Assembly: GCF_026339935.1 (NCBI RefSeq) | Contig: NZ_JAPEPX010000001.1 | Coordinates: 3,777,501-3,841,500 of the forward strand | Direction: 5' to 3' | DNA length: 64,000 nucleotides | Source: Streptomyces sp. NBC_01551 | GTDB taxonomy: Bacteria > Actinomycetota > Actinomycetes > Streptomycetales > Streptomycetaceae | In this document: positions 1 through 64,000 of the stretch, piece by piece | How the letters are laid out: the number at the start of each line of letters is the position of its first letter | How positions within the stretch are numbered: the first letter of the stretch is position 1 | The notes under the pieces: model-generated | What the model was told of the DNA's origin: nothing | Database searches by the model: none | What the model saw: only the letters and a program-made list of their open reading frames with translations | Position numbers and translations under genes: made by a program

Positions 1-1565
<1,565 letters not shown>

Positions 1566-1635
1566 AGTTGCTCGCGTCCACTGTGTTAGTTCTGAAGTAA
1601 CGACCGTGTTGTCATCCGGTTGATATCTTCATAGT

Positions 1636-1754
1636 GTTTCGGTGGTCATAGCGTTAGGGAAACGCCCGGTTACATTCCGAACCCGGAAGCTAAGCCTTTC
1701 AGCGCCGATGGTACTGCAGGGGGGACCCTGTGGGAGAGTAGGACGCCGCCGAAC
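1636..1754 (+). rRNA. rrf: 5S ribosomal RNA
   Basis: A 119-nt 5S gene follows 23S after a ~70-nt spacer. The sequence begins GTTTCGGTGGTCATAGCG, contains the conserved CCGAACCCGGAAG loop near 1678-1690 and ends in a segment complementary to the start (CGCCGCCGAAC), as expected for helix I. It completes the rRNA operon. Confidence 0.95.
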
Positions 1755-1766
1755 AATCATTGTGGG

Positions 1767-1800
1767 AAGCCCCGCACCAGGTAACTGGTGCGGGGCTTTT
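1767..1800 (+). terminator. rRNA operon terminator
   Basis: A strong GC stem (AAGCCCCGCACCAG / CTGGTGCGGGGCTT, loop GTAA) followed by a short T run lies directly after the 5S gene. It is a classical intrinsic terminator that ends the rRNA operon. Confidence 0.93.
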
Positions 1801-1910
1801 CTGCGTTTACGGGTCGGTGGGCCGTTCGCACCAGGCCCGGTCGGGTTGTCCTGCGGATGCCCGGCATGGGGTTCGGGTTGACGCGGTCTGACTACTCGTA
1901 ATGTTGTGAC

Positions 1911-2564
1911 ATGGGCTACGACCTCGTCATCTTCGACAACGACGGCGTGCTGGTGGACAGTGAGCCGCTCGCCAACGGGATCCTCGCCGGGTACCTGAGC
2001 GAGCTGGGACACCCCACCTCCTACGACGAATCCCTCCGCGACTACATGGGGGCGGCCGTGCACCGGGTTCACGACGTCGTCTTCGAGCGGACCGGGGAGC
2101 GGTTGCCGGCCGAATTCGACGAGACCCTCCACGCGCGGACGTTCGCCGCGTTCGAGCGCGAGCTGAAGCCCGTGCCGGGTGTGGAAGACGTGCTCGGGGC
2201 GCTGACCGCGCAGGGGGTGGCGTACTGCCTGGCCTCCTCCGGGACCCACGAGCGGATCCGGGTCGGGCACCGGGCCGCCGGGATCGACGGGTGGTTCGAG
2301 GAGGAGTGGATCTACAGCTCGGAGGACGTCGGGCAGGGGAAGCCCGCCCCGGACCTGTATCTGCACGCGGCGGACCAGATGGGCGTCTTGCCCTCGCGGT
2401 GCGTGGTCGTCGAGGACAGCCCGCTCGGGGTGCGGGCCGCCGTCGCCGCGGGGATGGACGTGTACGCGTTCACCGGGATGCTGCCGGCCGAGCGGCTCCC
2501 TGGGGCCACCGGGTACTTCGGGGACATGAAGCAGCTGATCGGGCTGCTCGGACTGGAGGCCTGA
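1911..2564 (+). CDS. HAD-family hydrolase (beta-phosphoglucomutase-like phosphatase)
   Basis: A 217-residue HAD superfamily phosphatase. Motif I FDNDGVLVDSEP is at about residues 8-19 (nucleophile Asp and general acid Asp), motif II is the Ser in LASSGT near 104, the motif III Lys is in GKPAPDLYL near 143 and motif IV is VVEDSPLG near 165. A helical cap between motifs I and II gives the beta-PGM/phosphoglycolate phosphatase type; the substrate cannot be told. The ATG has no Shine-Dalgarno; TTGACG (1878-1883) and TAATGT (1899-1904) lie just upstream, so a leaderless transcript is possible although the 15-nt spacer is short. It is the first protein gene after the rRNA operon. Confidence 0.88.
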   Translation: MGYDLVIFDNDGVLVDSEPLANGILAGYLSELGHPTSYDESLRDYMGAAVHRVHDVVFERTGERLPAEFDETLHARTFAAFERELKPVPGVEDVLGALTAQGVAYCLASSGTHERIRVGHRAAGIDGWFEEEWIYSSEDVGQGKPAPDLYLHAADQMGVLPSRCVVVEDSPLGVRAAVAAGMDVYAFTGMLPAERLPGATGYFGDMKQLIGLLGLEA

Positions 2565-2655
2565 GCCCGTCCCGTCACCTGCGGGCTGATCACAGCGGAC
2601 ATTGGTGTGTGATCTCTCTACCCACGGGTAGCCCGCGGCCCTACGCTGTGCCGCC

Positions 2656-3882
2656 ATGACAGCTGATGTGCGGCTCCGGCGTGGGCGCGGGGCCCTGGGG
2701 TTCAGTTTCTTCGTGCAGGGCGTGACCTTCGCCCTGCTCGTGACCCGGATCCCGGCCATCCAGGACCGGTACGGGATATCCGACGGGCTGCTGCCCGCCT
2801 TCCTCGCCGCCGTGCCCGTCCTCGCCGGGGTCGCGAGCGTGGCGACCGAGCACCTCGTGAAGCGGATCGCGCCCGCCGCCGTACTGCGGTGGGCGCAGCC
2901 GCTGGTGCTGCTGTCCCTGCTCGGGGTCGGCGCCGGCACGCAGATGTGGCACGTGGCGGTGGCCCTGGGGGCGTTCGGGCTGTCGGTGGGTGCGCTGGAC
3001 GCGTCCATGAACATGCTCGGCGTCAGTCTCCAGCGGGCGTACGGGCGCAGCATCATGCTCGGCTTTCACGCGTCGTACAGTCTCGGCGGGATCGTGGGGG
3101 CGTCGGCGGCCTGGGCCGGGGCGCACTGGCACCTCTCGCTGCTCGCCGGCTACGCCCCGGCGGTGGCCGCGCTGCTGCCGCTCGCGTTCTACGGGAGCCG
3201 GTTCTACGTCGGGCAGCAGGGGCAGGGGCAGGGGCAGGGGGAGGTCGCCGAGAAGGGGCTGGGGGCCGGCGGGTTCACGTTGTTGCTGCCGCTGTGCCTC
3301 GTGATGGCGTGCGCGTACATCGGGGATTCGACGGTCTCGAACTGGAGCGCCAAGTACCTCCAGGACGTGCTGGGGAGCTCGGAGCAGCTGGCGACGGTCC
3401 CGTACAACGTGTACATGGTGACGACCCTGATCGGGCGGGCCGTCGGGGACCTGGGCGTGCGCCGGTTCGGGGCGGTGGCCGTGGTGCGGGTCGGGACGGT
3501 GGTGGCCGCGGGCGGGTTCGCGGTGGTGGCCGCCGCGCCCGGGGCGTGGCTGGGGATGCTCGGGTTCACGCTGCTGGGGATCGGGCTGTGCGTGATCGTG
3601 CCGCAGACGTTCGCGGCCGCCGGCAGGTTGTTCCCCGGGGCGTCGGACACGGCGATCGCTCGGCTGAACATCTTCAATTACGTCGGGTTCCTGATCGGGT
3701 CGCCGCTCGTCGGCGGGATCGGGGACGCGTGGAGCTACCGGGGCGCGATGCTCGTGCCGATGGTGCTGGTGCTGGTGACGCTCTTCTACGCCCGCTCGTT
3801 CGGCGCGGAGGGCGCCCGATACGGTGTCCGGCATGAGCGGCCGCGGGTTGTTGATGTGGGACGAGGCGGTAACGAGGTATGA
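2656..3882 (+). CDS. MFS transporter
   Basis: A 408-residue integral membrane protein with about twelve hydrophobic segments in two halves, typical of the major facilitator superfamily. The cytoplasmic loop between halves (about residues 190-200) holds a short Gly-Gln run. The N-terminal half resembles fucose-permease/YbjJ-type members, but the substrate is unknown. A CTACCC-AC-GGGTAG inverted repeat at 2618-2631 and a TACGCT -10-like hexamer at 2642-2647 precede the ATG, suggesting an operator and a very short leader. Its 3' end overlaps the next gene by about 50 nt, so the two are probably co-transcribed. Confidence 0.88.
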   Translation: MTADVRLRRGRGALGFSFFVQGVTFALLVTRIPAIQDRYGISDGLLPAFLAAVPVLAGVASVATEHLVKRIAPAAVLRWAQPLVLLSLLGVGAGTQMWHVAVALGAFGLSVGALDASMNMLGVSLQRAYGRSIMLGFHASYSLGGIVGASAAWAGAHWHLSLLAGYAPAVAALLPLAFYGSRFYVGQQGQGQGQGEVAEKGLGAGGFTLLLPLCLVMACAYIGDSTVSNWSAKYLQDVLGSSEQLATVPYNVYMVTTLIGRAVGDLGVRRFGAVAVVRVGTVVAAGGFAVVAAAPGAWLGMLGFTLLGIGLCVIVPQTFAAAGRLFPGASDTAIARLNIFNYVGFLIGSPLVGGIGDAWSYRGAMLVPMVLVLVTLFYARSFGAEGARYGVRHERPRVVDVGRGGNEV

Positions 3883-5002
3883 CTTCGGACCGAGCCATCC
3901 GATGGATCCGGTGCGCCTGGCGCTGACCATGGGCCTGGTGCGCGCCTTCGGGCTGGACCGGGCGATGGAGGTACGGGCGGCCCCGGAGGCCGGGGATTCG
4001 ACGCTGCGGCTCGTCCACCGCGAGGACTACGTGGCGGCCGTGCGCGAGGTGTCGGCGGATCCCGGGGTGGCCGACGGTTCGTACGGGCTCGGGACCATGG
4101 ACGATCCGGCGTTCCACGGCATGCACGAGGCGTCCGCGCTGATCGCGGGCCAGTCGGTGGCGGCCGCGGAGGCGATCTGGCACGGGGAGGCCGAGCACGC
4201 GGTGAACTTCGCGGGCGGGCTGCACCACGCGATGCCCGGCGGCGCGGCGGGGTTCTGCGTGTACAACGACGCGGCGCTCGCGATCGCGCGGCTGCTGGAG
4301 CTGGGGGCCGAGCGGGTCGCGTACGTGGACGTGGACGTGCATCACGGCGACGGGGTGCAGGCGGCGTTCTGGGACGACCCGCGGGTGCTGACGATCTCCC
4401 TGCACGAGCATCCCCGGACGCTGTTCCCGCAGACGGGCTGGCCGGAGGAGACGGGCGGGCCGGCCGCCCAGGGCTCGGCGGCGAACGTCGCGCTGCCCGC
4501 CGGGACCGGCGACGAGGGCTGGCTGCGGGCGTTCCACGCGACGGTGCCGGAGCTGCTTGCGGACTTCCGGCCGCAGGTGCTGGTGACGCAGCACGGGGCC
4601 GATACGCACTTCGAGGACCCGCTGGCCCATCTGGCGGTGTCGCTGGACGCGCAGCGGGCCGTGCAGGAGGCCTGTCACCGGCTCGCGCACGAGCACGCGG
4701 GCGGGCGCTGGCTGGCGCTGGGCGGCGGCGGGTACGCGGTGGTGGACGTCGTACCGCGGTCGTGGACGCACCTGGTGGGGATCGCGGCGCACCGGCCGGT
4801 GGATCCGGCGGCGGTGGTCCCGGACGCGTGGCGCGACGAGGTGTACGCGCGGACCCGGCAGCCGGCGCCGGCCCGGATGACGGACGGGCGCGATCCGGCC
4901 TGGCGGGACTGGGACGCGGGCTACGACCCGGCGGACCGGACGGATCAGGCCGTTCTCGCGACGCGGCGGGCGGTGTTCCCGTTGCGTGGCCTGCTCACGT
5001 AA
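3833..5002 (+). CDS. AcuC-like histone deacetylase family protein
   Basis: A 389-residue arginase/deacetylase-fold protein of the class I HDAC/AcuC group. Zn and catalytic features are visible: the HH dyad in GGLHHAMPG (near 126), the Asp/His metal ligands in YVDVDVHHGDG (near 165), a conserved Asp in QHGADTHFEDP (near 254) and the Gly-rich loop LGGGGY (near 299). In Bacillus, AcuC deacetylates acetyl-CoA synthetase; a role in reversing protein acetylation is inferred from that. The chosen ATG gives the usual family start; a GTG at 3824 is an alternative, and both lie inside the 3' end of the MFS gene. Confidence 0.88.
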   Translation: MSGRGLLMWDEAVTRYDFGPSHPMDPVRLALTMGLVRAFGLDRAMEVRAAPEAGDSTLRLVHREDYVAAVREVSADPGVADGSYGLGTMDDPAFHGMHEASALIAGQSVAAAEAIWHGEAEHAVNFAGGLHHAMPGGAAGFCVYNDAALAIARLLELGAERVAYVDVDVHHGDGVQAAFWDDPRVLTISLHEHPRTLFPQTGWPEETGGPAAQGSAANVALPAGTGDEGWLRAFHATVPELLADFRPQVLVTQHGADTHFEDPLAHLAVSLDAQRAVQEACHRLAHEHAGGRWLALGGGGYAVVDVVPRSWTHLVGIAAHRPVDPAAVVPDAWRDEVYARTRQPAPARMTDGRDPAWRDWDAGYDPADRTDQAVLATRRAVFPLRGLLT

Positions 5003-5049
5003 GCCGCTCGCGCGCCGCCCGGGCGCTGTGATGCATCGTTACGCCAACG

Positions 5050-5937
5050 GTGGGGCTCCTCAGCGGAATTGATGATCCGTCGGATTCGTTGCGGCAGCAT
5101 CGGAGGGTGTTGAGCACCGCCGCGCTGCGCGCGCATCTGCTGGCCGCCCGGTTGGCCGGGCCCGTCGCGACGTCCCGGGAGGAGAGCCTGCGCAGTTACC
5201 GGCTGTTCGCGGCGCGCGATCCGCGGGTGATGCTGGGGCTCGATCCGGAGTGGTGCTGGGGCGAGGGTGACTTACTGCGGCTGATGGCGGACAAGTGCGG
5301 GGTCTCGGCGGACCCTTCGCACGTCAGCGGCCCGGACGTGATCGATCCGGAGCGGACGGTGGCGGCCCTGGAGGCGTTCGCGGAGCGGCTGCGCGAGGCG
5401 GCCGGGGCGCGGTCGCCCGTCCTGCTCGGGACGGGGCATCCGCACCGGCTCCTGGGCTTCTACGTCAGCTTGGCGCAGGCGTTGTCGGCGGCGGGATGTG
5501 ATGTCCTCACCCCGGCGCAGGGGGCCGGTGTCGACATGGCGACCCGGTTCGGCGTACGCCCGCACCGCATCGATTACGTACGGGGGGTCGCACTGGTGCG
5601 GGAACCCGGCGCGCGGCCACCCGGGAGTGCCACCGGCGCGCACACCCATTCACCGCTGCCGGTTCGGATCGCGCTCGGGGCGCTGGCGGAGGCCGGCGGG
5701 CCGCTGCCGGAGCTGGTGGTGGGGGATCACGGGTGGGTCTGCGGCGCAGGTCAGCTCGGTGTGGACGCGATCGGCCTGGCGGACACGGATGATCCGGCGC
5801 TGTTCGTGGGAGAGGCCGAGGGGCGCGTCGCGGTGGCCGTTCCGCTTGATGACGGGGTGCGCTCGGACTACTACCGACCGCTCACTCGGTATGTACTCCA
5901 TCGGGCGAGTCTTTCGGTGGGCCAGGAGTGGCTGTAG
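5050..5937 (+). CDS. Phosphatase-like protein of unknown substrate, contains a TTA codon
   Basis: A 295-residue soluble protein of a family conserved beside the bldN locus in streptomycetes and usually labelled phosphatase; I see no decisive catalytic motif, though GTGHPHRLLGFY near residue 137, THSPLPVR near 200 and VGDHGWVCGAG near 223 are its most conserved-looking blocks. Codon 75 (5272-5274) is TTA, the rare Leu codon read by the bldA tRNA, so translation may be limited to later growth. The start is uncertain: the GTG at 5050 has no ribosome-binding site, while a GTG at 5107 (giving MLSTAALRAH) follows GGAGG too closely. Function is therefore open. Confidence 0.72.
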   Translation: MGLLSGIDDPSDSLRQHRRVLSTAALRAHLLAARLAGPVATSREESLRSYRLFAARDPRVMLGLDPEWCWGEGDLLRLMADKCGVSADPSHVSGPDVIDPERTVAALEAFAERLREAAGARSPVLLGTGHPHRLLGFYVSLAQALSAAGCDVLTPAQGAGVDMATRFGVRPHRIDYVRGVALVREPGARPPGSATGAHTHSPLPVRIALGALAEAGGPLPELVVGDHGWVCGAGQLGVDAIGLADTDDPALFVGEAEGRVAVAVPLDDGVRSDYYRPLTRYVLHRASLSVGQEWL

Positions 5938-6051
5938 CTCCTCTTCCCCACTCGTATCACACGCCCCTACTCTGGGGAGTGAGCGTGCGACGACGAGGAG
6001 TAACCGGAGGGGAAGCCGGTGCCCGTCATGCGCGGAAGGTCAAGGTGTGTC

Positions 6052-6261
6052 ATGGCTGCTGGCGAGAGGCCTCTCAGCGAGGTCGTGTTCCTGACCGTGG
6101 CAGAGGTTGCCTCGGTGATGCGAGTGTCGAAGATGACCGTGTACCGCCTGGTGCACAACGGTCATCTGCCCGCAATCCGGGTGGGCCGGTCCTTCCGGGT
6201 CCCCGAAAACGCGGTCCACGAGTACCTTCGAGAGTCCTATGTGGGGGTGGAGTCGGCCTGA
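6052..6261 (+). CDS. BldC-like helix-turn-helix DNA-binding protein (BdtA-like)
   Basis: A 69-residue winged-helix protein of the MerR/excisionase class. The helix-turn-helix is in LTVAEVASVMRVSKMTVYRL and the wing in IRVGRSFRVPENAVHEYL, an architecture close to BldC. Its place upstream of bS22 and bldN matches S. coelicolor SCO3328, which I recall as bdtA, a BldD target; this name is from memory. The start used here (AAGG 6 nt upstream) gives the usual family N-terminus. A GTG at 6019 behind a stronger GGAGGGGA would add eleven residues. A regulatory role in development is inferred from position and fold only. Confidence 0.85.
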   Translation: MAAGERPLSEVVFLTVAEVASVMRVSKMTVYRLVHNGHLPAIRVGRSFRVPENAVHEYLRESYVGVESA

Positions 6262-6393
6262 GGGGGACACCTCGGCTCCCCGCGGATGCCCTCGGATTAC
6301 AAGCTCAGAGCTCGGGCGGGTAGGCTAGGCCGACGTAGGTCGTGTGGGCCCAGACGCCCCGCACCGAGTGAAGAGAAGTGAGCGAGGGTAGTC

Positions 6394-6492
6394 GTGGGCT
6401 CTGTTATCAAGAAGCGGCGCAAGCGGATGGCTAAGAAGAAGCACCGCAAGCTGCTCAAGCGCACCCGCGTCCAGCGTCGTAACAAGAAGTAA
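6394..6492 (+). CDS. Small ribosomal peptide bS22 (AURKAIP1/COX24 domain)
   Basis: A 32-residue, extremely basic peptide starting [17 protein letters not shown] and ending RVQRRNKK. It closely matches the actinobacterial bS22 peptide found near the decoding centre of mycobacterial 30S subunits and belongs to the AURKAIP1/COX24 family. The GTG start has GAGGG about six nt upstream. It is followed at once by a strong hairpin terminator, so it is probably monocistronic. It is easily missed because of its length. Confidence 0.92.
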
Positions 6493-6513
6493 ACGGCAGC
6501 TGTACGTGTTCTC

Positions 6514-6548
6514 CGCAGCCCCTCCACCATCCTGGTGGAGGGGCTGCG
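6514..6548 (+). terminator. Terminator after bS22 gene
   Basis: A 15-bp perfect stem (CGCAGCCCCTCCACC / GGTGGAGGGGCTGCG) without a T tract, the common streptomycete type. It lies between the bS22 stop and the next gene and argues against the upstream GTG at 6549 as the epimerase start. Confidence 0.85.
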
Positions 6549-6587
6549 GTGCAGCCGGGGGACTTCTTCGAGGGAGGCGCTGAGCTC

Positions 6588-7661
6588 GTGGGGAAGGTCG
6601 TGCTCGTCACCGGGGCTGCCCGGCAGCTGGGAGGCCGCTTCGTGCGCCGTATCCAGCGCGACCCGGAAGTGGACCGGGTGATCGCCGTGGACGCGGTGAC
6701 CCCGCCGCACCGGCTCGGATCGGCCGAGTTCGTCCGTACGGACATCAGACAGTCGGCGATCGTGCGCGTGCTGGCCGAGCACGCCGTGGACACGGTGGTC
6801 CACCTGGCGGTCACCGGAGGCACCGCGGTGCCGGGTGGCGGCCGCAGCACCGTCAAGGAAACCAACGTCATCGGGACCATGCAGCTCCTCGGGGCCTGCC
6901 AGAAGTCCCCGACGGTCCGGCGGCTCGTGGTGAAGTCCAGTACCAGCGTGTACGGGGGCACCTCGCGGGATCCGGCCGTCTTCACCGAGACCACGCAGCC
7001 GAAGTCGCTGCCGTCGGGCGGCTTCGCCAAGGACGCCGCCGAGGTCGAGGGCTACGTACGGGGCTTCGCGCGCCGGCGGCCCGACGTGGCCGTGTGCGTG
7101 CTGCGTTTCGCGAACATCCTGGGGCCCTACGCCGACTCGGCGCTCGCCGAGTACTTCTCGATGCCGGTGATGCCGACGGTGCTGGGCTACGACCCGCGGC
7201 TCCAGTTCGTGCACGAGGACGACGTCGTGGACGTGCTGCGGCTGGCGGCGCGCGAGCCCCGGCGCGGGACGCTGAACAGCGGGACCTTCAACATCGCGGG
7301 CGACGGCGTGATGCTGCTGTCGCAGTGCTCGCGGCGGCTGGGGCGGCCCACGGTGCCGCTGCTGCTGCCCGCGGTGACGTGGGTGGGGGCCGCGCTGCGG
7401 GCGGTGGGGGTCACGGACTTCTCGCCCGAGCAGATCAGGCTGCTGACGCACGGGCGGGTCGTGGAGACCGCGCAGATGCGCGACACCCTGGGGTTCAAGC
7501 CGATGTACACCACCGCCGAGACCTTCCTCGACTTCGCGCGGAGCCGGGGGAACGGGCTGCTGCCGCCGGAGCGGGCGGCGCGGGCGGTGGACCGCGTGGC
7601 CGAGGTGCTGAACGCGGATCTGACGAGTGCCGGGGCTACGGCTGAGGGAGCGAAGCGATAG
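6588..7661 (+). CDS. NAD-dependent epimerase/dehydratase family protein (extended SDR)
   Basis: A 357-residue extended short-chain dehydrogenase. The Rossmann nucleotide site is at the very N-terminus (VLVTGAARQLGG, about residues 4-15) and an STSVYGG active-site-type segment lies near 125-131; the YxxxK motif is degenerate, with no obvious Tyr-Lys pair after it, so catalytic activity is uncertain. The GTG start follows GAGGGAGG and puts the dinucleotide motif at the usual place. The next gene starts within the stop codon (TAGTG), so the pair is translationally coupled. Conserved next to the acyltransferase and bldN in streptomycetes; a lipid or envelope substrate is inferred from this. Confidence 0.86.
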   Translation: MGKVVLVTGAARQLGGRFVRRIQRDPEVDRVIAVDAVTPPHRLGSAEFVRTDIRQSAIVRVLAEHAVDTVVHLAVTGGTAVPGGGRSTVKETNVIGTMQLLGACQKSPTVRRLVVKSSTSVYGGTSRDPAVFTETTQPKSLPSGGFAKDAAEVEGYVRGFARRRPDVAVCVLRFANILGPYADSALAEYFSMPVMPTVLGYDPRLQFVHEDDVVDVLRLAAREPRRGTLNSGTFNIAGDGVMLLSQCSRRLGRPTVPLLLPAVTWVGAALRAVGVTDFSPEQIRLLTHGRVVETAQMRDTLGFKPMYTTAETFLDFARSRGNGLLPPERAARAVDRVAEVLNADLTSAGATAEGAKR

Positions 7662-8650
7662 TGGCGGACGCCAAGGTCATTCCGTTCGACGAGGACCGGC
7701 CGAGGCGGCGTCCGCCGCGCCGGGTGCGGGTCGCCGCGGCGGCGGAGCCGGAGGCGGTGGCGCCGGACGCGGCGTCAGAGCGGCCCCTGGAGCCCGTGGA
7801 GGCGGGTGGCGGCAGCTGGGACCGGCGGATCGCCGGCGGGCTGGCGTTCCTGCGGCGGCGGGTCACCGGGGAGTACGAGGTCGACGACTTCGGCTACGAC
7901 AAGGAGCTGACGGACCAGGTCCTGATGTCCTTGTTGCGGCCGCTGTACGACAAGTACTTCCGGGTCGAGGTCAAGGGCATCGAGAACATCCCGAAGGAGG
8001 GCGGCGCGCTGATCGTGGCGAACCACTCCGGGACTCTCCCGCTGGACGGCCTGATGATGCAGGTCGCGGTGCACGACCACCACCCGGCGCAACGGCACCT
8101 GCGGCTGCTGGCGGCGGACCTGGTGTTCATGCTGCCGGTGGTCAACGAGCTGGCGCGCAAGGCGGGGCACACCCTGGCGTGCGCGGAGGACGCGCAGCGG
8201 CTGCTGGAGGCCGGGGAGCTGGTCGGTGTCATGCCGGAGGGCTTCAAGGGGATAGGGAAGCCGTTCGGAGAGCGGTACAAGCTCCAGCGGTTCGGGCGGG
8301 GCGGGTTCGTGTCGACCGCGCTGCGGGCGGGGACGCCGATCGTGCCGTGCTCGATCGTGGGGGCGGAGGAGATCTACCCGATGGTCGGCAACGCGAAGAC
8401 GCTGGCGCGCCTGCTGGGGGTCCCGTACTTCCCGATCACGCCGACGTTCCCGTGGCTGGGGCCGCTGGGGGCGGTGCCGTTGCCGACGAAGTGGACCATC
8501 CAGTTCGGCGAGCCGATCGCCACGGACGGGTATCCGCCGGAGGCGGCGGAGGACCCGATGCTGATGTTCAACCTCACGGACCAGGTGCGGGAGCAGATCC
8601 AGCACACCCTGTACCGCTTGCTCGTGCAGCGGCGGTCCGTGTTCTTCTGA
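7661..8650 (+). CDS. Lysophospholipid acyltransferase family protein (MGAT-like)
   Basis: A 329-residue acyltransferase of the LPLAT/PlsC superfamily. The catalytic His block is NHSGTLPLDG near residue 122, with H and D spaced as in MGAT-like members, and the phosphate-binding block is MPEGFKG near 192. The first ~70 residues are a charged, Pro/Ala/Arg-rich extension; no clear transmembrane helix is seen, so peripheral membrane association is likely. It should transfer acyl chains to a glycerol-type lipid, exact acceptor unknown. It is coupled to the upstream epimerase by a 1-nt overlap. Confidence 0.87.
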   Translation: MADAKVIPFDEDRPRRRPPRRVRVAAAAEPEAVAPDAASERPLEPVEAGGGSWDRRIAGGLAFLRRRVTGEYEVDDFGYDKELTDQVLMSLLRPLYDKYFRVEVKGIENIPKEGGALIVANHSGTLPLDGLMMQVAVHDHHPAQRHLRLLAADLVFMLPVVNELARKAGHTLACAEDAQRLLEAGELVGVMPEGFKGIGKPFGERYKLQRFGRGGFVSTALRAGTPIVPCSIVGAEEIYPMVGNAKTLARLLGVPYFPITPTFPWLGPLGAVPLPTKWTIQFGEPIATDGYPPEAAEDPMLMFNLTDQVREQIQHTLYRLLVQRRSVFF

Positions 8651-8662
8651 CCCCACGCGTCG

Positions 8663-8697
8663 AACGCCGGCGAGGCTGGATTGGCCTCGCCGGCGTT
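8663..8697. terminator. Bidirectional terminator between convergent genes
   Basis: A long GC stem (AACGCCGGCGAGGC / GCCTCGCCGGCGTT, loop TGGATTG) between the convergent acyltransferase and rsbN genes. The core CGCCGGCGAGGCTGGA is also the core of a repeat widely dispersed in Streptomyces intergenic regions. Confidence 0.85.
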
Positions 8698-8712
8698 CGT
8701 TTACCCGGCCCG

Positions 8713-9933
8713 CTACTCCGGTGCGCCCTCCGCGCCCAGGCCCAGGCCCGGGAGGAGGCCCGGCAGGAGGGGTGGGAGGGTGATGTCCGGCTTCGGGAGT
8801 TCCGGGGTGACCGCCGAGGGGGCGGGGGACTGGCCCGAGGGCGGGTTCAGGAGCTCGCCCGTACCCCCCAGGAGGCCGCCGGAGGCCGGGGACTTGCTGG
8901 TGGCGCCCCCCGCCGGGGATGACGGACCGGCGGGGTGGCCGCCGGCCGTCGGGGTGCCCGGGGAGGCGGCGGGCTGCTGCTTCCCGGCGGGCGTGCTCGG
9001 CTTGGCCGAGGACGGTCCCGTCCCGCCGCGGGTCTGCTCCGGTGGCTTCGGGAGCAGGTTCTGTAGCGGCGCCACGTCTTCGTCTATGGCCTGGAAGACC
9101 GACTCCACCTCTCCGCCGACGTCGCCCAGCTGTGGCGGGAGCTTGTCGCGGAGCTTTCCCCACGCGTCGCGGTGCGAGCGGGAGAACGACGACAGGGCCT
9201 GGATCGGGCCGAGCGAGCCGTCCCGTTCGTACGCGGCCTGGAGGAGCCGGTGGCCCTCCGACGCGTCGTGCTTCATGCCGGCCAGCGCCCGGCGGATCTC
9301 GCCCAGGGACTCGTGGTCCAGGACGCCCGTACGGCCGCGCTCCATCAGCCGGCGGGCCTCCGACAGGCGGTTCGAGGCCTGGTCGAGATAGAGCTCGCCC
9401 CGGTCCGAATCGTCGTCGGCCATCCCCAGCTTCAGATCCTCCATGCCCCGCTTGACGGGGTAGAGGGAGTCACCCGGCAGGGCGTCCGTGCTGGCAGCGG
9501 CCACTCCGCTGAATGCCCCCGCGGCCACACCGACGGTGAGGCCGCCCGCTGCGATGCCCTTGGACCAGCGGGAGCGGGGCCGCAATTTCCGGAGCGAGGT
9601 CGCCCGGTGGGCGCCGCGGCCGGTCCGCTGCTCGGGCACCAGAGGGTCCGAGGCGGCACCGCCCCCGGCCCTCTCCTCCAGCACCATGGCCTCCATGGCG
9701 GCAACGAGCTGTGCTCGCTGCACCACTTTGACCTCGGGATCCAGCTCCGGGCGCGGCATACGTTCACCGAGCACGTTCGCCAGGGCCAACAACCGGTCGT
9801 GGTCAGCAGGTTCGGCAGGTGCCTCGGACTGCTCGGCCGCCGGGTCCGGTTCCGAAGGATCGGATGGGTTCCGATCCTCCAGGGCCTGGGCGAAGGCGTT
9901 CGCCCGCCGGTGCGGAGTCACGTTCGCGATCAC
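8713..9933 (-). CDS. rsbN: Anti-sigma factor RsbN (controls sigma-BldN)
   Basis: A 406-residue single-pass membrane protein downstream of bldN on the same strand, the arrangement known for RsbN, the specific anti-sigma of sigma-BldN. The cytoplasmic N-terminal domain (about 1-120) should bind the sigma factor; a hydrophobic segment GIAAGGLTVGVAAGAFSGVA (about 125-146) crosses the membrane; the extracytoplasmic part starts with a DUF5667-type region (ALPGDSLYPVKRGMEDLKL) and ends in a long Pro/Ser/Gly-rich tail. The second GTG (9931-9933) is used because GAGGAGG sits 8 nt upstream; the GTG at 9940-9942 overlaps that ribosome-binding site. Confidence 0.93.
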   Translation of the reverse strand: MIANVTPHRRANAFAQALEDRNPSDPSEPDPAAEQSEAPAEPADHDRLLALANVLGERMPRPELDPEVKVVQRAQLVAAMEAMVLEERAGGGAASDPLVPEQRTGRGAHRATSLRKLRPRSRWSKGIAAGGLTVGVAAGAFSGVAAASTDALPGDSLYPVKRGMEDLKLGMADDDSDRGELYLDQASNRLSEARRLMERGRTGVLDHESLGEIRRALAGMKHDASEGHRLLQAAYERDGSLGPIQALSSFSRSHRDAWGKLRDKLPPQLGDVGGEVESVFQAIDEDVAPLQNLLPKPPEQTRGGTGPSSAKPSTPAGKQQPAASPGTPTAGGHPAGPSSPAGGATSKSPASGGLLGGTGELLNPPSGQSPAPSAVTPELPKPDITLPPLLPGLLPGLGLGAEGAPE

Positions 9934-10063
9934 TGGCGGCACCTCCTCTCGTCATGACGATCGACTCCCCAAGGTGTCCGGAAGGTTGCCTTCCTTGAGC
10001 ACATCCACCCTTTCGGGTGAGCGGCTTCGGGCAGGGCGTGTCCACAGGGAGCCTGCATTCCGC

Positions 10064-10092
10064 ACAACGAGCGGCGCGGCACTTGGGTTACG
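10064..10092 (-). promoter_or_regulatory. Candidate sigma-BldN-type promoter of rsbN
   Basis: On the minus strand CGTAAC (10087-10092) is followed after 17 nt by CGTTGT (10064-10069), about 130 nt before the rsbN start. This resembles my recollection of the sigma-BldN consensus (CGTAAC / CGTTG). It lies in the 257-nt gap between bldN and rsbN, where a sigma-BldN-dependent rsbN promoter is known in Streptomyces. Confidence 0.5.
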
Positions 10093-10190
10093 GACGAAGG
10101 ATGATCGGACCACAGCGTCATCAGAGTCAGGTTGTTTTGTCGTGTAGGCGCGGCAGCGGGCGGGGGAGTGACGTCGGTGCGGGGGCACCC

Positions 10191-11006
10191 TCAGCGGGCG
10201 TCGTCCGGGAGAAGGCGGGCCAGGGTGCGCACCGCCCGGTACTGGAGCGTCTTGATGGCGCCCTCGTTCTTCCCCATCACACGGGCCGTCTCGGCGACCG
10301 AGAGGCCCTGGAGGAAGCGCAGGGTCACGCACTCCTGCTGCTGCGGATTGAGTTTCCGTACGGCCTCCAGCAGGGCCGCGTTGGACAGGGACTCCAGGAC
10401 GGAGTCCTCGGGGGACCGTTCCACCTCGTTGGCGTCCAGCATTTCGCCGGTCGTCACTTCGAGCCGGAAACGGCTCGATTTGAAGTGGTCCGCGACCAGG
10501 TTGCGGGCGATCGTCACCAGCCAGGCGCCGAAGTCGCGGCCCTGCCAGGTGAAGGTGGAGATGCGGCGCAGCGCGCGCAGGAAGGTCTCGCTGGTGAGAT
10601 CCTCCGCCGTCGCCTTGCCGCCGACCCGGTAGTAGATGTACCGGTACACGGTGTCGCTGTACTGGTCGTAGAGCCGGCCGAAGGCCTCGGCCTCTCCGGC
10701 CTGGGCGCGTTCGACCAGGTCCATCATGCGGGCCTGGTCGCTGTCCGCGGTGGGGCGGCGGGCGGTGGGGGCGCTCGTGCCGGTGGCACCGCCGCCCGCG
10801 TTCCCGGCCGTGCGACCGCGTCTGCCCACGGTCGCTCCGCCGTCGGTCAGGGCATAGCAAGGACCGGCCGGGCCGAGGCCGGCAGGGACGGCGGCGGCGA
10901 AGGCGGGGACGGCGTACGCGGTGGGGACGAAGCCGCGCAGGTGGTCGAGGACCGTTGCGCGCAGCGTAGCCAGGCCCGAGGCGTCAACCCCGACAGGTGG
11001 GTACAC
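10191..11006 (-). CDS. bldN: ECF RNA polymerase sigma factor BldN (AdsA)
   Basis: A 271-residue ECF sigma factor. Residues 1-90 are the Ala/Gly-rich N-terminal extension typical of the BldN proprotein (MYPPVGVDASGLATLRAT start), which is processed in S. coelicolor. Region 2 follows (YDQYSDTVYRYIYYRVG...AEDLTSETFLRALR) and then region 4 (LNPQQQECVTLRFLQGLSVAETARVMGKNEGAIKTLQYRAVRTLAR). BldN directs bldM and the chaplin and rodlin genes during aerial hypha formation and is held by RsbN, encoded next downstream. The GTG start is preceded by GGGAG. The ~400-nt upstream gap carries two BldD-box-like sequences. Confidence 0.96.
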   Translation of the reverse strand: MYPPVGVDASGLATLRATVLDHLRGFVPTAYAVPAFAAAVPAGLGPAGPCYALTDGGATVGRRGRTAGNAGGGATGTSAPTARRPTADSDQARMMDLVERAQAGEAEAFGRLYDQYSDTVYRYIYYRVGGKATAEDLTSETFLRALRRISTFTWQGRDFGAWLVTIARNLVADHFKSSRFRLEVTTGEMLDANEVERSPEDSVLESLSNAALLEAVRKLNPQQQECVTLRFLQGLSVAETARVMGKNEGAIKTLQYRAVRTLARLLPDDAR

Positions 11007-11031
11007 GGGACTCCCAGAGGCAGAGCTTCCA

Positions 11032-11065
11032 TCACGTGCAGTGCGGGACCGTTCACCCGTCGTGG
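11032..11065. promoter_or_regulatory. Two BldD-box-like sites upstream of bldN
   Basis: TCACgtgcaGTGC (11032-11044) and TCACccgtcGTGG (11053-11065) each match the TnAC-N5-GTnA type consensus of BldD at all but the last position and are 21 bp apart, two helical turns. BldD represses bldN in S. coelicolor. Match quality is moderate and the transcription start is not identified. The rest of the 11007-11403 gap holds AT-richer sequence around 11100-11200 that likely contains the bldN promoter, plus the hairpins at 11273-11347. Confidence 0.4.
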
Positions 11066-11272
11066 CGACAGATGGCCGGTGGCATGCGTTTGAGGAGAAT
11101 AACGCTTCGTACAGGCAGCGCTACACCCAGTTGCTCAAATCACCGATTCCGACACTTCTGTTGCGTGTCGAGGGCATATTCAGTCGCAGTTGGTGATCGC
11201 TTCTTGATCGGTTGGCGGCGCGGAATGGACGCTTCCGAGGTGGCTCGCGACCGAGTCGGGCATGCCGGAGTG

Positions 11273-11347
11273 CCGTGCCGAAGGCACGGGTAGGGGTGAG
11301 GGATCGCTCCCGGGGCAGCGGGCCGGGAGGGCGGCGCGGAGCCGCCC
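11273..11347 (-). terminator. Hairpins downstream of the minus-strand HAD gene
   Basis: Two stems, CCGTGCC/GGCACGG (11273-11289) and GGGCGGC/GCCGCCC (11329-11347), lie beyond the stop codon of the HAD gene at 11404. They are probably its transcription terminator and would shield bldN from read-through. Confidence 0.55.
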
Positions 11348-11403
11348 GCGGGCGTGCGGGTGCTCCGGCGCAGGCGGGCGCCGGGTGCCGGTGCCCCGGT
11401 GTG

Positions 11404-12393
11404 TCAGCGGCGGCGGCGGTGCAGGGCGATGGCGGCGGCCGCGCCGCCCGCGATCGCGCCGACTCCGGCGGCGGCGGGGACGCCGACCTTCACGGCCTTG
11501 CGGCCGGTCCGATAGTCGCGCAGCCGCCAGTCGTTGGCCCTGGCATGCTTGCGCAGTTTTGTGTCGGGATTGATCGCGTACGGGTGCCCGACGAGCGACA
11601 GCATCGGGATGTCGTTGTGCGAATCGCTGTACGCGGCGCAGCGTTCGAGATCGAGTCCCTCGGCGGCGGCCAGCGCGCGGACGGCCTCGGCCTTCGCGGG
11701 GCCGTGCAGCGGCTCGCCGACGAGCCGGCCGGTGTAGACGCCGTCCACGGACTCGGCGACGGTGCCCAGGGCGCCGGTCAGGCCGAGGCGGCGGGCGATG
11801 ATCGTGGCGGTCTCGACGGGGGCGGCCGTGACGAGCCAGACCTTCTGTCCGGCGTCGAGGTGGGCCTGGGCCAGGGCGCGGGTGCCCGGCCAGATCCGCT
11901 CGGCCATGTACTCGTCGTAGATCTCCTCGCCGATCGACATGAGCTCGCTGACCCTGTGGCCCTTGACGATGGACAGGGCGCTGTCGCGGGCGTCCTGCAT
12001 GTGCTCGGGGTCCTCGACGCCGGCCAACCGGAACCAGGCCTGCTGCCACGCGAAGCGGGCGAGCTCGCGCCGCTGGAAGAACTCCCGCTTGTAGAGGCCG
12101 CGTCCGAAGTGGAAGATCGCGGCGCCCTGCATGACGGTGTTGTCGAGGTCGAAGAAGGCGGCGGCCAGTTCGTCACCGGCGACGGGGAACGGGGCCGGGG
12201 CGGCCGCGGCGGCCTCATCGGCCTCCGCCTGCGCCGTGTTGACCTCGGCGTTCTCGGTTTCCTCGGTGATTTCGGCATCCGGCGCACCGGTCAGAGCGGT
12301 CTTGCGGGCGGCCTCGGCCGAGGCCTCGCCTGCCAGCACGCTCCGCGCGGTCGCGGAGCGCCTACGGGGGGTGAGCCATCCCAGAGCGGCCAT
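11404..12393 (-). CDS. HAD-family hydrolase, SerB-like subfamily IB, with C-terminal membrane anchor
   Basis: A 329-residue protein with an Ala/Glu-rich N-terminal extension (about 1-75) and a SerB-type HAD domain: motif I AFFDLDNTVMQG (near 80), motif II WLVTAAP (near 190), motif III Lys in GPAKAEA (near 231) and motif IV AYSDSHNDIPML (near 252). The C-terminus is a hydrophobic Ala/Gly helix ending in HRRRR, so the enzyme is probably tethered to the membrane by its tail. It falls in the TIGR01490-type group; substrate unknown. No ribosome-binding site is seen before the ATG. Its position next to bldN is conserved in streptomycetes, and one should check whether it has a developmental role. 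Confidence 0.86.
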   Translation of the reverse strand: MAALGWLTPRRRSATARSVLAGEASAEAARKTALTGAPDAEITEETENAEVNTAQAEADEAAAAAPAPFPVAGDELAAAFFDLDNTVMQGAAIFHFGRGLYKREFFQRRELARFAWQQAWFRLAGVEDPEHMQDARDSALSIVKGHRVSELMSIGEEIYDEYMAERIWPGTRALAQAHLDAGQKVWLVTAAPVETATIIARRLGLTGALGTVAESVDGVYTGRLVGEPLHGPAKAEAVRALAAAEGLDLERCAAYSDSHNDIPMLSLVGHPYAINPDTKLRKHARANDWRLRDYRTGRKAVKVGVPAAAGVGAIAGGAAAAIALHRRRR

Positions 12394-12499
12394 GACGCGA
12401 GCATAGCCACTGTGTTCGGGAGTTCCCGAACCGATGGGATGCGGAGGCGTGAACTCTTCGGGGCGGGGGTGTTACGGGCGGCGCGGGAGAATGGTGCGC

Positions 12500-12778
12500 A
12501 TGAGCCCTTTGCTGCGCCGTAAGGAAAAGAAGCGCCCCGAGGACCGGATGGTCACGCTCATCGGGAAGCCGGGGTGTCATCTCTGCGATGACGCACAGGA
12601 AGTGATCGAGAAGGTGTGCGCCGAGACCGGTGCACAGTGGGAGAAGAAGGACATCTCGCAGGACGAAGAGCTCTACCGGCTCCACTGGGAGCAGATCCCG
12701 GTGGTCCTGGTCGATGGTGAACAGCACACCTTCTGGCGGGTGAACCCTGAGAGGCTTCGCCGGGCATTGGGAGCCTGA
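12500..12778 (+). CDS. Glutaredoxin-family (DUF836-like) thiol protein
   Basis: A 92-residue thioredoxin-fold protein with the redox motif GKPGCHLCDDA (Cys-His-Leu-Cys) near residues 19-29, the cis-Pro in QIPVVLVDG and a C-terminal FWRVNPERLRRAL helix. Such proteins reduce disulfides or glutathione/mycothiol adducts; actinomycetes use mycothiol, so a mycoredoxin-like role is possible. The ATG at 12500 lies 10 nt after GGGAG and gives the family's usual length; an in-frame ATG at 12434 would extend it into the divergent promoter region. It stands immediately before the redox regulator gene rex. Confidence 0.85.
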   Translation: MSPLLRRKEKKRPEDRMVTLIGKPGCHLCDDAQEVIEKVCAETGAQWEKKDISQDEELYRLHWEQIPVVLVDGEQHTFWRVNPERLRRALGA

Positions 12779-12957
12779 CCGCCCGGGCGGTTACCATCAT
12801 GGGCGATTTATGGGGACTCGGGGGCGTATCGATGAGGAGTGTGTACGGTTTTGCCCCCATCCGGATTTGAACGGGTTCGGCCCGTTCCCGGTTCCCGCCC
12901 TGTGCGCCCGGACCGCGTGACCCCGGTCACTTTGCTCGGACAAAGCGGACACAATCT

Positions 12958-12986
12958 TTGTGCACGCGTTCACAAAGACATAGCCT
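12958..12986 (+). promoter_or_regulatory. rex operon promoter with Rex operator (ROP)
   Basis: TTGTGCACGCGTTCACAA (12958-12975) matches the Rex operator consensus TTGTGAA-N4-TTCACAA at all but two positions. It overlaps a promoter read as TTGTGC (-35), 17 nt, TAGCCT (-10, 12981-12986). The arrangement predicts NADH/NAD+-responsive autoregulation of rex-hemACD, as established in S. coelicolor. Confidence 0.88.
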
Positions 12987-13051
12987 GCTTTCGACGGGGC
13001 GGTCTAGGGACAAGTGACCGCCTGCAGCCCCGCTCATCCCGCAGGAGCATC

Positions 13052-13930
13052 GTGGCAACTGGCCGAACTCACCGACCGGCGACCCGCAGCCGAGGTATTC
13101 CCGAGGCCACGGTCGCCCGGCTTCCGCTGTACTTGCGCGCCCTCACCGCGCTCTCCGAGCGATCGGTGCCCACGGTGTCCTCCGAGGAGCTCGCGGCCGC
13201 CGCCGGAGTCAACTCCGCGAAGCTGCGCAAGGACTTCTCGTACCTCGGCTCCTACGGGACGCGCGGTGTCGGCTACGACGTCGAGTACCTCGTCTACCAG
13301 ATCTCGCGCGAGCTCGGCCTGACGCAGGACTGGCCGGTTGTCATCGTCGGCATCGGTAACCTCGGCGCCGCCCTGGCCAACTACGGCGGTTTCTCCGCGC
13401 GCGGGTTCCGCGTCGCGGCCCTCATCGACGCCGACCCGGCCATGGCCGGGAAGCCGGTCGCCGGCATGCCCGTGCAGCACACCGATGATCTGGAGAAGAT
13501 CATCTCGGAGAACGGCGTCTCGATCGGCGTGATCGCGACCCCCGCGGGCGCGGCGCAGCAGGTCAGCGAGCGGCTGATCGCGGCGGGCGTGACCTCCATC
13601 CTGAACTTCGCGCCGACCGTGCTGTCCGTGCCCGAGGGCGTGGACGTGCGCAAGGTCGACCTGTCGATCGAGCTCCAGATCCTGGCGTTCCACGAGCAGC
13701 GCAAGGCGGGCGAGGAAGCGGCGGCCGCCGGGATCGTCGACGCCGGCGAGGCGGACGGCGGCGCGGGTGCCAGCGCGGGTGCCGGCGCGGGTGCCGGTTC
13801 CGGCGATGACGCCGGCGTCGGCACGGGGGCGGCTCCGGCCGCGGCCCTGATGCCGCCCGCCGGGCGCGGCGCCGCCGCCGCGCGCAAGGGCGGTCCCGAG
13901 GGCGACGTTCCGGCGGTGATGCCGGCATGA
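13052..13930 (+). CDS. rex: Redox-sensing transcriptional repressor Rex
   Basis: A 292-residue Rex protein. The N-terminal winged helix (about 14-90) contains SSEELAAAAGVNSAKLRKDFSYL; the Rossmann domain begins at VVIVGIGNLGAAL (near 98) and binds NADH, which releases Rex from its operators; LNFAPTVL and the final domain-swapped helix LSIELQILAFHEQ follow. The tail after residue ~225 is a Gly/Ala-rich repeat that is longer than in S. coelicolor Rex. The GTG start follows AGGAG. The stop overlaps the hemA start by 4 nt, so the repressor heads the haem operon it regulates. Confidence 0.96.
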   Translation: MATGRTHRPATRSRGIPEATVARLPLYLRALTALSERSVPTVSSEELAAAAGVNSAKLRKDFSYLGSYGTRGVGYDVEYLVYQISRELGLTQDWPVVIVGIGNLGAALANYGGFSARGFRVAALIDADPAMAGKPVAGMPVQHTDDLEKIISENGVSIGVIATPAGAAQQVSERLIAAGVTSILNFAPTVLSVPEGVDVRKVDLSIELQILAFHEQRKAGEEAAAAGIVDAGEADGGAGASAGAGAGAGSGDDAGVGTGAAPAAALMPPAGRGAAAARKGGPEGDVPAVMPA

Positions 13931-15642
13931 GTCTGCTCGTCGTGGGGCTGAGCCATCGCAGCGCGCCGGTCAGCGTGCTGGAGCGGGCCTCCCTGAACGC
14001 CGACGCCAAGGTGAAGCTGCTGCACGACACGCTGGCCGCGGAGCCGGCGGCGGAGGCGGCGGTGCTCGCCACGTGCAACCGGATCGAGCTGTACGCGGAC
14101 GTGGACAAGTTCCACGCCGGTGTCGCCGAGCTGTCGACGCTGCTCGCGCAGCACAGCGGGGTGGCTCTGGAGGAGCTCACTCCGTACCTGTACGTGCACT
14201 ACGAGGACCGGGCGGTGCACCACCTGTTCTCGGTGGCGTGCGGGCTGGACTCGATGGTGGTCGGCGAGGGCCAGATCCTCGGCCAGATCAAGGACGCGCT
14301 GGCGCTGGGGCAGGAGCTGCACACCGCCGGGCGCCTGATCAACGATCTCTTCCAGCAGGCGCTGCGGGTCGGCAAGCGGGCGCACTCGGAGACCGGGATC
14401 GACCGGGCCGGACAGTCGCTGGTGACGTTCGGCCTGGAGCAGCTGGCCGTGCACCTGCCGGTGGGGGAGTGGGCCGCCGGCAAGCGGGCGCTGGTCATCG
14501 GGGCCGGATCGATGTCGTCGCTGGCGGCGGCGACGCTGGCGCGGGTCGGCGTCGCCGAGGTCGTGGTGGCGAACCGGACCGCCGAGCGGGCGGAGCGTTT
14601 GGTCGAGATTCTGGTTGCCTCGGGCACCGGGGTGCGGGCCCGTTCTGTCGCGATGGCGTCCGTCGCCGATGAGCTGACACGTGTTGACGTGGTCGTCTCC
14701 TGCACGGGGGCCACCGGGCTGGTGCTGACCGGGGACGACGTGGCCGCCGCGCTGGCCGCGGGTGGCCCCGCGGGGCTGATCCCCTCCCCGCCCCTTCCCG
14801 ATTCCCGGGGCTTCGCCCCGGCCCCCGCGCCTCAAACGCCGATGGGGCTGGATGTGGCCGGCGCCGTTGACGCCGGGGTCGTGGCGCGGCTCGCGGCTGC
14901 CGCCGCGGCCGGGGTGCGGCTCGCCGACGGTGGCGTCGCGCGCACCATCGCCCCCGGCGCCGACCGCGACGGCTGCCCGGTCGACGCGCCGGCCGGCGAC
15001 GGTCGCGCCGCGATCGCCGGGGTGGACGCCAGTTCGCTCGAACTGCACGGGACCTGGGCCGACCAGGGGGAGGCCGCCGCGCAGCGGCAGCCCCGGCGTG
15101 GGGTGCGGGCGCACGTGGACGGGGTCGCCGTGCGGCTCGCGCTGCTGGACCTGGCCATGCCCCGGGACATCGACGCCGCCGTGCACCGGATCCCCGGGGT
15201 GCGGCTCGTGGACATCGAGTCGCTCGCCGAGGCCTCCGCCGACGCGCCCATGGCTGCCGATGTGGACGCCGTACGTGGGATAGTCGCCGAGGAAGTGGCC
15301 GCCTTCGGCGCCGCGCAGCGGGCCGCTCACATCACGCCCACCGTCGTGGCCCTGCGGGCGATGGCCGCCGAGGTCGTGGCCATGGAAGTGGCCCGCCTCG
15401 ACGGGCGGGTCCCCGACCTCGACGAACGGCAGCGGGCTGAAGTGACTCAGACCGTGCGGCGCGTCGTGGACAAGCTGCTCCACGCGCCCACCGTGCGCGT
15501 CAAGCAGCTCGCGAGCGAGCCCGGCGGCGCCGGGTACGCGGAGGCGCTGCGCGAACTCTTCGATCTCGACCCGCAGACGGTGGCCTCCGTCAGCCGGGCG
15601 GACGCGGCAGACAAGAACGACGACTCAGGACGGGCATCATGA
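13927..15642 (+). CDS. hemA: Glutamyl-tRNA reductase HemA, with internal insertion
   Basis: Catalyses NADPH-dependent reduction of Glu-tRNA to glutamate-1-semialdehyde, the first step of C5 tetrapyrrole synthesis; HemL, encoded at 38 kb, acts next. The catalytic Cys is in LATCNRIELY (near residue 50), the GEGQILGQIK block near 116 and the NADPH site LVIGAGSMSSLAA near 193. At 571 residues it is about 120 longer than typical GluTR: a low-complexity segment at about 275-400 interrupts the nucleotide-binding domain before LALLDLAMPRDID. Part of that insert (about 285-308) is translated Streptomyces repeat sequence. The C-terminal dimerisation helix is intact. Confidence 0.94.
   Translation: MSLLVVGLSHRSAPVSVLERASLNADAKVKLLHDTLAAEPAAEAAVLATCNRIELYADVDKFHAGVAELSTLLAQHSGVALEELTPYLYVHYEDRAVHHLFSVACGLDSMVVGEGQILGQIKDALALGQELHTAGRLINDLFQQALRVGKRAHSETGIDRAGQSLVTFGLEQLAVHLPVGEWAAGKRALVIGAGSMSSLAAATLARVGVAEVVVANRTAERAERLVEILVASGTGVRARSVAMASVADELTRVDVVVSCTGATGLVLTGDDVAAALAAGGPAGLIPSPPLPDSRGFAPAPAPQTPMGLDVAGAVDAGVVARLAAAAAAGVRLADGGVARTIAPGADRDGCPVDAPAGDGRAAIAGVDASSLELHGTWADQGEAAAQRQPRRGVRAHVDGVAVRLALLDLAMPRDIDAAVHRIPGVRLVDIESLAEASADAPMAADVDAVRGIVAEEVAAFGAAQRAAHITPTVVALRAMAAEVVAMEVARLDGRVPDLDERQRAEVTQTVRRVVDKLLHAPTVRVKQLASEPGGAGYAEALRELFDLDPQTVASVSRADAADKNDDSGRAS
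14781..14850 (+). repeat. Dispersed Streptomyces GC-rich repeat inside hemA
   Basis: CCCCTCCCCGCCCCTTCCCG followed by a CCCGGGGCTTCGCCCCGG hairpin and CGCGCCTCAAACGCCG is the hallmark of a short palindromic repeat scattered through Streptomyces intergenic regions. Here it is in frame within hemA, encoding the PLPDSRGFAPAPAPQTP type segment. The terminator at 8663-8697 carries the distal half of the same repeat. Recognition is from memory of the motif. Confidence 0.7.
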
Positions 15643-16607
15643 ATCCACGTCTCGACCAGCCCCTGCGGCTCGGCACGCGGCGCAGCAAGCTGGCCATGTC
15701 CCAGTCCGGCCATGTCGCCGACGCGGTACGGGCGATCACCGGTCGGCCCGTCGAGCTCGTGGAGATCACGACGTACGGGGACGTGTCCCGTGAGAACCTC
15801 GCGCAGATCGGCGGCACCGGCGTCTTCGTGACGGCGCTGCGCGACGCCCTGCTGCGCGGTGACGTCGACTTCGCCGTGCACTCGCTGAAGGACCTGCCGA
15901 CCGCGCAGCCCGACGACCTCGTGATCGCGGCCATGCCGCTCCGCGAGGACCCGCGCGACGCGCTCGTCGCCCGGGACGGGCTGACCTTCGAGCAGCTGCC
16001 CGACGGTGCCCGCATCGGCACCGGTTCGCCGCGCCGCACGGCGCAGCTCAACCACTACGCGCGGGCCCTCGGCAAGCGCATCGAGACCGTCGCCATTCGG
16101 GGGAATGTCGACACCCGGATCGGGTTCGTGCGCGACGGCGAGCTCGATGCCGTCGTCCTCGCGGCCGCCGGGCTCAACCGGATCGGCCGCAGTGATGAAG
16201 CGACCGACCTGCTGTCCGTGGACAGCGTGCTGCCGGCTCCGGGCCAGGGCGCCCTGGCCGTGGAGTGCCTCGCGTCCAACGCGGAGCTCATCGCCGCGCT
16301 CGGCCGGCTCGACGACCCGCACACCCGGGCCGCCGTGACCGCCGAGCGTTCCCTGCTCGCCGCCCTGGAGGCCGGCTGCAGCGCCCCCGTGGGCGCGCTC
16401 GCCGACCTTCTGGCCGACGGGCAGATTGTCAATGAAATGCGCCTGCGCGGCGTCGTCGGCACCCTCGACGGCTCGACGCTCGTGCAGCTGTCCACCACCG
16501 GACCCGTGCCCCAGTCGTACGACGAGGCCATGGCGCTCGGCCGCGAACTCGCGGACGAGATGCTGGCCAAGGGCGCGGCCGGTCTTATGGGGGAGCGATC
16601 GCTTTGA
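15639..16607 (+). CDS. hemC: Porphobilinogen deaminase (hydroxymethylbilane synthase)
   Basis: Polymerises four porphobilinogen units into hydroxymethylbilane. The 322-residue protein has the family start LRLGTRRSKLAMSQSG, the catalytic and binding blocks HSLKDLPT (near 88) and RIGTGSPRRTAQL (near 128), and the dipyrromethane cofactor Cys in LEAGCSAPVGA (near 248). It overlaps hemA (ATGA) and hemD (TTGA) by 4 nt each, consistent with a single Rex-controlled mRNA. Confidence 0.96.
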   Translation: MNPRLDQPLRLGTRRSKLAMSQSGHVADAVRAITGRPVELVEITTYGDVSRENLAQIGGTGVFVTALRDALLRGDVDFAVHSLKDLPTAQPDDLVIAAMPLREDPRDALVARDGLTFEQLPDGARIGTGSPRRTAQLNHYARALGKRIETVAIRGNVDTRIGFVRDGELDAVVLAAAGLNRIGRSDEATDLLSVDSVLPAPGQGALAVECLASNAELIAALGRLDDPHTRAAVTAERSLLAALEAGCSAPVGALADLLADGQIVNEMRLRGVVGTLDGSTLVQLSTTGPVPQSYDEAMALGRELADEMLAKGAAGLMGERSL

Positions 16608-18271
16608 ACCCCTCAAGTCCGACCACCTCCGCCTTTCCGGCCGTCGCCGCACAGGGGCACGTCACCTTCCTCGGTGCCGGCCCCGGCGATCCGGGTCTGC
16701 TGACGCTGCGCGCCGTCGAGGCGCTCACCGCCGCGGACGTACTGATCGCGGAGCCCGAGGTGCTCGACGTCGTACGGACCCATGCGCGCGCGAGTGTCGA
16801 CACGCCGCAGCTGACGGTCGCTGACGAGGCGTCAGCAGCCGCCGGGATCCCGGCGATCCGGGACGCCGCCAATCTTGTCATGGAGGCCGCGCGCTCCGGC
16901 AGGCGGGTCGTGCGTGCCGTCACCGGAGACCCCGGGCTCGACGGGAACGCGGCCCAGGAGATGCTCGCCTGCGCCACCGCGGGGATCCCCTTCGAGGTGG
17001 TTCCCGGTGTCGCGACCGCCGTCGGCGTGCCCGCCTACGCGGGCGTTCCGCTGCGCGGCGAGCAGGGCGCGGACGTCCGCTTCGTCGACGCCCGTACCGC
17101 CTCGGCGCGCTGCTGGAGCGAGGTCGGCGCCAGCGACGGTGTCCTCGTCGTCTCCGCGACCCTGGAGACGGTGTCCGCCGCGGCCGCCGAGCTGGTGAGC
17201 GCCGGGCGCAAGCCCGACACCCCGCTGACCGTGACCGTGGGCGGCACGACGACCCGCCAGCGCACCTGGTGCGCGACGCTCGGCACCATCGCCGCGGTGT
17301 TCAAGCAGGGCAAGGTGCTCCCCTCCCCCGAGGGCGGCCGCCCGGTGATAGCCGTGGTCGGTGAGCACGGTGCCACCGCGCGCCGCGAGGAGCTGGCCTG
17401 GTTCGAGTCGAAGCCGCTGTTCGGCTGGCGGGTGCTCGTGCCGCGTACCAAGGAGCAGGCCGCTTCGCTCTCCGACCAGCTGCGTTCGTACGGCGCGGTG
17501 CCGCACGAGGTGCCGACCATCGCCGTGGAGCCGCCGCGCACCCCGCAGCAGATGGAGCGGGCCGTGAAGGGGCTCGTCACCGGACGCTACGAGTGGATCG
17601 CCTTCACCTCGGTCAACGCCGTGAAGGCCGTCCGGGAGAAGTTCGAGGAGTACGGGCTCGACGCCCGCGCCTTCGCCGGGATCAAGGTCGCCGCCGTGGG
17701 CGAGCAGACCGCCGCCGCGCTCGTCGAGTTCGGCGTCAAGCCGGACCTGGTGCCCAGCGGCGAGCAGTCCGCGGCCGGGCTGCTGGAGGACTGGCCGCCC
17801 TACGACCCGGTCTTCGACCCGATCGACCGCGTCTTCCTGCCGCGCGCCGACATCGCGACCGAGACGCTGGTCGCGGGCCTGATAGAGCTCGGCTGGGAGG
17901 TCGACGACGTCACGGCCTACCGCACCGTCCGGGCCTCGCCGCCGCCGGCGGACACCCGTGAGGCGATCAAGGGCGGCGGCTTCGACGCCGTTCTCTTCAC
18001 GTCGTCCTCGACGGTGCGCAACCTCGTCGGCATCGCCGGCAAGCCGCACAACGTCACCGTCATCGCCTGCATCGGACCGGCGACCGCCAAGACGGCGGAG
18101 GAGCACGGCCTGCGCGTCGACGTCCTGTCGCCCGAGCCGAGCGTCAGCAAGCTGGCCGAGGCCCTCGCCGAGTACGGCGCGGCCCGCCGTGAGGCGGCCA
18201 AGGAGGCCGGCGAGACGGTGTTCCGCCCGAGCGAGCGCCGCCCCGGCGCGCGGCGGCGCCGCACCACCTGA
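16604..18271 (+). CDS. Bifunctional uroporphyrinogen-III C-methyltransferase / uroporphyrinogen-III synthase
   Basis: A 555-residue fusion. The N-terminal half (about 15-260) is a SUMT/CobA domain with the SAM-site motif FLGAGPGDPGLLTLRA and the VTGDPG and VVPGVATAVGVPAYAG blocks; the C-terminal half (about 270-530) is HemD (FGWRVLVPRTKEQAASL start, FTSVNAVKA, AAVGEQTAAAL, FTSSSTVRN). It cyclises hydroxymethylbilane to uro'gen III and may divert it to sirohaem or B12. The start is TTG within the hemC stop. Whether the methyltransferase half is fully active is not evident; its motif III region looks divergent. Confidence 0.93.
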   Translation: MNPSSPTTSAFPAVAAQGHVTFLGAGPGDPGLLTLRAVEALTAADVLIAEPEVLDVVRTHARASVDTPQLTVADEASAAAGIPAIRDAANLVMEAARSGRRVVRAVTGDPGLDGNAAQEMLACATAGIPFEVVPGVATAVGVPAYAGVPLRGEQGADVRFVDARTASARCWSEVGASDGVLVVSATLETVSAAAAELVSAGRKPDTPLTVTVGGTTTRQRTWCATLGTIAAVFKQGKVLPSPEGGRPVIAVVGEHGATARREELAWFESKPLFGWRVLVPRTKEQAASLSDQLRSYGAVPHEVPTIAVEPPRTPQQMERAVKGLVTGRYEWIAFTSVNAVKAVREKFEEYGLDARAFAGIKVAAVGEQTAAALVEFGVKPDLVPSGEQSAAGLLEDWPPYDPVFDPIDRVFLPRADIATETLVAGLIELGWEVDDVTAYRTVRASPPPADTREAIKGGGFDAVLFTSSSTVRNLVGIAGKPHNVTVIACIGPATAKTAEEHGLRVDVLSPEPSVSKLAEALAEYGAARREAAKEAGETVFRPSERRPGARRRRTT

Positions 18272-18290
18272 CCGGTGGGCAGAGGCTGAT

Positions 18291-18321
18291 CAGGGCCCGG
18301 ACGCACCGCGTCCGGGCCCTG
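18291..18321 (+). terminator. Terminator after the rex-hemACD operon
   Basis: A 14-bp stem CAGGGCCCGGACGC/GCGTCCGGGCCCTG with a short loop, 20 nt past the cobA/hemD stop. It separates this operon from hemB, which therefore needs its own promoter in the following ~110 nt. Confidence 0.85.
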
Positions 18322-18428
18322 ACCCGTGCCGGGGGGGGCGTCCGCGCGGCGGGCCCGGCCGGGAGCGCCGTCGGGCACGCCCTACGCTGGATCCCGACTG
18401 TTCTCGAAGCTCGAAGAGGCGACTGAGT

Positions 18429-19430
18429 ATGAGCGCGTACGGATCCTTCCCCGGCTCCCGGCCCCGCCGGCTGCGGACCACCCCGGCGATGCGGCGGATG
18501 GTCGCGGAGACCCGGCTGCACCCCTCGGACCTGATCCTCCCCGCGTTCGTGCGCGAGGGCATCAGCGAGCCGCTGGCCATCTCCGCGATGCCGGGCGTGG
18601 TCCAGCACACCCGGGACACGTTGCGGAAGGCCGCAGTGGAGGCGGTGGAGGCGGGCGTCGCGGGCATCATGCTCTTCGGCGTCCCGGCCGACGAGAACAA
18701 GGACGCGCTGGGCACGGCGGGCACCGAGCCGGACGGCATCCTCCAGGTCGCGATCCGCGACGTGAAGGCGGAGGTCGGCGACGACCTCGTCATCATGTCC
18801 GACCTGTGCCTGGACGAGTACACCGACCACGGCCACTGCGGCGTCCTGGACGAGCACGGCCGCATCGACAACGACGCCACGCTGGAGCGGTACGCGGAGA
18901 TGGCCCAGGTCCAGGCTGACGCGGGCGTCCACGTGGTGGGCCCCAGCGGCATGATGGACGGTCAGGTCGGCGTCGTCCGCGACGCCCTCGACGAGACCGG
19001 CCACGAGGACGTCGCGATCCTCGCCTACACCGCGAAGTACACCTCCGCCTTCTACGGCCCCTTCCGCGAGGCCGTCGGCTCCTCGCTCCAGGGCGACCGC
19101 AAGACGTACCAGCAGGACCCGGCGAACGCCCGCGAGTCCCTGCGGGAGCTGGCGCTGGACCTGGAGGAGGGTGCCGACATGGTCATGGTCAAGCCGGGCG
19201 GCCCCTACCTCGACATCCTCTACCGGGTCGCGCAGGCCGTGGACGTACCGGTGTCCGCGTACCAGATCAGCGGCGAGTTCGCGATGATCGAGGCGGCGGC
19301 CGAGAAGGGCTGGATCGAGCGCGACCGCGCCATCCTGGAGTCCCTGCTCGGCTTCAAGCGGGCGGGCGCGGACACGATCCTCACCTACTGGGCGACCGAG
19401 GTCGCCGGCTGGCTCCGCCAGGAGCGCTAG
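18429..19430 (+). CDS. hemB: Delta-aminolevulinic acid dehydratase (porphobilinogen synthase)
   Basis: Condenses two ALA molecules to porphobilinogen. The 333-residue protein carries both Schiff-base Lys segments, AYTAKYTSAFYG (near 200) and MVKPGGPYLD (near 254). The metal loop reads DLCLDEYTDHGHCG (near 126-139): the first and third Cys of the Zn site are kept but the middle one is Asp, intermediate between Zn- and Mg-type enzymes. The ATG follows GAAGAGG by 9 nt; a longer open frame upstream is only read-through of the hemD end in another frame. It lies next to, but outside, the Rex operon. Confidence 0.95.
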   Translation: MSAYGSFPGSRPRRLRTTPAMRRMVAETRLHPSDLILPAFVREGISEPLAISAMPGVVQHTRDTLRKAAVEAVEAGVAGIMLFGVPADENKDALGTAGTEPDGILQVAIRDVKAEVGDDLVIMSDLCLDEYTDHGHCGVLDEHGRIDNDATLERYAEMAQVQADAGVHVVGPSGMMDGQVGVVRDALDETGHEDVAILAYTAKYTSAFYGPFREAVGSSLQGDRKTYQQDPANARESLRELALDLEEGADMVMVKPGGPYLDILYRVAQAVDVPVSAYQISGEFAMIEAAAEKGWIERDRAILESLLGFKRAGADTILTYWATEVAGWLRQER

Positions 19431-19473
19431 GCCGACTGGCCGTACCCCGGTGCCGGGCGCACCCTGGAGGGAT

Positions 19474-19487
19474 AGAGGTCGACCTCT
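19474..19487. promoter_or_regulatory. Perfect 14-bp palindrome before the DUF1876 gene
   Basis: AGAGGTCGACCTCT is a perfect palindrome immediately ahead of the GGAGGTGA ribosome-binding site at 19488-19495. It could be a protein operator or an mRNA hairpin that covers the ribosome-binding site. No known consensus is recognised. Confidence 0.4.
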
Positions 19488-19501
19488 GGAGGTGAGTCAC
19501 C

Positions 19502-19774
19502 ATGTCCACGCTGGTCGGGTGGCATGTGGAGCTGGAATTCACCGAGGAGGGCAACCGCACGAGCGCGGCTGCCCTGGTCAGACTCGGGGACGGCTCCGAG
19601 ATGAGGGCGCGCGGCTACGCCATGCGCCACCCCACCGACCCGGAGCAGCTGCGGGTCGGCGAGGAGATCGCGGGATCGCGAGCGCTGATGGATCTCGCGT
19701 CCCAGATGCTGCAGAAGGCGCACGCCGAGATCGACGAGGTCTCCGGCAGACATTCCTATCCGCTGACCCAGTGA
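19502..19774 (+). CDS. DUF1876 domain-containing protein (dsRBD-like fold)
   Basis: A 90-residue protein that spans a complete DUF1876 domain (WHVELEFTEEGNRTSAAALVRL ... HPTDPEQLRVGEEIAGSRAL), a family with a dsRNA-binding-domain-like fold common in actinomycetes. Function is unknown; relatives are often found among redox and hypoxia genes. A strong GGAGGTGA precedes the ATG by 6 nt. Its last 19 nt overlap the convergent DUF397 gene. Confidence 0.85.
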   Translation: MSTLVGWHVELEFTEEGNRTSAAALVRLGDGSEMRARGYAMRHPTDPEQLRVGEEIAGSRALMDLASQMLQKAHAEIDEVSGRHSYPLTQ

Positions 19775-20001
19775 GTCAGACCCGTCCAGGTTGAGGGCGA
19801 GAGCGTGAGGGTCGGGCCGTGCGGGACTTTCGAGTCCCGCACGTGCACTTCGTCTGCCGACGTGCAGGGGGCCACCTCGACGCATGCGCCGCCCTCGCTG
19901 CCGCTGTAGCTGGACTTCCGCCAGGCGATGGCGACCTCCAGGCACTGGCCGCCCTCGCTGCCGCTGTAGCTCGACTTGAACCACTTGAGATGGGTGCTCA
20001 T
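19756..20001 (-). CDS. DUF397 domain protein with duplicated core
   Basis: An 81-residue DUF397 protein, the small partner normally encoded beside XRE regulators of this type. It contains the SSYSGSEGG-C-EVA core twice, 20 residues apart; the DNA shows two identical 24-nt copies at 19888-19911 and 19948-19971. The C-terminal half (VRDSKVPHGPTLTLSPSTWTGL) is the regular family end. The start overlaps the XRE stop (TGATG), so the two are coupled. DUF397/XRE pairs resemble toxin-antitoxin or signalling modules, but the biochemical role here is unknown. Confidence 0.88.
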   Translation of the reverse strand: MSTHLKWFKSSYSGSEGGQCLEVAIAWRKSSYSGSEGGACVEVAPCTSADEVHVRDSKVPHGPTLTLSPSTWTGLTHWVSG

Positions 20002-20822
20002 CACTCTCCTAGCAGCTGGTCCAACAGGCCTTTCGTCTGAACGACGTTGAGGGCCTGGGATCGCAGCATTGCATACTTCTGGGAGAGGATGCTGACCTCG
20101 TTGGGGTCCCGAACGAGGATGCTGCCGCGCTGGGTCTCCGAGTACGCGAGGCGCTGGAGGTCGGGGGTTTCCAGGAGGATGAACGGTCCGTCGAGACCGG
20201 CGTGAGCGGTGATGCCCAGGGGCAGGACCTGGAGCGAGATGGTCGGGCGGTCGGCGCAGGCCCGCAGGTGGCGCAGCTGCTCGCGGTAGATCTCCTCGCC
20301 GCCGATCCGGTCGCGCAGGGCGGCTTCCCAGACGACGAACCCGAGGGTGGGCGGAACCGGGCGGCCCAGTATTTCCTGGCGCTTCATGCGACGGGCGGTC
20401 TGGAACTCGATCTTCTCCTCTCCCATGTACGGGACGCGGCAGCGGAACACGGCGCGGGCGTAGGCCTCGGTCTGGAGCAGGCCCGGGACGATCAGCGTGT
20501 CGTACCAGGACAGGGAGAAGGCCTCGGCCTCGCGCTCGAAGTACTCCTCCGCCCACGGCGGGATCGAGTCCACCTCGGGCATCTTGTTCGCGGCGACCGC
20601 CAGGAGCCCGGGCAGCCCCAGGATCCGGTCCATCCGCTCGGCGACGTCGGGCATCAGTACGCGTCTGCCCTGCTCGATGGAGGCGAGCGTCTCGATGTCC
20701 ATCACGACCTGCTCGGCGAGCTCGCGCTGGGTCAGTCCTTTGGCGACGCGGGCGGCGGCAACCAGTGCGCCGACCATCTTCATCGCCGTCGCATTGGGCC
20801 GGGGCCTTTTCCTGGGTGGCAT
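20001..20822 (-). CDS. XRE-family helix-turn-helix regulator with DUF5753 domain
   Basis: A 273-residue regulator. The HTH is near residues 15-70 (ARVAKGLTQRELAEQVVMDIETLASIEQGRR), and the remainder is a DUF5753-type sensor/dimerisation region (LQTEAYARAVF, RMKRQEIL, ISLQVLPLG, GPFILLETPD). The ATG at 20820-20822 follows GGGGAG. It is coupled to DUF397 downstream and divergent from an HATPase gene across a perfect palindrome, which is the likely operator. The family includes BldB/WhiJ-pathway regulators in Streptomyces; the specific targets are unknown. Confidence 0.9.
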   Translation of the reverse strand: MPPRKRPRPNATAMKMVGALVAAARVAKGLTQRELAEQVVMDIETLASIEQGRRVLMPDVAERMDRILGLPGLLAVAANKMPEVDSIPPWAEEYFEREAEAFSLSWYDTLIVPGLLQTEAYARAVFRCRVPYMGEEKIEFQTARRMKRQEILGRPVPPTLGFVVWEAALRDRIGGEEIYREQLRHLRACADRPTISLQVLPLGITAHAGLDGPFILLETPDLQRLAYSETQRGSILVRDPNEVSILSQKYAMLRSQALNVVQTKGLLDQLLGE

Positions 20823-20861
20823 GAACGTGAACTCCCCACCTGGGCATGAGAGATAGCCGTA

Positions 20862-20893
20862 CCAACCCGTACTCGGCAATCAGTACGGGTTGG
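20862..20893. promoter_or_regulatory. Perfect 12-bp inverted repeat between divergent XRE and HATPase genes
   Basis: CCAACCCGTACT (20862-20873) and AGTACGGGTTGG (20882-20893) are perfect inverted repeats with an 8-nt spacer. The element lies midway between the divergent starts, so it probably binds the XRE protein and controls both sides. It also rules out the TTG at 20890 as a natural start. Confidence 0.7.
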
Positions 20894-20934
20894 ACGTCTC
20901 ACTCACGCTAGTCACGGACGGCGACGATCGTCAG

Positions 20935-21333
20935 GTGAATCTGAATATTCAACCCGCCCTGATGCGGGACCGCCTCTACCCGCGCAGTCGCCAAACCATC
21001 GGCTCTGCCAGGGAGTTCACCGGTGTCACCCTTGACGCGTGGGGTGTGACATCGCGCCGGTACGACCTGTTGCTCTGCGTGAGCGAGCTCGCCACCAACG
21101 CCCTGCTGCACGGCGTACCGCCCGGCCGGGGCTACCGGCTGCGGCTGCTCCGGTTCGAGGGCGTCGTGCGGGTCGAGGTCCACGACAGCGGCGCCGGGCG
21201 GCCCCGGATCGCCGAGCGGGACCCGTCGGCCGAGCGGGGGCGGGGGCTGCTGCTCGTCGCCGCGCTCGCGGACCGGTGGGGGGTCGGGGTGCGGACGCCC
21301 GGAAAGGTGGTGTGGGCCGAGTTCGACGGCTGA
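20935..21333 (+). CDS. RsbW-like ATP-binding protein (HATPase_c anti-sigma-type kinase)
   Basis: A ~132-residue histidine-kinase-like ATPase domain of the RsbW/SpoIIAB class. The N box is LCVSELATNALLHGV, the G1 box VHDSGAGRPRI and the G2 box RGRGLLLVAALADRWGV, ending with the usual VWAEF strand. Streptomycetes hold dozens; many pair with XRE/DUF397 genes as here. It might phosphorylate an anti-anti-sigma protein or bind a sigma factor, but no STAS partner is nearby. The start is uncertain: the GTG at 20935 is used, an ATG at 20962 is possible, and neither has a good ribosome-binding site. Confidence 0.82.
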   Translation: MNLNIQPALMRDRLYPRSRQTIGSAREFTGVTLDAWGVTSRRYDLLLCVSELATNALLHGVPPGRGYRLRLLRFEGVVRVEVHDSGAGRPRIAERDPSAERGRGLLLVAALADRWGVGVRTPGKVVWAEFDG

Positions 21334-21342
21334 CGCCGGGGC

Positions 21343-21804
21343 TCAGCCGAGCCGGGCCTCCAGGCGGGCCATGGCGTCGGCCAACTCGGCCGCCGCGCCC
21401 AGCGGGACGATCGCCGCCCGGCCCGGGACGCGGACCCCGCCCGTCAGGGCCACGCGGGTGCCGCCGCCCGGCTCCGGCGCGGCGGCCATGCCGATGATCA
21501 GGAACCGGCTCTGCAACCAGCACCAGCCGGGCCGCAGCACGCCCCGGAAGTGGGCCCGCAGCCCCCACCGGCTGCGGGCCAGCGCCTCCACCCGGTCGCC
21601 GGTCACCCGCAGCACGCGGACCCGGCGCATGTCCGGCTGGAAGCGGCCGAACTCGCCCTCCAGGTCGGACATGACCGCCCACACCCGCTCGACCGGCGCG
21701 GGCAGGACCCGTTCGACGACCCGGGCCCCCCGGATGCCGGCCGCCATGATCCGCAGCCGGGCCACCGTGTCGATCGCGGCCGCGCCACTCGCGTACGCCG
21801 TCAT
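21343..21804 (-). CDS. SRPBCC family protein
   Basis: A 153-residue START/SRPBCC-like ligand-binding protein: RVVERVLPAPVERVWAVMSDLEGEFGRFQPD is the characteristic first strand and helix, and the C-terminal helix is AAAELADAMARLEARL. The fold holds hydrophobic ligands; the ligand is unknown. Its ATG overlaps the upstream sigma-factor stop (ATGA), making it the last gene of a three-gene operon. It is convergent with the HATPase gene, 10 nt apart. Confidence 0.82.
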   Translation of the reverse strand: MTAYASGAAAIDTVARLRIMAAGIRGARVVERVLPAPVERVWAVMSDLEGEFGRFQPDMRRVRVLRVTGDRVEALARSRWGLRAHFRGVLRPGWCWLQSRFLIIGMAAAPEPGGGTRVALTGGVRVPGRAAIVPLGAAAELADAMARLEARLG

Positions 21805-22310
21805 GAGAACCACGCCTTCCGAAAGCTCGAACGGGCCCGGTGCAGCCGGGATTTGGCGGTGCCCGCCGGGACGCCGAGGAGGGCCGCCGCGGACTCCTCG
21901 TCCAGGCCCTCCACGTCCCGCAGGACCAGGACGGCCCGGTGGCCGGGAGAGAGCCGGGCCAGCACGTCGTCGATGTCGGCGGCCAGCTGCGGATCCCCGC
22001 GCTCCGGTACGTCGGCCAGCTCGGCCGGGACGGCGCGCGCCGCGCGTTGGGCGACCCGTACCGCCTCGCGCACCGCGATGGCCCGCACCCAGCCGTACAG
22101 GGTCTCCGGCTCGCGCAGGCCCCGTAGCGCCTTGAACACGGCGACCAGCGCCTCCTGCGTGGCGTCCGGGCCGTCGGCCCGCGCGATCGGGGTGCAGATC
22201 CGGGCGACGTACGGGGTGAGGTGGTCGAGCAGGTCGTCCATCGCGAGGGTGTTCCCGGCACGGGCCGCCCGGGCGAGGGCGATGCCGCGGTCCCGGTCGG
22301 CCGGGCTCAC
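21801..22310 (-). CDS. ECF-type RNA polymerase sigma factor
   Basis: A compact 169-residue ECF sigma factor. Region 2 is DLLDHLTPYVARICTPIARADGPDATQEALVAVFKAL and region 4 is LSPGHRAVLVLRDVEGLDEESAAALLGVPAGTAKSRLHRA. No zinc-finger anti-sigma gene is adjacent; the genes coupled to it encode a four-helix DUF3995 membrane protein (upstream, 4-nt overlap) and an SRPBCC protein (downstream, 4-nt overlap). Either neighbour could be its regulator, which is inference only. Confidence 0.88.
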   Translation of the reverse strand: MSPADRDRGIALARAARAGNTLAMDDLLDHLTPYVARICTPIARADGPDATQEALVAVFKALRGLREPETLYGWVRAIAVREAVRVAQRAARAVPAELADVPERGDPQLAADIDDVLARLSPGHRAVLVLRDVEGLDEESAAALLGVPAGTAKSRLHRARSSFRKAWFS

Positions 22311-22738
22311 CGGGCGCGGGCCAGCCGGGCCGCCGCCCAGCCCAGGCCGAGGCAGGCGGGCGTGTACAAGGCGAGGTTGAGGAAGCGGAACGGGCCGGGC
22401 GGGGTGTCGAGGAGCCCGGCCGCCCAGCCCAGGCCCGCCAGGCCCCGTACGGCCAGCCCGCCCGCGACGGCGCCCGTGACCAGCCGGGTCGCGGCCCCGC
22501 CGCGGCCGTGGGCGTGCGCCAGGACGGCGCCGGCGGCCGTGAGGGTCAGCGCCGCCAGCGGGAGCACCACGCGCGGGGCGAAGGACACCTCCGTGCCGAG
22601 CACGGCCAGCGACAGCGCCCGCTCGCTCGCGGCGGGCCAGGTCAGGCCGGTGGCCCAGTACAGGTGCGCGAGCCCGTCCGCGGCCAGTACCGCCGCGGCC
22701 GCGATCCCCGTACGGCGCCTCCGTGCTGTCTCGTTCAT
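22307..22738 (-). CDS. DUF3995-type membrane protein
   Basis: A 143-residue membrane protein with four predicted hydrophobic helices (about 10-25, 45-62, 75-90 and 110-135) and an Arg-rich N-terminus (MNETARRRR). HLYWATG followed by a Gly/Ala-rich second half fits DUF3995. The ATG is preceded by GGGGGAG. It leads the operon with the ECF sigma factor, so a membrane-anchored sensor or anti-sigma role deserves consideration, but no such family link is known to me. Confidence 0.75.
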   Translation of the reverse strand: MNETARRRRTGIAAAAVLAADGLAHLYWATGLTWPAASERALSLAVLGTEVSFAPRVVLPLAALTLTAAGAVLAHAHGRGGAATRLVTGAVAGGLAVRGLAGLGWAAGLLDTPPGPFRFLNLALYTPACLGLGWAAARLARAR

Positions 22739-22779
22739 GAGCGCTCCCCCTCGGTGTGGACGGCCGACACCCAAAGGAG

Positions 22780-22813
22780 GAGGCGCACAGGGAGAAGGTT
22801 CCCTGTGCGCCTC
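22780..22813 (-). terminator. argS terminator
   Basis: A perfect 14-bp stem GAGGCGCACAGGGA/TCCCTGTGCGCCTC with a 6-nt loop lies 25 nt beyond the argS stop on the minus strand. It isolates argS from the DUF3995/sigma operon. Confidence 0.88.
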
Positions 22814-22837
22814 GTCACACCGGCGGGGCGAGGGCCG

Positions 22838-24643
22838 TCAGAGGCGCTCGGGGGTCCGGATGCCCAGCAGGGACATGCCCTTGGTGAGCGTGCGGGCCGT
22901 CAGGTCGCACAGGAACAGGCGGTTCTCGCCGACGACGAGCTCCGGCTCCGGCTTGATGACCGGGCACTGGTCGTAGAACGTCGTGAACAGCGAGGACAGC
23001 TGGTAGAGGTACGCGGCCAGCTTGTGCGGGGCGTGCTCGGCGGCGGCCTCGGCGATCAGCTCGCCGAACCCGTCCAGGTGCAGGCCCAGCGCACGCTCGG
23101 CCGGGGCCAGCTCCAGCTCCGGGTGCGCGACCGGGGTGCGGTCGCCCGCCTCGGCCGCCTTGCGCAGGATCGACTTGATGCGGGCGTACGCGTACTGGAG
23201 GTACACGGACGTGTCGCCGTTGAGCGAGACCATCTGGTCCAGGTCGAACTTGTAGTCGCGCGCGGCCGAGGTGGAGAGGTCCGCGTACTTCACGGCGCCG
23301 ATGCCCACGAACTGGCCGTTCTCGACGATCTCCGCCTCGGACAGGCCGACCTTCTCCGCCTTCTCGCGCACGACGGCGGTCGCCCGGTCCACGGCCTCGT
23401 CGAGGAGGTCCACCAGCCGGACCGTCTCGCCCTCACGGGTCTTGAACGGCTTGCCGTCCTTGCCGAGGACCGTGCCGAAGGCGAGCTGGACGGCCTGGAC
23501 GTCCTCGTTCAGCCAGCCGGCGCGGCGGGCCGTCTCGAAGACCATCTTGAAGTGGAGCGACTGGCGCGCGTCCACGACGTAGATGAGGGTGCTTGCCTTC
23601 AGGTTGCCGACGCGGTCGCGGATCGCCGACAGGTCGGTCGCGGCGTAGCCGAAGCCGCCGTCCGACTTCTGGACGATCAGCGGGGTCGGGTTGCCGTCCG
23701 GTCCCTTGTACTCGTCGAAGAACACGCACAGCGCGCCGTTGGAGCGGACGGCGACGCCCGAGTCCTCCAGCAGCTTGCAGGTCTCCGTCAGCATGTCGTT
23801 GTAGCCGGACTCACCGACCACGTCCGCGTCCTGGATGTCCATGTCCAGCTTGTTGAAGACGGAGTAGAAGTAGATCTTCGACTCGTCCACGAACCGCTGC
23901 CACATGGCGAGGGTCTCGTCGTCACCGGCCTGGAGGTCCACCACCCGGGCCCGGGCCCGCGTCTTGAACTCCTCGTCGGAGTCGAAGAGCGCGCGCGAGG
24001 CCTTGTAGAGGCGGTTCAGGTTGGACATGGCCTCCTCGCCGGAGACCTCGATGTCCTCTTCGGCGCTCGTGGCGGCCTTGTGGTCCAGCTCGTGCGGGTG
24101 CTCGATCAGGTACTGGATGAGCATGCCGAACTGGGTGCCCCAGTCGCCGATGTGGTGGCGGCGGACCACCTTCTCGCCCGTGAACTCCAGGATCTCGACC
24201 ATCGCGGCGCCGATCACGGCGGAACGCAGGTGGCCGACGTGCATCTCCTTGGCGACGTTCGGCTGCGCGTAGTCGATCACCGTGGTCCCCGCGTTCGGGG
24301 AGTACGGGACGCCGAGCCGGTCGTCACCTGCGCGCGCGGCCAGGGTCTCGATGATCGCCCGGTCGGAGACGGTGATGTTGAGGAAGCCGGGGCCCGAGAC
24401 CTCGATCTCCTTGATCACATCGCCCTCGCCGCCGGTCGGGATCCCCCCGACCACGGTCGTCGCGAGCTCGCGCGGGTTGGCCTTGGCCTTCTTCGCGAGC
24501 GCCAGGATGCCGTTGGCCTGGAAGTCGGCCCGGTCGCTTCGTCGCAGCAGCGGGTCGGCGGCGCCGGCCTCCGGCAGGGCGGAGGCGAGGGCGTCCGCGA
24601 CGCGCTGATTGACGGAAGAAGCGAGGGAAGGGACCGATGCCAT
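22838..24643 (-). CDS. argS: Arginyl-tRNA synthetase
   Basis: A 601-residue class I synthetase charging tRNA-Arg. The N-terminal Add-1 domain precedes [20 protein letters not shown], whose HVGH (near 133) is the HIGH motif; the catalytic core includes [11 protein letters not shown] and the anticodon domain ends in [16 protein letters not shown] [11 protein letters not shown]. The ATG is the natural start because it matches the ArgRS N-terminus. The much longer open frame running through it on this strand is an artefact of high GC. It is divergent from lysS across a 168-nt shared promoter region. Confidence 0.96.
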
Positions 24644-24811
24644 GAGCTGCCGTTCCTGTGAGGTGGGGGTGGGTGCTGCGATTGGTTGTTCCGACAAGTG
24701 CCGAGTATCCCACGCGTGCGCCATCCGTTTCGCGGCATAAAACAACCACGGAGCGCCCTGTGACGTCTGGGAGAATGGCTGAAGCCAGCATTCGAGATAG
24801 AAGGACGTGTC

Positions 24812-26539
24812 GTGGCTCAGAGCAGCACCGAGACCGACTGGGTCTCCCGTTTCGCGGACGAGGTCATCGCCGAGGCGGAGCGCCGAGCACCCGGCAAACC
24901 TGTCGTCGTCGCGTCCGGACTCTCCCCCTCCGGCCCCATCCACCTGGGCAACCTGCGCGAGGTCATGACCCCGCACCTGGTCGCCGACGAGATCCGCCGC
25001 CGCGGCATCGAGGTCCGGCACGTCCTGTCCTGGGACGACTACGACCGCTACCGCAAGGTGCCGGCCGGCGTCGAGGGCGTCGACCCGTCGTGGGCGCAGC
25101 ACATCGGCAAGCCGCTGACCGCGGTCCCGGCCCCGGCCGGTTCGGCGCACGGCAGCTGGGCCGAGCACTTCAAGGCCGCCATGGTCGAGGCGCTGGCCGA
25201 GCTGGGCGTCGAGTACGACCCGATCAGCCAGACCGAGCAGTACACCACCGGCGCGTACCGCGAGCAGGTGCTGTTCGCGATGAAGCACCGCGGCGACATC
25301 GACGCCGTGCTCGACCAGTACCGGACGAAGGTCAAGCCGGGCGGCAAGAAGCCGCAGCAGAAGCCGGTCGACGAGGCCGAGCTGGAGGCCGCCGAGGGCT
25401 CCGGCGCGGCCGCCGAGGACGACGGCAGCGCGGCGGGCTCCGAGTACTTCCCGTACAAGCCGTACTGCGGCGAGTGCGGCAAGGACTTCACCAAGGTCAC
25501 CTCGTACAACGACGAGACGACCGAGCTGACCTACGTCTGCACCGAGGACGAGTTCACCGAGACGGTCAAGCTCAGCGAGTTCAACCGCGGCAAGCTGGTC
25601 TGGAAGGTCGACTGGCCGATGCGCTGGGCCTTCGAGGGCGTGATCTTCGAGCCGTCGGGCGTGGACCACTCCTCGCCCGGGTCGTCCTTCCAGGTCGGCG
25701 GGCAGATCGTGCACATCTTCGGCGGCGAGCAGCCGATCGGCCCGATGTACGCGTTCGTCGGCATCAGCGGCATGGCCAAGATGTCCTCCTCGAAGGGCGG
25801 GGTCCCGACTCCGGCCGACGCGCTGAAGATCATGGAGCCGCAGCTGCTGCGCTGGCTGTACGCGCGCCGCCGCCCGAACCAGTCCTTCAAGATCGCGTTC
25901 GACCAGGAGATCCAGCGGCTCTACGACGAGTGGGACAAGCTGGAGGGCAAGGTCGCCGACGGCTCCGTGCTGCCGGCCGACGCCGCGGCGCACACGCGCG
26001 CCGTGCGGACCGCCGCCGGTGAGCTGCCGCGCACCCCGCGCCCGATGCCGTACCGGACGCTCGCGTCCGTCGTCGACATCACCGCCGGGCACGACGAGCA
26101 GACCCTGCGCATCCTGTCCGACCTGGACCCGACGACGCCGCTGACCTCGCTCGACGAGGTCCGGCCGCGCCTGGACCGCGCCGAGAACTGGATCACCACC
26201 CAGGTCCCGGCGGACCAGCGCACGCTGGTGCGGGAGGACGCCGACACCGAGCTGCTGTCGTCGCTGGACGACGAGGGGCGGGAGTCGCTGCGGCTGCTGG
26301 TCGACGGGCTCGACTCGCACTGGTCGCTGGACGGGCTCACCACCCTCGTCTACGGCGTGCCGAAGGTGATGGCGGGGCTGGAGCCGGACGCGAAGCCGAC
26401 GCCGGAGCTGAAGGTCGCGCAGCGGACGTTCTTCGCACTGCTGTACCGCCTGCTCGTGACCCGGGAGACCGGGCCGCGCCTGCCGACGCTGCTGCTGGCG
26501 GTGGGGGCGGACCGGGTGCGCAAGCTGCTGGCCGCCTGA
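24812..26539 (+). CDS. lysS: Lysyl-tRNA synthetase, class I
   Basis: A 575-residue class I LysRS, the archaeal-type enzyme unrelated to the usual bacterial class II form. Signature motifs are PIHLGN (HIGH-like, near residues 42-47) and KMSSSKG (KMSKS-like, near 323-329); the C-terminal anticodon cage is all-helical. A Cys pair YCGECGKDF near 214 suggests a zinc ribbon, and a ~30-residue Ala/Glu/Asp-rich insert precedes it. The GTG start follows AAGGA by 7 nt. Streptomycetes keep this enzyme beside argS; whether a class II LysRS is also encoded cannot be told here. Confidence 0.95.
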
Positions 26540-26558
26540 CCCCGTAGGCACGGCATGT

Positions 26559-26595
26559 GAAAGGGCCCGCACCCCGAGGGGGCGCGGGCCCTTTC
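26559..26595. terminator. Bidirectional terminator between lysS and DUF2637 gene
   Basis: A 12-bp stem GAAAGGGCCCGC/GCGGGCCCTTTC, extended by GCATG arms, in the gap between convergent genes. It has T or A runs on both outer sides and can terminate from either direction. Confidence 0.88.
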
Positions 26596-26614
26596 GCATG
26601 CCTTGGTGTTTTCG

Positions 26615-28351
26615 TCAGGCGATGTGCTCGCTCTCCAGCTCGCGCTGGTAGCGCATCTTCAGGCCCGGCATGAGCTTGCGGATCATCGAGGAGCTGCGGG
26701 GGTGCTCGATCCCGTGGCGGTCGGCGAGGTGTATGTCCACCTGCTCCGGGGTCGGGAAGTCGGAGTGCTCGTCGAGGTAGGAGCGGAACACCTCGTAGGC
26801 CGCCTCGTTGAACTTGACCTGGTCGAAGCCGGAGTCGTCGTCATCGGCCGTCGCGGGTGCGTCGGCGTCGGCGTCGGCGGGCGGCTCGGGGAGCTCCTCC
26901 TGCTGCGGACCCTCCGCCTCCGGAGCCGGCTCCCCGGGGTTGTAGCCGCCCTCGTACGAGGCCTGCGGGGCGAGCGGCGCCGCGAACCAGGCGCTGTTGT
27001 GCGCGGCCGGCATGGCGGTCGGATCCACCGCGAACGCGGGGGGAAGGTGCCCGTTCGCCTGGCCGGCGCTCTGACCCGGGAACGGGCCGTTCACCGGGCC
27101 CTGGCCCTGGCCCTGGTTGTTCCCCTGGCCGGGGAACTGGCCGCTGAGCTGGCCGGCGGCCTGCGCCTGGAACTGCCCGTTCGCCTGGCCGGCGAGCGGG
27201 CCTCCGGCCTGACCCGGCACCTGGCCATCGGCCTGGCCGTTCGCCTGGCCGTTCGCCTGGCCCGCGAACTGACCGTTCGCCTGGCCGTTGATCTGCCCGG
27301 GGAACTGGCCTGCGAGCTGGCCGTTCGCCTGGCCCCGGCCCTGGGCGTCGGGCTGGCCGGGGATCAGACCGTTCGCCGCGCCCGCGAGGTGGCCGGTCGT
27401 CTGGCCGTTGATCTGCCCGGGTATCTGGCCTGCGGCCTGACCCGCGACCTGGCCCGGGCCGTTCGGCTGCCCGGTCAGCGGGCTCGGGGCCTGGTCGTTG
27501 GCCTGCCCCGCGACCTGGCCCGCGAGTTGCCTCGCGGTGGCCTGGTCCTGCCCGGCCAGGGCGGCGGCAGCGGCGGGGTCCTGGTCCCGCCCGGCCAGGA
27601 CAAGGGTCTCGTCCCGCCCGGCCAGGGCAGGGGGTACCGGCTTCACCGGGGGGAGGAGGACCGGGTCTATGCCCGCCGCGGCCAGGCCTTCCGGGGCCGT
27701 CTGGGAGAGGGGGACGCCGATGCGGGCCAGCCGCAGCGGCATCAGCGCCTCGACCGGGGCCTTGCGGCGCCAGGCCCGCCCGTAGCGCGCCTGCAGGCGG
27801 GCCTGGTAGATCAGCCGGTCCTGCTCCATCCCGACGGCCTGCTCGTAGGAGCGCAGCTCCCACAGCTTCATCCGGCGCCACAGCTTGAACGTGGGGACGG
27901 GGGAGAGCAGCCACCGCGTGATGCGGACGCCCTCCATGTGCCGGTCCGCGGTGATGTCCGCGATCCGGCCCACGGCGTGCCGGGCCGCCTCCACCGTGAC
28001 CACGAACAGGATCGGGATCACCGCGTGCATGCCCACGCCCAGCGGGTCCGGCCAGGCCGCCGCGCCGTTGAAGGCGATCGTCGCCGCCGTCAGCAGCCAC
28101 GCCGTCTGCCGCAGCAGCGGGAACGGGATGCGGATCCAGGTCAGCAGCAGATCCAGCGCCAGCAGCACGCAGATGCCCGCGTCGATGCCGATCGGGAACA
28201 CCAGCGAGAAGCTGCCGAAGCCCTTCTGCAGCGCGAGCGCGCGCACCGCGGCATACGATCCCGCGAAACCGATCCCCGCGATGACCACGGCACCGGCGAC
28301 CACGACACCGATCAATATGCGGTGCGTACGAGTCAGCTGCATCGCGGCCAC
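26615..28351 (-). CDS. DUF2637 membrane protein with long Gly-Gln repeat
   Basis: A 578-residue protein. The first ~125 residues hold four transmembrane helices (IGVVVAGAVVIAGIGFAGSY, FPIGIDAGICVLLALDLLL, and two more), a DUF2637 domain found in chromosomal and plasmid Spd-like proteins. A basic stretch (about 130-215) follows, then a ~200-residue low-complexity region built on GQ-containing units such as AGQANGQ (about 245-440), an acidic linker and a C-terminal ~90-residue domain with VKFNEAAYEVFRSYLDEH resembling a DNA-binding or partition-type segment. GGGGAGGGG precedes the GTG. Function is unknown; the mix of membrane anchor, flexible linker and putative binding domain suggests tethering. 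Confidence 0.82.
   Translation of the reverse strand: MAAMQLTRTHRILIGVVVAGAVVIAGIGFAGSYAAVRALALQKGFGSFSLVFPIGIDAGICVLLALDLLLTWIRIPFPLLRQTAWLLTAATIAFNGAAAWPDPLGVGMHAVIPILFVVTVEAARHAVGRIADITADRHMEGVRITRWLLSPVPTFKLWRRMKLWELRSYEQAVGMEQDRLIYQARLQARYGRAWRRKAPVEALMPLRLARIGVPLSQTAPEGLAAAGIDPVLLPPVKPVPPALAGRDETLVLAGRDQDPAAAAALAGQDQATARQLAGQVAGQANDQAPSPLTGQPNGPGQVAGQAAGQIPGQINGQTTGHLAGAANGLIPGQPDAQGRGQANGQLAGQFPGQINGQANGQFAGQANGQANGQADGQVPGQAGGPLAGQANGQFQAQAAGQLSGQFPGQGNNQGQGQGPVNGPFPGQSAGQANGHLPPAFAVDPTAMPAAHNSAWFAAPLAPQASYEGGYNPGEPAPEAEGPQQEELPEPPADADADAPATADDDDSGFDQVKFNEAAYEVFRSYLDEHSDFPTPEQVDIHLADRHGIEHPRSSSMIRKLMPGLKMRYQRELESEHIA
27047..27545 (-). repeat. Degenerate 12-bp repeat array coding for (A/P)GQxxGQ
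   Basis: Within the DUF2637 gene the sequence CTGGCCGTTCGCCTGGCC and its variants recur in tandem, with units of about 12 nt coding on the minus strand for NGQ-AGQ, PGQ and similar tetrapeptides. It is an in-frame protein-level repeat, likely prone to length change by slippage. Confidence 0.85.
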
Positions 28352-28404
28352 CCGCGATCCCCTCCCCTTAATGAGCTATGGCAGGCACAGCGTACGGCCT
28401 GTCG

Positions 28405-29208
28405 TCAGGAGGTCGACTGCGACGGCTGCGGGGACTCCTTCTTGGGCTCTTCCTTGCTCTCTTCCTTGGCCTCGCCCTTGTTGGCCGCCTCGACCGACGC
28501 GACCGTCTCCTTGGCCGCCGCGATGGCGTTCTCCATCAGCTTCGCCTGGTCGGGGGCGTCGGCACCCTCGTAGGACGCGCCGTTGTAGTCGACCGTCACG
28601 ACGACGTTCTGGGTGCGCGCCACGATCGTCGTGTTGAAGAACTGCACGTCCTTCTTCACGCCGTACACGACCGACGTGCCCTCGTCGCCGATGCTGCCCG
28701 CCGGCTCCACCTTCACGTCGGTGGCGTCCTGCGTCGCCTTCGCCGTCTCGACCTGCTTCTTGTACTGTTCCTCGGCGCGCTTGTTGCCGCTGCCGAGCGA
28801 CGCGTGCGACTCGTAGCGGATCAGCGAGACCGAGAGCCAGCGGTACTTCGAGCCCTTCAGGCCGTCCACGTCGAGGCCGTTCCAGGAGCAGCTGGCGCGG
28901 CTGGACAGGTCGTTCGACTTGGTCGCCGTACCGCTCTTGTCCTTCGCCTCCGGGACGAGCGAGTCGATGCTCTTCTCGGCTATGGCCTTGCAGGGCTCGG
29001 GCAGCGTGGCGTACGCGACCTTCTCCAGCGCGGCGGAGCCCTTCGGGTTCGGCTTGGAGGAGGACGCGGACGACCCGGACTTCTTGCCGTTGTCCGAACC
29101 CGAACCCGAGTCCTTGCCCGAATCGGAGGAGCATCCGGCGACGGTGAGGATCACCGGGACGGCTGCGCAGGCGAGAACGCGGGTGAGGCGCGAGGCTGAT
29201 CGGTGCAT
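28405..29208 (-). CDS. Putative lipoprotein, DUF3558 family
   Basis: A 267-residue secreted lipoprotein. A basic N-terminus and hydrophobic h-region lead to a lipobox VAGC at about residues 23-26, followed by a Ser/Gly-rich linker. The core (PCKAIAEKSIDSLVPEA ... CSWNGLD ... ISLIRYE-like VSLIRYESH) fits DUF3558, with paired Cys likely disulfide-bonded. The C-terminal ~40 residues are charged and repetitive (EAKEESKEEPKKES). GAAGGA precedes the ATG. It lies just upstream of the DUF2637 gene on the same strand and may be co-expressed with it. Confidence 0.82.
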   Translation of the reverse strand: MHRSASRLTRVLACAAVPVILTVAGCSSDSGKDSGSGSDNGKKSGSSASSSKPNPKGSAALEKVAYATLPEPCKAIAEKSIDSLVPEAKDKSGTATKSNDLSSRASCSWNGLDVDGLKGSKYRWLSVSLIRYESHASLGSGNKRAEEQYKKQVETAKATQDATDVKVEPAGSIGDEGTSVVYGVKKDVQFFNTTIVARTQNVVVTVDYNGASYEGADAPDQAKLMENAIAAAKETVASVEAANKGEAKEESKEEPKKESPQPSQSTS

Positions 29209-29343
29209 GGTTCCTTCAGACGTTGTGGGTCTTCATCGGTCTTCGTACGGGCGTATCGAGGGCACGGGACCCGAGCAACGGTAGCCCGACGCGGCGCGAG
29301 CCTGCTGTGCGCGCCGTCACGCGGACCCCCCGTACGCCCCCGG

Positions 29344-30252
29344 TCACTCGCTGAACCGCTCCGCCAGGGCCTGCGCCAACTGGCGCGCCCGGTCCTGGGT
29401 TTCGGTGCTCGGCGGGACGGCGCCGGCCGGTGAGGGCTGGACGCTGTACTCGACGGTGACCAGGACATTGGAGGTGCGGAACACAATCCGCACGCTGCGC
29501 GCCTGCGCGGCGGTGGCGCCGGCCGCGCTCAGCTTGTCCTCGATGAAGGCCTCGTCGCCGAGGTCCTCCAGGACGCGGGAGCCGAGCTCGGGCGTGGGGG
29601 TGGGGGTGGCGCTGCCGGGGCTCGCGCCGGGGCTGCGGGGGCCGGTGCTCGCGCTCGCGCTGGGGCTCGCACCCGCACCCGCACCCGTACTGGCACTCGC
29701 GCTCGGGCTCGCGCTGGGGCTCGCGGTCGTTCCGGGCGTGGGGCTCGTGCCGGTGCTGGGGCTGGTGGTGGGCCCGGGGAAGGGCAGCTTCGCGTCCGTC
29801 AGCCGGCGCACGTACACCTGGCGGGCCCGGTCGTCGTCGCTGGCGGTGGCGCGGTCGTACGAGACCACGCGCTCGAATCCGACGTACAGCAGTCGCGTTT
29901 CGGCGGGCGTGGTCGCGGTCCAGCGGCAACCGACGTGCCGGTCGCCGTCGTAGGAGGTGTCCGCGGTGCCGGCGTAGAGCTTGTCGAGCGTTTCCTCGGT
30001 GAGGGAGTCCGGAGCCGGCAGCATCGCCTTGAGGCGCTTGCTTTCGGGGGCCTTGCAAGGGGAGGGCAGGCTGCGGTACTTCCCGGCGGGCGCGGGGGCG
30101 GGGTTGCCGCCGGCCTTCGCGTCGTTGACGGCTCCGCCGCCGCTGCCGCTGGTACACCCGGTGAGACCGACGGTCGCGAGCGCGGTGAGCATCGCGATGC
30201 CGGGCAGGACTCGTCGTACTGCATTGGCCGCCTTGGCTGCCTTGCGCTGCAC
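29344..30252 (-). CDS. Putative lipoprotein, DUF3558-like, with Ser/Pro/Thr repeat
   Basis: A 302-residue lipoprotein paralogous in plan to the next gene: signal peptide with lipobox LTGC at about residues 29-32, Cys-containing core (SLPSPCKAPESKRLKAMLP ... VGCRWTA), then a long SPSAS-type Ser/Pro/Ala/Thr linker (about 165-215) and a conserved C-terminal domain ending LAQALAERF. The GTG at 30250-30252 is chosen because AAGGGAG lies 9 nt upstream; upstream in-frame codons lack one. Two DUF3558-type lipoproteins in tandem suggest a common cell-surface job that is not known. Confidence 0.78.
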   Translation of the reverse strand: MQRKAAKAANAVRRVLPGIAMLTALATVGLTGCTSGSGGGAVNDAKAGGNPAPAPAGKYRSLPSPCKAPESKRLKAMLPAPDSLTEETLDKLYAGTADTSYDGDRHVGCRWTATTPAETRLLYVGFERVVSYDRATASDDDRARQVYVRRLTDAKLPFPGPTTSPSTGTSPTPGTTASPSASPSASASTGAGAGASPSASASTGPRSPGASPGSATPTPTPELGSRVLEDLGDEAFIEDKLSAAGATAAQARSVRIVFRTSNVLVTVEYSVQPSPAGAVPPSTETQDRARQLAQALAERFSE

Positions 30253-30446
30253 GTCCACTGGCTCCCTTCGACCGGCCGGTCGCCCGGGCCGGTCAGGAAA
30301 ATGCGTTGCCGCGGCTGGGGCGCGGCTGGACACAATGTCTATCGCACACGCTGGTGCCGGCGCCGGTCCGCTGTCTGTTTTGGGGCTATGAGCGAGGCTT
30401 TTGCGTATTGAGACTTTTCTTTGATTAACGGGGTATTGGGGCTGTT

Positions 30447-31640
30447 ATGTCGTATGTAGAGGTGCCCGGGGCGAAGGTCCCGATCCGGATGTGGACCGAC
30501 CCGAAGTCGGTCGAGCCCGGTGCGATGCAGCAGCTCCACAACGTGGCGACCCTCCCGTGGATCAAGGGCCTGGCCGTGATGCCGGACGTCCACTACGGCA
30601 AGGGCGCCACGGTCGGCTCGGTGATCGCCATGAAGGACGCGGTCTGTCCGGCGGCGGTGGGCGTGGACATCGGCTGCGGCATGTCGGCGGTCAAGACGTC
30701 CCTGACGGCGAACGACCTGCCGGGCGACCTGTCGGCGCTGCGCTCGAAGATCGAGCGGGCGATCCCGGTCGGGGCGGGCATGCACCGGGATCCGGTGGAC
30801 CCGGACCGGCTGTACGGGTTTCCGGTGGACGGGTACGGGGGGCTGTGGGAGCGGTTCGACTACCTGGCGGACGAGGTGAAGTTCCGGCGAGAGCGGGCCC
30901 TGCGGCAATTGGGTAGCTTGGGCACGGGAAATCACTTCTGGGAGTTGTGTATTGATGTGTCCGGTTCGGTGTGGATCATGCTGCACTCCGGTTCCCGGAA
31001 CATCGGCAACGAACTCGCCGAGCACCACATCGGCGTGGCCCGGGGGCTCTCGCACAATCAGGGTCTGGTCGACCGCGACCTGGCGGTGTTCCTGGCGGCC
31101 ACCCCGGAGATGCAGGCGTACCGGAACGATCTCTTCTGGGCGCAGGAGTACGCCAAGTACAACCGTGCCGCGATGATGAGCCTGTCGAAGGAGGTCATCC
31201 GCAAGGAGTTCCGGAAGGCCAAGGTCTCCTTCGGTGAGGAGATCAGCTGCCACCACAACTACGTGGCGGAGGAGCGGTACGACGGCATGGACCTGCTGGT
31301 CACGCGGAAGGGCGCGATCCGCGCCGGCAGCGGGGACTACGGGATCATCCCGGGCTCCATGGGGACGGGCTCGTACATCGTGAAGGGCCTCGGGAACGAG
31401 AAGTCCTTCAACTCGGCCTCGCACGGCGCGGGGCGGAAGATGAGCCGGACGGCGGCGAAGAAGCGGTTCTCGGCGCGGGACCTGGCGGAGCAGACCAAGG
31501 GCGTGGAGTGCCGTAAGGACTCGGGCGTCGTGGACGAGATCCCGGGTGCGTACAAGTCGATCGAGCAGGTCATCGACCAGCAGACCGATCTGGTCGAGGT
31601 CGTGGCGAAGCTCAAGCAGGTCATCTGCATCAAGGGCTGA
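30447..31640 (+). CDS. rtcB: RtcB-type RNA-splicing ligase
   Basis: A 397-residue RtcB, which joins RNA 2',3'-cyclic phosphate or 3'-phosphate ends to 5'-OH ends using GTP and Mn. All hallmark blocks are present: MPDVHYGKGATVG (near 46), GVDIGCGM (near 73), LGSLGTGNHFWE (near 157), LHSGSRNIG (near 177), the PGSMG loop (near 310) and SHGAGR (near 326), whose His is the guanylylated residue. No archease or RtcA is adjacent. The 194-nt divergent region upstream is unusually AT-rich at 30395-30440 and presumably holds its promoter, but no clear hexamer pair was identified. Confidence 0.94.
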   Translation: MSYVEVPGAKVPIRMWTDPKSVEPGAMQQLHNVATLPWIKGLAVMPDVHYGKGATVGSVIAMKDAVCPAAVGVDIGCGMSAVKTSLTANDLPGDLSALRSKIERAIPVGAGMHRDPVDPDRLYGFPVDGYGGLWERFDYLADEVKFRRERALRQLGSLGTGNHFWELCIDVSGSVWIMLHSGSRNIGNELAEHHIGVARGLSHNQGLVDRDLAVFLAATPEMQAYRNDLFWAQEYAKYNRAAMMSLSKEVIRKEFRKAKVSFGEEISCHHNYVAEERYDGMDLLVTRKGAIRAGSGDYGIIPGSMGTGSYIVKGLGNEKSFNSASHGAGRKMSRTAAKKRFSARDLAEQTKGVECRKDSGVVDEIPGAYKSIEQVIDQQTDLVEVVAKLKQVICIKG

Positions 31641-31668
31641 GGCCCGCCGGTGCAGTTGTCGGGGGAGT

Positions 31669-31706
31669 GGAAGGGCCCGGACCGATCTCTCGGTCCGGGC
31701 CCTTCC
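31669..31706. terminator. Terminator after rtcB
   Basis: A 16-bp stem GGAAGGGCCCGGACCG/CGGTCCGGGCCCTTCC with loop ATCTCT between the convergent rtcB and small hypothetical genes. It can act in both directions. Confidence 0.88.
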
Positions 31707-31748
31707 GCGTCGCTCCCCGTGTCCGTCTTTGTCCCCGTCCGCCCCGCC

Positions 31749-32060
31749 TCAGCCGGGCGGTATCGGGCCGTCCGGCACCTTGTCGGTCCAGTCGGTGTCG
31801 AAGACCAGCTCCGCCAGCCGGAAGACGACGCGCGTGCGCGAGAGTCTGCTGTAGACGCGGACGTAGTACGCGTCTTCGCCGCCGTACCGGAACACCATGC
31901 GCCGCTTGGGCGATTGCGGGATCCCGGCCACGTACCCGGACTCGGCGACGGCCCGCAGCTGCGCCTGCGCCTCCTCGCGGGTGCCGTCGAACTGCTTCAC
32001 CGTCTGGAACGCGTGCATGTCGGAGTCGTGATTCTCCGCGGTGATCACCCACTGGGCCAT
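31749..32060 (-). CDS. Conserved hypothetical protein, 103 residues
   Basis: Not assigned to a family. A small soluble protein starting MAQWVITAENHDSDMHAF; a helix (TREEAQAQLRAVAESGYV) is followed by a beta-rich middle (RMVFRYGGEDAYYVRVYSRLSRTRVVFRLAELVFDT). No signal peptide or membrane segment. GGGGGA stands just upstream of the ATG. The layout resembles a small alpha/beta domain; function unknown. Confidence 0.7.
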   Translation of the reverse strand: MAQWVITAENHDSDMHAFQTVKQFDGTREEAQAQLRAVAESGYVAGIPQSPKRRMVFRYGGEDAYYVRVYSRLSRTRVVFRLAELVFDTDWTDKVPDGPIPPG

Positions 32061-32245
32061 ACGGTCCCCCCTGTCAGGTCGTGTGACGTGCCGACGGTGA
32101 TCCAATCAGACGACCCCGCCCTCAGGGCGCCGTGAGGCCAGGCCGCGCGGCGCGGACGGGGTGGTCGGTGTGGGCGGGGGCAACTGCCTCCGGGCGCGCG
32201 GGGTTTTCGGGTCAAGAGACTCTCCGGCGGGGGTTGACGGGGCGA

Positions 32246-32261
32246 GTTGGTCTAGACCAGG
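32246..32261. promoter_or_regulatory. DasR-responsive element (dre) candidate
   Basis: GTTGGTCTAGACCAGG contains the perfect 12-bp palindrome TGGTCTAGACCA (32248-32259), which is the core of the DasR operator, the GntR-family GlcNAc regulator of Streptomyces. It ends 9 nt before the start of a polysaccharide deacetylase gene, a sensible DasR target. A TTGACG at 32234-32239 is a possible -35 element. Confidence 0.75.
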
Positions 32262-32270
32262 GTGGCGGGC

Positions 32271-32945
32271 ATGTGGAGATCTCGTGTGCTCGTCACCGCG
32301 TTCGCTTCGTTGTCGCTCGCCCTTGGGACGGTCGGGTCCGCAGGGGCGGCTCGGGTTGGGTTGCCGCCCGTCGTGTCGCACGTGCCGACCGGCGAGAAGG
32401 TCGTCTTCATCACGATCGACGACGGGTGGGTGCATGACCCGGCCGTCGCGCGGAGCCTCGTGGAGAAGCAGATCCCGGCGTCGCTGTTCCTGCTGCCGGG
32501 GGCGACCTCGTACGACACCCCGTACTTCACCGGGCTCGTGGAGCGGGGGCGGGTGAGCGTGGAGAACCACACCGTCAACCACCCGGACCTGACCACGCTC
32601 GACGCTGCCGGGAAGGACGCCGAGGTGTGCGGCGCCGGGGAGCAGCTGGCGGCGACGTTCGGGCGGGAGCCGAAGCTGTTGCGGCCGCCGTACGGGGCGG
32701 TGAACGACGAGGTGCGGCTCGCGGCGAAGGCGTGCGGGGTGAAGGCGCTGGTCACGTGGACGTACGACTTCACGACCTGGGGCGAGACGCCGCCGACTCC
32801 GCGGCTCGTGGCGGGGGACATCGTGCTGCTGCACTTCACGCCGACCCTGGGGGCGGACCTGCAGCGGGCCCTGGACGCGGCGAAGGCCGCCGGGTTGAAG
32901 CCGGCGGCCCTCATGCCGCATCTCAAGGCCGCGGGAGTCGTGTAG
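32271..32945 (+). CDS. Secreted polysaccharide deacetylase (NodB/CE4 family)
   Basis: A 224-residue protein with a signal peptide (LVTAFASLSLALGTVGSAGAA) and a NodB domain. CE4 motifs: TIDDGW (catalytic Asp and metal Asp, near 48), the metal HxxxH in VENHTVNHPDL (near 98), RPPYG (near 139) and a C-terminal LHF (near 190). It should remove N-acetyl groups from chitin, chito-oligosaccharides or peptidoglycan outside the cell. The start at ATG 32271 is preceded by AGGGTGG; a GTG at 32262 overlaps the dre palindrome edge. GlcNAc-linked control by DasR is predicted. Confidence 0.86.
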   Translation: MWRSRVLVTAFASLSLALGTVGSAGAARVGLPPVVSHVPTGEKVVFITIDDGWVHDPAVARSLVEKQIPASLFLLPGATSYDTPYFTGLVERGRVSVENHTVNHPDLTTLDAAGKDAEVCGAGEQLAATFGREPKLLRPPYGAVNDEVRLAAKACGVKALVTWTYDFTTWGETPPTPRLVAGDIVLLHFTPTLGADLQRALDAAKAAGLKPAALMPHLKAAGVV

Positions 32946-32958
32946 CGGCTGGTCTGCG

Positions 32959-33723
32959 CTACAGCTCGCGGTGGACCTTCGTGTTCGAGGCCTGGGCGCG
33001 GGGGCGGACCACGAGGAGGTCGATGTTGACGTGGCTGGGGCGGGTGACGGCCCAGGTGATGGTGTCGGCCACGTCGTCGGCGGACAGGGGCTGGGCGACG
33101 CCCGCGTAGACCTTGGCGGCCTTGTCGGTGTCGCCGCGGAAGCGGGTGGTCGCGAACTCCTCGGTCTTGACCATGCCGGGGGCGATCTCGATGACGCGGA
33201 CGGGCTGGCCGACGATCTCCAGGCGGAGGGTCTCGGCGAGGACGCGGGCGCCGTTCTTGGCGGCGACGTAGCCGGCGCCGCCCTCGTACGTGGAGTGGCC
33301 GGCGGTGGAGGAGAGGACGACCACCGTGCCGTCGCCGGAGGCGGTGAGGGCGGGGAGCAGGGCCTGGGTGACGTGGAGCGTGCCGATGACGTTGACCTCG
33401 TACATCGTGCGCCAGTCGGCGGGGTCGCCGGTGGCGACGGGCTCGGCTCCGATGGCGCCGCCGGCGTTGTTGACGAGCACGTCGCAGCGGTCCAGGGAGG
33501 CGGCGAAGGCGTCGACGGCGGCGCGGTCGGTGACGTCGAGGGCGTACGCGGTGGCGGCGCGGCCGGCGGCGGTCAGCTCGGCGGCGAGGGCCTCGATGCG
33601 GTCCTTGCGGCGGGCGGTGAGGACGACGTGGTAGCCGGCCTCGGCGAGCTGCCGGGCGGTGGCCGCGCCGATTCCGCTGCTCGCGCCGGTGACTACGGCG
33701 GTTCGGGTGGCGGCCGTGCTCAT
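32959..33723 (-). CDS. Short-chain dehydrogenase/reductase
   Basis: A 254-residue classical SDR: cofactor motif VTGASSGIGAA near residues 11-21, NNAG near 86, catalytic Ser in VVLSSTAGHS near 135 and YVAAK near 151. The segment after the catalytic Lys, EIAPGMVKTEEF, and the basic residues after the first strand (ARRKDR) suggest NADP(H), as in the YdfG/3-hydroxypropionate or serine dehydrogenase group. Substrate unknown. GAGGAG lies 8 nt before the ATG. Confidence 0.88.
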   Translation of the reverse strand: MSTAATRTAVVTGASSGIGAATARQLAEAGYHVVLTARRKDRIEALAAELTAAGRAATAYALDVTDRAAVDAFAASLDRCDVLVNNAGGAIGAEPVATGDPADWRTMYEVNVIGTLHVTQALLPALTASGDGTVVVLSSTAGHSTYEGGAGYVAAKNGARVLAETLRLEIVGQPVRVIEIAPGMVKTEEFATTRFRGDTDKAAKVYAGVAQPLSADDVADTITWAVTRPSHVNIDLLVVRPRAQASNTKVHREL

Positions 33724-33777
33724 GTGCGGGCTCCTCGGTCGTTCGTACGGGCGATTACTCGCCAGCATAGGCGGGGG

Positions 33778-34113
33778 TCAGCGGCCGCGCGGGGCGTACA
33801 TGATCACGGCCATGCCGGCCAGGCAGACGAGGGCGCCGGCGATGTCCCAGCGGTCTGGGCGGTAGCCGTCGGCGACGGCGCCCCAGACGAGGGATCCGGC
33901 GACGAAGACTCCGCCGTAGGCGGCGAGGACGCGGGCGAAGTCGCCTTGGGGCTGGAGGGTGGCGGCGAAGCCGTAGAGGCCGAGGGCGATGACTCCGGCG
34001 CCGATCCAGGCCCAGCCCCTGTGCTCGCGGACGCCCTGCCAGACGAGCCAGGCGCCGCCGATTTCGAGGAGGGCGGCGAGGGCGAAGAGGGCGGCGGAGC
34101 GGGCGATCAGCAT
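33778..34113 (-). CDS. YnfA family (UPF0060) membrane protein
   Basis: A 111-residue protein with four transmembrane helices, matching YnfA throughout: [16 protein letters not shown], the central [33 protein letters not shown] and [11 protein letters not shown]. The fold resembles small multidrug resistance transporters and some members confer dye or antimicrobial efflux. It stands 54 nt upstream of the SDR gene on the same strand. Confidence 0.9.
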
Positions 34114-34241
34114 GGCCGGAAGCCTACGAGGGGTGGCGCGGCGGGCGGTGCGGCGAATGGGGGAGGCTCGCCCTCGTTCGTGTGATGGTCCGACCGGCGG
34201 GCGGGTGTGCTGGCTAGCGTCCGCGCGTGGAGGTGGTGGCG

Positions 34242-34742
34242 GTGCGCCGTGGTGCCGTACGAAGTGTGGTGGTGGCGGGTTCGCTGGTGCTCGGTGTGGC
34301 GGGCCTGGCCGGTGGTGCGCAGGCGTCGGCCCGCGACGTCACAGGCGCGTGGGCCGGGCCCGAGGCCGACGTGTCGTATCACGGGCGGGTGAAGCTGACC
34401 CAGGGCCGGCTCCGCGTGTGGCTGGTCCCGGAGAACGACGGGCCGTCGGCGCTGCCCAACGCCACGGTGCGGGTGCGGCTGTCGGCCGACCTCGCGGACC
34501 GGCAGGCGCTGTCGGAGGGCTGCGCGCGGATCGGGACGCGCGAGGTGGTGTGCGAGACGGGGGCGCTGCCGGAGCACGGGCGGGGCCGGCACATCACGCT
34601 GGCGCTGGAGCTGCGCGAGCGCCCGCCGGAGGTGTCGGTGCGGTTCGACACCTGGTGGAACGGCGGCGCCTCCGACCGCAACCGCTCGAACAACGAGCTC
34701 GCGGTGCTGGCCCTGGACACGGGCGACTCCTACGCCTTCTGA
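34242..34742 (+). CDS. Secreted hypothetical protein
   Basis: A 166-residue protein not assigned to a named family. The N-terminus is a clear signal peptide ([29 protein letters not shown], about 2-30). The mature part is beta-rich with two Cys ([15 protein letters not shown], near 88-98) that can form a disulfide and ends [22 protein letters not shown], reminiscent of DUF11/CARDB-like Ig folds on cell-surface proteins. The GTG at 34242 is chosen because GGAGG lies 8 nt upstream. Confidence 0.72.
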
Positions 34743-34794
34743 GCCGGGCGGGGGCCGCTTGGCCGGTCCGGCCGGTCTGGCCGGACGGCCGGTC

Positions 34795-36312
34795 CTACTG
34801 GTCCGACTGGTCCGGCCTGGGCGGCCCGTCCGCCCCGACGGGCAGCAGCCAGGTCCCCACGGCGGCGGCGAGTTCGGCGTCCGTGGCCGCGGGGGCGCTC
34901 CAGGCGAGGTATCCGTCGGGGCGTACGAGTGCGCAGGAGCTACGGCTGCTCGTACGCCAGTGCACGTGCGTGAGCGGGGTCGCGGGCGGGGTGGCCGCGC
35001 CGGGCGGGGTGATGAGGACGAAGCGGCCCGCGCGCAGCGCCTCGTACAGCCGCTGTCCGCCCGCGAGGGCGACGTCGGGGGCGCGCCGGCCGGCGGGGCG
35101 GTGGGTGCCGGGCAGGGGCGGGTAGGAGATGCCGAGGCCGGAGATGGTGCCGAGGGCGCGGTCCTGGGCGGGTCCGATCCGGCCGAGGAGGGAGGCGCCG
35201 AGGTCGCGGACGGTGCGCTGGATCGCGCCGCGGGCCATGACGACGCGGACGAGGGCGCCGCTGACGCGCAGGACGAGGCGGCCGACGGGGTGGCGTTCGC
35301 GGTGGTAGCTGTCGAGGAGGGCGCCCGGGTCGGGGGCCTGGCCGTGGAGGACGGCGGCGAGCTTCCAGGAGAGGTTGGCGGCGTCCTGGAGGCCGGTGTT
35401 CATGCCGAGGCCGCCTGCGGGGGAGTGGACGTGCGCGGCGTCGCCGGCGAGGAAGACGCGGCCGACGCGGTAGGTGGGTACCTGGCGTTCGTCGCTGCGC
35501 AGGCGTGAGATCCAGCGGGGGTCGTGCATGCCGTGGTCGGTGCCGAGGGCGGCGGTGGCGATGGCGCGCAGTTCTTCGAGGTCGGCGGGGTCGCCTTCGG
35601 CCTCGTGGGCGTCGCGGTGCCAGGCGATGGCGCGGTACCAGCCGTCGCCGAAGGGGACGAGGAAGGCGAAGGCGTCGGCGGTGCCGTTGACGGCGAGGAG
35701 GTCCTCGGGCGGATGGGTCAGGCGTACGTCGGCCAGGATCATGGAGCGGATGACGGCCTGGCCGGGGAAGGGCAGGCCGAGGGCCTGGCGGACGGTGGAG
35801 CGGACGCCGTCGGCGCCGACGGCGTGGCGGGCGTTGATCCGGCGGATGCCGTCGGGGGTGCGGAAGTCGACGGTGACGCGGCCGGGTTCGCGGTCTTGGT
35901 GGAGGCCGATGACCTCGCGGTCATATCGGATGACCGCCCCTGTGGACAGCGCGCGGCGCTCCAGCAGTTTCTCTGTCTCATATTGAGGGGTGATCAGCAC
36001 GAACGGGTAGCGGGTCCGCAGTCGTTGGAGGGAGAGGGCGGTGCCACCGAAGGGGCTTACGCGGTCGATCTTTCGGCCGGTGGAGACGAGTTCGTCGGCG
36101 AGGCCGCGCGCGTCGAGGAGTTCGAGCGTGCGGGCGTGGACGGCGAAGGCGCGGGTGAGGTTGGCGGCGGTGCGGGCGCGTCGTTCGAGGAGGATGACGT
36201 CGAGTCCGGCGGCGGCGAGGTCCCCGGCGAGCAGGAGCCCGGTGGGGCCGGCGCCGACCACGACGACATCGGCGGTTTCGGTGATTGCGGCTGCGTCCTC
36301 GGCGGCGGTCAT
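34795..36312 (-). CDS. FAD-dependent aromatic monooxygenase (class A)
   Basis: A 505-residue flavoprotein hydroxylase of the MhpA/PgaE/RdmE type. The FAD motif VVVGAGPTGLLLAGDLAAAG is near residues 17-36, the DG motif GADGVRSTVRQ near 165 and the GD motif VFLAGDAAHVHSPAGGLGMNTGLQDA near 285. The C-terminal ~110 residues form the short thioredoxin-like domain usual for this class. Substrates are typically phenols or polyketide aromatics; no biosynthetic cluster surrounds it, so a catabolic or detoxifying role is as likely. The ribosome-binding site is weak. Confidence 0.88.
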   Translation of the reverse strand: MTAAEDAAAITETADVVVVGAGPTGLLLAGDLAAAGLDVILLERRARTAANLTRAFAVHARTLELLDARGLADELVSTGRKIDRVSPFGGTALSLQRLRTRYPFVLITPQYETEKLLERRALSTGAVIRYDREVIGLHQDREPGRVTVDFRTPDGIRRINARHAVGADGVRSTVRQALGLPFPGQAVIRSMILADVRLTHPPEDLLAVNGTADAFAFLVPFGDGWYRAIAWHRDAHEAEGDPADLEELRAIATAALGTDHGMHDPRWISRLRSDERQVPTYRVGRVFLAGDAAHVHSPAGGLGMNTGLQDAANLSWKLAAVLHGQAPDPGALLDSYHRERHPVGRLVLRVSGALVRVVMARGAIQRTVRDLGASLLGRIGPAQDRALGTISGLGISYPPLPGTHRPAGRRAPDVALAGGQRLYEALRAGRFVLITPPGAATPPATPLTHVHWRTSSRSSCALVRPDGYLAWSAPAATDAELAAAVGTWLLPVGADGPPRPDQSDQ

Positions 36313-36353
36313 GCTTCGGCAGTGTGCCAGCCGGGCGCCTCCGGGTGGTGGTG

Positions 36354-37091
36354 CTACGCGGTGCCGACGCCGCCGAATTCGGCGACCGCGTCGTCCACGA
36401 TCCGCTCCAGGCGGGCGTGGTGGGCGCCGCGCCAGTAGACGCGCTCGCAGTCGGTGCACTGGGCGAACACGTCGTACGAGCGGTGCGTGCCGTGTTCGAG
36501 GCGGTCGCCGACGCTGTCCTTGTCGGCTTCGTGGAGCGGGCCGTTGCAGGCGGTGCAGCGGGTCCACGGGGCGAGGGTGGGGGCGAACCGGCTCAGGACG
36601 TCACGCAGTTGCTCGTCGGGGTTGTCGCTGTAGACGTACGCGCCGGCGAAGATCTCGCGGCGGCGCAGCAGTCCGCGGTCGCGGGAGAGCAGTACGCGCT
36701 GCTCGGCGGCCGAGCGGGTGGCGAGCGCGGGGTCGCCGATGTCCTCGTTCTCGTACGCGGCGTCGACGCCGAGCAGGCGCAGGCGGCGGGCGAGGGTGCC
36801 GAGGTGGACGTCGAGGAGGAAGCGGAGCGGGGCGCCGGGGATCTGCTGCGGGCGGCTGACTCCGAGTACTTCCACGGACTGGCCGGCCCGGGGCACGTAG
36901 GAGACGGGCACTTCCTCGCCGTCGACGAGGAGGCGGCCGACCTCGGTGAGCGGGACTCCGGCCGATTCGACGACGTGGCCGATGCTGGACGCGCCGTCGG
37001 TGCTGGTCGCAACGCGGTCGGCGCGCCGGCTGGGCGGCGCGAAGATGCGCAGTTCAGGGGCGAGGGTGAGCTCAATGCCGGGTCCGTTCAC
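36354..37091 (-). CDS. Mut7-C RNase domain protein with ubiquitin-like domain
   Basis: A 245-residue protein in two parts. Residues ~1-85 form a ubiquitin/ThiS-like beta-grasp domain (VPLTEVGRLLVDGEEVPVSY). The rest is a Mut7-C domain, a PIN-fold RNase relative (RFLLDVHLGTLARRLRLLGVDAAYENED, SRDRGLLRR, AYVYS), ending in a zinc ribbon with CTAC and CTDC pairs. The combination is known as Mut7-C/ubiquitin. It probably acts on RNA; targets unknown. The GTG at 37089-37091 is chosen by fit to the family, since its ribosome-binding site is weak and upstream sequence is not conserved-looking. Confidence 0.85.
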   Translation of the reverse strand: MNGPGIELTLAPELRIFAPPSRRADRVATSTDGASSIGHVVESAGVPLTEVGRLLVDGEEVPVSYVPRAGQSVEVLGVSRPQQIPGAPLRFLLDVHLGTLARRLRLLGVDAAYENEDIGDPALATRSAAEQRVLLSRDRGLLRRREIFAGAYVYSDNPDEQLRDVLSRFAPTLAPWTRCTACNGPLHEADKDSVGDRLEHGTHRSYDVFAQCTDCERVYWRGAHHARLERIVDDAVAEFGGVGTA

Positions 37092-37338
37092 GGGCCCAGC
37101 ATGCCATTGGCCGGCGGCGCGGTGCGGCGGATTTACGCGGATGCCGGATTTACGCGAGCGCTTCGTCGTAGGTGTCGCCGTGCGCTCACCTGGCCCGTCT
37201 GGTGGCCGGAACCCGCCCTTGACGCCGCCCCGCGCCAAGGAACCCGCTCCGGCGCGTGCCGGCTCCGGCCCGCGGCGTCACGCACGCTCGCCTTGCGGTG
37301 GCGGCGACCGCGAAGGGGCGGGTCGGTTCGGGCGGCGG

Positions 37339-37953
37339 CTACGGCCAGACCAGGCAGTACGGCTGGTGGCCGGCTTCGTGGAGGCGGTGGGAGAAGTCCT
37401 GCCACTCGTGGAGCAGCTGGTAGACGTTGAACGCGTCGCGCGGGCCGCCGCGGTCGGGGACGGTGGACCAGATGAAGGCGGCCGCGCCGACCGACTCCTC
37501 GCCGATGCCGCGCAGCGGGTCGACGACCGTCATCGGGAGCTTGACCACGGCGTAGTCGGGGTGGAGGACGACCAGTTCCAGCGGGGGCACCTTGTGCAGG
37601 GGTATGCCCTCGATGCCGGTCAGGACCATCGCGGCCACCGTTTCCGGCTTGATCTTGGTGAACATGCCGCCCATGCCGAGCTCGTCGCCGCCCAGCTCCT
37701 CCGGCCGCATCGTCACCGGCACCCGGGCCGCCGTCGCGCCGTCGGGGGCGCCGAAGTACTTGTAGGTCACGCCCATGCCGCGGCCCCTGGGCACGCCGTC
37801 CTGGTCGTCGTCCTCGGGCGACTGGAACGGGCCCGGTACCGCGTCCGCGGCGTCCGTGGCGCGCCTGCGGTGCTTGCCGCGGCGGCGCGCATCGCGGGCG
37901 CGCTGCGGGTCGAGGCCGTCCGTACCCTCGCCCGGTCCACCACCGCGTTGCAT
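37339..37953 (-). CDS. Conserved hypothetical protein, 204 residues
   Basis: No family recognised. The first ~50 residues are highly charged and Arg/Gly/Asp-rich (RQRARDARRRGKHRRRA type) and look disordered; the rest is a compact domain (VTYKYFGAPDGATAARVPVTMRPEELGG, FTKIKPETVAAMVLTGI, LELVVLHPDYAVVKLPM, NVYQLLHEWQDFSHRLHEAG). No signal or membrane segment. The start at ATG 37951-37953 has GGAG unusually close. The 247 nt between this gene and Mut7-C hold GC-rich sequence in which I see nothing definite. Confidence 0.68.
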   Translation of the reverse strand: MQRGGGPGEGTDGLDPQRARDARRRGKHRRRATDAADAVPGPFQSPEDDDQDGVPRGRGMGVTYKYFGAPDGATAARVPVTMRPEELGGDELGMGGMFTKIKPETVAAMVLTGIEGIPLHKVPPLELVVLHPDYAVVKLPMTVVDPLRGIGEESVGAAAFIWSTVPDRGGPRDAFNVYQLLHEWQDFSHRLHEAGHQPYCLVWP

Positions 37954-38086
37954 ATCTCCACCCGACTGGTATTGCCTGCCCCGGCCCCGCGGCCCCCGCC
38001 ACGCAGCCTGATCATCATGGCAGTGACCTCCCCCGGGGCGGCGCGGTGAAACGCCCGTCCGCAAGTCAGTCGCGGCCTCTGAGACC

Positions 38087-39421
38087 ATGGCTGGTGTGAG
38101 CTACCCGTATCCGTATGAAGCCCCAGTCTCGCAGAACCTGTTTACGCGTGCGTCCCTCGTGACGCCGGGCGGCGTGAACTCTCCCGTGCGCGCCTTCCGC
38201 GCCGTGGGTGGAACGCCCAGGTTCATGGTGTCTGGTACCGGTCCCTATCTGACCGATGCCGACGGCCGCGAGTACGTCGACCTGGTCTGCTCGTGGGGTC
38301 CGATGATCCTCGGACACTCCCACCCGGCCGTCACGGAGGCGGTCATGGCCGCCGTCGCCCGCGGCACCTCCTTCGGTACGCCCGGCGAGGGCGAGGTCGC
38401 GCTCGCCGAGGAGATCGTCGCGCGCATCGAGCCGGTCGAGCAGGTCCGTCTGGTGTCCTCGGGCACCGAGGCGACCATGTCCGCGATCCGGCTGGCCCGC
38501 GGCTTCACGGGCCGGGCGAAGGTCGTGAAGTTCGCCGGCTGCTACCACGGCCACGTGGACGCGCTGCTGGCCGCCGCCGGCTCGGGCCTCGCGACCTTCG
38601 CGCTGCCCGACACCCCGGGCGTGACCGGCGCGCAGGCCGGCGACACGATCGTGCTCCCCTACAACGACCTCGACGCGGTCCGGGCGGCCTTCGCCGCGCA
38701 CCCCGGCGAGATCGCCTGCGTGATCACCGAGGCCGCGCCCGGCAACATGGGCGTCGTGACCCCGGCGCCGGGCTTCAACCAGGGCCTCGCGGCCGTGTGC
38801 CGGGAGAACGGCGCGCTCTACATCTCCGACGAGGTCATGACGGGCTTCCGCACCTCGCGCGCCGGCTGGTACGGCGTGGACGGGGTCAAGCCCGACCTGA
38901 TGACCTTCGGCAAGGTCATGGGCGGCGGCTTCCCGGCCGCGGCGTTCGGCGGCCGCGCCGACGTCATGGGCCACCTGGCCCCGGCCGGCCCGGTCTACCA
39001 GGCGGGCACGCTCTCCGGTAACCCGATCGCCACCGCCGCGGGCCTCGCGCAGCTGCGGCTGCTCGACGAGGCCGCGTACGAGACGGTCGACGCGGTGTCG
39101 GCGCAGGTCCAGGCGCTCGTCACCGAGGCGCTGACCAAGGAGGGCGTGGCGCACCGGCTCCAGACGGCCTCCAACATGTTCTCCGTCTTCTTCACCGAGG
39201 ACGAGGTCACGAACTACGACGACGCGAAGAAGCAGGAAGCATTCCGCTTCAACGGGTTCTTCCACTCGATGCTGGCGCAGGGCGTCTACCTGCCGCCCTC
39301 CGCCTTCGAGTCCTGGTTCGTGTCCACGGCCCACGACGAGCAGGCCATCGAGCGCATCGCGGCCGCGCTGCCCGCCGCCGCCCGCGCGGCGGCCGAAGCC
39401 ACGCCGGAGGCGTCCGCATGA
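38087..39421 (+). CDS. hemL: Glutamate-1-semialdehyde 2,1-aminomutase
   Basis: PLP enzyme converting the HemA product glutamate-1-semialdehyde to 5-aminolevulinate. The 444-residue protein starts with [27 protein letters not shown], has [16 protein letters not shown] (near 127), the PLP Asp in [10 protein letters not shown] (near 247) and the PLP Lys in [17 protein letters not shown] (near 275). It completes, with hemA, C, D and B 20-25 kb upstream, the early haem pathway. The ribosome-binding site is weak. The stop overlaps the next start (ATGA). Confidence 0.96.
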
Positions 39422-40092
39422 GCGAGATCACCGTCGTCCACCTGATGCGGCACGGCGAGGTGCACAATCCGGACGGCGTCCTCTACGGCCGCCGCGCCGG
39501 CTACCACCTCTCCGAGCTCGGCCGCCAGATGGCCGACCGGGTCGCGGAGCACCTGGAGAGCCGGGACATCACGCACGTGGTGGCCTCCCCGCTGGAGCGG
39601 GCCCAGGAGACGGCCGCGCCGATCGCGAAGCTGCACGGCCTGGAGCTGGCCACCGACGGCCGCCTCATCGAGGCGGGCAACGTCTTCGAGGGCAAGACCT
39701 TCGGCGTCGGCGACGGCGCGCTGCGCAAGCCGGGCAACTGGAAGCACCTGACGAACCCGTTCAAGCCGTCCTGGGGCGAGCCGTACGTCGAGCAGGTCGT
39801 GCGGATGATGAGCGCCATCGAGGCCGCGCGCGACGCGGCCCGCGGGCACGAGGCGGTCGCGGTCAGCCACCAACTGCCGATCTGGATCGTGCGCAGCTTC
39901 GCGGAGAAGCGGCGGCTGTGGCACGACCCGCGCCGCCGGCAGTGCACGCTGGCCTCGCTGACCTCGTTCACGTACCAGGGCGACGCGCTGGTGTCGGTGG
40001 GGTACAGCGAGCCGGCCCGGGACCTGGTCCCGGCGCACCTGCTGGCCGGGGCGAAGCCGGTGAAGGGCAAGTCCAAGGCGTTCGGCGCCTGA
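39418..40092 (+). CDS. Histidine phosphatase family protein
   Basis: A 224-residue phosphoglycerate-mutase-like phosphatase. The catalytic His is in [13 protein letters not shown] (near residue 12), the second Arg in [11 protein letters not shown] (near 59) and the second His in [10 protein letters not shown] (near 144). Substrate unknown. It is translationally coupled to hemL and precedes the cytochrome c assembly genes, a conserved order in streptomycetes, which hints at a role connected to haem or its precursors without proving it. Confidence 0.88.
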
Positions 40093-40177
40093 CCGGCACG
40101 AGCGCTGCTGACCAGCGCCTCGGCACCCCGTCGGGGGGCGCGGAAGATCGGCAAATCGCCCATGCGAAACTTTTCAC

Positions 40178-40813
40178 ATGAGCCTTAGCCGCGCCCCCCG
40201 TCGCCGCCGCTCGACCAGCGGCCGCGCCATCCTGCTGACCGCGGTGACCCTCGCCGGCGCCCTCACCCTTGCGGCGTGCGGCGATTCGGGCAGCGGCAGC
40301 AAAAGCGCCGGTTCCGCCGGCGGCAACTACGTGACGGGCCCCAGCGGCATCTCCACCGTCTCCAAGGCGGACCGCACGGACGCGCCCAAGCTCGACGGCG
40401 AGACCGTCGACGGCAAGACCCTCGACACCACCACCCTCAAGGGCAAGGTCGTCGTCCTGAACGTCTGGGGCTCCTGGTGCCCGCCGTGCCGGGCCGAGGC
40501 GCCGAACTTCGCCAAGGTCTCCAAGGAACTCGCGGACGCCGGCAAGGACGTCGCCTTCGTGGGCATCAACACCCGCGACAACAGCAAGCAGAACGCGGCC
40601 GGCTTCGAGGAGACCTTCGGGATCACCTACCCGAGCCTCTACGACCCGGACGGCAAGCTGATGCTCCGCTTCCCCAAGGGCACGCTGAACGCGCAGTCGA
40701 TCCCGTCCACGATCGTCCTCGACAAGGAGGGCAAGATCGCCGCCCGCACCCTCGTCGCGGTCAACGAGGAGCAGCTGCGCTCGATGATCGACCCGCTGCT
40801 CGCGGAGAAGTGA
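40178..40813 (+). CDS. ResA/TlpA-type thiol-disulfide oxidoreductase, lipoprotein
   Basis: A 211-residue membrane-anchored thioredoxin. An Arg-rich signal sequence leads to a lipobox LAAC near residues 31-34; the thioredoxin domain carries the redox motif WGSWCPPCRAEAP near residue 100 and the cis-Pro in QSIPSTIVLD. It keeps apocytochrome c haem-binding Cys residues reduced, receiving electrons through CcdA, encoded next. No Shine-Dalgarno is visible before the ATG. Confidence 0.92.
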   Translation: MSLSRAPRRRRSTSGRAILLTAVTLAGALTLAACGDSGSGSKSAGSAGGNYVTGPSGISTVSKADRTDAPKLDGETVDGKTLDTTTLKGKVVVLNVWGSWCPPCRAEAPNFAKVSKELADAGKDVAFVGINTRDNSKQNAAGFEETFGITYPSLYDPDGKLMLRFPKGTLNAQSIPSTIVLDKEGKIAARTLVAVNEEQLRSMIDPLLAEK

Positions 40814-40817
40814 CCTC

Positions 40818-41603
40818 GTGGTCACCGAACTCTCCCCGCTCCTCCTCGCGGCCGAGCAGACCGGCGTGAACACGACGGTCATGAACGGCGCGCTGCTGCT
40901 GGCCCTGCCGCTCTCGCTGCTGGCCGGGCTGGTCTCGTTCTTCTCGCCCTGCGTGCTCCCGCTGGTCCCCGGCTACCTCTCCTACGTGACCGGCGTCGGC
41001 GGAGCCGATCTCGCCGAGGCCCGGCGCGGTCGGATGCTGGGCGGCGCGAGCCTGTTCGTCCTGGGCTTCTCGGCCGTCTTCGTCTCCACCGGCGCGCTCT
41101 TCGGCTACTTCGGGGACACCCTCGCGGCGAACAAGGACGTCATCTCCCGGGTCCTGGGCGGCCTGGTCATCGTGCTCGGCCTGTTCTTCATGGGGGCGAT
41201 CCCCGGCCTGACGATGCGGGAGTTCCGCTTCCACAAGAAGCCGGCGGTCGGCCTGGTCGGCGCGCCCGTGCTCGGCGTGCTCTTCGGTGTCGGCTGGACC
41301 CCCTGCATGGGCCCGACGCTCGCGGCCGTCAACACGCTCTCCCTCGACCAGGCGACCGCCGGCCGCGGCGCGCTGCTGACCGTCGTGTTCTGCCTGGGAC
41401 TCGGGCTGCCCTTCATCCTCACCGCCCTCGCCTTCCGCAAGGCGCTCGGCGCGTTCGGCTGGGTGAAGCAGCACTACGCGTGGGTGATGCGCATCGGCGG
41501 CGGCATGCTGATCCTGACGGGTCTGCTGCTCGTCACAGGAATGTGGAGCAGCATCGTCGGCGAGATGCAGAGCTGGACCAACGGCTTCACGGTGGGGATC
41601 TGA
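40818..41603 (+). CDS. ccdA: Cytochrome c biogenesis protein CcdA
   Basis: A 261-residue polytopic membrane protein of the DsbD/CcdA family with six to seven helices. The reductant-passing Cys residues are in FFSPCVLPLVPGYLSYVTG (near 37) and VGWTPCMGPTLAAVN (near 160), each with the typical Pro neighbours. It moves electrons from cytoplasmic thioredoxin across the membrane to the ResA-like protein. It starts 4 nt after the preceding stop; GTG start. Confidence 0.93.
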   Translation: MVTELSPLLLAAEQTGVNTTVMNGALLLALPLSLLAGLVSFFSPCVLPLVPGYLSYVTGVGGADLAEARRGRMLGGASLFVLGFSAVFVSTGALFGYFGDTLAANKDVISRVLGGLVIVLGLFFMGAIPGLTMREFRFHKKPAVGLVGAPVLGVLFGVGWTPCMGPTLAAVNTLSLDQATAGRGALLTVVFCLGLGLPFILTALAFRKALGAFGWVKQHYAWVMRIGGGMLILTGLLLVTGMWSSIVGEMQSWTNGFTVGI

Positions 41604-41616
41604 GGACTACACGGAC

Positions 41617-43338
41617 ATGAGTAAGAACGACTACGCGCCTTCCGAGGCGCCACGCGACTCCGCCGCGGCCTCGGCGGAGGACTCCGCCGAGGCCGCCGCC
41701 GGGGCCCAGCTCTCCACCGCCCCCCTCGACGACGCCCCCGCCGACCCCGTCGGCATCGGCGTCTTCGGCTGGGCCCGCTGGTTCTGGCGTCAGCTCACCT
41801 CCATGCGGGTGGCGCTGATCCTGCTCTTCCTGCTGTCCCTCGGCTCCATCCCCGGCTCCCTCATCCCGCAGACGCAGGTCGATGCCCTCAAGGTCGCCCA
41901 GTGGAAGAAGGAGCACGCCTCCTGGGTCGGGATCGCCGAGAAGCTCCAGCTCTTCGACGTCTACAGCTCGGTGTGGTTCTCCGCGATCTACCTGCTGCTG
42001 TTCATCTCGCTGATCGGATGCATCCTGCCCCGCTCCTGGCAGTTCGTCGGCCAGCTCAGGGACCGTCCGCCGGGCGCCCCCAAGCGGCTCGACCGGATGC
42101 CCGCGTACGCGACCTGGCGCATGCACAAGCCCGCCGACGAGGTCCTCGCGCAGGCCAAGACGCTGCTCGGCGGCCGGCGCTTCCGTACCGAGGCGTCGGG
42201 GAACTCCGTCGCCTCCGAGAAGGGCTATCTGCGCGAGGCCGGGAACCTGGCCTTCCACATCGCCCTGATCGTGATGCTGATCGCGTTCGCCTGGGGCCAG
42301 CTGTTCAAGTCCGAGGGCGGCAAGCTCGTCCTGCGCGGCAAGGGCTTCTCGAACACGCTCACCCAGTACGACGACTTCAAGAAGGGCGGCTTCTTCGAGC
42401 CCGACGACCTGCCGCCGTTCTCCTTCACGCTCGACAAGTTCGACGCGACCTTCGAGGAGTCCGGCCCGCAGAAGGGCACCCCGCGCGACTTCAAGGCGTA
42501 CGTCACCCTCAGCGAAGGCGCCGACGGCAAGCCGCAGAAGCGCGAGATCGAGGTCAACACGCCCATGGAGGTCGAGGGCTCCAAGGTCTACCTGCTCGGG
42601 CACGGATACGCGCCCGTCATCTCGGTGACCGGCCCCGACGGCAAGGTGATCTTCAAGGACGCCGTGCCGATGCTGCCCCAGGACGCCAATCTGACCTCCT
42701 CCGGCGCCGTCAAGGTCACCGACGGCTACAAGAACAAGGACGGCAAGGCGGAGCAGCTCGGCTTCAACGCCTGGTTCGTCCCGACCTACGCGGGCGAGGG
42801 CAAGGGGACGATGTTCTCCCAGTTCCCCGAGCTGAAGTTCCCCGTGCTCGCGCTCAACGCGTACCACGGCAGCCTCGGCGTTGACTCGGGCCTCCCGCAG
42901 AACGTGTACCAGCTCAACACGTCCAAGATGGAGAAGTTCACCGACGAGAACGGCGAGCTGTTCAAGCGCAAGCTGCTCCCGGGCGAGACGATGACCCTCC
43001 CCGCCGGCGCCGGCACGGTGAAGTTCGAGGGCATCGAGCGCTGGGCCACCTTCTCCGTCACCCACCAGCCCGGCAGCGGCCTCGCCCTCGCGGGCGCGAT
43101 CGCCGCCATCGGCGGCCTGGCCGCATCCCTGTTCATCCAGCGCCGCCGGATCTGGGTCCGGGCGGTGACCGGTGAGGACGGCGTGACCGTCGTCGAGATG
43201 GCGGGCCTCGGCCGCAGCGAGTCCGCCAAGCTCCCGGAGGAGCTGTCGGCGCTCGCCGCGGCGCTCCACCAGCAGGCGCCCACCGCGCCCGCGCCCGACC
43301 GACCTGCCAAGGAAACCGTTGAAGGGGAGCGCGGATGA
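41617..43338 (+). CDS. resB: Cytochrome c biogenesis protein ResB
   Basis: A 573-residue System II haem lyase subunit. A hydrophilic Ala/Glu-rich N-terminal extension (about 1-50) precedes three transmembrane helices (LILLFLLSLGSIPGSLIP, AIYLLLFISLIGCILP, AFHIALIVMLIAFAWGQ) and a large extracytoplasmic domain (about 230-480), then a last helix (ALAGAIAAIGGLAASLF). With CcsB it delivers and attaches haem to apocytochromes. It overlaps ccsB by 4 nt. Confidence 0.93.
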   Translation: MSKNDYAPSEAPRDSAAASAEDSAEAAAGAQLSTAPLDDAPADPVGIGVFGWARWFWRQLTSMRVALILLFLLSLGSIPGSLIPQTQVDALKVAQWKKEHASWVGIAEKLQLFDVYSSVWFSAIYLLLFISLIGCILPRSWQFVGQLRDRPPGAPKRLDRMPAYATWRMHKPADEVLAQAKTLLGGRRFRTEASGNSVASEKGYLREAGNLAFHIALIVMLIAFAWGQLFKSEGGKLVLRGKGFSNTLTQYDDFKKGGFFEPDDLPPFSFTLDKFDATFEESGPQKGTPRDFKAYVTLSEGADGKPQKREIEVNTPMEVEGSKVYLLGHGYAPVISVTGPDGKVIFKDAVPMLPQDANLTSSGAVKVTDGYKNKDGKAEQLGFNAWFVPTYAGEGKGTMFSQFPELKFPVLALNAYHGSLGVDSGLPQNVYQLNTSKMEKFTDENGELFKRKLLPGETMTLPAGAGTVKFEGIERWATFSVTHQPGSGLALAGAIAAIGGLAASLFIQRRRIWVRAVTGEDGVTVVEMAGLGRSESAKLPEELSALAAALHQQAPTAPAPDRPAKETVEGERG

Positions 43339-44414
43339 CGCCGCTCGCAGTCGCAACCGATGAGCATCTCGCTCAGATCAGCAACTACCTGGTCTATTCG
43401 TCGATGGCGGTCTACACGCTCGCCTTCTTCGCGCACATCGCCGAGTGGATCTTCGGCAGCCGCAGCAAGGTGGGCCGTACGGCCGCCGCGCTGACCGCCG
43501 CCAAGACCGCCGACGCGCCCGCCGTGCAGGTGCGCGGCAAGGGGGGAACGGCCGTCCTCGACCGGCCGGAGGTCGTCACGCGTTCCGCCGTCGGATCCCG
43601 TGACGTCCCGGACGGTCCGGGCGCGGCCGGCGGCACCGAGCAGGGCGACCTGTACGGGCGCATCGCGATCTCGCTGACGGCGCTCGCCTTCGTCATCGAG
43701 GCGGCCGGCGTCGTCGCCCGCGCCATGTCCGTGCAGCGCGCCCCCTGGGGCAACATGTACGAGTTCTCGCTCACCTTCTCCACGGTGGCCGTCGGCGCGT
43801 ACCTGGTGCTGCTCGCGCTGAAGAAGAACGTCCGCTGGCTCGGCCTGATCCTGGTCACCACCGTGCTGCTGGACCTCGGCATCGCCACCACCTGGCTGTA
43901 CACCGACAGTGACCAGCTGGTGCCGGCGCTGCACTCCTACTGGCTGTGGATCCACGTCTCCACCGCGATCTTCTGCGGCGCGGTCTTCTACATCGGCGCG
44001 GCCGGCGCGGTCCTGTACCTGTTCCGCGACTCCTACGAGGCCAAGCTCGCGGGCGGCGGCACGCCGGGCCGCTTCTCGACCTCGGTCATGGAGCGCCTCC
44101 CCTCGGCGGCCTCGCTCGACAAGTTCTCGTACCGCATCAACGCGGCGGTCTTCCCGCTGTGGACGTTCACGATCGTCGCGGGCGCCATCTGGGCGGGCGA
44201 CGCCTGGGGCCGCTACTGGGGCTGGGACCCCAAGGAGGTCTGGTCCTTCGTGACCTGGGTGGCGTACGCCTGCTACCTGCACGCCCGTGCCACCGCCGGC
44301 TGGAAGGGCCGCAAGGCCGCGTACCTCGCGCTCTTCGCCTTCGCCTGCTGGATCTGGAACTACTACGGCGTGAACATCCTGCTCAACGGCAAGCACTCGT
44401 ACGCGGGCATCTGA
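43335..44414 (+). CDS. ccsB: Cytochrome c biogenesis protein CcsB (CcsA/ResC type)
   Basis: A 359-residue haem-handling membrane protein. The signature WGWDPKEVWSFVTW haem-binding (WWD-type) motif is near residues 295-308, and several conserved His lie in the flanking helices (LHSYWLWIHVSTAIF). After the first helix there is a ~70-residue hydrophilic insert. It forms the synthetase complex with ResB. It closes the hemL to ccsB gene run. Confidence 0.94.
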   Translation: MTPLAVATDEHLAQISNYLVYSSMAVYTLAFFAHIAEWIFGSRSKVGRTAAALTAAKTADAPAVQVRGKGGTAVLDRPEVVTRSAVGSRDVPDGPGAAGGTEQGDLYGRIAISLTALAFVIEAAGVVARAMSVQRAPWGNMYEFSLTFSTVAVGAYLVLLALKKNVRWLGLILVTTVLLDLGIATTWLYTDSDQLVPALHSYWLWIHVSTAIFCGAVFYIGAAGAVLYLFRDSYEAKLAGGGTPGRFSTSVMERLPSAASLDKFSYRINAAVFPLWTFTIVAGAIWAGDAWGRYWGWDPKEVWSFVTWVAYACYLHARATAGWKGRKAAYLALFAFACWIWNYYGVNILLNGKHSYAGI

Positions 44415-44439
44415 GCGCCCGGAGTGGGACGCTGGTGTC

Positions 44440-44949
44440 ATGCCTCCTGTGAGCCATGGCACCAGCGAGAGCCGGGGCGCGGACCGCCGGCTGCTGAGAT
44501 TCGAGCTGCACCTGCCGTTCGCCTACGAGACGATCTGGCCCGCCCTGACGACGCCGGACGGGCTGCGCGGCTGGCTGGCGGCGGCGGACGTACTGGAGCG
44601 GCGCCTCGGAGGGGCGGTCACGCTGCGTTGGCTGAACGGCGGGCCGACGGTGTCGGGGCAGGTCACGGCCTGGGACGTAGAGCGGGTCGTGGAGTACACG
44701 CTGGCCGGGCCCGGGCGGATCCGCTTCCACCTGGAGCCCGTGGGCACCGACTCGACGGTGATCCGCTTCCTGAACGAGCGGGGCGGCGGGACCGACGCGG
44801 ACCGGCTGGACCACCTGGCCGGCTGGCACTCCCACTTCGAGCTGCTGGAGGCCGCGCTGGAGGGCCGCCCGGCGGACTGGTCCGCCTGGAGCGGCGCCCG
44901 CTTCGCCGAGCTGCGGGCCTCCTACGCCCCGCCGGCCGCCGCGGCATGA
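44440..44949 (+). CDS. SRPBCC (AHSA1-like) domain protein
   Basis: A 169-residue SRPBCC-fold protein: LLRFELHLPFAYETIWPALTTPDGLRGWLAA is the typical AHSA1 start, GGAVTLRWLNGGPTVSGQVTAWDVERVVEYTLAG the central sheet, and WHSHFELLEAALEGRP the ligand-covering C-terminal helix. These proteins bind small hydrophobic ligands or act as Hsp90 co-chaperone-like factors. It starts 25 nt after ccsB, may be read through from it, and is convergent with the MarR gene. Confidence 0.85.
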   Translation: MPPVSHGTSESRGADRRLLRFELHLPFAYETIWPALTTPDGLRGWLAAADVLERRLGGAVTLRWLNGGPTVSGQVTAWDVERVVEYTLAGPGRIRFHLEPVGTDSTVIRFLNERGGGTDADRLDHLAGWHSHFELLEAALEGRPADWSAWSGARFAELRASYAPPAAAA

Positions 44950-44959
44950 AGGACGGCCC

Positions 44960-45421
44960 TCACCACACCGGGCGCAGCGCCGGCAGCGGCCCCTCGCCGT
45001 GCAGCGCCCGTACCAGCCGGGCCAGCTCCCCGCGCAGGATCCCGAGGTCGGCGGCGTGCGCGAGTTCGGCCTCCAGCTCGTGCAGGATGCGGCCGGCGAC
45101 GGCGAGGTGGTCGGTCGCCGCCCGCGTCAGGACGACGAGCTTGCGCCGCCCGCCCTCCGGGTGCGGTTCGCGGCGGACGTAGCCGCGCCGCTCCAGGTCG
45201 TCGACGATCTGCCCGGCGGCCTGTTTGGTCACCCCGAGCCGTTCGGCGAGCTCGGTGGCGGTGGCCCCGGCGCGCCCCAGCACCTGGAACGTCATCCCGT
45301 GCAGGGGCCGCAGGTCCTCGTACCCGGCCGCGGCGACCCGTCGGGTGAACTCGCCGAGCATCAGCTGGAAGCCCATGCCGAGCAGGAAGGTCAGCTCGAC
45401 GCCCTCGTCTTGGTTGGTCAC
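44960..45421 (-). CDS. MarR-family transcriptional regulator
   Basis: A 153-residue winged-helix regulator. The recognition helix region is GATATELAERLGVTKQAAGQIVDDLERRGYV (about 53-83) and the wing EPHPEGGRRKLVVLT; helices on both sides form the dimer. The start is set at GTG 45419-45421, because the longer frame begins with a TTG (45448) lying inside the perfect operator palindrome. No ribosome-binding site precedes the GTG, so a leaderless or short-leader mRNA is possible. It very likely represses itself and the divergent cupin gene. Confidence 0.88.
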   Translation of the reverse strand: MTNQDEGVELTFLLGMGFQLMLGEFTRRVAAAGYEDLRPLHGMTFQVLGRAGATATELAERLGVTKQAAGQIVDDLERRGYVRREPHPEGGRRKLVVLTRAATDHLAVAGRILHELEAELAHAADLGILRGELARLVRALHGEGPLPALRPVW

Positions 45422-45444
45422 GGAAACATGGTGACACGTCCGGG

Positions 45445-45481
45445 TCAAGGTGCTTTACTCGCTATGAGTAAAGCACCTTGA
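45445..45481. promoter_or_regulatory. Perfect 16-bp inverted repeat, MarR operator
   Basis: TCAAGGTGCTTTACTC (45445-45460) and GAGTAAAGCACCTTGA (45466-45481) are perfect inverted repeats separated by GCTAT. The element occupies the divergent promoter region between the MarR and cupin genes. Its TTTACTC..GAGTAAA core is like MarR-family sites, though the arms are much longer than usual. Confidence 0.85.
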
Positions 45482-45514
45482 CTCACATTGCCGAGAGAAC
45501 GAGGACGCCACCCC

Positions 45515-45886
45515 ATGCGCGTGATCAGCGTTTCCCCCGAGCACGTCATCACCACCCCGAACGCCACCATGACCGCGTTCGCCGCCCCCAGCCGGGGCAG
45601 CTCCGAACTCAGCACCTGGCACGTGGACATGCCCGCCGGCTCCGCCGGCCCCGAGCACTCCGTCAGCCGCGAGCAGGTCTGGACCCTCACCGCGGGCGCC
45701 CTGGAGGTCACCTGCGACGGCCGCACGCAGAAGGTCACCGCCGGCCAGACCCTGGTCCTCCCGCCGGAGGTGCTTCGCACCATCAGCGCCCCCGAGCGCT
45801 TCGAGGCGTACGTCGCGATGCGCGCGGACGGCGTCGTCACGGTCCCGGGCGAGGAGGGCACCCGCGTCCTGCCCTGGGCGCGGTGA
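45515..45886 (+). CDS. Cupin domain-containing protein
   Basis: A 123-residue single cupin barrel. The motifs are degenerate: WHVDMPAGSAGPEHSVSREQVWTLTAGALEV keeps one His and a Glu/Gln of motif 1, and GQTLVLPPEVLRTISAPE stands for motif 2, where the metal His is lacking, so metal-dependent catalysis is doubtful. The ATG follows GAGGAC by 9 nt. It is the likely target of the divergent MarR repressor; a ligand-sensing or detoxifying role is inferred. Confidence 0.82.
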   Translation: MRVISVSPEHVITTPNATMTAFAAPSRGSSELSTWHVDMPAGSAGPEHSVSREQVWTLTAGALEVTCDGRTQKVTAGQTLVLPPEVLRTISAPERFEAYVAMRADGVVTVPGEEGTRVLPWAR

Positions 45887-45899
45887 GGAGGGCGGGCCC

Positions 45900-46223
45900 C
45901 TAGTCCTTGTCGCCGTCCTTCTTGTCCTGCTCGTCGCGCAGCGACTTCAAGAACTCCGGGTTGTCGTCCGGGGCCACCCACTGGGTGCGCCGGGACCGGC
46001 CCGTGCCGCCGCCGAAACCGCCGCCGAAGCCACCGCCCGCGATCGTCCGCTTCTTGCCCGCCGCCAGCCACACCACCGGGCCGACGATGGAGAAGAGCAG
46101 GATGATGATCACCCAGATCACCTTCGGGAGGTGCTTGACCTCCTCCTCCGGCGTGTTCAGGCAGTCGATGAAGGCGTAGATGGTCAGCGCGATGATCAGC
46201 AGGAACGGCAGATAGCGCAGCAC
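45900..46223 (-). CDS. PLDc_N domain membrane protein
   Basis: A 107-residue protein with two transmembrane helices (YLPFLLIIALTIYAFIDC and VIWVIIILLFSIVGPVVWLAAG), the phospholipase-D-nuclease N-terminal (PLDc_N) arrangement without the nuclease. A Gly-rich hinge (GGGFGGGFGGGTG) and a charged tail (LKSLRDEQDKKDGDKD) follow. Such proteins are common next to menaquinone genes in streptomycetes; function unknown. GTG start. Confidence 0.87.
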   Translation of the reverse strand: MLRYLPFLLIIALTIYAFIDCLNTPEEEVKHLPKVIWVIIILLFSIVGPVVWLAAGKKRTIAGGGFGGGFGGGTGRSRRTQWVAPDDNPEFLKSLRDEQDKKDGDKD

Positions 46224-46317
46224 GGTGTGGGACCGACTCCCGGGCAGTGGCGGCGGGGGCCCGCGCGGGGCGCCCCGGTGACGTGTCCAGGGTAGTTGGT
46301 GACGGATACTGGCCCCT

Positions 46318-47775
46318 ATGGCTTACGACGATCTCCGCTCGCTGCTCCGGGCTCTGGAGCGGGAGGGCGACCTCAAGCGCATCAAGGCCGAAGTCGACCC
46401 GTACTTGGAAGTCGGGGAGATCGTCGACAGGGTGAACAAGGCGGGCGGTCCGGCCCTGCTCTTCGAGAACGTCAAGGGCTCGGCGATGCCGCTGGCCATG
46501 AACGTCTTCGGGACGGACCGCCGCCTCCTCAAGGCCCTCGGCCTGAAGTCGTACGCGGAGATCAGCGAGAAGATCGGCGGCCTGCTCAAGCCGGAGCTGC
46601 CGCAGGGCTTCATCGGGGTCCGCGAGGCCTTCGGCAAGCTCGGCTCGATGGTGCACGTGCCGCCGAAGAAGGTGAAGGGCGAGGCAGCCCCCGTCCAGGA
46701 GGTCGTCCTCACCGGCGACGACGTGGACCTGGACCGGCTCCCGGCCCTCTTCACCTGGCCCAAGGACGGCGGGTCCTTCTTCAACCTCGGCCTGACGCAC
46801 ACCAAGCACCCCGAGACGGGCGTGCGCAACCTCGGCCTGTACCGCCTCCAGCGCCACGACAAGCGCACCATCGGCATGCACTGGCAGATCCACAAGGACA
46901 GCCGCAACCACTACGCGGTGGCGCAGAAGCGCGGCGAGCGGCTGCCGGTCGCGATCGCCTTCGGCTGCCCGCCGGCCGTGACGTACGCGTCGACCGCGCC
47001 GCTGCCGGGCGACATCGACGAGTACCTGTTCGCCGGGTTCGTGGCGGGCAAGCGGATCGAGATGGTGGACTGCAAGACGGTCCCGCTCCAGGTCCCGGCC
47101 AACGCCGAGGTCGTCATCGAGGGCTGGCTGGAGCCGGGCGAGATGCTGCCGGAGGGTCCCTTCGGCGACCACACCGGCTTCTACACGCCGCAGGAACCGT
47201 TCCCCGCGCTGAAGATCGACTGCGTGACGATGCGCAAGCGCCCGCTGCTGCAGTCGATCGTGGTCGGCCGCCCGCCGACGGAGGACGGCCCGCTGGGCCG
47301 CGCGACGGAGCGTTTCTTCCTGCCGCTCCTGAAGATCATCGTGCCGGACATCGTGGACTACCACCTGCCCGAGTCGGGCGGCTTCCACAACTGCGCGATC
47401 GTCTCGATCGACAAGAAGTACCCCAAGCACGCGCAGAAGGTCATGCACGCCATCTGGGGCGCCCACATGATGTCGCTGACCAAGCTGATCATCGTGGTGG
47501 ACTCCGACTGCGACGTCCACGACCTGCACGAGGTGTCCTGGCGGGCGCTGGGCAACACGGACTACTCCCGCGACCTCACGGTCGTCGAGGGTCCCGTCGA
47601 CCACCTCGACCACGCCTCGTACCAGCAGTTCTGGGGCGGCAAGGCGGGCATCGACGCCACGAAGAAACTCCCGGAGGAGGGCTACACGCGCGACGGCGGC
47701 TGGCCCGACATGGTGGAGTCCGATCCCGCGACGGCGGCCCTGGTGGACCGCCGCTGGAAGGAGTACGGCCTGTGA
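46318..47775 (+). CDS. mqnL: UbiD-family decarboxylase of futalosine menaquinone pathway (MqnL type)
   Basis: A 485-residue prenylated-FMN-dependent decarboxylase. The N-terminal YDDLRSLLRALEREGDLKRI, the catalytic Glu region FGDHTGFYTPQEPFPAL (near 280) and LGRATERFFLPLLKIIVPDIVDYHLPESGGFHNCAIVSI are UbiD hallmarks. In streptomycetes this member decarboxylates the prenylated 1,4-dihydroxy-6-naphthoate intermediate; its cofactor comes from UbiX, encoded at 50 kb. A GATACT -10-like hexamer (46305-46310) places the transcription start at or beside the ATG, and no Shine-Dalgarno is seen, so it may be leaderless. Confidence 0.92.
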   Translation: MAYDDLRSLLRALEREGDLKRIKAEVDPYLEVGEIVDRVNKAGGPALLFENVKGSAMPLAMNVFGTDRRLLKALGLKSYAEISEKIGGLLKPELPQGFIGVREAFGKLGSMVHVPPKKVKGEAAPVQEVVLTGDDVDLDRLPALFTWPKDGGSFFNLGLTHTKHPETGVRNLGLYRLQRHDKRTIGMHWQIHKDSRNHYAVAQKRGERLPVAIAFGCPPAVTYASTAPLPGDIDEYLFAGFVAGKRIEMVDCKTVPLQVPANAEVVIEGWLEPGEMLPEGPFGDHTGFYTPQEPFPALKIDCVTMRKRPLLQSIVVGRPPTEDGPLGRATERFFLPLLKIIVPDIVDYHLPESGGFHNCAIVSIDKKYPKHAQKVMHAIWGAHMMSLTKLIIVVDSDCDVHDLHEVSWRALGNTDYSRDLTVVEGPVDHLDHASYQQFWGGKAGIDATKKLPEEGYTRDGGWPDMVESDPATAALVDRRWKEYGL

Positions 47776-48254
47776 GCATCGCCGTGGGCGGCCCCGCCCT
47801 CTTCATCGGCAGCGACACCCCCTGCGTCGCCCTCGTGCGCCCCTCGATCGACCCCACCCAGCCGGAGGTCCGCGAGGCCGCCGAGCGGGCCGGGGTCACC
47901 CCCGAGGAGTTCGCCGGGCCGTCGGACCTGTGGCAGCTGATCGCCGACCGGACCGACGGCGAGGGCCGCGAGATCGCCCTCGACACCCTCTCCGACGCCG
48001 AGGCCGCCGCCTTCGCCGAGGGCCTGCTGGCCGCGACCGCCGAACCGGACGCCGAGTTCACGCTCGTCCTGACGGTCGCCGCGCACGACGTCCTGCGCCT
48101 GGACGGCCGCCCCGCAGGCGAGGGCTTCGCCTTCGTGGCCGCCGTCGTCCCGCCGCCGTCGGAGGGCACCCCGGCCCTGGAGGTCGAAATCGGCCCCCAG
48201 TCCCTCACGGACCTCCGCGCCGAACTCGAACAGTTCCGGAGGAACCTCGGATGA
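47772..48254 (+). CDS. Unknown protein coupled to menaquinone genes
   Basis: A 160-residue acidic soluble protein squeezed between mqnL and mqnP with 4-nt overlaps on both sides (GTGA and ATGA). It is not assigned to a family. Readable features are VALVRPSIDPTQPEVREAAERAGVTPEEFA, an Ala-rich helix and a C-terminal SLTDLRAELEQFRRNLG helix. The tight coupling implies a linked function, perhaps assembly or regulation of the membrane-bound steps. Confidence 0.8.
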   Translation: MSIAVGGPALFIGSDTPCVALVRPSIDPTQPEVREAAERAGVTPEEFAGPSDLWQLIADRTDGEGREIALDTLSDAEAAAFAEGLLAATAEPDAEFTLVLTVAAHDVLRLDGRPAGEGFAFVAAVVPPPSEGTPALEVEIGPQSLTDLRAELEQFRRNLG

Positions 48255-49174
48255 CGACGACCGCCGATGGGGTGATCGGGCCCGGACCGGCGCCGCAGCC
48301 GACCGGGAAGGTCAAGGCGTTCCTGCGGCTCGTGATGATCGAGCACTCGGTCTTCGCGCTGCCCTTCGCCTACATCGCCGCGCTCACCGCGATGTTCGAG
48401 CTGGACCGCACCATGCACTGGCGGGAGCTGCTGCTCGTCACCGTCTGCATGGTCGGCCTGCGGACCTTCGCGATGGCCGCGAACCGGATCATCGACCGCG
48501 AGATCGACTCGCGGAACCCGCGCACCGCCGGGCGCGAGCTCGTGACCGGCGCGGTGTCGGTGCGGTCCGCGTGGACCGGGGCCGGGATCGCGCTGGTGCT
48601 GTTCCTCGGCTCGGCGGCGCTGCTGAACCCGCTGTGCCTGATGCTGGCGCCGCTCGCCGTGGTGCCGATGGTGGTGTACCCGTACGGGAAGCGCTTCACG
48701 AACTTCCCGCACGCGATCCTGGGTCTGGCCCAGGCGATAGGCCCGATCGGGGCCTGGCTGGCCGTCACCGGCGAGTGGTCCTGGGACGCGGTCGTCCTCG
48801 GCGTCGCCGTCGGCGTGTGGATCGGCGGCTTCGACCTGATCTTCGGCTGCCAGGACGTGGCGGCGGACCGCGCCGAGGGCGTCAAGTCCGTCCCGGCCCG
48901 CTTCGGCATCCCGGCCGCCCTGTGGGGCGCCCGCGCGGCGCACGTCGTGACCACCGGCCTGCTCGTCTGGTACGCGCTCGCCACCGACGCGGGCGCGCTG
49001 TTCTGGTTCGGCCTGCTGATCGTCGCGGCGGCGTTCCTCTACGAGCACACCATCGTCAAGCCGCACGACCTCTCCCGCCTGAACCGCGCCTTCTTCACGG
49101 TCAACGGCTTCATCGGCATCGCCCTCTTCCTCTGCGCCGTCCTCGACCTCGCCACCCGCGGCCTGGCCCTGTAA
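48251..49174 (+). CDS. mqnP: Menaquinone biosynthesis prenyltransferase MqnP (UbiA family)
   Basis: A 307-residue UbiA prenyltransferase with about eight or nine helices. The two Asp-rich prenyl-diphosphate/Mg sites are NRIIDREIDSRNPRTAGREL (near 78) and DLIFGCQDVAADRAEGVKS (near 196). It transfers the polyprenyl chain to the naphthoate ring of the futalosine pathway. The ATG overlaps the preceding stop. Longer frames upstream in the same register are the antisense-free GC artefact of the neighbouring gene. Confidence 0.93.
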   Translation: MTTTADGVIGPGPAPQPTGKVKAFLRLVMIEHSVFALPFAYIAALTAMFELDRTMHWRELLLVTVCMVGLRTFAMAANRIIDREIDSRNPRTAGRELVTGAVSVRSAWTGAGIALVLFLGSAALLNPLCLMLAPLAVVPMVVYPYGKRFTNFPHAILGLAQAIGPIGAWLAVTGEWSWDAVVLGVAVGVWIGGFDLIFGCQDVAADRAEGVKSVPARFGIPAALWGARAAHVVTTGLLVWYALATDAGALFWFGLLIVAAAFLYEHTIVKPHDLSRLNRAFFTVNGFIGIALFLCAVLDLATRGLAL

Positions 49175-49268
49175 CCCGATCGTGTGGGCGCCGCCGGACC
49201 CCGTGGTTCGGATTCCGACCCATTCGCCAGCGTGCGGCCTGCCATCGGGTGCAGGGAAGGAGACCGAC

Positions 49269-49328
49269 GTGACGATCTCGGAGAGAGACCGCCTGCACTC
49301 GCAGCTCAGCCGGTTCGAGGACGCATAG
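49269..49328 (+). CDS. Possible 19-residue peptide after mqnP
   Basis: A tiny frame, MTISERDRLHSQLSRFEDA, begins with GTG and has AGGGAAGGAG 6 nt upstream, an unusually good ribosome-binding site for an intergenic region. Its end overlaps the convergent rhomboid stop. It might be a genuine micropeptide or the remnant of a longer gene start; coding by chance is not excluded. Confidence 0.3.
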   Translation: MTISERDRLHSQLSRFEDA

Positions 49329-49944
49329 AACTCGCCGTCGAAGTGGTCAGCTCGCGGCGGGGGAAGAGGAAGGCCGCCGCCGCGCCCGCGAGCAGGCCGA
49401 AGAGGTGCGCCTGCCAGCTGATCACGGAGTTGGTCGGGAGAATGCCGACCAGGGCCGTCGTCCCCCACAGGGCGGCGATGACGACGCCGACGACCACGCC
49501 CAGCGGTCTGCGCTCCACGAAGCCGCGCACCACCAGGTAGCCGAAGAGGCCGAAGATCAGGCCCGAGGCGCCCGCGGTGATGGTGTGCGAGGGGGATGTC
49601 AGCCACACCGCGAGCCCGTCGGCCACGGTGATCACCGCGCAGACGGCGAGGAAGCGGCGGATGCCGCTGAGCGCGGCGACGAAGCCGAGCACCAGCAGCG
49701 GCAGGCTGTTGCCGGCCACGTGGTCGAAGCCGAAGTGCAGGAAGGGGGCGGCGAGGATGCCGCCGAGGGCGTCGGGGTCGCGCGCGACGATCCCGTACGC
49801 GTCGAGGGCGTGGCCGGTGGCGAGGTCCAGGGCCTCTATCAGCCACAGCAGACCCACCCAGCCCAGCATGAGCTTCCCGGCCGCCTTGGCCCGATCGGCC
49901 TGGCTCCACTCCTCGACCCGCGTGTCCTGACCCGCGTACGCCAT
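49306..49944 (-). CDS. Rhomboid-family intramembrane serine protease
   Basis: A 212-residue membrane protein with six helices. The catalytic Ser is in ITAGASGLIFGLFGYLVV (GxSG, near residue 125) and the His in SWQAHLFGLLAGAAAAF (near 183); FLHFGFDHVAGNSLPLLVLG supplies the conserved H..N of helix 2. It cleaves transmembrane substrates within the bilayer; substrates unknown. The ATG at 49942-49944 follows AAGGGGGA. It lies between two menaquinone genes on the opposite strand. Confidence 0.9.
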   Translation of the reverse strand: MAYAGQDTRVEEWSQADRAKAAGKLMLGWVGLLWLIEALDLATGHALDAYGIVARDPDALGGILAAPFLHFGFDHVAGNSLPLLVLGFVAALSGIRRFLAVCAVITVADGLAVWLTSPSHTITAGASGLIFGLFGYLVVRGFVERRPLGVVVGVVIAALWGTTALVGILPTNSVISWQAHLFGLLAGAAAAFLFPRRELTTSTASSMRPRTG

Positions 49945-50044
49945 GGATCCCCCTTTCCCTTCCGGTGGTCTTCTCGTCCCACCCTGTGAACGTCGGGTCA
50001 CCTTACTCAGTGCCCACCAGCGGTGGCCGGATAGTCTCGTAGGC

Positions 50045-50728
50045 ATGACTGACGGCAAGCGCACCCCCTGGGTGGTCGGGGTTTCCGGGGCGTCCGGGAC
50101 GCCGTACGCGGCGGCGGTGATCCGAGGGCTGCTGGCGGCGGGCGAGAGTGTGGACCTGGTGGTCAGCCGGGCCTCGCGGCTCACCCTGCTGGACGAGACC
50201 GGGATCGCGTTCCGCGACGCGCACTGGCGCGACGATCTGGGGGAGTGGCTCGGGCACGGGGCCGACGGGAAGCCGGAGACGTTCGCGCGCCCGGACCTGG
50301 ACGACGTCCGCTACTGGGGCGCCGGCGACCTGGCCGCCGGACCGAGTTCGGGTTCGTACCCGGTGAAGGGGATGCTCATCGTCCCCGCGTCGACGGCGTG
50401 CGTGGCGGGGGTGGCGCTGGGGCTCTCGAAGGACCTGCTCCAGCGCGTGGCGAGCGTGACGCTCAAGGAGCGGCGCCGGCTGGTGGTCGCGGTGCGGGAG
50501 ACCCCGCTGAACGGACAGACGCTGAGGCATCTGGTGGCGCTGGACGAGGCGGGCGCAGTGGTGCTGCCCGCCTCTCCGGCGTTCTACGCGGGTGCGACGC
50601 ACATCCAGGATCTGGTGGATTTCGTCGCGGGGCGGGTGCTCGACGCGGCAGGGGTGCCGCACGGGCTGTACCGCCGCTGGGAGGGGGAGCTCGGTGGCTC
50701 CCGCCCCCGGGAGGCAAGCGGTGGCTAG
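50045..50728 (+). CDS. ubiX: Flavin prenyltransferase UbiX
   Basis: A 227-residue UbiX: VVGVSGASGTPYAAAVIRGLLAAG binds FMN near residues 10-33, SGSYPVKGMLIVPASTACVAGVALGLSKDLLQR forms the dimethylallyl phosphate site near 100-130, and RRLVVAVRETPLN near 143 is the family signature. It makes the prenylated FMN needed by the UbiD-type decarboxylase at 46 kb. The ATG has no strong Shine-Dalgarno. Its stop overlaps the convergent tiny gene by 4 nt. Confidence 0.94.
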   Translation: MTDGKRTPWVVGVSGASGTPYAAAVIRGLLAAGESVDLVVSRASRLTLLDETGIAFRDAHWRDDLGEWLGHGADGKPETFARPDLDDVRYWGAGDLAAGPSSGSYPVKGMLIVPASTACVAGVALGLSKDLLQRVASVTLKERRRLVVAVRETPLNGQTLRHLVALDEAGAVVLPASPAFYAGATHIQDLVDFVAGRVLDAAGVPHGLYRRWEGELGGSRPREASGG

Positions 50729-50859
50729 CGCTTCTTGGAGCGGCCGGGCTTGCGGGTCTTGTCGACGCGGTGGGCCGCGGCGGGCTGGTCGGTGCGGGAT
50801 CGGTTGGCCAGCTCCTGGAGCTGTCGCATGTGCGCGTAGGCCATCTCGATCGTGTACAC
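50725..50859 (-). CDS. Small basic protein, 44 residues
   Basis: A 44-residue peptide starting MYTIEMAYAHMRQLQELANRS and ending RVDKTRKPGRSKKR, amphipathic helix then a strongly basic tail. AGGAG stands 9 nt before the GTG, supporting translation. Not assigned to a family, though similar short proteins occur in streptomycetes near menaquinone genes. The charge suggests nucleic acid or membrane binding. Confidence 0.72.
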   Translation of the reverse strand: MYTIEMAYAHMRQLQELANRSRTDQPAAAHRVDKTRKPGRSKKR

Positions 50860-50927
50860 GGTGAACCACTCCTGATGTCGTCAGATCGTCGAGATCGTCG
50901 CAGATCTGTTGAAAGATTCACAGGGTG

Positions 50928-50956
50928 TTGACCCTGTGTGCCTTAGATTCTATACC
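50928..50956 (+). promoter_or_regulatory. Promoter of the AsnC-type regulator
   Basis: TTGACC (50928-50933), 17 nt, TATACC (50951-50956): a strong match to the principal sigma (HrdB-type) consensus. The predicted start near 50963 leaves a ~34-nt leader with GGAAGG before the ATG at 50997. Confidence 0.82.
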
Positions 50957-50996
50957 TAAACTTGCAGGATCGCCGAATAATGGAAGGCTCCACGTA

Positions 50997-51452
50997 ATGG
51001 ACACGGTGGACAGGCAGCTCATCCAGGCACTCCGGGAAAACGGCCGTGCCTCGTACGCGGAGCTGGGCCGTCTCGTGGGCCTCTCCGGCCCCAGCGTCAC
51101 CGACCGCATCAACCGCCTGGAGACGGCCGGTGTGATCACCGGCTACCGCGCGACCGTGGACTCGGCGTCGCTCGGCATGGGCGTCACCGCCCTCATCGGC
51201 ATCTCCCTCTCGGACGCCGCCGACCACGAGGACGTGGCCCGCCGGCTGCGCGACCTCGCCGAGATCGAGGACTGCTGGTTCATCGCCGGCGACGACTCGT
51301 ACATGCTCAAGGTGCGCGCCGGCGACGTGGACGGCCTGGAGCGGATCATCCGCAAGCTCTCCAGCACCAAGGGCGTCTCGCGCACCCGTACCACGATCGT
51401 GCTCTCCACGAAGTGGGAGAACCGGGTCGGGGATCTCCCCGAAGAGGCCTGA
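50997..51452 (+). CDS. Lrp/AsnC-family transcriptional regulator
   Basis: A 151-residue Lrp/AsnC protein: the HTH is LRENGRASYAELGRLVGLSGPSVTDRINRLETAGVI (near 12-47) and the RAM effector-binding domain follows (ALIGISLSDAADHEDVARRLRDL, DDSYMLKVRAGDVDGLERII). Amino acids are the usual effectors. It lies immediately before mqnE and may regulate it; its own promoter is clear. The ATG used has GGAAGG 9 nt upstream, and an upstream in-frame extension would run through the promoter. Confidence 0.92.
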   Translation: MDTVDRQLIQALRENGRASYAELGRLVGLSGPSVTDRINRLETAGVITGYRATVDSASLGMGVTALIGISLSDAADHEDVARRLRDLAEIEDCWFIAGDDSYMLKVRAGDVDGLERIIRKLSSTKGVSRTRTTIVLSTKWENRVGDLPEEA

Positions 51453-51509
51453 GAGTACGGTTGCACAGGCAGTACGGGCAGTACGGGACAACGAGGAGGC
51501 GACCGGTCG

Positions 51510-52673
51510 ATGGATGCTGGGCTCAAGCGTGAGCTGGAGGAGAAGGTCCGCTCCGGCGAGCGGCTGACCCGTGAGGACGGCATCGCCCTCTACGAGTCGG
51601 ACGACCTGGCATGGCTGGGCGGTCTCGCCCACGAGGTGCGCACGCGCAAGAACGGCGACGTCGTCCACTTCAACGTCAACCGTCACCTCAACATGACGAA
51701 CGTGTGCACCGCGTCCTGCGCGTACTGCTCGTTCCAGCGCAAGCCGGGCGAGAAGGACGCGTACACGATGCGCATCGAGGAAGCCGTCCGCCTGGCCAAG
51801 GCCATGGAGAACGAGAACCTCACCGAGCTGCACATCGTCAACGGCCTGCACCCGAGCCTGCCGTGGCGCTACTACCCGCGCTCGCTCTCCGCGCTGAAGG
51901 AGGCGCTGCCGAACGTCTCGCTGAAGGCGTTCACGGCGACCGAGATCCACCACTTCGAGACGATCTCCGGGATGTCGGCCTCCGACATCCTGGACGAGCT
52001 GATCGAGGCGGGCCTGGAGTCGCTCACCGGCGGCGGCGCCGAGATCTTCGACTGGGAGGTCCGCCAGCACATCGTCGACCACCGCACCCACTGGGAAGAC
52101 TGGTCGCGCATCCACCGGCTCGCGCACGAGAAGGGCCTCAAGACCCCGTCCACGATGCTGTACGGGCACATCGAGGAGCCGCGCCACCGCGTGGACCACG
52201 TGCTGCGGCTGCGCGAGCTCCAGGACGAGACCGGCGGTTTCCAGGTCTTCATCCCGCTGCGCTACCAGCACGACTTCGTGGACATGAAGGACGGCAAGGT
52301 CCGCAACAAGCTCCAGGCGCGGACGACGATGGCCACCGGCGCCGAGGCGCTCAAGACCTTCGCGGTCTCGCGGCTGCTGTTCGACAACGTCCCGCACGTC
52401 AAGGTCTTCTGGGTGATGCACGGCGTGCAGACCGCCCAGCTCGCGCTCCAGCACGGCGCGGACGACATGGACGGCTCGGTTGTCGAGTACAAGATCACGC
52501 ACGACGCCGACAACTACGGCACCCCGAACAAGCTGGGCCGCGACGACCTCCTGGAGCTCATCCGCGAGGCCGGCTTCCGCCCGGTCGAGCGCAACACGCG
52601 CTACGAGATCATCCGCGAGTACCCGGGCCCGAACACCGAGCTGCGCGAGACCCCGCAGCCGATGCGGGTCTGA
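51510..52673 (+). CDS. mqnE: Aminofutalosine synthase MqnE (radical SAM)
   Basis: A 387-residue radical SAM enzyme that adds the adenosyl radical to 3-[(1-carboxyvinyl)oxy]benzoate to form 6-amino-6-deoxyfutalosine. The iron-sulfur Cys motif is CTASCAYC (Cys 69, 73, 76) within NVCTASCAYCSFQRKPGEKDAY; LKAFTATEIHHFETISGMSASDIL and SLTGGGAEIFDWEVRQHI match MqnE. GAGGAGG precedes the ATG by 10 nt. MqnA, B, C and D are not in the window, as expected from their scattered locations in streptomycetes. Confidence 0.95.
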   Translation: MDAGLKRELEEKVRSGERLTREDGIALYESDDLAWLGGLAHEVRTRKNGDVVHFNVNRHLNMTNVCTASCAYCSFQRKPGEKDAYTMRIEEAVRLAKAMENENLTELHIVNGLHPSLPWRYYPRSLSALKEALPNVSLKAFTATEIHHFETISGMSASDILDELIEAGLESLTGGGAEIFDWEVRQHIVDHRTHWEDWSRIHRLAHEKGLKTPSTMLYGHIEEPRHRVDHVLRLRELQDETGGFQVFIPLRYQHDFVDMKDGKVRNKLQARTTMATGAEALKTFAVSRLLFDNVPHVKVFWVMHGVQTAQLALQHGADDMDGSVVEYKITHDADNYGTPNKLGRDDLLELIREAGFRPVERNTRYEIIREYPGPNTELRETPQPMRV

Positions 52674-52689
52674 CGCGGTTCGGCAGTGA

Positions 52690-52727
52690 CGGGAAAGCCC
52701 CGGTCCCCATGGACCGGGGCTTTCCCG
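52690..52727 (+). terminator. mqnE terminator
   Basis: A 17-bp stem CGGGAAAGCCCCGGTCC/GGACCGGGGCTTTCCCG with loop CCAT, 17 nt beyond the mqnE stop. It separates mqnE from the GNAT gene. Confidence 0.88.
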
Positions 52728-52746
52728 TGTCGTGGCGCCATATCCG

Positions 52747-52776
52747 TTGCCTTCGAGGTGAGGTAATGGCTAGTCT
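52747..52776 (+). promoter_or_regulatory. Promoter giving a predicted leaderless GNAT mRNA
   Basis: TTGCCT (52747-52752), 18 nt, TAGTCT (52771-52776). A start 7 nt after the -10 coincides with the GTG at 52783, and no Shine-Dalgarno is seen, so the transcript is probably leaderless. Confidence 0.6.
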
Positions 52777-52782
52777 CGCTAT

Positions 52783-53307
52783 GTGACCCTTACCTTCACC
52801 TTCGATCCGGTCGTCGACCCCGCCCTGCGCGACGGCCTCGTCGACCTCTGGACCGACACCTCCAACGCCGGCGGAGCCATCGGCTTCGTGCCGCCCGTCA
52901 CCCGCGAGGACATCCGGCCCGAGCTGGTCAAGCACCTCGTCGCCATGGCCGAGGGCCGCAACCGCCTCGTCGTCGGCCTCGACGGGAGCGGCCGGGTCCA
53001 GGCGGCGGCGTTCCTCGCGCTCAACACGCACCGCCTGCAACGCCACTGGATCTGGGTCTACACGGTCATGGTCCACCCCGACCTCCAGGGCCGGGGCGAC
53101 GGCCGCGCCCTGATGGCGGCCGTCGCCGACGCCGCCCGCACGCTCGACGGCATCGACGCGATCCGGCTCGGCTGCCGAGGCGGCCACGGCCTGGAGCGCT
53201 TCTACGCCGCCTGCGGCTACAAGGAGGTCGGCCGGGTTCCCGGTGCCATCCGGGTGGCCCCGGGCGACGACCGCGACGACATCACGATGCTGCTGCCGCT
53301 GCCCTGA
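52783..53307 (+). CDS. GNAT family N-acetyltransferase
   Basis: A 174-residue GNAT protein. The acetyl-CoA site is VYTVMVHPDLQGRGDGRALMAAVADAARTL (near 95-123: Q/RxxGxG/A pattern), followed by ACGYKEVGRVPGAIRV. The substrate is unknown. The GTG start is placed at the predicted transcription start. It lies between the mqnE terminator and a DUF4229 gene. Confidence 0.88.
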   Translation: MTLTFTFDPVVDPALRDGLVDLWTDTSNAGGAIGFVPPVTREDIRPELVKHLVAMAEGRNRLVVGLDGSGRVQAAAFLALNTHRLQRHWIWVYTVMVHPDLQGRGDGRALMAAVADAARTLDGIDAIRLGCRGGHGLERFYAACGYKEVGRVPGAIRVAPGDDRDDITMLLPLP

Positions 53308-53385
53308 CCCCGCCGGGCGGGAGGGGGCCCCGGGCGTGCTTCACTGGACGGGCACGTCCGGACGTACGAGAGAGAAGGGGTCACC

Positions 53386-53697
53386 GTGTCCCTCAAAGCG
53401 AGCGCAACGATCCGCTACACCGCGATGCGGCTGGGCATCTTCGTCGGCTGCTTCATCGCCGTCCTGATCCTGGTCCAGCTCCACTGGGTGCCCGCCGGGA
53501 TCGGCGACGCGAACATCGCCTGGGTCGCGCTGCTCGCCCTGGTGCTGTCCGCCCCGCTCTCCTTCGTCCTGCTGCGCAAGCAGCGCGACGACATGTCCGA
53601 GCAGATCGCCGGACGCGTCGCGGGTGCGAAGGAGAAGCTCGCGTCGAACCGTTCGCAGGAGGACGCGGCCGACGACGCCGCCCGGGTGACCTCGTAA
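53386..53697 (+). CDS. DUF4229 membrane protein
   Basis: A 103-residue protein with two transmembrane helices (IFVGCFIAVLILVQLHWV and NIAWVALLALVLSAPLSFVLL) and a cytoplasmic helical tail RKQRDDMSEQIAGRVAGAKEKLA, matching DUF4229. Function unknown; it is conserved beside menaquinone genes in streptomycetes. The GTG is preceded by GAGAGAAGGGG. Confidence 0.87.
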   Translation: MSLKASATIRYTAMRLGIFVGCFIAVLILVQLHWVPAGIGDANIAWVALLALVLSAPLSFVLLRKQRDDMSEQIAGRVAGAKEKLASNRSQEDAADDAARVTS

Positions 53698-53727
53698 GGA
53701 TCCCGTTAGCTTCATCACACACCGAAC

Positions 53728-53766
53728 CGCCCCAGCGCTGGCCGAACCGCCGGTAGTGCTGGGGCG
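53728..53766 (+). terminator. Hairpin after DUF4229 gene
   Basis: Arms CGCCCCAGC/GCTGGGGCG with a 21-nt loop that can form additional pairs. Probable terminator ending the GNAT/DUF4229 unit. Confidence 0.6.
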
Positions 53767-53835
53767 TTGGCGTTTTCCGGGGACCGTACGGGCCGCGCAA
53801 GGGGGCCTGTCGCGCCGCTGGCTCAAAGGGTGCCT

Positions 53836-53865
53836 TTGAGGTTCTCAAAGGGTAAGTGTTAGCGT
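53836..53865 (+). promoter_or_regulatory. Promoter of the polycysteine leader/symporter unit
   Basis: TTGAGG (53836-53841), 18 nt, TAGCGT (53860-53865). A start 8 nt downstream falls on the A of the leader-peptide ATG at 53873, so the leader peptide is predicted to be leaderless. Confidence 0.62.
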
Positions 53866-53872
53866 GTTCAAC

Positions 53873-53980
53873 ATGTTGACCTCAGCTGCGCACCCGATGA
53901 CCGCGAGCCTTCCGCTCGTGGCGCGCCTGCACGTCGACCTCTGCCGCCGCGTGTCCGCGGCCTGTTGCTGTTGTCGCTGA
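53873..53980 (+). CDS. Polycysteine leader peptide (attenuator uORF)
   Basis: A 35-residue frame starting MLTSAAHPMTASLPLV, continuing ARLHVDLCRRVSAACCCCR and stopping at 53980. The RLHVDLxRRxSA-C segment is characteristic of short actinomycete leader peptides before sulfur-metabolism genes, and four consecutive Cys codons (53963-53974) sit three codons before the stop. In mycobacteria, leaderless polycysteine uORFs attenuate downstream genes according to cysteine supply. Here the 155-nt segment between its stop and the symporter can form GCCGG/CCGGC-type stems. It should sense charged tRNA-Cys and let the symporter be expressed when cysteine is scarce. The mechanism is inferred. Confidence 0.82.
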   Translation: MLTSAAHPMTASLPLVARLHVDLCRRVSAACCCCR

Positions 53981-54135
53981 CCGACGTTGAGCCGGTGTCG
54001 GGCAGGCGCTGAGCCGGCCCCTCGCCGAATCGATACAGCAGCGGTCCCGGCCGGCACCCTTCCGGCTGCCGCACCGCCTCACCACCGCAGAAAATCCCCC
54101 GCCTTTCCTTTGTGCGTCACTTCCGGAGTGTGTCC

Positions 54136-55437
54136 GTGTCCGCGACCCCGCAGGCCCCCGCCAAGGCCTCGTTCAAGTTCCCCTTCTGGGCCCAGATCAT
54201 CACCGGTCTCGTGCTCGGCGTGCTGTTCGGCTGGCTCGCCAAGAGCCAGGACATCAGCTGGCTGAAGACCACCCTGGAGCAGGTCGGCGACATCTTCGTC
54301 CAGCTGCTGAAGCTGGCCGTCGCCCCGCTCGTCTTCTTCGCGATCCTGGTGTCCATCACCAACCTCCGGAAGGTGAACAACGCCGCGCGGCTCGCCTCCC
54401 GCACGCTGCTCTGGTTCATGATCACCTCGCTGATCGCGGTGGGCATCGGCCTCGCGATCGGCCTGCTGACCAACCCGGGCGCCGGCACCGGCCTCACCCC
54501 GCAGGACGGCAAGCTGCCGAAGAAGACCGGCTCCTGGATCGACTTCCTGACCGGCATCGTCCCGACGGACGTGGTCACGCCGTTCACCGAGCTGAACGTC
54601 CTCCAGATCGTCTTCATGGCCGCCGTAGCGGGCATCGCCGCCCTCCAGCTCGGAGCGAAGGCGCAGCCGGTCCTGAGCCTCGCCGAGTCCGTCCTGGAGC
54701 TCCTGCAGAAGGCCCTGTGGTGGGTCATCCGCCTGGCCCCGATCGGCACCGTCGGCCTCATCGGCACCGCGATCGCCACGTACGGCTGGGACCTGATCGG
54801 CAAGTACGCCACCTTCACCGCCGACGTCTACGTCGGCTCGGCGCTGGTCATGTTCGGCGTCTACCCGCTGCTGCTCGCGACGGTCGCCAAGGTCAACCCG
54901 ATCCAGTTCTTCAAGGGCGCCTGGCCCGCGATCCAGCTGGCCTTCGTCTCCCGCTCCTCGGTCGGCACCATGCCGGTCACCCAGAAGGTCACCGAGCGCC
55001 TCGGCGTCCCGAAGGAGTACGCCTCCTTCGCCGTCCCGTTCGGCGCCACGACCAAGATGGACGGCTGCGCCGCGATCTACCCGGCGCTGGCGGCGATCTT
55101 CATCGCGCAGATCTTCGATGTCCAGCTGGGCATCAAGGAGTACATCCTGATCGCGTTCGTGTCGGTCGTCGGCTCGGCCGCGACGGCCGGCCTGACGGGC
55201 GCCACGGTCATGCTGACCCTGACCCTCTCCACCCTCGGCCTCCCGCTGGAGGGCGTCGGCCTGCTGATGGCCATCGACCCGATCCTGGACATGATGCGCA
55301 CCGCCACCAACGTGGCCGGGCAGGCCGTGGTCCCGGTCATCGTCTCGGCCCGCGAGGGAATCCTCGACAAGGAGGCCTACGAGGCCGCCTCGTCCTCCCC
55401 GCTGGACGAGCGCCCCGCGGTCGCCGTCGCCGCCTGA
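54136..55437 (+). CDS. DAACS-family symporter, probable L-cystine (TcyP-like) importer
   Basis: A 433-residue dicarboxylate/amino acid:cation symporter with eight helices and two re-entrant hairpins. Hairpin 1 reads SRSSVGTMPVT (near 272) and the helix 7 motif is TTKMDGCAAIYPALAAIF (near 305), where glutamate and C4-dicarboxylate carriers have NMDGT; the GCA-I-P form resembles TcyP/YdjN cystine carriers. The preceding polycysteine leader supports sulfur amino acid uptake. The GTG at 54136 has GGAG 7 nt upstream; the GTG at 54112 is less likely. GltP-type glutamate or succinate transport remains possible. Confidence 0.88.
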   Translation: MSATPQAPAKASFKFPFWAQIITGLVLGVLFGWLAKSQDISWLKTTLEQVGDIFVQLLKLAVAPLVFFAILVSITNLRKVNNAARLASRTLLWFMITSLIAVGIGLAIGLLTNPGAGTGLTPQDGKLPKKTGSWIDFLTGIVPTDVVTPFTELNVLQIVFMAAVAGIAALQLGAKAQPVLSLAESVLELLQKALWWVIRLAPIGTVGLIGTAIATYGWDLIGKYATFTADVYVGSALVMFGVYPLLLATVAKVNPIQFFKGAWPAIQLAFVSRSSVGTMPVTQKVTERLGVPKEYASFAVPFGATTKMDGCAAIYPALAAIFIAQIFDVQLGIKEYILIAFVSVVGSAATAGLTGATVMLTLTLSTLGLPLEGVGLLMAIDPILDMMRTATNVAGQAVVPVIVSAREGILDKEAYEAASSSPLDERPAVAVAA

Positions 55438-55469
55438 CCGCCGCTCGCCTCCGGGCCTGTACGTACGTA

Positions 55470-55506
55470 CCGCAGCCCCTGCCCCCGTCCGGGCGGGGGC
55501 TGCGGT
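55470..55506 (+). terminator. Symporter terminator
   Basis: A long stem ACCGCAGCCCCTGCCCC/GGGCGGGGGCTGCGGT type hairpin 32 nt after the symporter stop. The following 55507-55691 stretch holds a short plus-strand frame of doubtful coding value and nothing else recognisable. Confidence 0.8.
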
Positions 55507-55691
55507 GCGTGAACGACGCCCCGCCTGCGACGCCGCGATGGACGCGCTGCCGACCATCGCCACGTTCGAATCGGACGGCAACGACTCCAGCTGGATCCCG
55601 TACGAAGACCAGGCCGCCGCGGCCCCCATCGACGACCGCCGCCGAGTTCATGCAGTAGCCGCTGCGGCTCGCGGGCCGGGCGCGGGGCGTC

Positions 55692-55955
55692 TCACTCCAG
55701 GGTGGCCATGCGGATGTAGGCGATGAGCCCGAGGACGAGCGGCGGCGCGAACCACCAGACGCCCATGGCGCGGCGGACGCTGGGGATCAGCGTGATCAGG
55801 CCGCCGATCACGCTGAGGCAGAGCGACATGAAGCACGCCGCGGCTACGCCGGTGTACCCCTGGTCGTCCCACGGCCCTTGCGGGCCGGCCGCCACGGCGG
55901 CGAAGACGCACAGGGCGTTCAGGAGGTGGATGAGCCCGAGGGGTATCCCCAGCAC
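55692..55955 (-). CDS. Small membrane protein, 87 residues
   Basis: Three hydrophobic helices (IPLGLIHLLNALCVFAAVAAG, GVAAACFMSLCLSVIGGLITLI and VWWFAPPLVLGLIAYIRMA), no recognised family. The only start codon in frame is the GTG at 55953-55955, which already lies at the first helix; upstream the frame encodes ADDIDLPEDRGCLQW before an in-frame stop, a plausible acidic N-terminus that lacks ATG, GTG or TTG. Either the protein starts at the GTG or the original start codon was lost. Confidence 0.6.
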   Translation of the reverse strand: MLGIPLGLIHLLNALCVFAAVAAGPQGPWDDQGYTGVAAACFMSLCLSVIGGLITLIPSVRRAMGVWWFAPPLVLGLIAYIRMATLE

Positions 55956-55995
55956 CCACTGGAGGCACCCTCGGTCCTCGGGCAGGTCTATGTCG

Positions 55996-56187
55996 TCAGC
56001 GATGAGAGGAGTGCCTTACGAATCCGGCCCAGGCGTGCGGGGCGAAGTCCAGTACGGGGCCCTGGAGGTCCTTGGAGTCGCGGACGTGGACGGTGCCGGG
56101 GGTGGTGGCCACCTCGACGCAGTCGTTGATGTCGCTGCTGTCGCTGTAGCTGCTCTTGAACCAATCCAGCTCGGGGTTGTGGATCAT
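55996..56187 (-). CDS. DUF397 domain protein
   Basis: A 63-residue DUF397 protein of normal length: LDWFKSSYSDSSDINDCVEVA, TVHVRDSKDLQGPVLDFAPHAWAGFVRH. It overlaps the upstream XRE gene by 4 nt (ATGA). It is the second copy of this family in the window; unlike the first it has a single core. Confidence 0.9.
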   Translation of the reverse strand: MIHNPELDWFKSSYSDSSDINDCVEVATTPGTVHVRDSKDLQGPVLDFAPHAWAGFVRHSSHR

Positions 56188-57041
56188 GTTTCTCCCAGCA
56201 GTTCCTCGATGAAGGCCCGCGACTCCCGGGGCGTGAGCGCCTGAGCTCGGATGATGCCATAGCGCAGTTCGAGGATCCGGAGCTGCTTGGGGTCGGAGAC
56301 CGGTCGTCCGTAGAACGCCCCATCCGACCGGCCGACCGCACTGCCGTCCCCGAACTTCAGCACCTGGATCCGCCCGCCCATACCCCCGTGGTCTTCGAGG
56401 GCGGTGGGCATCACCTGGAACTCGATGCCTGGCAACTGAGTCACCCCCAGAAGGTGTTCGAGCTGTCGGCGCAGAACCATTGTGCCCCCGATGGTCCGCC
56501 GAAGGGTGACCTCTTCTTGGACGAAGCTCAGCGCGGGCGCCGGTGACCGGTTGAATATCGATCGTCGGGCCATGCGCGCGGCTACTCCTCGGTCCACCTC
56601 CTCCGGAGTCTGAACGGGGCGCGCCATCTCGAACAGGGCGCGCGCGTACTCCTCCGTCTGCAACAGGCCATGGATGTTGTGGTTGTTGTATGTCCCGATC
56701 TCGACGGCCTGGGCTTCCATCTTCGCCAGGTCCCGCACCCGCTTCGGGTAGCGGACCTGTTCCAAGTCGGTCCGCATCGCGGAGATCTTGCCGCCCGCGC
56801 CGAGCACTTCGTCCGAGCGGTCGAGGTACTCGGGACGCGGGATGCGTTTGCCGGCCTCCACCTTTCGAACCTGATCCTCCCCGTACTGAATTCGCGCCCC
56901 GAATTCCGCCACCCGCATTCCCGCGGCCTCCCGCCACGCCTTGAGCTGGCGGCCGAGCGCGGCGACCACCGCGGCGCCCTGTTCGTCCTCGGGATCGACG
57001 TCCCAGCCGGGCTCTTCCGTACCGTCACTGTCCACGCTCAT
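56184..57041 (-). CDS. XRE-family helix-turn-helix regulator with DUF5753 domain
   Basis: A 285-residue regulator. After an acidic N-terminus the HTH is LKAWREAAGMRVAEFGARIQYGEDQVRKVEAGKR (near 33-66), then the DUF5753-type region (LLQTEEYARALF, ARMARRSIF, FVQEEVTLRRTIGG, IEFQVMPTALEDHGG, RAFIEELLG end). GGAGGTGGG precedes the ATG. It is coupled to DUF397 and divergent from an HATPase gene, the same plan as at 20 kb, but the intervening region (57042-57195) lacks a comparable palindrome and shows CCGGACAGGCC-type direct repeats instead. Confidence 0.9.
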   Translation of the reverse strand: MSVDSDGTEEPGWDVDPEDEQGAAVVAALGRQLKAWREAAGMRVAEFGARIQYGEDQVRKVEAGKRIPRPEYLDRSDEVLGAGGKISAMRTDLEQVRYPKRVRDLAKMEAQAVEIGTYNNHNIHGLLQTEEYARALFEMARPVQTPEEVDRGVAARMARRSIFNRSPAPALSFVQEEVTLRRTIGGTMVLRRQLEHLLGVTQLPGIEFQVMPTALEDHGGMGGRIQVLKFGDGSAVGRSDGAFYGRPVSDPKQLRILELRYGIIRAQALTPRESRAFIEELLGET

Positions 57042-57195
57042 GCGTGCCCACCTCCGACGAGCCGATTTCCCCAACGCCCTTACCCCGCACTTCACTCCGG
57101 ACAGGCCGGACGCGGCCGGACAGGCGCCGGACAAACGCGGGACGCACGGGCGGTGTCACTTCTCACAGTACGCACCACCGGCCACGCTCTGTGAC

Positions 57196-57630
57196 GTGAA
57201 TCATCAACTTGCCCACTTCCACGTCCAACTCTCCGCCACCCCGCGCGGTGCCCGCCTCGCGCGACTGCTCGCGGTCGAGCAACTCCGGAGCTGGGGGCTC
57301 CCGTTCGAGCGTCCGGCGCAGATCGTCGCCGAGCTCGCGGCGAACGCCGTGACCCACGGGCGGGTGCCCGGGCGGGACTTCCGGCTGGACCTCGCCGTCA
57401 CCCCGGGGCTGCTCCGGATCGAGGTGGTGGACACGCGCGGTGACCGGATCCCGGGTTTCCCCGATCCGGCTCCGGACGGTGAAAAGGGGCGCGGGCTGCT
57501 CCTCGTAGAGGCTTTCGCAGATCAATGGGGGGTTACCCAGGGTCCGCCGCCTTGCAAATCGGTTTGGGCCGAAATCTCGCTCACCAGGTCGCGGGAAGCC
57601 GGGATCCGGTGCGGCACGACGCGTATTTAA
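57196..57630 (+). CDS. RsbW-like ATP-binding protein (HATPase_c)
   Basis: A 144-residue RsbW/SpoIIAB-type ATPase: N box IVAELAANAVTHGRV, G1 box EVVDTRGDRIPG and G2 box EKGRGLLLVEAFADQWGVTQG, ending SVWAEI. The G1 motif has Thr-Arg-Gly where the regular form is D-x-G-x-G, so ATP binding may be altered. The GTG at 57196 gives the family N-terminus (HFHVQLSATPRGARLARLL). It pairs with the divergent XRE/DUF397 genes as the second such cassette here. Confidence 0.85.
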   Translation: MNHQLAHFHVQLSATPRGARLARLLAVEQLRSWGLPFERPAQIVAELAANAVTHGRVPGRDFRLDLAVTPGLLRIEVVDTRGDRIPGFPDPAPDGEKGRGLLLVEAFADQWGVTQGPPPCKSVWAEISLTRSREAGIRCGTTRI

Positions 57631-57868
57631 GAACCAGAAGCTTTAAAGAAACAGAAGCGAAAACCAACCGACCAACCCCCTCCGTCCCCCGCGGCGCGCG
57701 GAAATTGGCGGGGTCCCCCACACGGGTGAACAATCCCAACTGGGCTGGATTTCGGGTTGGTTGGCGGGCATATGCTCGGCCCCGACAAACTCCAGACATG
57801 AGACGGCCCCCGTCGGGACTGGCATCCCGGACGAGGGCCTGACCAACCAGGAAGAATCCACCTTCCCA

Positions 57869-59050
57869 ATGGCTCTTGAGCACCCTAGCGGGCGTGTGCC
57901 CGCGGCGCCTCGCGAACCCGCCGGAACTCACCGGTCCGGGGTCGTCCACGTCAACATCCGGCACGACTGCCACTTCGTGGTGGTCGGCAATCACCTCGCC
58001 CAGCACCGTCACTTGTCGCTGACGGCGATCGGGCTCGCGGTGCACATCCAGTCGCTGCCCGCCGGTACGCCGGTCGGCATCAAGGCGCTCGCGGACCGGT
58101 TCCCGGAGGGGGAGGTCCGCATCGCCGGTGCGCTGCGGGAGCTGGAGCAGCACGGCTACCTGGAGCGGCGGCAGGAGCGCCAGGACGACGGCCGGATGGT
58201 GACGCGGACGTACTCGTACAACCACCCCTTGGCCGTTGGCCTTTCGTCATCGCCCACCCATGACCCCGAGCCGGGGTCGGAGCCGGGGTCCGTGGCGAAC
58301 CCGGACCCTGATCCGGGCTGCGACCCCGACCCCGATCCGGGCCCGGACCCGGACCCCGATCCGGATCCGGATCCGGACCCAGGCTCCGACCCGGACCCCG
58401 ATCCTGGCCCGGGCCCGGGGCCCGACCAGAGCCCGGGCCGGGAGACGGGCACTGACCAGGCGCCGGGGGTTGCACCCGCGCCGGAGGCGGCGCCCGCAGC
58501 GCCCGCGCCGGAAGCCGGGCTCGCGCCTTGGCCGGGGCGCACCCCCGGGCCGGTGCCGGGGCGCACCCCCGGGCCGGTGCCGGGGCGCACCTCCGGGCCG
58601 GCGCCAGACCGCACCCCCGGGCCGGTGGCGGACGAGATCCCCGGGCCGGTGGCGGACCGTGCCCCCGATCCCGCGCCGCGATTTCGGCGGGAGGCCGCCG
58701 AGGTGTTGGCCGGGCTGAGGGACCTGGATCCGCGGCTGCTGCTGGCCGAGCGGGACGTACACCGGCTGGCGCTCGGGCTCGCCGCCTGGCTGGAGCGCGG
58801 GGCGGACCCGGCGGCGGCCGGGCGGGTCCTGGCCGCCGGTCTGCCCGAGTCCCTGCGTCACCCGGCCGCCTTCATCGCGCACCGGATCGCCGCGCTGATC
58901 CCGCCCCCGACGCCCGTCGCACCACGCCGCACGAGGTTCATCCCACCGGATCCGCTCCAGACCTGCGCCGGCTGCGACAGGGCCTACCGGGCTCCGGCCC
59001 CGGGCGGCCGCTGCCGCGACTGCCGCGAGTTTCTGGACCCCGCCGCCTAG
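57869..59050 (+). CDS. Winged-helix protein with Asp-Pro and PGRTPGPV repeats and a C-terminal zinc ribbon
   Basis: A 393-residue modular protein. Residues ~27-115 form a winged-helix domain (HVNIRHDCHFVVVGNHLAQHRHLSLTAIGLAVHIQSLP, EGEVRIAGALRELEQHGYLERR), resembling replication-initiator/HTH proteins common in streptomycetes. Residues ~140-190 are Asp-Pro repeats, ~220-265 five or six 8-residue PGRTPGPV units, then a helical domain (FRREAAEVLAGLRDLDPRLLLAERDVHRLALGLAAWL) and a CAGC..CRDC zinc ribbon. A DNA-binding protein with long flexible linkers is inferred. AGGAAG lies 14 nt before the ATG. The 238-nt upstream gap is AT-richer (57631-57665) with no clear promoter. Confidence 0.82.
   Translation: MALEHPSGRVPAAPREPAGTHRSGVVHVNIRHDCHFVVVGNHLAQHRHLSLTAIGLAVHIQSLPAGTPVGIKALADRFPEGEVRIAGALRELEQHGYLERRQERQDDGRMVTRTYSYNHPLAVGLSSSPTHDPEPGSEPGSVANPDPDPGCDPDPDPGPDPDPDPDPDPDPGSDPDPDPGPGPGPDQSPGRETGTDQAPGVAPAPEAAPAAPAPEAGLAPWPGRTPGPVPGRTPGPVPGRTSGPAPDRTPGPVADEIPGPVADRAPDPAPRFRREAAEVLAGLRDLDPRLLLAERDVHRLALGLAAWLERGADPAAAGRVLAAGLPESLRHPAAFIAHRIAALIPPPTPVAPRRTRFIPPDPLQTCAGCDRAYRAPAPGGRCRDCREFLDPAA
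58300..58420 (+). repeat. Asp-Pro dipeptide repeat
   Basis: GACCC(C/G)GATCC(G/T)-type tandem units code for a run of Asp-Pro, broken by Gly. The base repeat is 6 nt and nearly perfect between 58350 and 58378, so slippage length variation is likely. Confidence 0.85.
58531..58665 (+). repeat. 24-bp tandem repeat coding for PGRTPGPV
   Basis: Two exact and several degenerate 24-nt copies of GCCGGGGCGCACCCCCGGGC-starting units follow in tandem. The last copies diverge to ADEIPGPV and ADRAPDPA, showing the direction of decay. Confidence 0.85.
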
Positions 59051-59055
59051 TCCGT

Positions 59056-59301
59056 GCACGACCGTCACCCCGCACGACCGTCACCCCGCGTGGTCAAGAT
59101 CCGCAGGGTCACGGGTCTGTCCCAGCGGGCGGCGACCGCGCGGGGAAGGGCGGAACGGTGGCGGGAACCGCCGTCCCGGCTGGTCGGCGGTGCGTACCGG
59201 CGCGGTGCGGCCGACCGCCGTGCGCCGTGGAGCCGGTGTGCGTGTAACAGGAATGTATGAGGCGGGTGTTGGGCGGAACGGTACGCCCGGCGGGCGGGTC
59301 T
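59056..59301 (+). promoter_or_regulatory. Intergenic region with direct repeat and sigma-E-like promoter
   Basis: The 332-nt gap (59051-59382) before the lipoprotein gene holds a tandem direct repeat of GCACGACCGTCACCCC at about 59056-59088 and, further on, GGAAC (59275-59279), 18 nt, GTCTT (59298-59302). The latter fits the GGAAC/GTC pattern of streptomycete sigma-E, the envelope-stress ECF factor. No gene is apparent in this gap. Confidence 0.5.
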
Positions 59302-59382
59302 TGGTGATCAGAAACGCCCGCTCCCACCGGCCCGCACCGAGCGCCCGGCACCGCCACCCCGATCGATCCTGAGGAAGAAACG

Positions 59383-60090
59383 ATGCGCGTTCACAAGCTG
59401 ACCTTCGCCACCCTGGCCGTTGCCGCCGGCTTCTCGCTCACGGCCTGCCAGAGCGGCGACGGCGCCTCGGGGCAGGCCGGCTCGTCGCCCGCGGCCACCG
59501 CGTCGTCCGCGGCCACCGGGTCGTCCTCGGGCGGTTCGGACCAGGGCGGTGGCGCCACCTCCACCGGGAAGCCCGCCGCCGGCAAGCCCTCGGCCGGGAA
59601 CCCCTCCGCGGGGGCGGCCTCCGGCGGGAAGGGGACGGCTGCCGGGACCGGCTCCGCCGAGAACGGCAAGGGCGGCAAGTGCCGGACCGACGAGCTGACG
59701 ATCACGGCTCTGGACAACACCATCGACGGCGACCCCAACGGCACTGTGGCCGTGGAGCTGAAGAACCGCGGCAGCCGGGAATGCACGCTCTCCGGGTTCG
59801 CGGGCGTCGATCTGAAGACGAACGCCGGGTCGCTGTCCGCGCAGCGCACCGGCGAGGCGGGCGGCCCGGCCGTCCTCAAGCCGGGGAAGACGGTGGGCCT
59901 CGGCGTCACCTTCCCGCTCAACACGTCGGGCGGCTCCGGCGTCCGCATCACGGGGCTGGTGGTGACCCCGCCGGGGGAGACGAAGTCGGTCACCCTCGCC
60001 TGGCCCGGCGCCGCCACCCTGCCCGTCACGGACGGCTCCGGCTCCCCGGTGAAGGTCGGCCCGATCGGCAGCGCCGGCCAGGGCGAATGA
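59383..60090 (+). CDS. DUF4232 lipoprotein
   Basis: A 235-residue secreted lipoprotein. The signal peptide ends in lipobox LTAC near residues 19-22; a Ser/Gly/Ala-rich linker (about 25-95) with SAGNPSAG units follows; the C-terminal DUF4232 domain (CRTDELTITALDN, VAVELKNRGSRECTLSGFAGVDL, GPAVLKPGKTVGLGVTFPLN) has the usual Cys pair. Function unknown. GAGGAAG precedes the ATG. A possible sigma-E promoter suggests response to envelope stress. Confidence 0.88.
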   Translation: MRVHKLTFATLAVAAGFSLTACQSGDGASGQAGSSPAATASSAATGSSSGGSDQGGGATSTGKPAAGKPSAGNPSAGAASGGKGTAAGTGSAENGKGGKCRTDELTITALDNTIDGDPNGTVAVELKNRGSRECTLSGFAGVDLKTNAGSLSAQRTGEAGGPAVLKPGKTVGLGVTFPLNTSGGSGVRITGLVVTPPGETKSVTLAWPGAATLPVTDGSGSPVKVGPIGSAGQGE

Positions 60091-60120
60091 CCCGGCCGGG
60101 GCGACTGACTCGGACACCGC

Positions 60121-62256
60121 TCAGCGGCCCCCCGCGTACCGCGCCCAGTCGGCCAGCTCCCGGCGCGTCGCCGCGGTGTCGGGGTGGTCGGGGCCGAGTA
60201 CCCGGATCTGCTCGTTCAGCAGGTGCGTGAACGAGGTCGCGGCCCCGGCGGCGTCCCCGGCCCGGCCGCGCCAGTGCGCGTGGCCGCGGTGTGCGGCGAA
60301 CACGTCGAGCCAGCTCAGGTGTCCCGCCGCCGAGGTCTCCCCCGGAAGCCCGGGCCCGCCCGGCGGTCCCAAGTGCCGCATCAGGTCGGTCAGCAGCGCC
60401 TCGTACGCCACGGCGGCCCCGTACGCGTCCCCGGACTCGCCCCGCCAGCCCGCGAGCAGGGCGCGGCTCTGGAAGACGTCCGTGTGCGTCGGCCCGTACG
60501 TTTGCTGCTGGAGCGGGACCAGCTCGGCACAGGCCGCGGCCGCCCCGGCCGGGTCGCCGGCCCGGGCCCGCCACCGCCCCAGGGCGGCCCGGGTGGGGAT
60601 GGTGCGCGCGTGCCCCGGGCCGAACGACCGGATCTGCTCGGCGAGGACCGCCTCGTACGCCGCCGCGGCACCGGCCGGGTCCCCGGACTCGCCCCGCCAG
60701 TGGGCGAGGCGCTCGCGGGCCCCGTAGAGCACGGAGGACTCCGGACCCTGGCGGCGCAGGGCGTCGCCCGCCAGCCCCTCGAAGTGGTGCCGGGCTGCCT
60801 CGGGCCGGCCCGCCGTCCCCAGGAACTCGCCGACGCGGAACAGCAACGGGTGCACGCCGGAGGGCGGTTCGTCGCCGAAGAGCGCGTCCACGGTGGCGGT
60901 GAAGGCGTCGCGGCGGGACGAGGCACCCCACAGCGCGGACTCGGCGCTCCGCCTCAACGCATCGGTGCAGGCCACCAGCACCGGGCCGAAACCGGGATCG
61001 ACCTGAGCCAGGCCGTCCCGAGCCAGGCCGTCCCGATCCCAGCCCGCGTGACCCCCGTCGGCCACGGCCACCAGGGCCGACGCGACGGTCCAGGCGAGTC
61101 TCCCGGCCCGGTGCGCGGGCACCGCCTCGCGGGTCACCCGCTGGAGGAGCGGGTGCACCCGTACGGCGCGGAGGGGGTCCTCCGGCGCGTAGTCGACCAG
61201 GCCGAGCCGGTCCAGCTCCCGGAGCGCCGCCGTCACCTCGTGCGGGCGCGGCCCGGCCCCGGCTGCCCCGTCGGCGGGCGGTGACGTACGGTTCCGCTCC
61301 AGATGCCCACGGGCGGCACCGCCGGTGAAGACGGCCTCGGGCGCTCCCTCGGACGGGAGCAGGGAGGCCAGTTCCAGCAGCGGACGGGCCAGTCCGGCCG
61401 GTTGCGTCCGGTCGGCCCGGTCCATCGAGTCCCGCCACGCCTCGTGTACGCCGAAGGGCTGGCCGTCCGGCAACGCGCCGGGACCGGGGACGAGTTCACT
61501 GAGCGGTCTCCCGCCCTCCGGGCTCAGCAGACGGCGGTACGCGGCGCAGTCCAGGCCCTCGCGGACCAGCTGGGCGGCGGCCTGGGACAGGGCCAGCGGA
61601 AGCAGGCCCAGCTCCCGCGCCAGCCCCGCCAGCTCCTCGGGCCGGTCTCCGTGCCCGCTCGCGGCGAGGACCTCGGCGAGGTACGCCGTCGCCTCGGCGG
61701 GGGTGAACCCCTCCACGGGCACCACGGGCCCGCCCGGCCCCGGCCGCGCCAGGTCGCGGCGCCGGGTCGTGACGAGGACCTGCCCGTCCGGGTGCTCCGG
61801 GGGCCACAGGCCCCGTACGTCATCGGGGTCGGCCACGCCGTCCAGCACGACCAGCCAGCGCCGCCGCGGGCTCCCGGTCCCGGGCCGCAGCCACGCGAGG
61901 AACGACTGCGCGGCCTCCTCCGCAGACGCGGCACCGGCGCCCGCACCGCCACCGGATCCGGTGATCTCGGCGATGGCCTGCGCGTACGAGGCGACGACCG
62001 CGGCGCGGTCGGTGGCCGTGACCCACACGAGCAGGTCGAGGCTGCCCTCGTCCCACGCCGCACGGGCGAGGCGCGCGGCCTGCTGCGTCTTGCCCGTGCC
62101 CGCAGTGCCGACCAGCAGCCCGAAGCGCCCGTCGAGCGCGGGCCGGGGCCGGAAGCAGCGCGCGGCGGCGGGAACCGTGCCCACCCGGTGCGGCCAGGAG
62201 GCCGGGGCGCGCGCGGCCGCGTAGTACGAGACGTGGTCGGCGCGGCCGACGGCCAT
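60121..62256 (-). CDS. STAND NTPase with C-terminal tetratricopeptide repeats
   Basis: A ~711-residue signal-transduction ATPase. The NTPase has Walker A GTAGTGKTQQAARL (near residues 34-47) and Walker B RWLVVLDGVAD (near 112), GLPL-type LGLLPLALSQAAAQL (near 205) and winged-helix-like VHPLLQRVTR. The last ~250 residues are TPR-like units of ~44 residues (WRGESGDPAGAAAAYEAVLAEQIRSFGPGH form), four recognisable. Such proteins oligomerise on ligand binding and many act in phage defence or signalling. The start is uncertain: ATG 62254-62256 is used, but the frame is open up to a CTG overlapping the upstream stop. Confidence 0.83.
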   Translation of the reverse strand: MAVGRADHVSYYAAARAPASWPHRVGTVPAAARCFRPRPALDGRFGLLVGTAGTGKTQQAARLARAAWDEGSLDLLVWVTATDRAAVVASYAQAIAEITGSGGGAGAGAASAEEAAQSFLAWLRPGTGSPRRRWLVVLDGVADPDDVRGLWPPEHPDGQVLVTTRRRDLARPGPGGPVVPVEGFTPAEATAYLAEVLAASGHGDRPEELAGLARELGLLPLALSQAAAQLVREGLDCAAYRRLLSPEGGRPLSELVPGPGALPDGQPFGVHEAWRDSMDRADRTQPAGLARPLLELASLLPSEGAPEAVFTGGAARGHLERNRTSPPADGAAGAGPRPHEVTAALRELDRLGLVDYAPEDPLRAVRVHPLLQRVTREAVPAHRAGRLAWTVASALVAVADGGHAGWDRDGLARDGLAQVDPGFGPVLVACTDALRRSAESALWGASSRRDAFTATVDALFGDEPPSGVHPLLFRVGEFLGTAGRPEAARHHFEGLAGDALRRQGPESSVLYGARERLAHWRGESGDPAGAAAAYEAVLAEQIRSFGPGHARTIPTRAALGRWRARAGDPAGAAAACAELVPLQQQTYGPTHTDVFQSRALLAGWRGESGDAYGAAVAYEALLTDLMRHLGPPGGPGLPGETSAAGHLSWLDVFAAHRGHAHWRGRAGDAAGAATSFTHLLNEQIRVLGPDHPDTAATRRELADWARYAGGR

Positions 62257-62330
62257 GCCGTAGTGCCCGGCCCGGACGCCGTACGGGTGTCCGGGGCCGG
62301 TGGGGAAGGGGCTTTCGTCAGCCGGTCCGT

Positions 62331-62813
62331 TCAGCCCTGGGACGGAGCCGGCGGGGGAGGGGGGCTCAGGTGCGCACCCCCGTGGATCACGGCCGCGGCG
62401 ATCGACCCGTGGTCGGCCCTGACGTGCACGTCTCCGCCGACGGCGAACCCGGAGTCCCCGGCGGACACCCCGGGCGCCGCGTGCGTGTCCAGCAGGGCGC
62501 GCAGTTCCTCGGCGGCCCGCTCGCGCTCGTCGTCCGGGAGGTTCTCCAGGAGACCCTCGAACCGGGCCTGCCACATGGCCTCCTGGCGGATGCGGGCCCG
62601 TTCCGCGCCCGTATCGCCGTCCGGGCCGGCCGCGGCGAGCTCGGACGCGCTGCGGTCCAGTCGCACCAGCTCGCCGCGCTCGCGGTCGGAGTCCCCGCGC
62701 CCGAACCAGCCGGCCAGCCGCCCGCGGAAACCCTCCCAGGCTTCCGTGCCGGCTGCCTGGACCACCGCCGTCCCGCCGGCCGTGGCAAGCGCCAACAACG
62801 CTTCCGGCAGCAT
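62331..62813 (-). CDS. Small protein coupled to the STAND NTPase
   Basis: A 160-residue protein: an Ala-rich helical N-terminus (LLALATAGGTAVVQAAGTEAWEGFRGRLAGWFGRGD), a charged coiled-coil-like middle (about 45-110) and a C-terminal GGDVHVRADHGSIAAAVIHGGAHL segment seen ahead of many actinobacterial NB-ARC/TPR proteins, with a PPPPPAPSQG tail. It is probably an effector- or adaptor-like partner produced as a separate chain. The ATG follows GGAAGGGG. No enzymatic motif is visible. Confidence 0.78.
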   Translation of the reverse strand: MLPEALLALATAGGTAVVQAAGTEAWEGFRGRLAGWFGRGDSDRERGELVRLDRSASELAAAGPDGDTGAERARIRQEAMWQARFEGLLENLPDDERERAAEELRALLDTHAAPGVSAGDSGFAVGGDVHVRADHGSIAAAVIHGGAHLSPPPPPAPSQG

Positions 62814-62855
62814 GCGTTGCCCCTTCCGAGTGGATCGCCGATGACCTGCCTGAGC

Positions 62856-63329
62856 CTATCCGCACCCCCGGCGGGCGGGTCCTCGGCCCCAACGGGGGTC
62901 CAGGCCGTCGGCGCGCAGTTCGGCCAGGTCCTCCTCCGGGAGGGAGGCGACGATCGCCGCCAGTTGGTCGCGGACATCGGGGAGCGGGGACCAGGCCGAC
63001 TCCGGCAGGGCCGTGGCCGCGAGCAGCAGGTCCCCGGGGTAGAAGTACGCGTCCAGCATCGGGTCCTCGGCCAGCAGCGCCATCGCGAGGGGCAGGACGT
63101 AGGGAAGGCCCACGGCCTGGGCGAGCAGCGTGCGCAGGTCCGCCGGGGTCAGCGCCCCGAGGCGCTTGCGGCGCAGGGCGTGGACCTTCGTGACCAGGGT
63201 GGTGGAGCGCGCGGGCGGCGCCGGCCAGGGCGGTCCGTCGAGCTCGTCGAGGGTGCGGTCGAGGTGGCGCAAGCGGGTCGCGGGGACGGGCGCGGGGACG
63301 GGTGCGGGGACGGGCGCGGGGAGGGTCAT
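62856..63329 (-). CDS. CdiI-like immunity protein family member
   Basis: A 157-residue protein: an N-terminal Pro-Ala-Pro-Val repeat (about 4-16) and a helical domain ALRRKRLGALTPADLRTLLAQAVGLPYVLPLAMALL followed by DPMLDAYFYPGDLLLAATALP. The LR-K-L..LT--DLR-L--Q-VGLPYL-PLA---L and FYPGDLL pattern is that of contact-dependent growth inhibition immunity proteins (CdiI_3 type). Streptomycetes carry several orphan copies. No toxin is adjacent; the neighbours are the STAND pair 42 nt downstream, same strand. GAGGAT precedes the ATG. Confidence 0.78.
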   Translation of the reverse strand: MTLPAPVPAPVPAPVPATRLRHLDRTLDELDGPPWPAPPARSTTLVTKVHALRRKRLGALTPADLRTLLAQAVGLPYVLPLAMALLAEDPMLDAYFYPGDLLLAATALPESAWSPLPDVRDQLAAIVASLPEEDLAELRADGLDPRWGRGPARRGCG

Positions 63330-63397
63330 GGGGACATCCTCACCTCGTGCCGGTCGTGTGACGGTGGTGCGTGGGTCTTGTTCCGGGGGTGGTCAGC

Positions 63398-63433
63398 GAG
63401 GTTACGCCTGCGTAGATTACCGGCGGTAACCTC
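63398..63433. promoter_or_regulatory. Nested palindromes before the acyl-CoA ligase gene
   Basis: TTACCGGCGGTAA (63417-63429) is a perfect palindrome, nested in a wider GAGGTTAC/GTAACCTC inverted repeat (63398-63405 and 63426-63433). A TAGATT -10-like hexamer lies at 63413-63418. It is a plausible TetR-type operator controlling the ligase gene, inferred from symmetry and position. Confidence 0.55.
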
Positions 63434-63457
63434 CTGTCGAGCCGAGGGGAACGCGCC

Positions 63458-64000
63458 GTGTATGCCGAGCTGGTGACGGTGGGGTCCGGGCTGCCCGAAC
63501 CGCCCTTCAAGACGGTCGTCGACGGGGTGGTGCGCGAGGTCGTGGTGCCGCCGCTGGCGGCGCCGCCCGCGAGCGGATCGCTCGGGGACATCCCCTTCGA
63601 CAACGCCGTCGCCGCGCCCCGGGACGTCGTACTGGCCCGCAAGGACCGCGACGGCACCTGGCGCGACGTCACCGCCGCCGAGTTCGCCGCCGAGGTGCTC
63701 GCCGTCGCCAAGGGCCTGATCGCCGAGGGCCTGCGCGAGGGCGACCGGCTCGCCATCATGGCGCGCACCACCTACGAGTGGACGCTGCTGGACTTCGCGG
63801 GCTGGGCGGCGGGGCTGGTCACCGTACCCATCTACCCGACCGCCTCCGCCCTCCAGGCGCGCTGGATCATCCAGGACTCCGGGGCCGTCGCCTGCGCCGT
63901 GGAGGACACCGAGCAGGCCCGGCTCATCAGCTCCGAGCGCGGAAACCTGCCGGGGTTGGCTCATCTGTGGGAGTTCGACACCGGGGCGATCGAGCGGTTG
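63458..64000 (+). CDS. Long-chain acyl-CoA synthetase (AMP-forming), 5' part
   Basis: The first 181 codons of an ANL-superfamily enzyme that runs off the window. FDNAVAAPRDVVLARKDRDGTWRDVTAAEFAAEV, then GLREGDRLAIMARTTYEWTLLDFAGWAAGLVTVPIYPTASALQARWIIQDSGAVA, is typical of FadD15-like long-chain fatty acid CoA ligases. The ATP-binding P-loop and adenylate-forming motifs lie beyond the edge. The GTG start follows GAGGGGA by 8 nt. It is open to the window end, so no stop is seen. Confidence 0.9.
   Translation, partial: MYAELVTVGSGLPEPPFKTVVDGVVREVVVPPLAAPPASGSLGDIPFDNAVAAPRDVVLARKDRDGTWRDVTAAEFAAEVLAVAKGLIAEGLREGDRLAIMARTTYEWTLLDFAGWAAGLVTVPIYPTASALQARWIIQDSGAVACAVEDTEQARLISSERGNLPGLAHLWEFDTGAIERL

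Follow-up and report, generated by a model that had tools for sequence, protein, structure and literature searches.

A leaderless-type upstream reading frame with a conserved UGU cysteine codon before a putative cystine-type SDF symporter of Streptomyces: a candidate ribosome-sensed leader

Described cysteine leaders and the symporter locus

Attenuation by leaderless upstream open reading frames (uORFs) that carry runs of cysteine codons is a described mode of regulation in mycobacteria, and it is treated on the basis of Canestrari 2020 in PMC9031893, PMC9094748 and PMC13236596. As early as 2005, leader peptides with Cys codons were predicted upstream of the cys operons of Mycobacterium, P. 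acnes and B. longum (Seliverstov 2005, PMC1262725); a 2015 paper reported Cys-rich leaderless uORFs from mycobacteria (PMC4633059), and PMC9094748 deals with six cysteine-rich sORFs of M. tuberculosis. The leader peptides of S. lividans that passages of PMC8079986 list include none for cysteine. A literature search, made mostly at the level of listed records and largely among open-access papers, returned no report of the fixed UGU codon or of the symporter leader that we describe here.

The locus lies in a window of 64,000 nucleotides from Streptomyces sp. NBC_01551 (the whole stretch of DNA that was analyzed; all features below are on its + strand). A sequence-only reading of this DNA had described a 35-codon frame before a symporter gene, ending ACCCCR-stop with four consecutive Cys codons, and the frame is present as described: 53873..53980 translates to a leader peptide of 35 aa, MLTSAAHPMTASLPLVARLHVDLCRRVSAACCCCR-stop, in which the codons TGT TGC TGT TGT occupy 53963-53974. 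The symporter gene (54136..55437) starts with GTG at 54136 and is preceded by the Shine-Dalgarno GGAG at 54125..54128; a GGAG-start motif occurs in 75/80 loci. The locus shares with the mycobacterial attenuators, as they appear in the passages citing Canestrari 2020, a short ORF of leaderless type, Cys codons near the stop, a position before sulfur-related genes and an actinobacterial host; it differs from them in that a single UGU follows R-x-H-V-D-L at a fixed distance (D+9, counted from the aspartate), in that runs of three or more Cys codons are infrequent, and in that the target is an SDF symporter. The cys-operon leaders of PMC1262725 are likewise similar in their Cys codons near the stop, lack of a terminator hairpin and pyrimidine-rich spacer; however, they precede other genes in other genera, and the passages of that paper on these leaders mention neither a fixed UGU nor H-V-D-L. 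In uORFC-8-2 of Rhodobacterales cysS (PMC8632094), also a uORF, conserved Cys codons lie in a stem, but the hosts are Alphaproteobacteria, the tandem Cys codons are mostly UGC and an intrinsic terminator is described.

The promoter-like TTGAGG-N18-TAGCGT of the sequence-only reading is read directly at 53836-53841 and 53860..53865, and the ATG at 53873 sits 7 nt past TAGCGT, the putative -10 hexamer; this geometry is kept across Streptomyces loci. Among the 79 scored Streptomyces loci (the 80 with a core frame minus L046), the start codon follows the -10 after 7 nt at 63 loci, after 6 nt at 9 and after 1 nt at 4, and is unassigned at 3; the start codon itself is ATG in 60 and GTG in 16, with none assigned in 3. 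A start 6-7 nt after the -10 in 72/79 loci fits the leaderless type that had been proposed for the uORF. A sigma-70 consensus scan of the locus gave no match, so the promoter assignment rests on comparative conservation and not on consensus.

Embedded in the promoter are the half-sites CTCAAAGG-N3-CCTTTGAG-N3-CTCAAAGG (53822..53851), a putative operator that overlaps the -35-like TTGAGG. The CTTTG..CAAAG pair occurs in 74/79 scored loci, 9 nt before the -10 in 71 of them. The exact form, CTTTGAGNNNCTCAAAG, occurs once in the genome; allowing two mismatches adds 8 sites, compared with 6 per strand for a reversed-pattern control. The pair also stays near the gene in 8 orthologs in which no leader was detected, and in 7/8 leader-less orthologs that keep the promoter the symporter's own ATG lies 6-7 nt after the -10; in these 7, it seems that the leader disappeared and that the symporter gene itself turned leaderless. 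In four loci of one other genus (L191, L200, L201 and L202), the pair is kept and a diverged frame begins. The operator pattern was not seen in some other genera whose orthologs keep the leader.

Conservation of the leader peptide and its UGU codon

A leader with the same core was detected before 135/189 orthologous symporters, compared with 0/189 on the opposite strand and 1/3,780 Markov shuffles. The detector accepted R/K, three loose positions, D and then L/H/M in a frame whose stop came no more than 16 residues further on, with a Cys before it; core frequencies are therefore partly set by construction, and D+9 frequencies are not, because Cys was required anywhere in the tail and not at D+9. 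The first set consisted of the window and the best 80 of at least 591 relatives, whose upstream stretches were read: a core frame of [LRV][HR][VIM]DL type occurs within 450 nt in 80/81 (the exception is L032), and 79/81 are detector positives (not L027 and L032). The second set, 108 further orthologs of the genus, family and class (48 best-match loci and 60 stretches chosen for spread), gave 56/108 positives. With the stricter core R-[LR]-H-[VI]-D-L and an unconstrained tail, 134/189 loci have the leader and none has it on the opposite strand. The symporter itself was found in 138/199 genus genomes (E 1e-120), 56/101 family genomes and 112/394 class genomes (both E 1e-90). No leader was detected in 52/108 further orthologs, at least one of which (L146) is a detector miss, so the leader is dispensable; where present, the uORF looks like a genuine leader that controls an amino-acid transporter and is conserved widely.

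What is shared among the detected leaders is a core of ~17 residues (D-7 to D+9) that ends 1-9 codons before the stop, that is, the stop codon lies 10 to 18 codons after D, and the N-terminal bodies vary. R (D-4), D and L (D+1) are found in 135/135 leaders, as is V or I at D-1, and H (D-2) is found in 132/135. In the window, the R-L-H-V-D-L codons are at 53924..53941. Their synonymous variety was counted in the 56 leaders of the further set: R (56/56) and L (56/56) are each written with four codons, D (56/56) as GAC 37 times and GAT 19 times, and H (53/56) as CAC 30 times and CAT 23 times. Because the conserved residues are encoded by varied synonymous codons, the peptide itself is under selection.

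The cysteine at D+9 behaves in the opposite way with respect to its codon. It is present in 135/135 detected leaders, and its codon is TGT in every one: 79/79 in the best-relative set, 22/22 in other Streptomyces and 34/34 in other genera. Elsewhere in these leaders, Cys is written TGT 87 times and TGC 221 times (by set, 72/143, 14/43 and 1/35). Without the tail condition, TGT is at D+9 in 133/134; the exception (L027) has the core, CGT at D+9 and a frame that runs on for 32 codons, and the leader missed by the detector (L146) also has TGT at D+9. In the window, this codon (53963..53965) is the first of the local run of four.

TGT makes up 61/327 Cys codons in heuristically picked ORFs on related loci, 12/99 in the ORFs of the window and 1/155 in the symporter genes. 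The overall TGT frequency of the leaders proves nothing (149 TGT and 141 TGC among the Cys codons of Streptomyces leaders), because CAT and GAT are also common there; it is the site-specific contrast at D+9 that speaks against a mere general bias of the leaders toward codons ending in T. The bases that flank the UGU differ between genera, which rules out a longer nucleotide motif around it.

The run of Cys codons had been put forward as the sensor, with conservation of these codons in relatives as its touchstone. That proposal divides: CCCC is found in only 7/135 orthologous leaders (CCC or longer in 15/135, CC or longer in 72/135), so the run is not supported as the sensor, whereas one codon of it, the TGT at D+9, is conserved in all detected leaders. 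A graded sensor that counts codons cannot be the general rule, because in 8/135 leaders only one Cys follows the core. On this comparison, the protected part is a fixed peptide and one UGU Cys nine positions later, not the Cys run; we infer that the extra Cys codons in the window's lineage are a local elaboration that also carries one strand of a possible RNA switch (strand 1, below).

Sulfur context and probable identity of the symporter

The core is that of the NCBIfam family NF042934 ('putative leader peptide', cis_reg_atten), which has 19 positions with Cys last; the window copy differs in that it scores 15.1 bits, below the cut-off of 27, and the family description as consulted states no mechanism. 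The window leader has the core R-x-[HA]-[VI]-D-L with Cys at D+9, as in the NF042934 members examined, and leaders directly upstream of symporter orthologs in three genomes (G399, G402 and G404) exceed the cut-off. The profile matched in 91 of 148 class genomes at E <= 1e-5 and in 0/14 control genomes. From the class we sampled 29 new loci and 60 further stretches, which are part of a longer list, and placed 88 of the 89 (not L252); in the 28 placed loci Cys was required at D+9 with its codon free, and in the 60 stretches D was required ten residues from the match end and Cys was not. D+9 is TGT in 88/88 placed leaders, and Cys codons elsewhere downstream of D comprise 18 TGT and 111 TGC. No overlap was found between the 89 loci and the symporter leaders.

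The genome of the window has seven leaders above the NF042934 cut-off; five precede plainly sulfur-related genes (sulfatase, ThiS + cysteine synthase, cysteine dioxygenase, nitrite/sulfite reductase and rhodanese) and the others precede flavin reductase and PAP2 genes. A sub-threshold eighth leader precedes a luciferase-like monooxygenase. In these eight, Cys is at D+9 in 8/8 and is written TGT in 7/8; the leader before the PAP2-domain gene (L089) is the exception, with TGC. The earlier suggestion that the window leader is kin to RLHVDL-type leaders of sulfur genes is supported by the five of seven.

The symporter matches Pfam SDF (PF00375) at 354 bits and contains the motifs SRSSVGTMPVT and MDGCAAIYP, which the sequence-only reading had likened to those of TcyP/YdjN cystine carriers. 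The likeness holds: the symporter has a one-residue insertion and a G-C-[AG]-[AG]-x-Y-P-A motif in common with E. coli TcyP, and both are absent from E. coli GltP, DctA and SstT. With E. coli TcyP as the query, 79 class genomes gave 12 matches at E <= 1e-30, every one of them the ortholog of the symporter described here. A 34-protein tree groups the orthologs in a single clade (100/100), distinct from GltP, DctA and SstT. Neither overall identity nor the tree alone could place the symporter: the identities to TcyP, GltP, DctA and SstT are 30%, 29%, 29% and 25%, and TcyP sits on a long branch of uncertain position. The Streptomyces members of the clade are, among the matches listed, mostly named dicarboxylate/amino acid:cation symporter, and the nearest solved structures belong to transporters of aspartate and glutamate.

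These data have to be weighed against an ordinary carrier of acidic amino acids or C4-dicarboxylates whose link to sulfur is accidental. Such a carrier would agree with the best NCBIfam scores (DctA, 211 bits, and GltP, 170 bits, both below their cut-offs), with the Asp and Arg of the TM8 D-x-x-R motif, which are kept as in aspartate transporters, and with the three nearly equal identities to TcyP, GltP and DctA, which do not discriminate. It would leave as coincidences the insertion and motif shared with TcyP and with none of GltP, DctA and SstT, the retrieval of this ortholog and no other protein by the TcyP query in 12/79 genomes, the separate clade and a leader of sulfur type; we consider it doubtful. 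As judged from insertion and motif, the symporter is likely a carrier of the cystine type, and from the type we infer cystine as its substrate.

Proposed leader control and a possible RNA switch

We favor, and hold to be likely, a cis-acting leader of the type R-x-H-V-D-L-x-R-x-x-S-x-x-C that is sensed by the ribosome and sets the expression of the SDF symporter according to the cysteine supply; the carrier under its control is most likely one for cystine or another sulfur compound. Three other readings of the control make different use of the same evidence. If the four Cys codons simply counted charged tRNA-Cys, with H-V-D-L incidental, the window would be a poly-cysteine attenuator of the kind that works in mycobacteria according to the passages citing Canestrari 2020, and both its CCCC run and the complementarity of that run to 54035-54045 would fit; however, long runs are the exception among the 135 leaders and eight of them manage with one Cys after the core, H-V-D-L hardly varies and the D+9 spacing is invariant, and the synonymous codon variation within H-V-D-L marks the peptide as selected, so that this reading is unlikely. 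The putative operator, CTTTGAG-N3-CTCAAAG, could instead be the main control, bound by a dedicated repressor or activator, with a leader that only tunes or insulates translation: the pair is nearly constant among the 79 loci and has one spacing in 71, its exact form occurs nowhere else in the genome, and it is kept near the gene in 8 orthologs without the leader. Against it, the leader is found before 135/189 orthologs, including those of genera in which the operator pattern was not seen, and its peptide and D+9 codon are strictly conserved; we regard operator control of this sort as quite improbable. Selection at the level of the peptide would also be expected if the uORF made a small peptide that acts in trans, but a core of ~17 residues near the stop behind variable N-terminal bodies, recurring within a single genome ahead of several distinct sulfur genes, is the layout of a cis-leader; a trans-acting peptide is thus very unlikely.

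The best reading of the locus is, in our view, a ribosome-mediated cysteine/sulfur attenuator that is kin to the mycobacterial poly-Cys attenuators and that probably works by a nascent-chain-assisted pause at one UGU. The leader, the start geometry of a conserved promoter, the selected peptide, the Cys with its UGU at D+9 and the kinship with sulfur leaders are borne by the sequences themselves, and the following steps are built on them. When charged tRNA-Cys is scarce, the ribosome would pause with the UGU (D+9) in its A site. Arrest peptides commonly touch the constriction of the exit tunnel at ~7-12 residues from the peptidyl-transferase center, and R-L-H-V-D-L would then lie ~7-12 residues from that center and could strengthen the pause. 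tRNA-Cys reads UGU by wobble; a pause sharpened by a wobble-read codon would report the cysteine supply. The pause would shift the RNA pairing between strands 1:2 and 2:3 (below), and the altered pairing would raise the symporter output, either through termination, whether Rho-dependent or intrinsic, or at the level of translation.

A broader proposal is possible, and we make it tentatively: actinobacterial sulfur genes may share, across the class, a single-codon sensor gated by the nascent chain, in which R-x-H-V-D-L makes the ribosome hypersensitive at a near-invariant UGU nine residues on, so as to report the state of tRNA-Cys, be it its charging or, possibly, a base modification that depends on sulfur; the window's symporter leader would then be one branch, with added Cys codons. 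The findings shift attention from the number of Cys codons toward a single codon and a single peptide. That UGU, with L027 and L089 as the exceptions, is kept at a constant distance from a conserved peptide in genomes where UGC is the usual Cys codon amounts to a sharp prediction on how the ribosome reads sulfur status; the actinobacterial SDF symporter clade is offered a likely role, and the species with the promoter and without the leader are natural controls.

The possible switch in the window consists of three strands. Strand 1, GTTGCTGTTGT (53964..53974), lies inside the Cys codons and has 11 positions complementary to strand 2, ACAGCAGCGGT (54035..54045), with G-U allowed (p 0.115 for the window against shuffles); strand 2 can open a hairpin with strand 3, CCGGCTGCCGC (54062..54072), which closes the alternative 2:3 structure in folds of relatives with weak energy support (mean z -1.0). 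Complementarity between the Cys codons and the sequence after the stop reaches at least 10 positions in 11/15 leaders of the DLCRR type, the window's group, and at least 9 positions, at Cys-Arg-Cys codons, in 42/46 leaders of the DLCRC-M/L/T type. It is individually significant in 2/15 of the former (the window, at p 0.115, is not among them), in 29/46 of the latter and in 0/17 of a third Streptomyces group. In both groups with complementarity, most copies have the strand 2 core CAGC[AG]GCGG or GCAGCGG, and the Cys codons that it matches are shifted between the groups (~D+2..D+5 vs D+9..D+12).

The energies were also compared. The 1:2 duplex is better than shuffles in 36/46 loci of the DLCRC-M/L/T group and 13/17 of the third group; in the window's group it is no better than shuffles (better in 8/15) and worse than swapped partners (better in 4/15). 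Because swapped partners differ in composition, these duplex energies were set aside. The 2:3 hairpin has a mean z of -1.0 in the 11/15 DLCRR loci and -0.8 in the 43/46 DLCRC-M/L/T loci that have the element. The layout of the strands is that of a possible attenuator with mutually exclusive structures, and energies in GC-rich DNA are weak evidence for it.

With regard to the output step, a terminator scan of the locus found no intrinsic terminator, and no Rfam element reached its gathering score over the leader; the sole match at relaxed thresholds in 53700-54300 is at 53728-53770 (E 2.3), below the gathering score. In the mycobacterial poly-Cys attenuator, a structure is reported to mask the ribosome-binding site of the gene that follows. 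At the symporter locus, masking of the Shine-Dalgarno by the leader or the spacer is unsupported, which is not a disproof: judged by energies only, pairing with the Shine-Dalgarno region exceeds shuffles (p<=0.05) in 0/73 loci for the leader and exceeds shuffles in 2/73 for the spacer. As a separate observation, the spacer contains a conserved CCGCACC in 43/73 loci, compared with 5.2 expected from shuffles that ignore descent.

The promoter-embedded repeat and orthologs without the leader

The promoter of the leader (the 35-codon frame at 53873-53980, + strand, that precedes the symporter gene at 54136-55437, + strand) has embedded in it a putative operator, the repeat CTTTGAG-N3-CTCAAAG (53822-53851), that is conserved at orthologous loci and has a single exact match in the whole genome; it resembles an operator for some regulator. 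Eight symporter orthologs without a detected leader keep this repeat close to the gene. In seven of these eight (L109, L110, L111, L113, L114, L117, and L142; the exception is L133), the same promoter is located 6-7 nt ahead of the symporter's own ATG, that is, the leader has apparently been lost naturally at these seven loci. Four other orthologs (L191, L200, L201, and L202) share the operator and have a diverged frame that starts with MTT at an equal distance; H-V-D-L is absent from all four of these frames (0/4), and the TSTPL stretch is retained in two (L191 and L200).

Departures from the leader core and the spacer heptamer

Position D+9, nine residues after the Asp of the R-[LR]-x-[VI]-D-L core, is nearly always Cys encoded by TGT. 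The sole symporter leader observed to have the strict core (R-[LR]-H-[VI]-D-L) and yet lack TGT there is that of L027, which has CGT; its frame is a run-on, and this leader is possibly decaying. The region upstream of the L161 symporter holds a short frame, RRTVDYGRRVTCAC, whose core fits only loosely and which likewise has Cys (TGT) at D+9; this frame was left out of the leader counts. In L046, upstream of the leader, the leader region has a 5' portion that reads as its own inverted repeat and contains an N, probably an assembly error.

In the spacer between leader and symporter, the heptamer CCGCACC is conserved in 43 of the 73 Streptomyces loci; no partner for it was found in these 73 loci.

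Other features of the genome

Elsewhere in this genome, a cysteine dioxygenase gene also has a leader of this type, RVHMDLLRYAGCVC (L085), ahead of it. This enzyme would break down cysteine, not provide it; the sign of the control there is puzzling. Within the window, 57602-57868 matches RF02673, the scr4677 family of Streptomyces sRNAs, at 115.6 bits.
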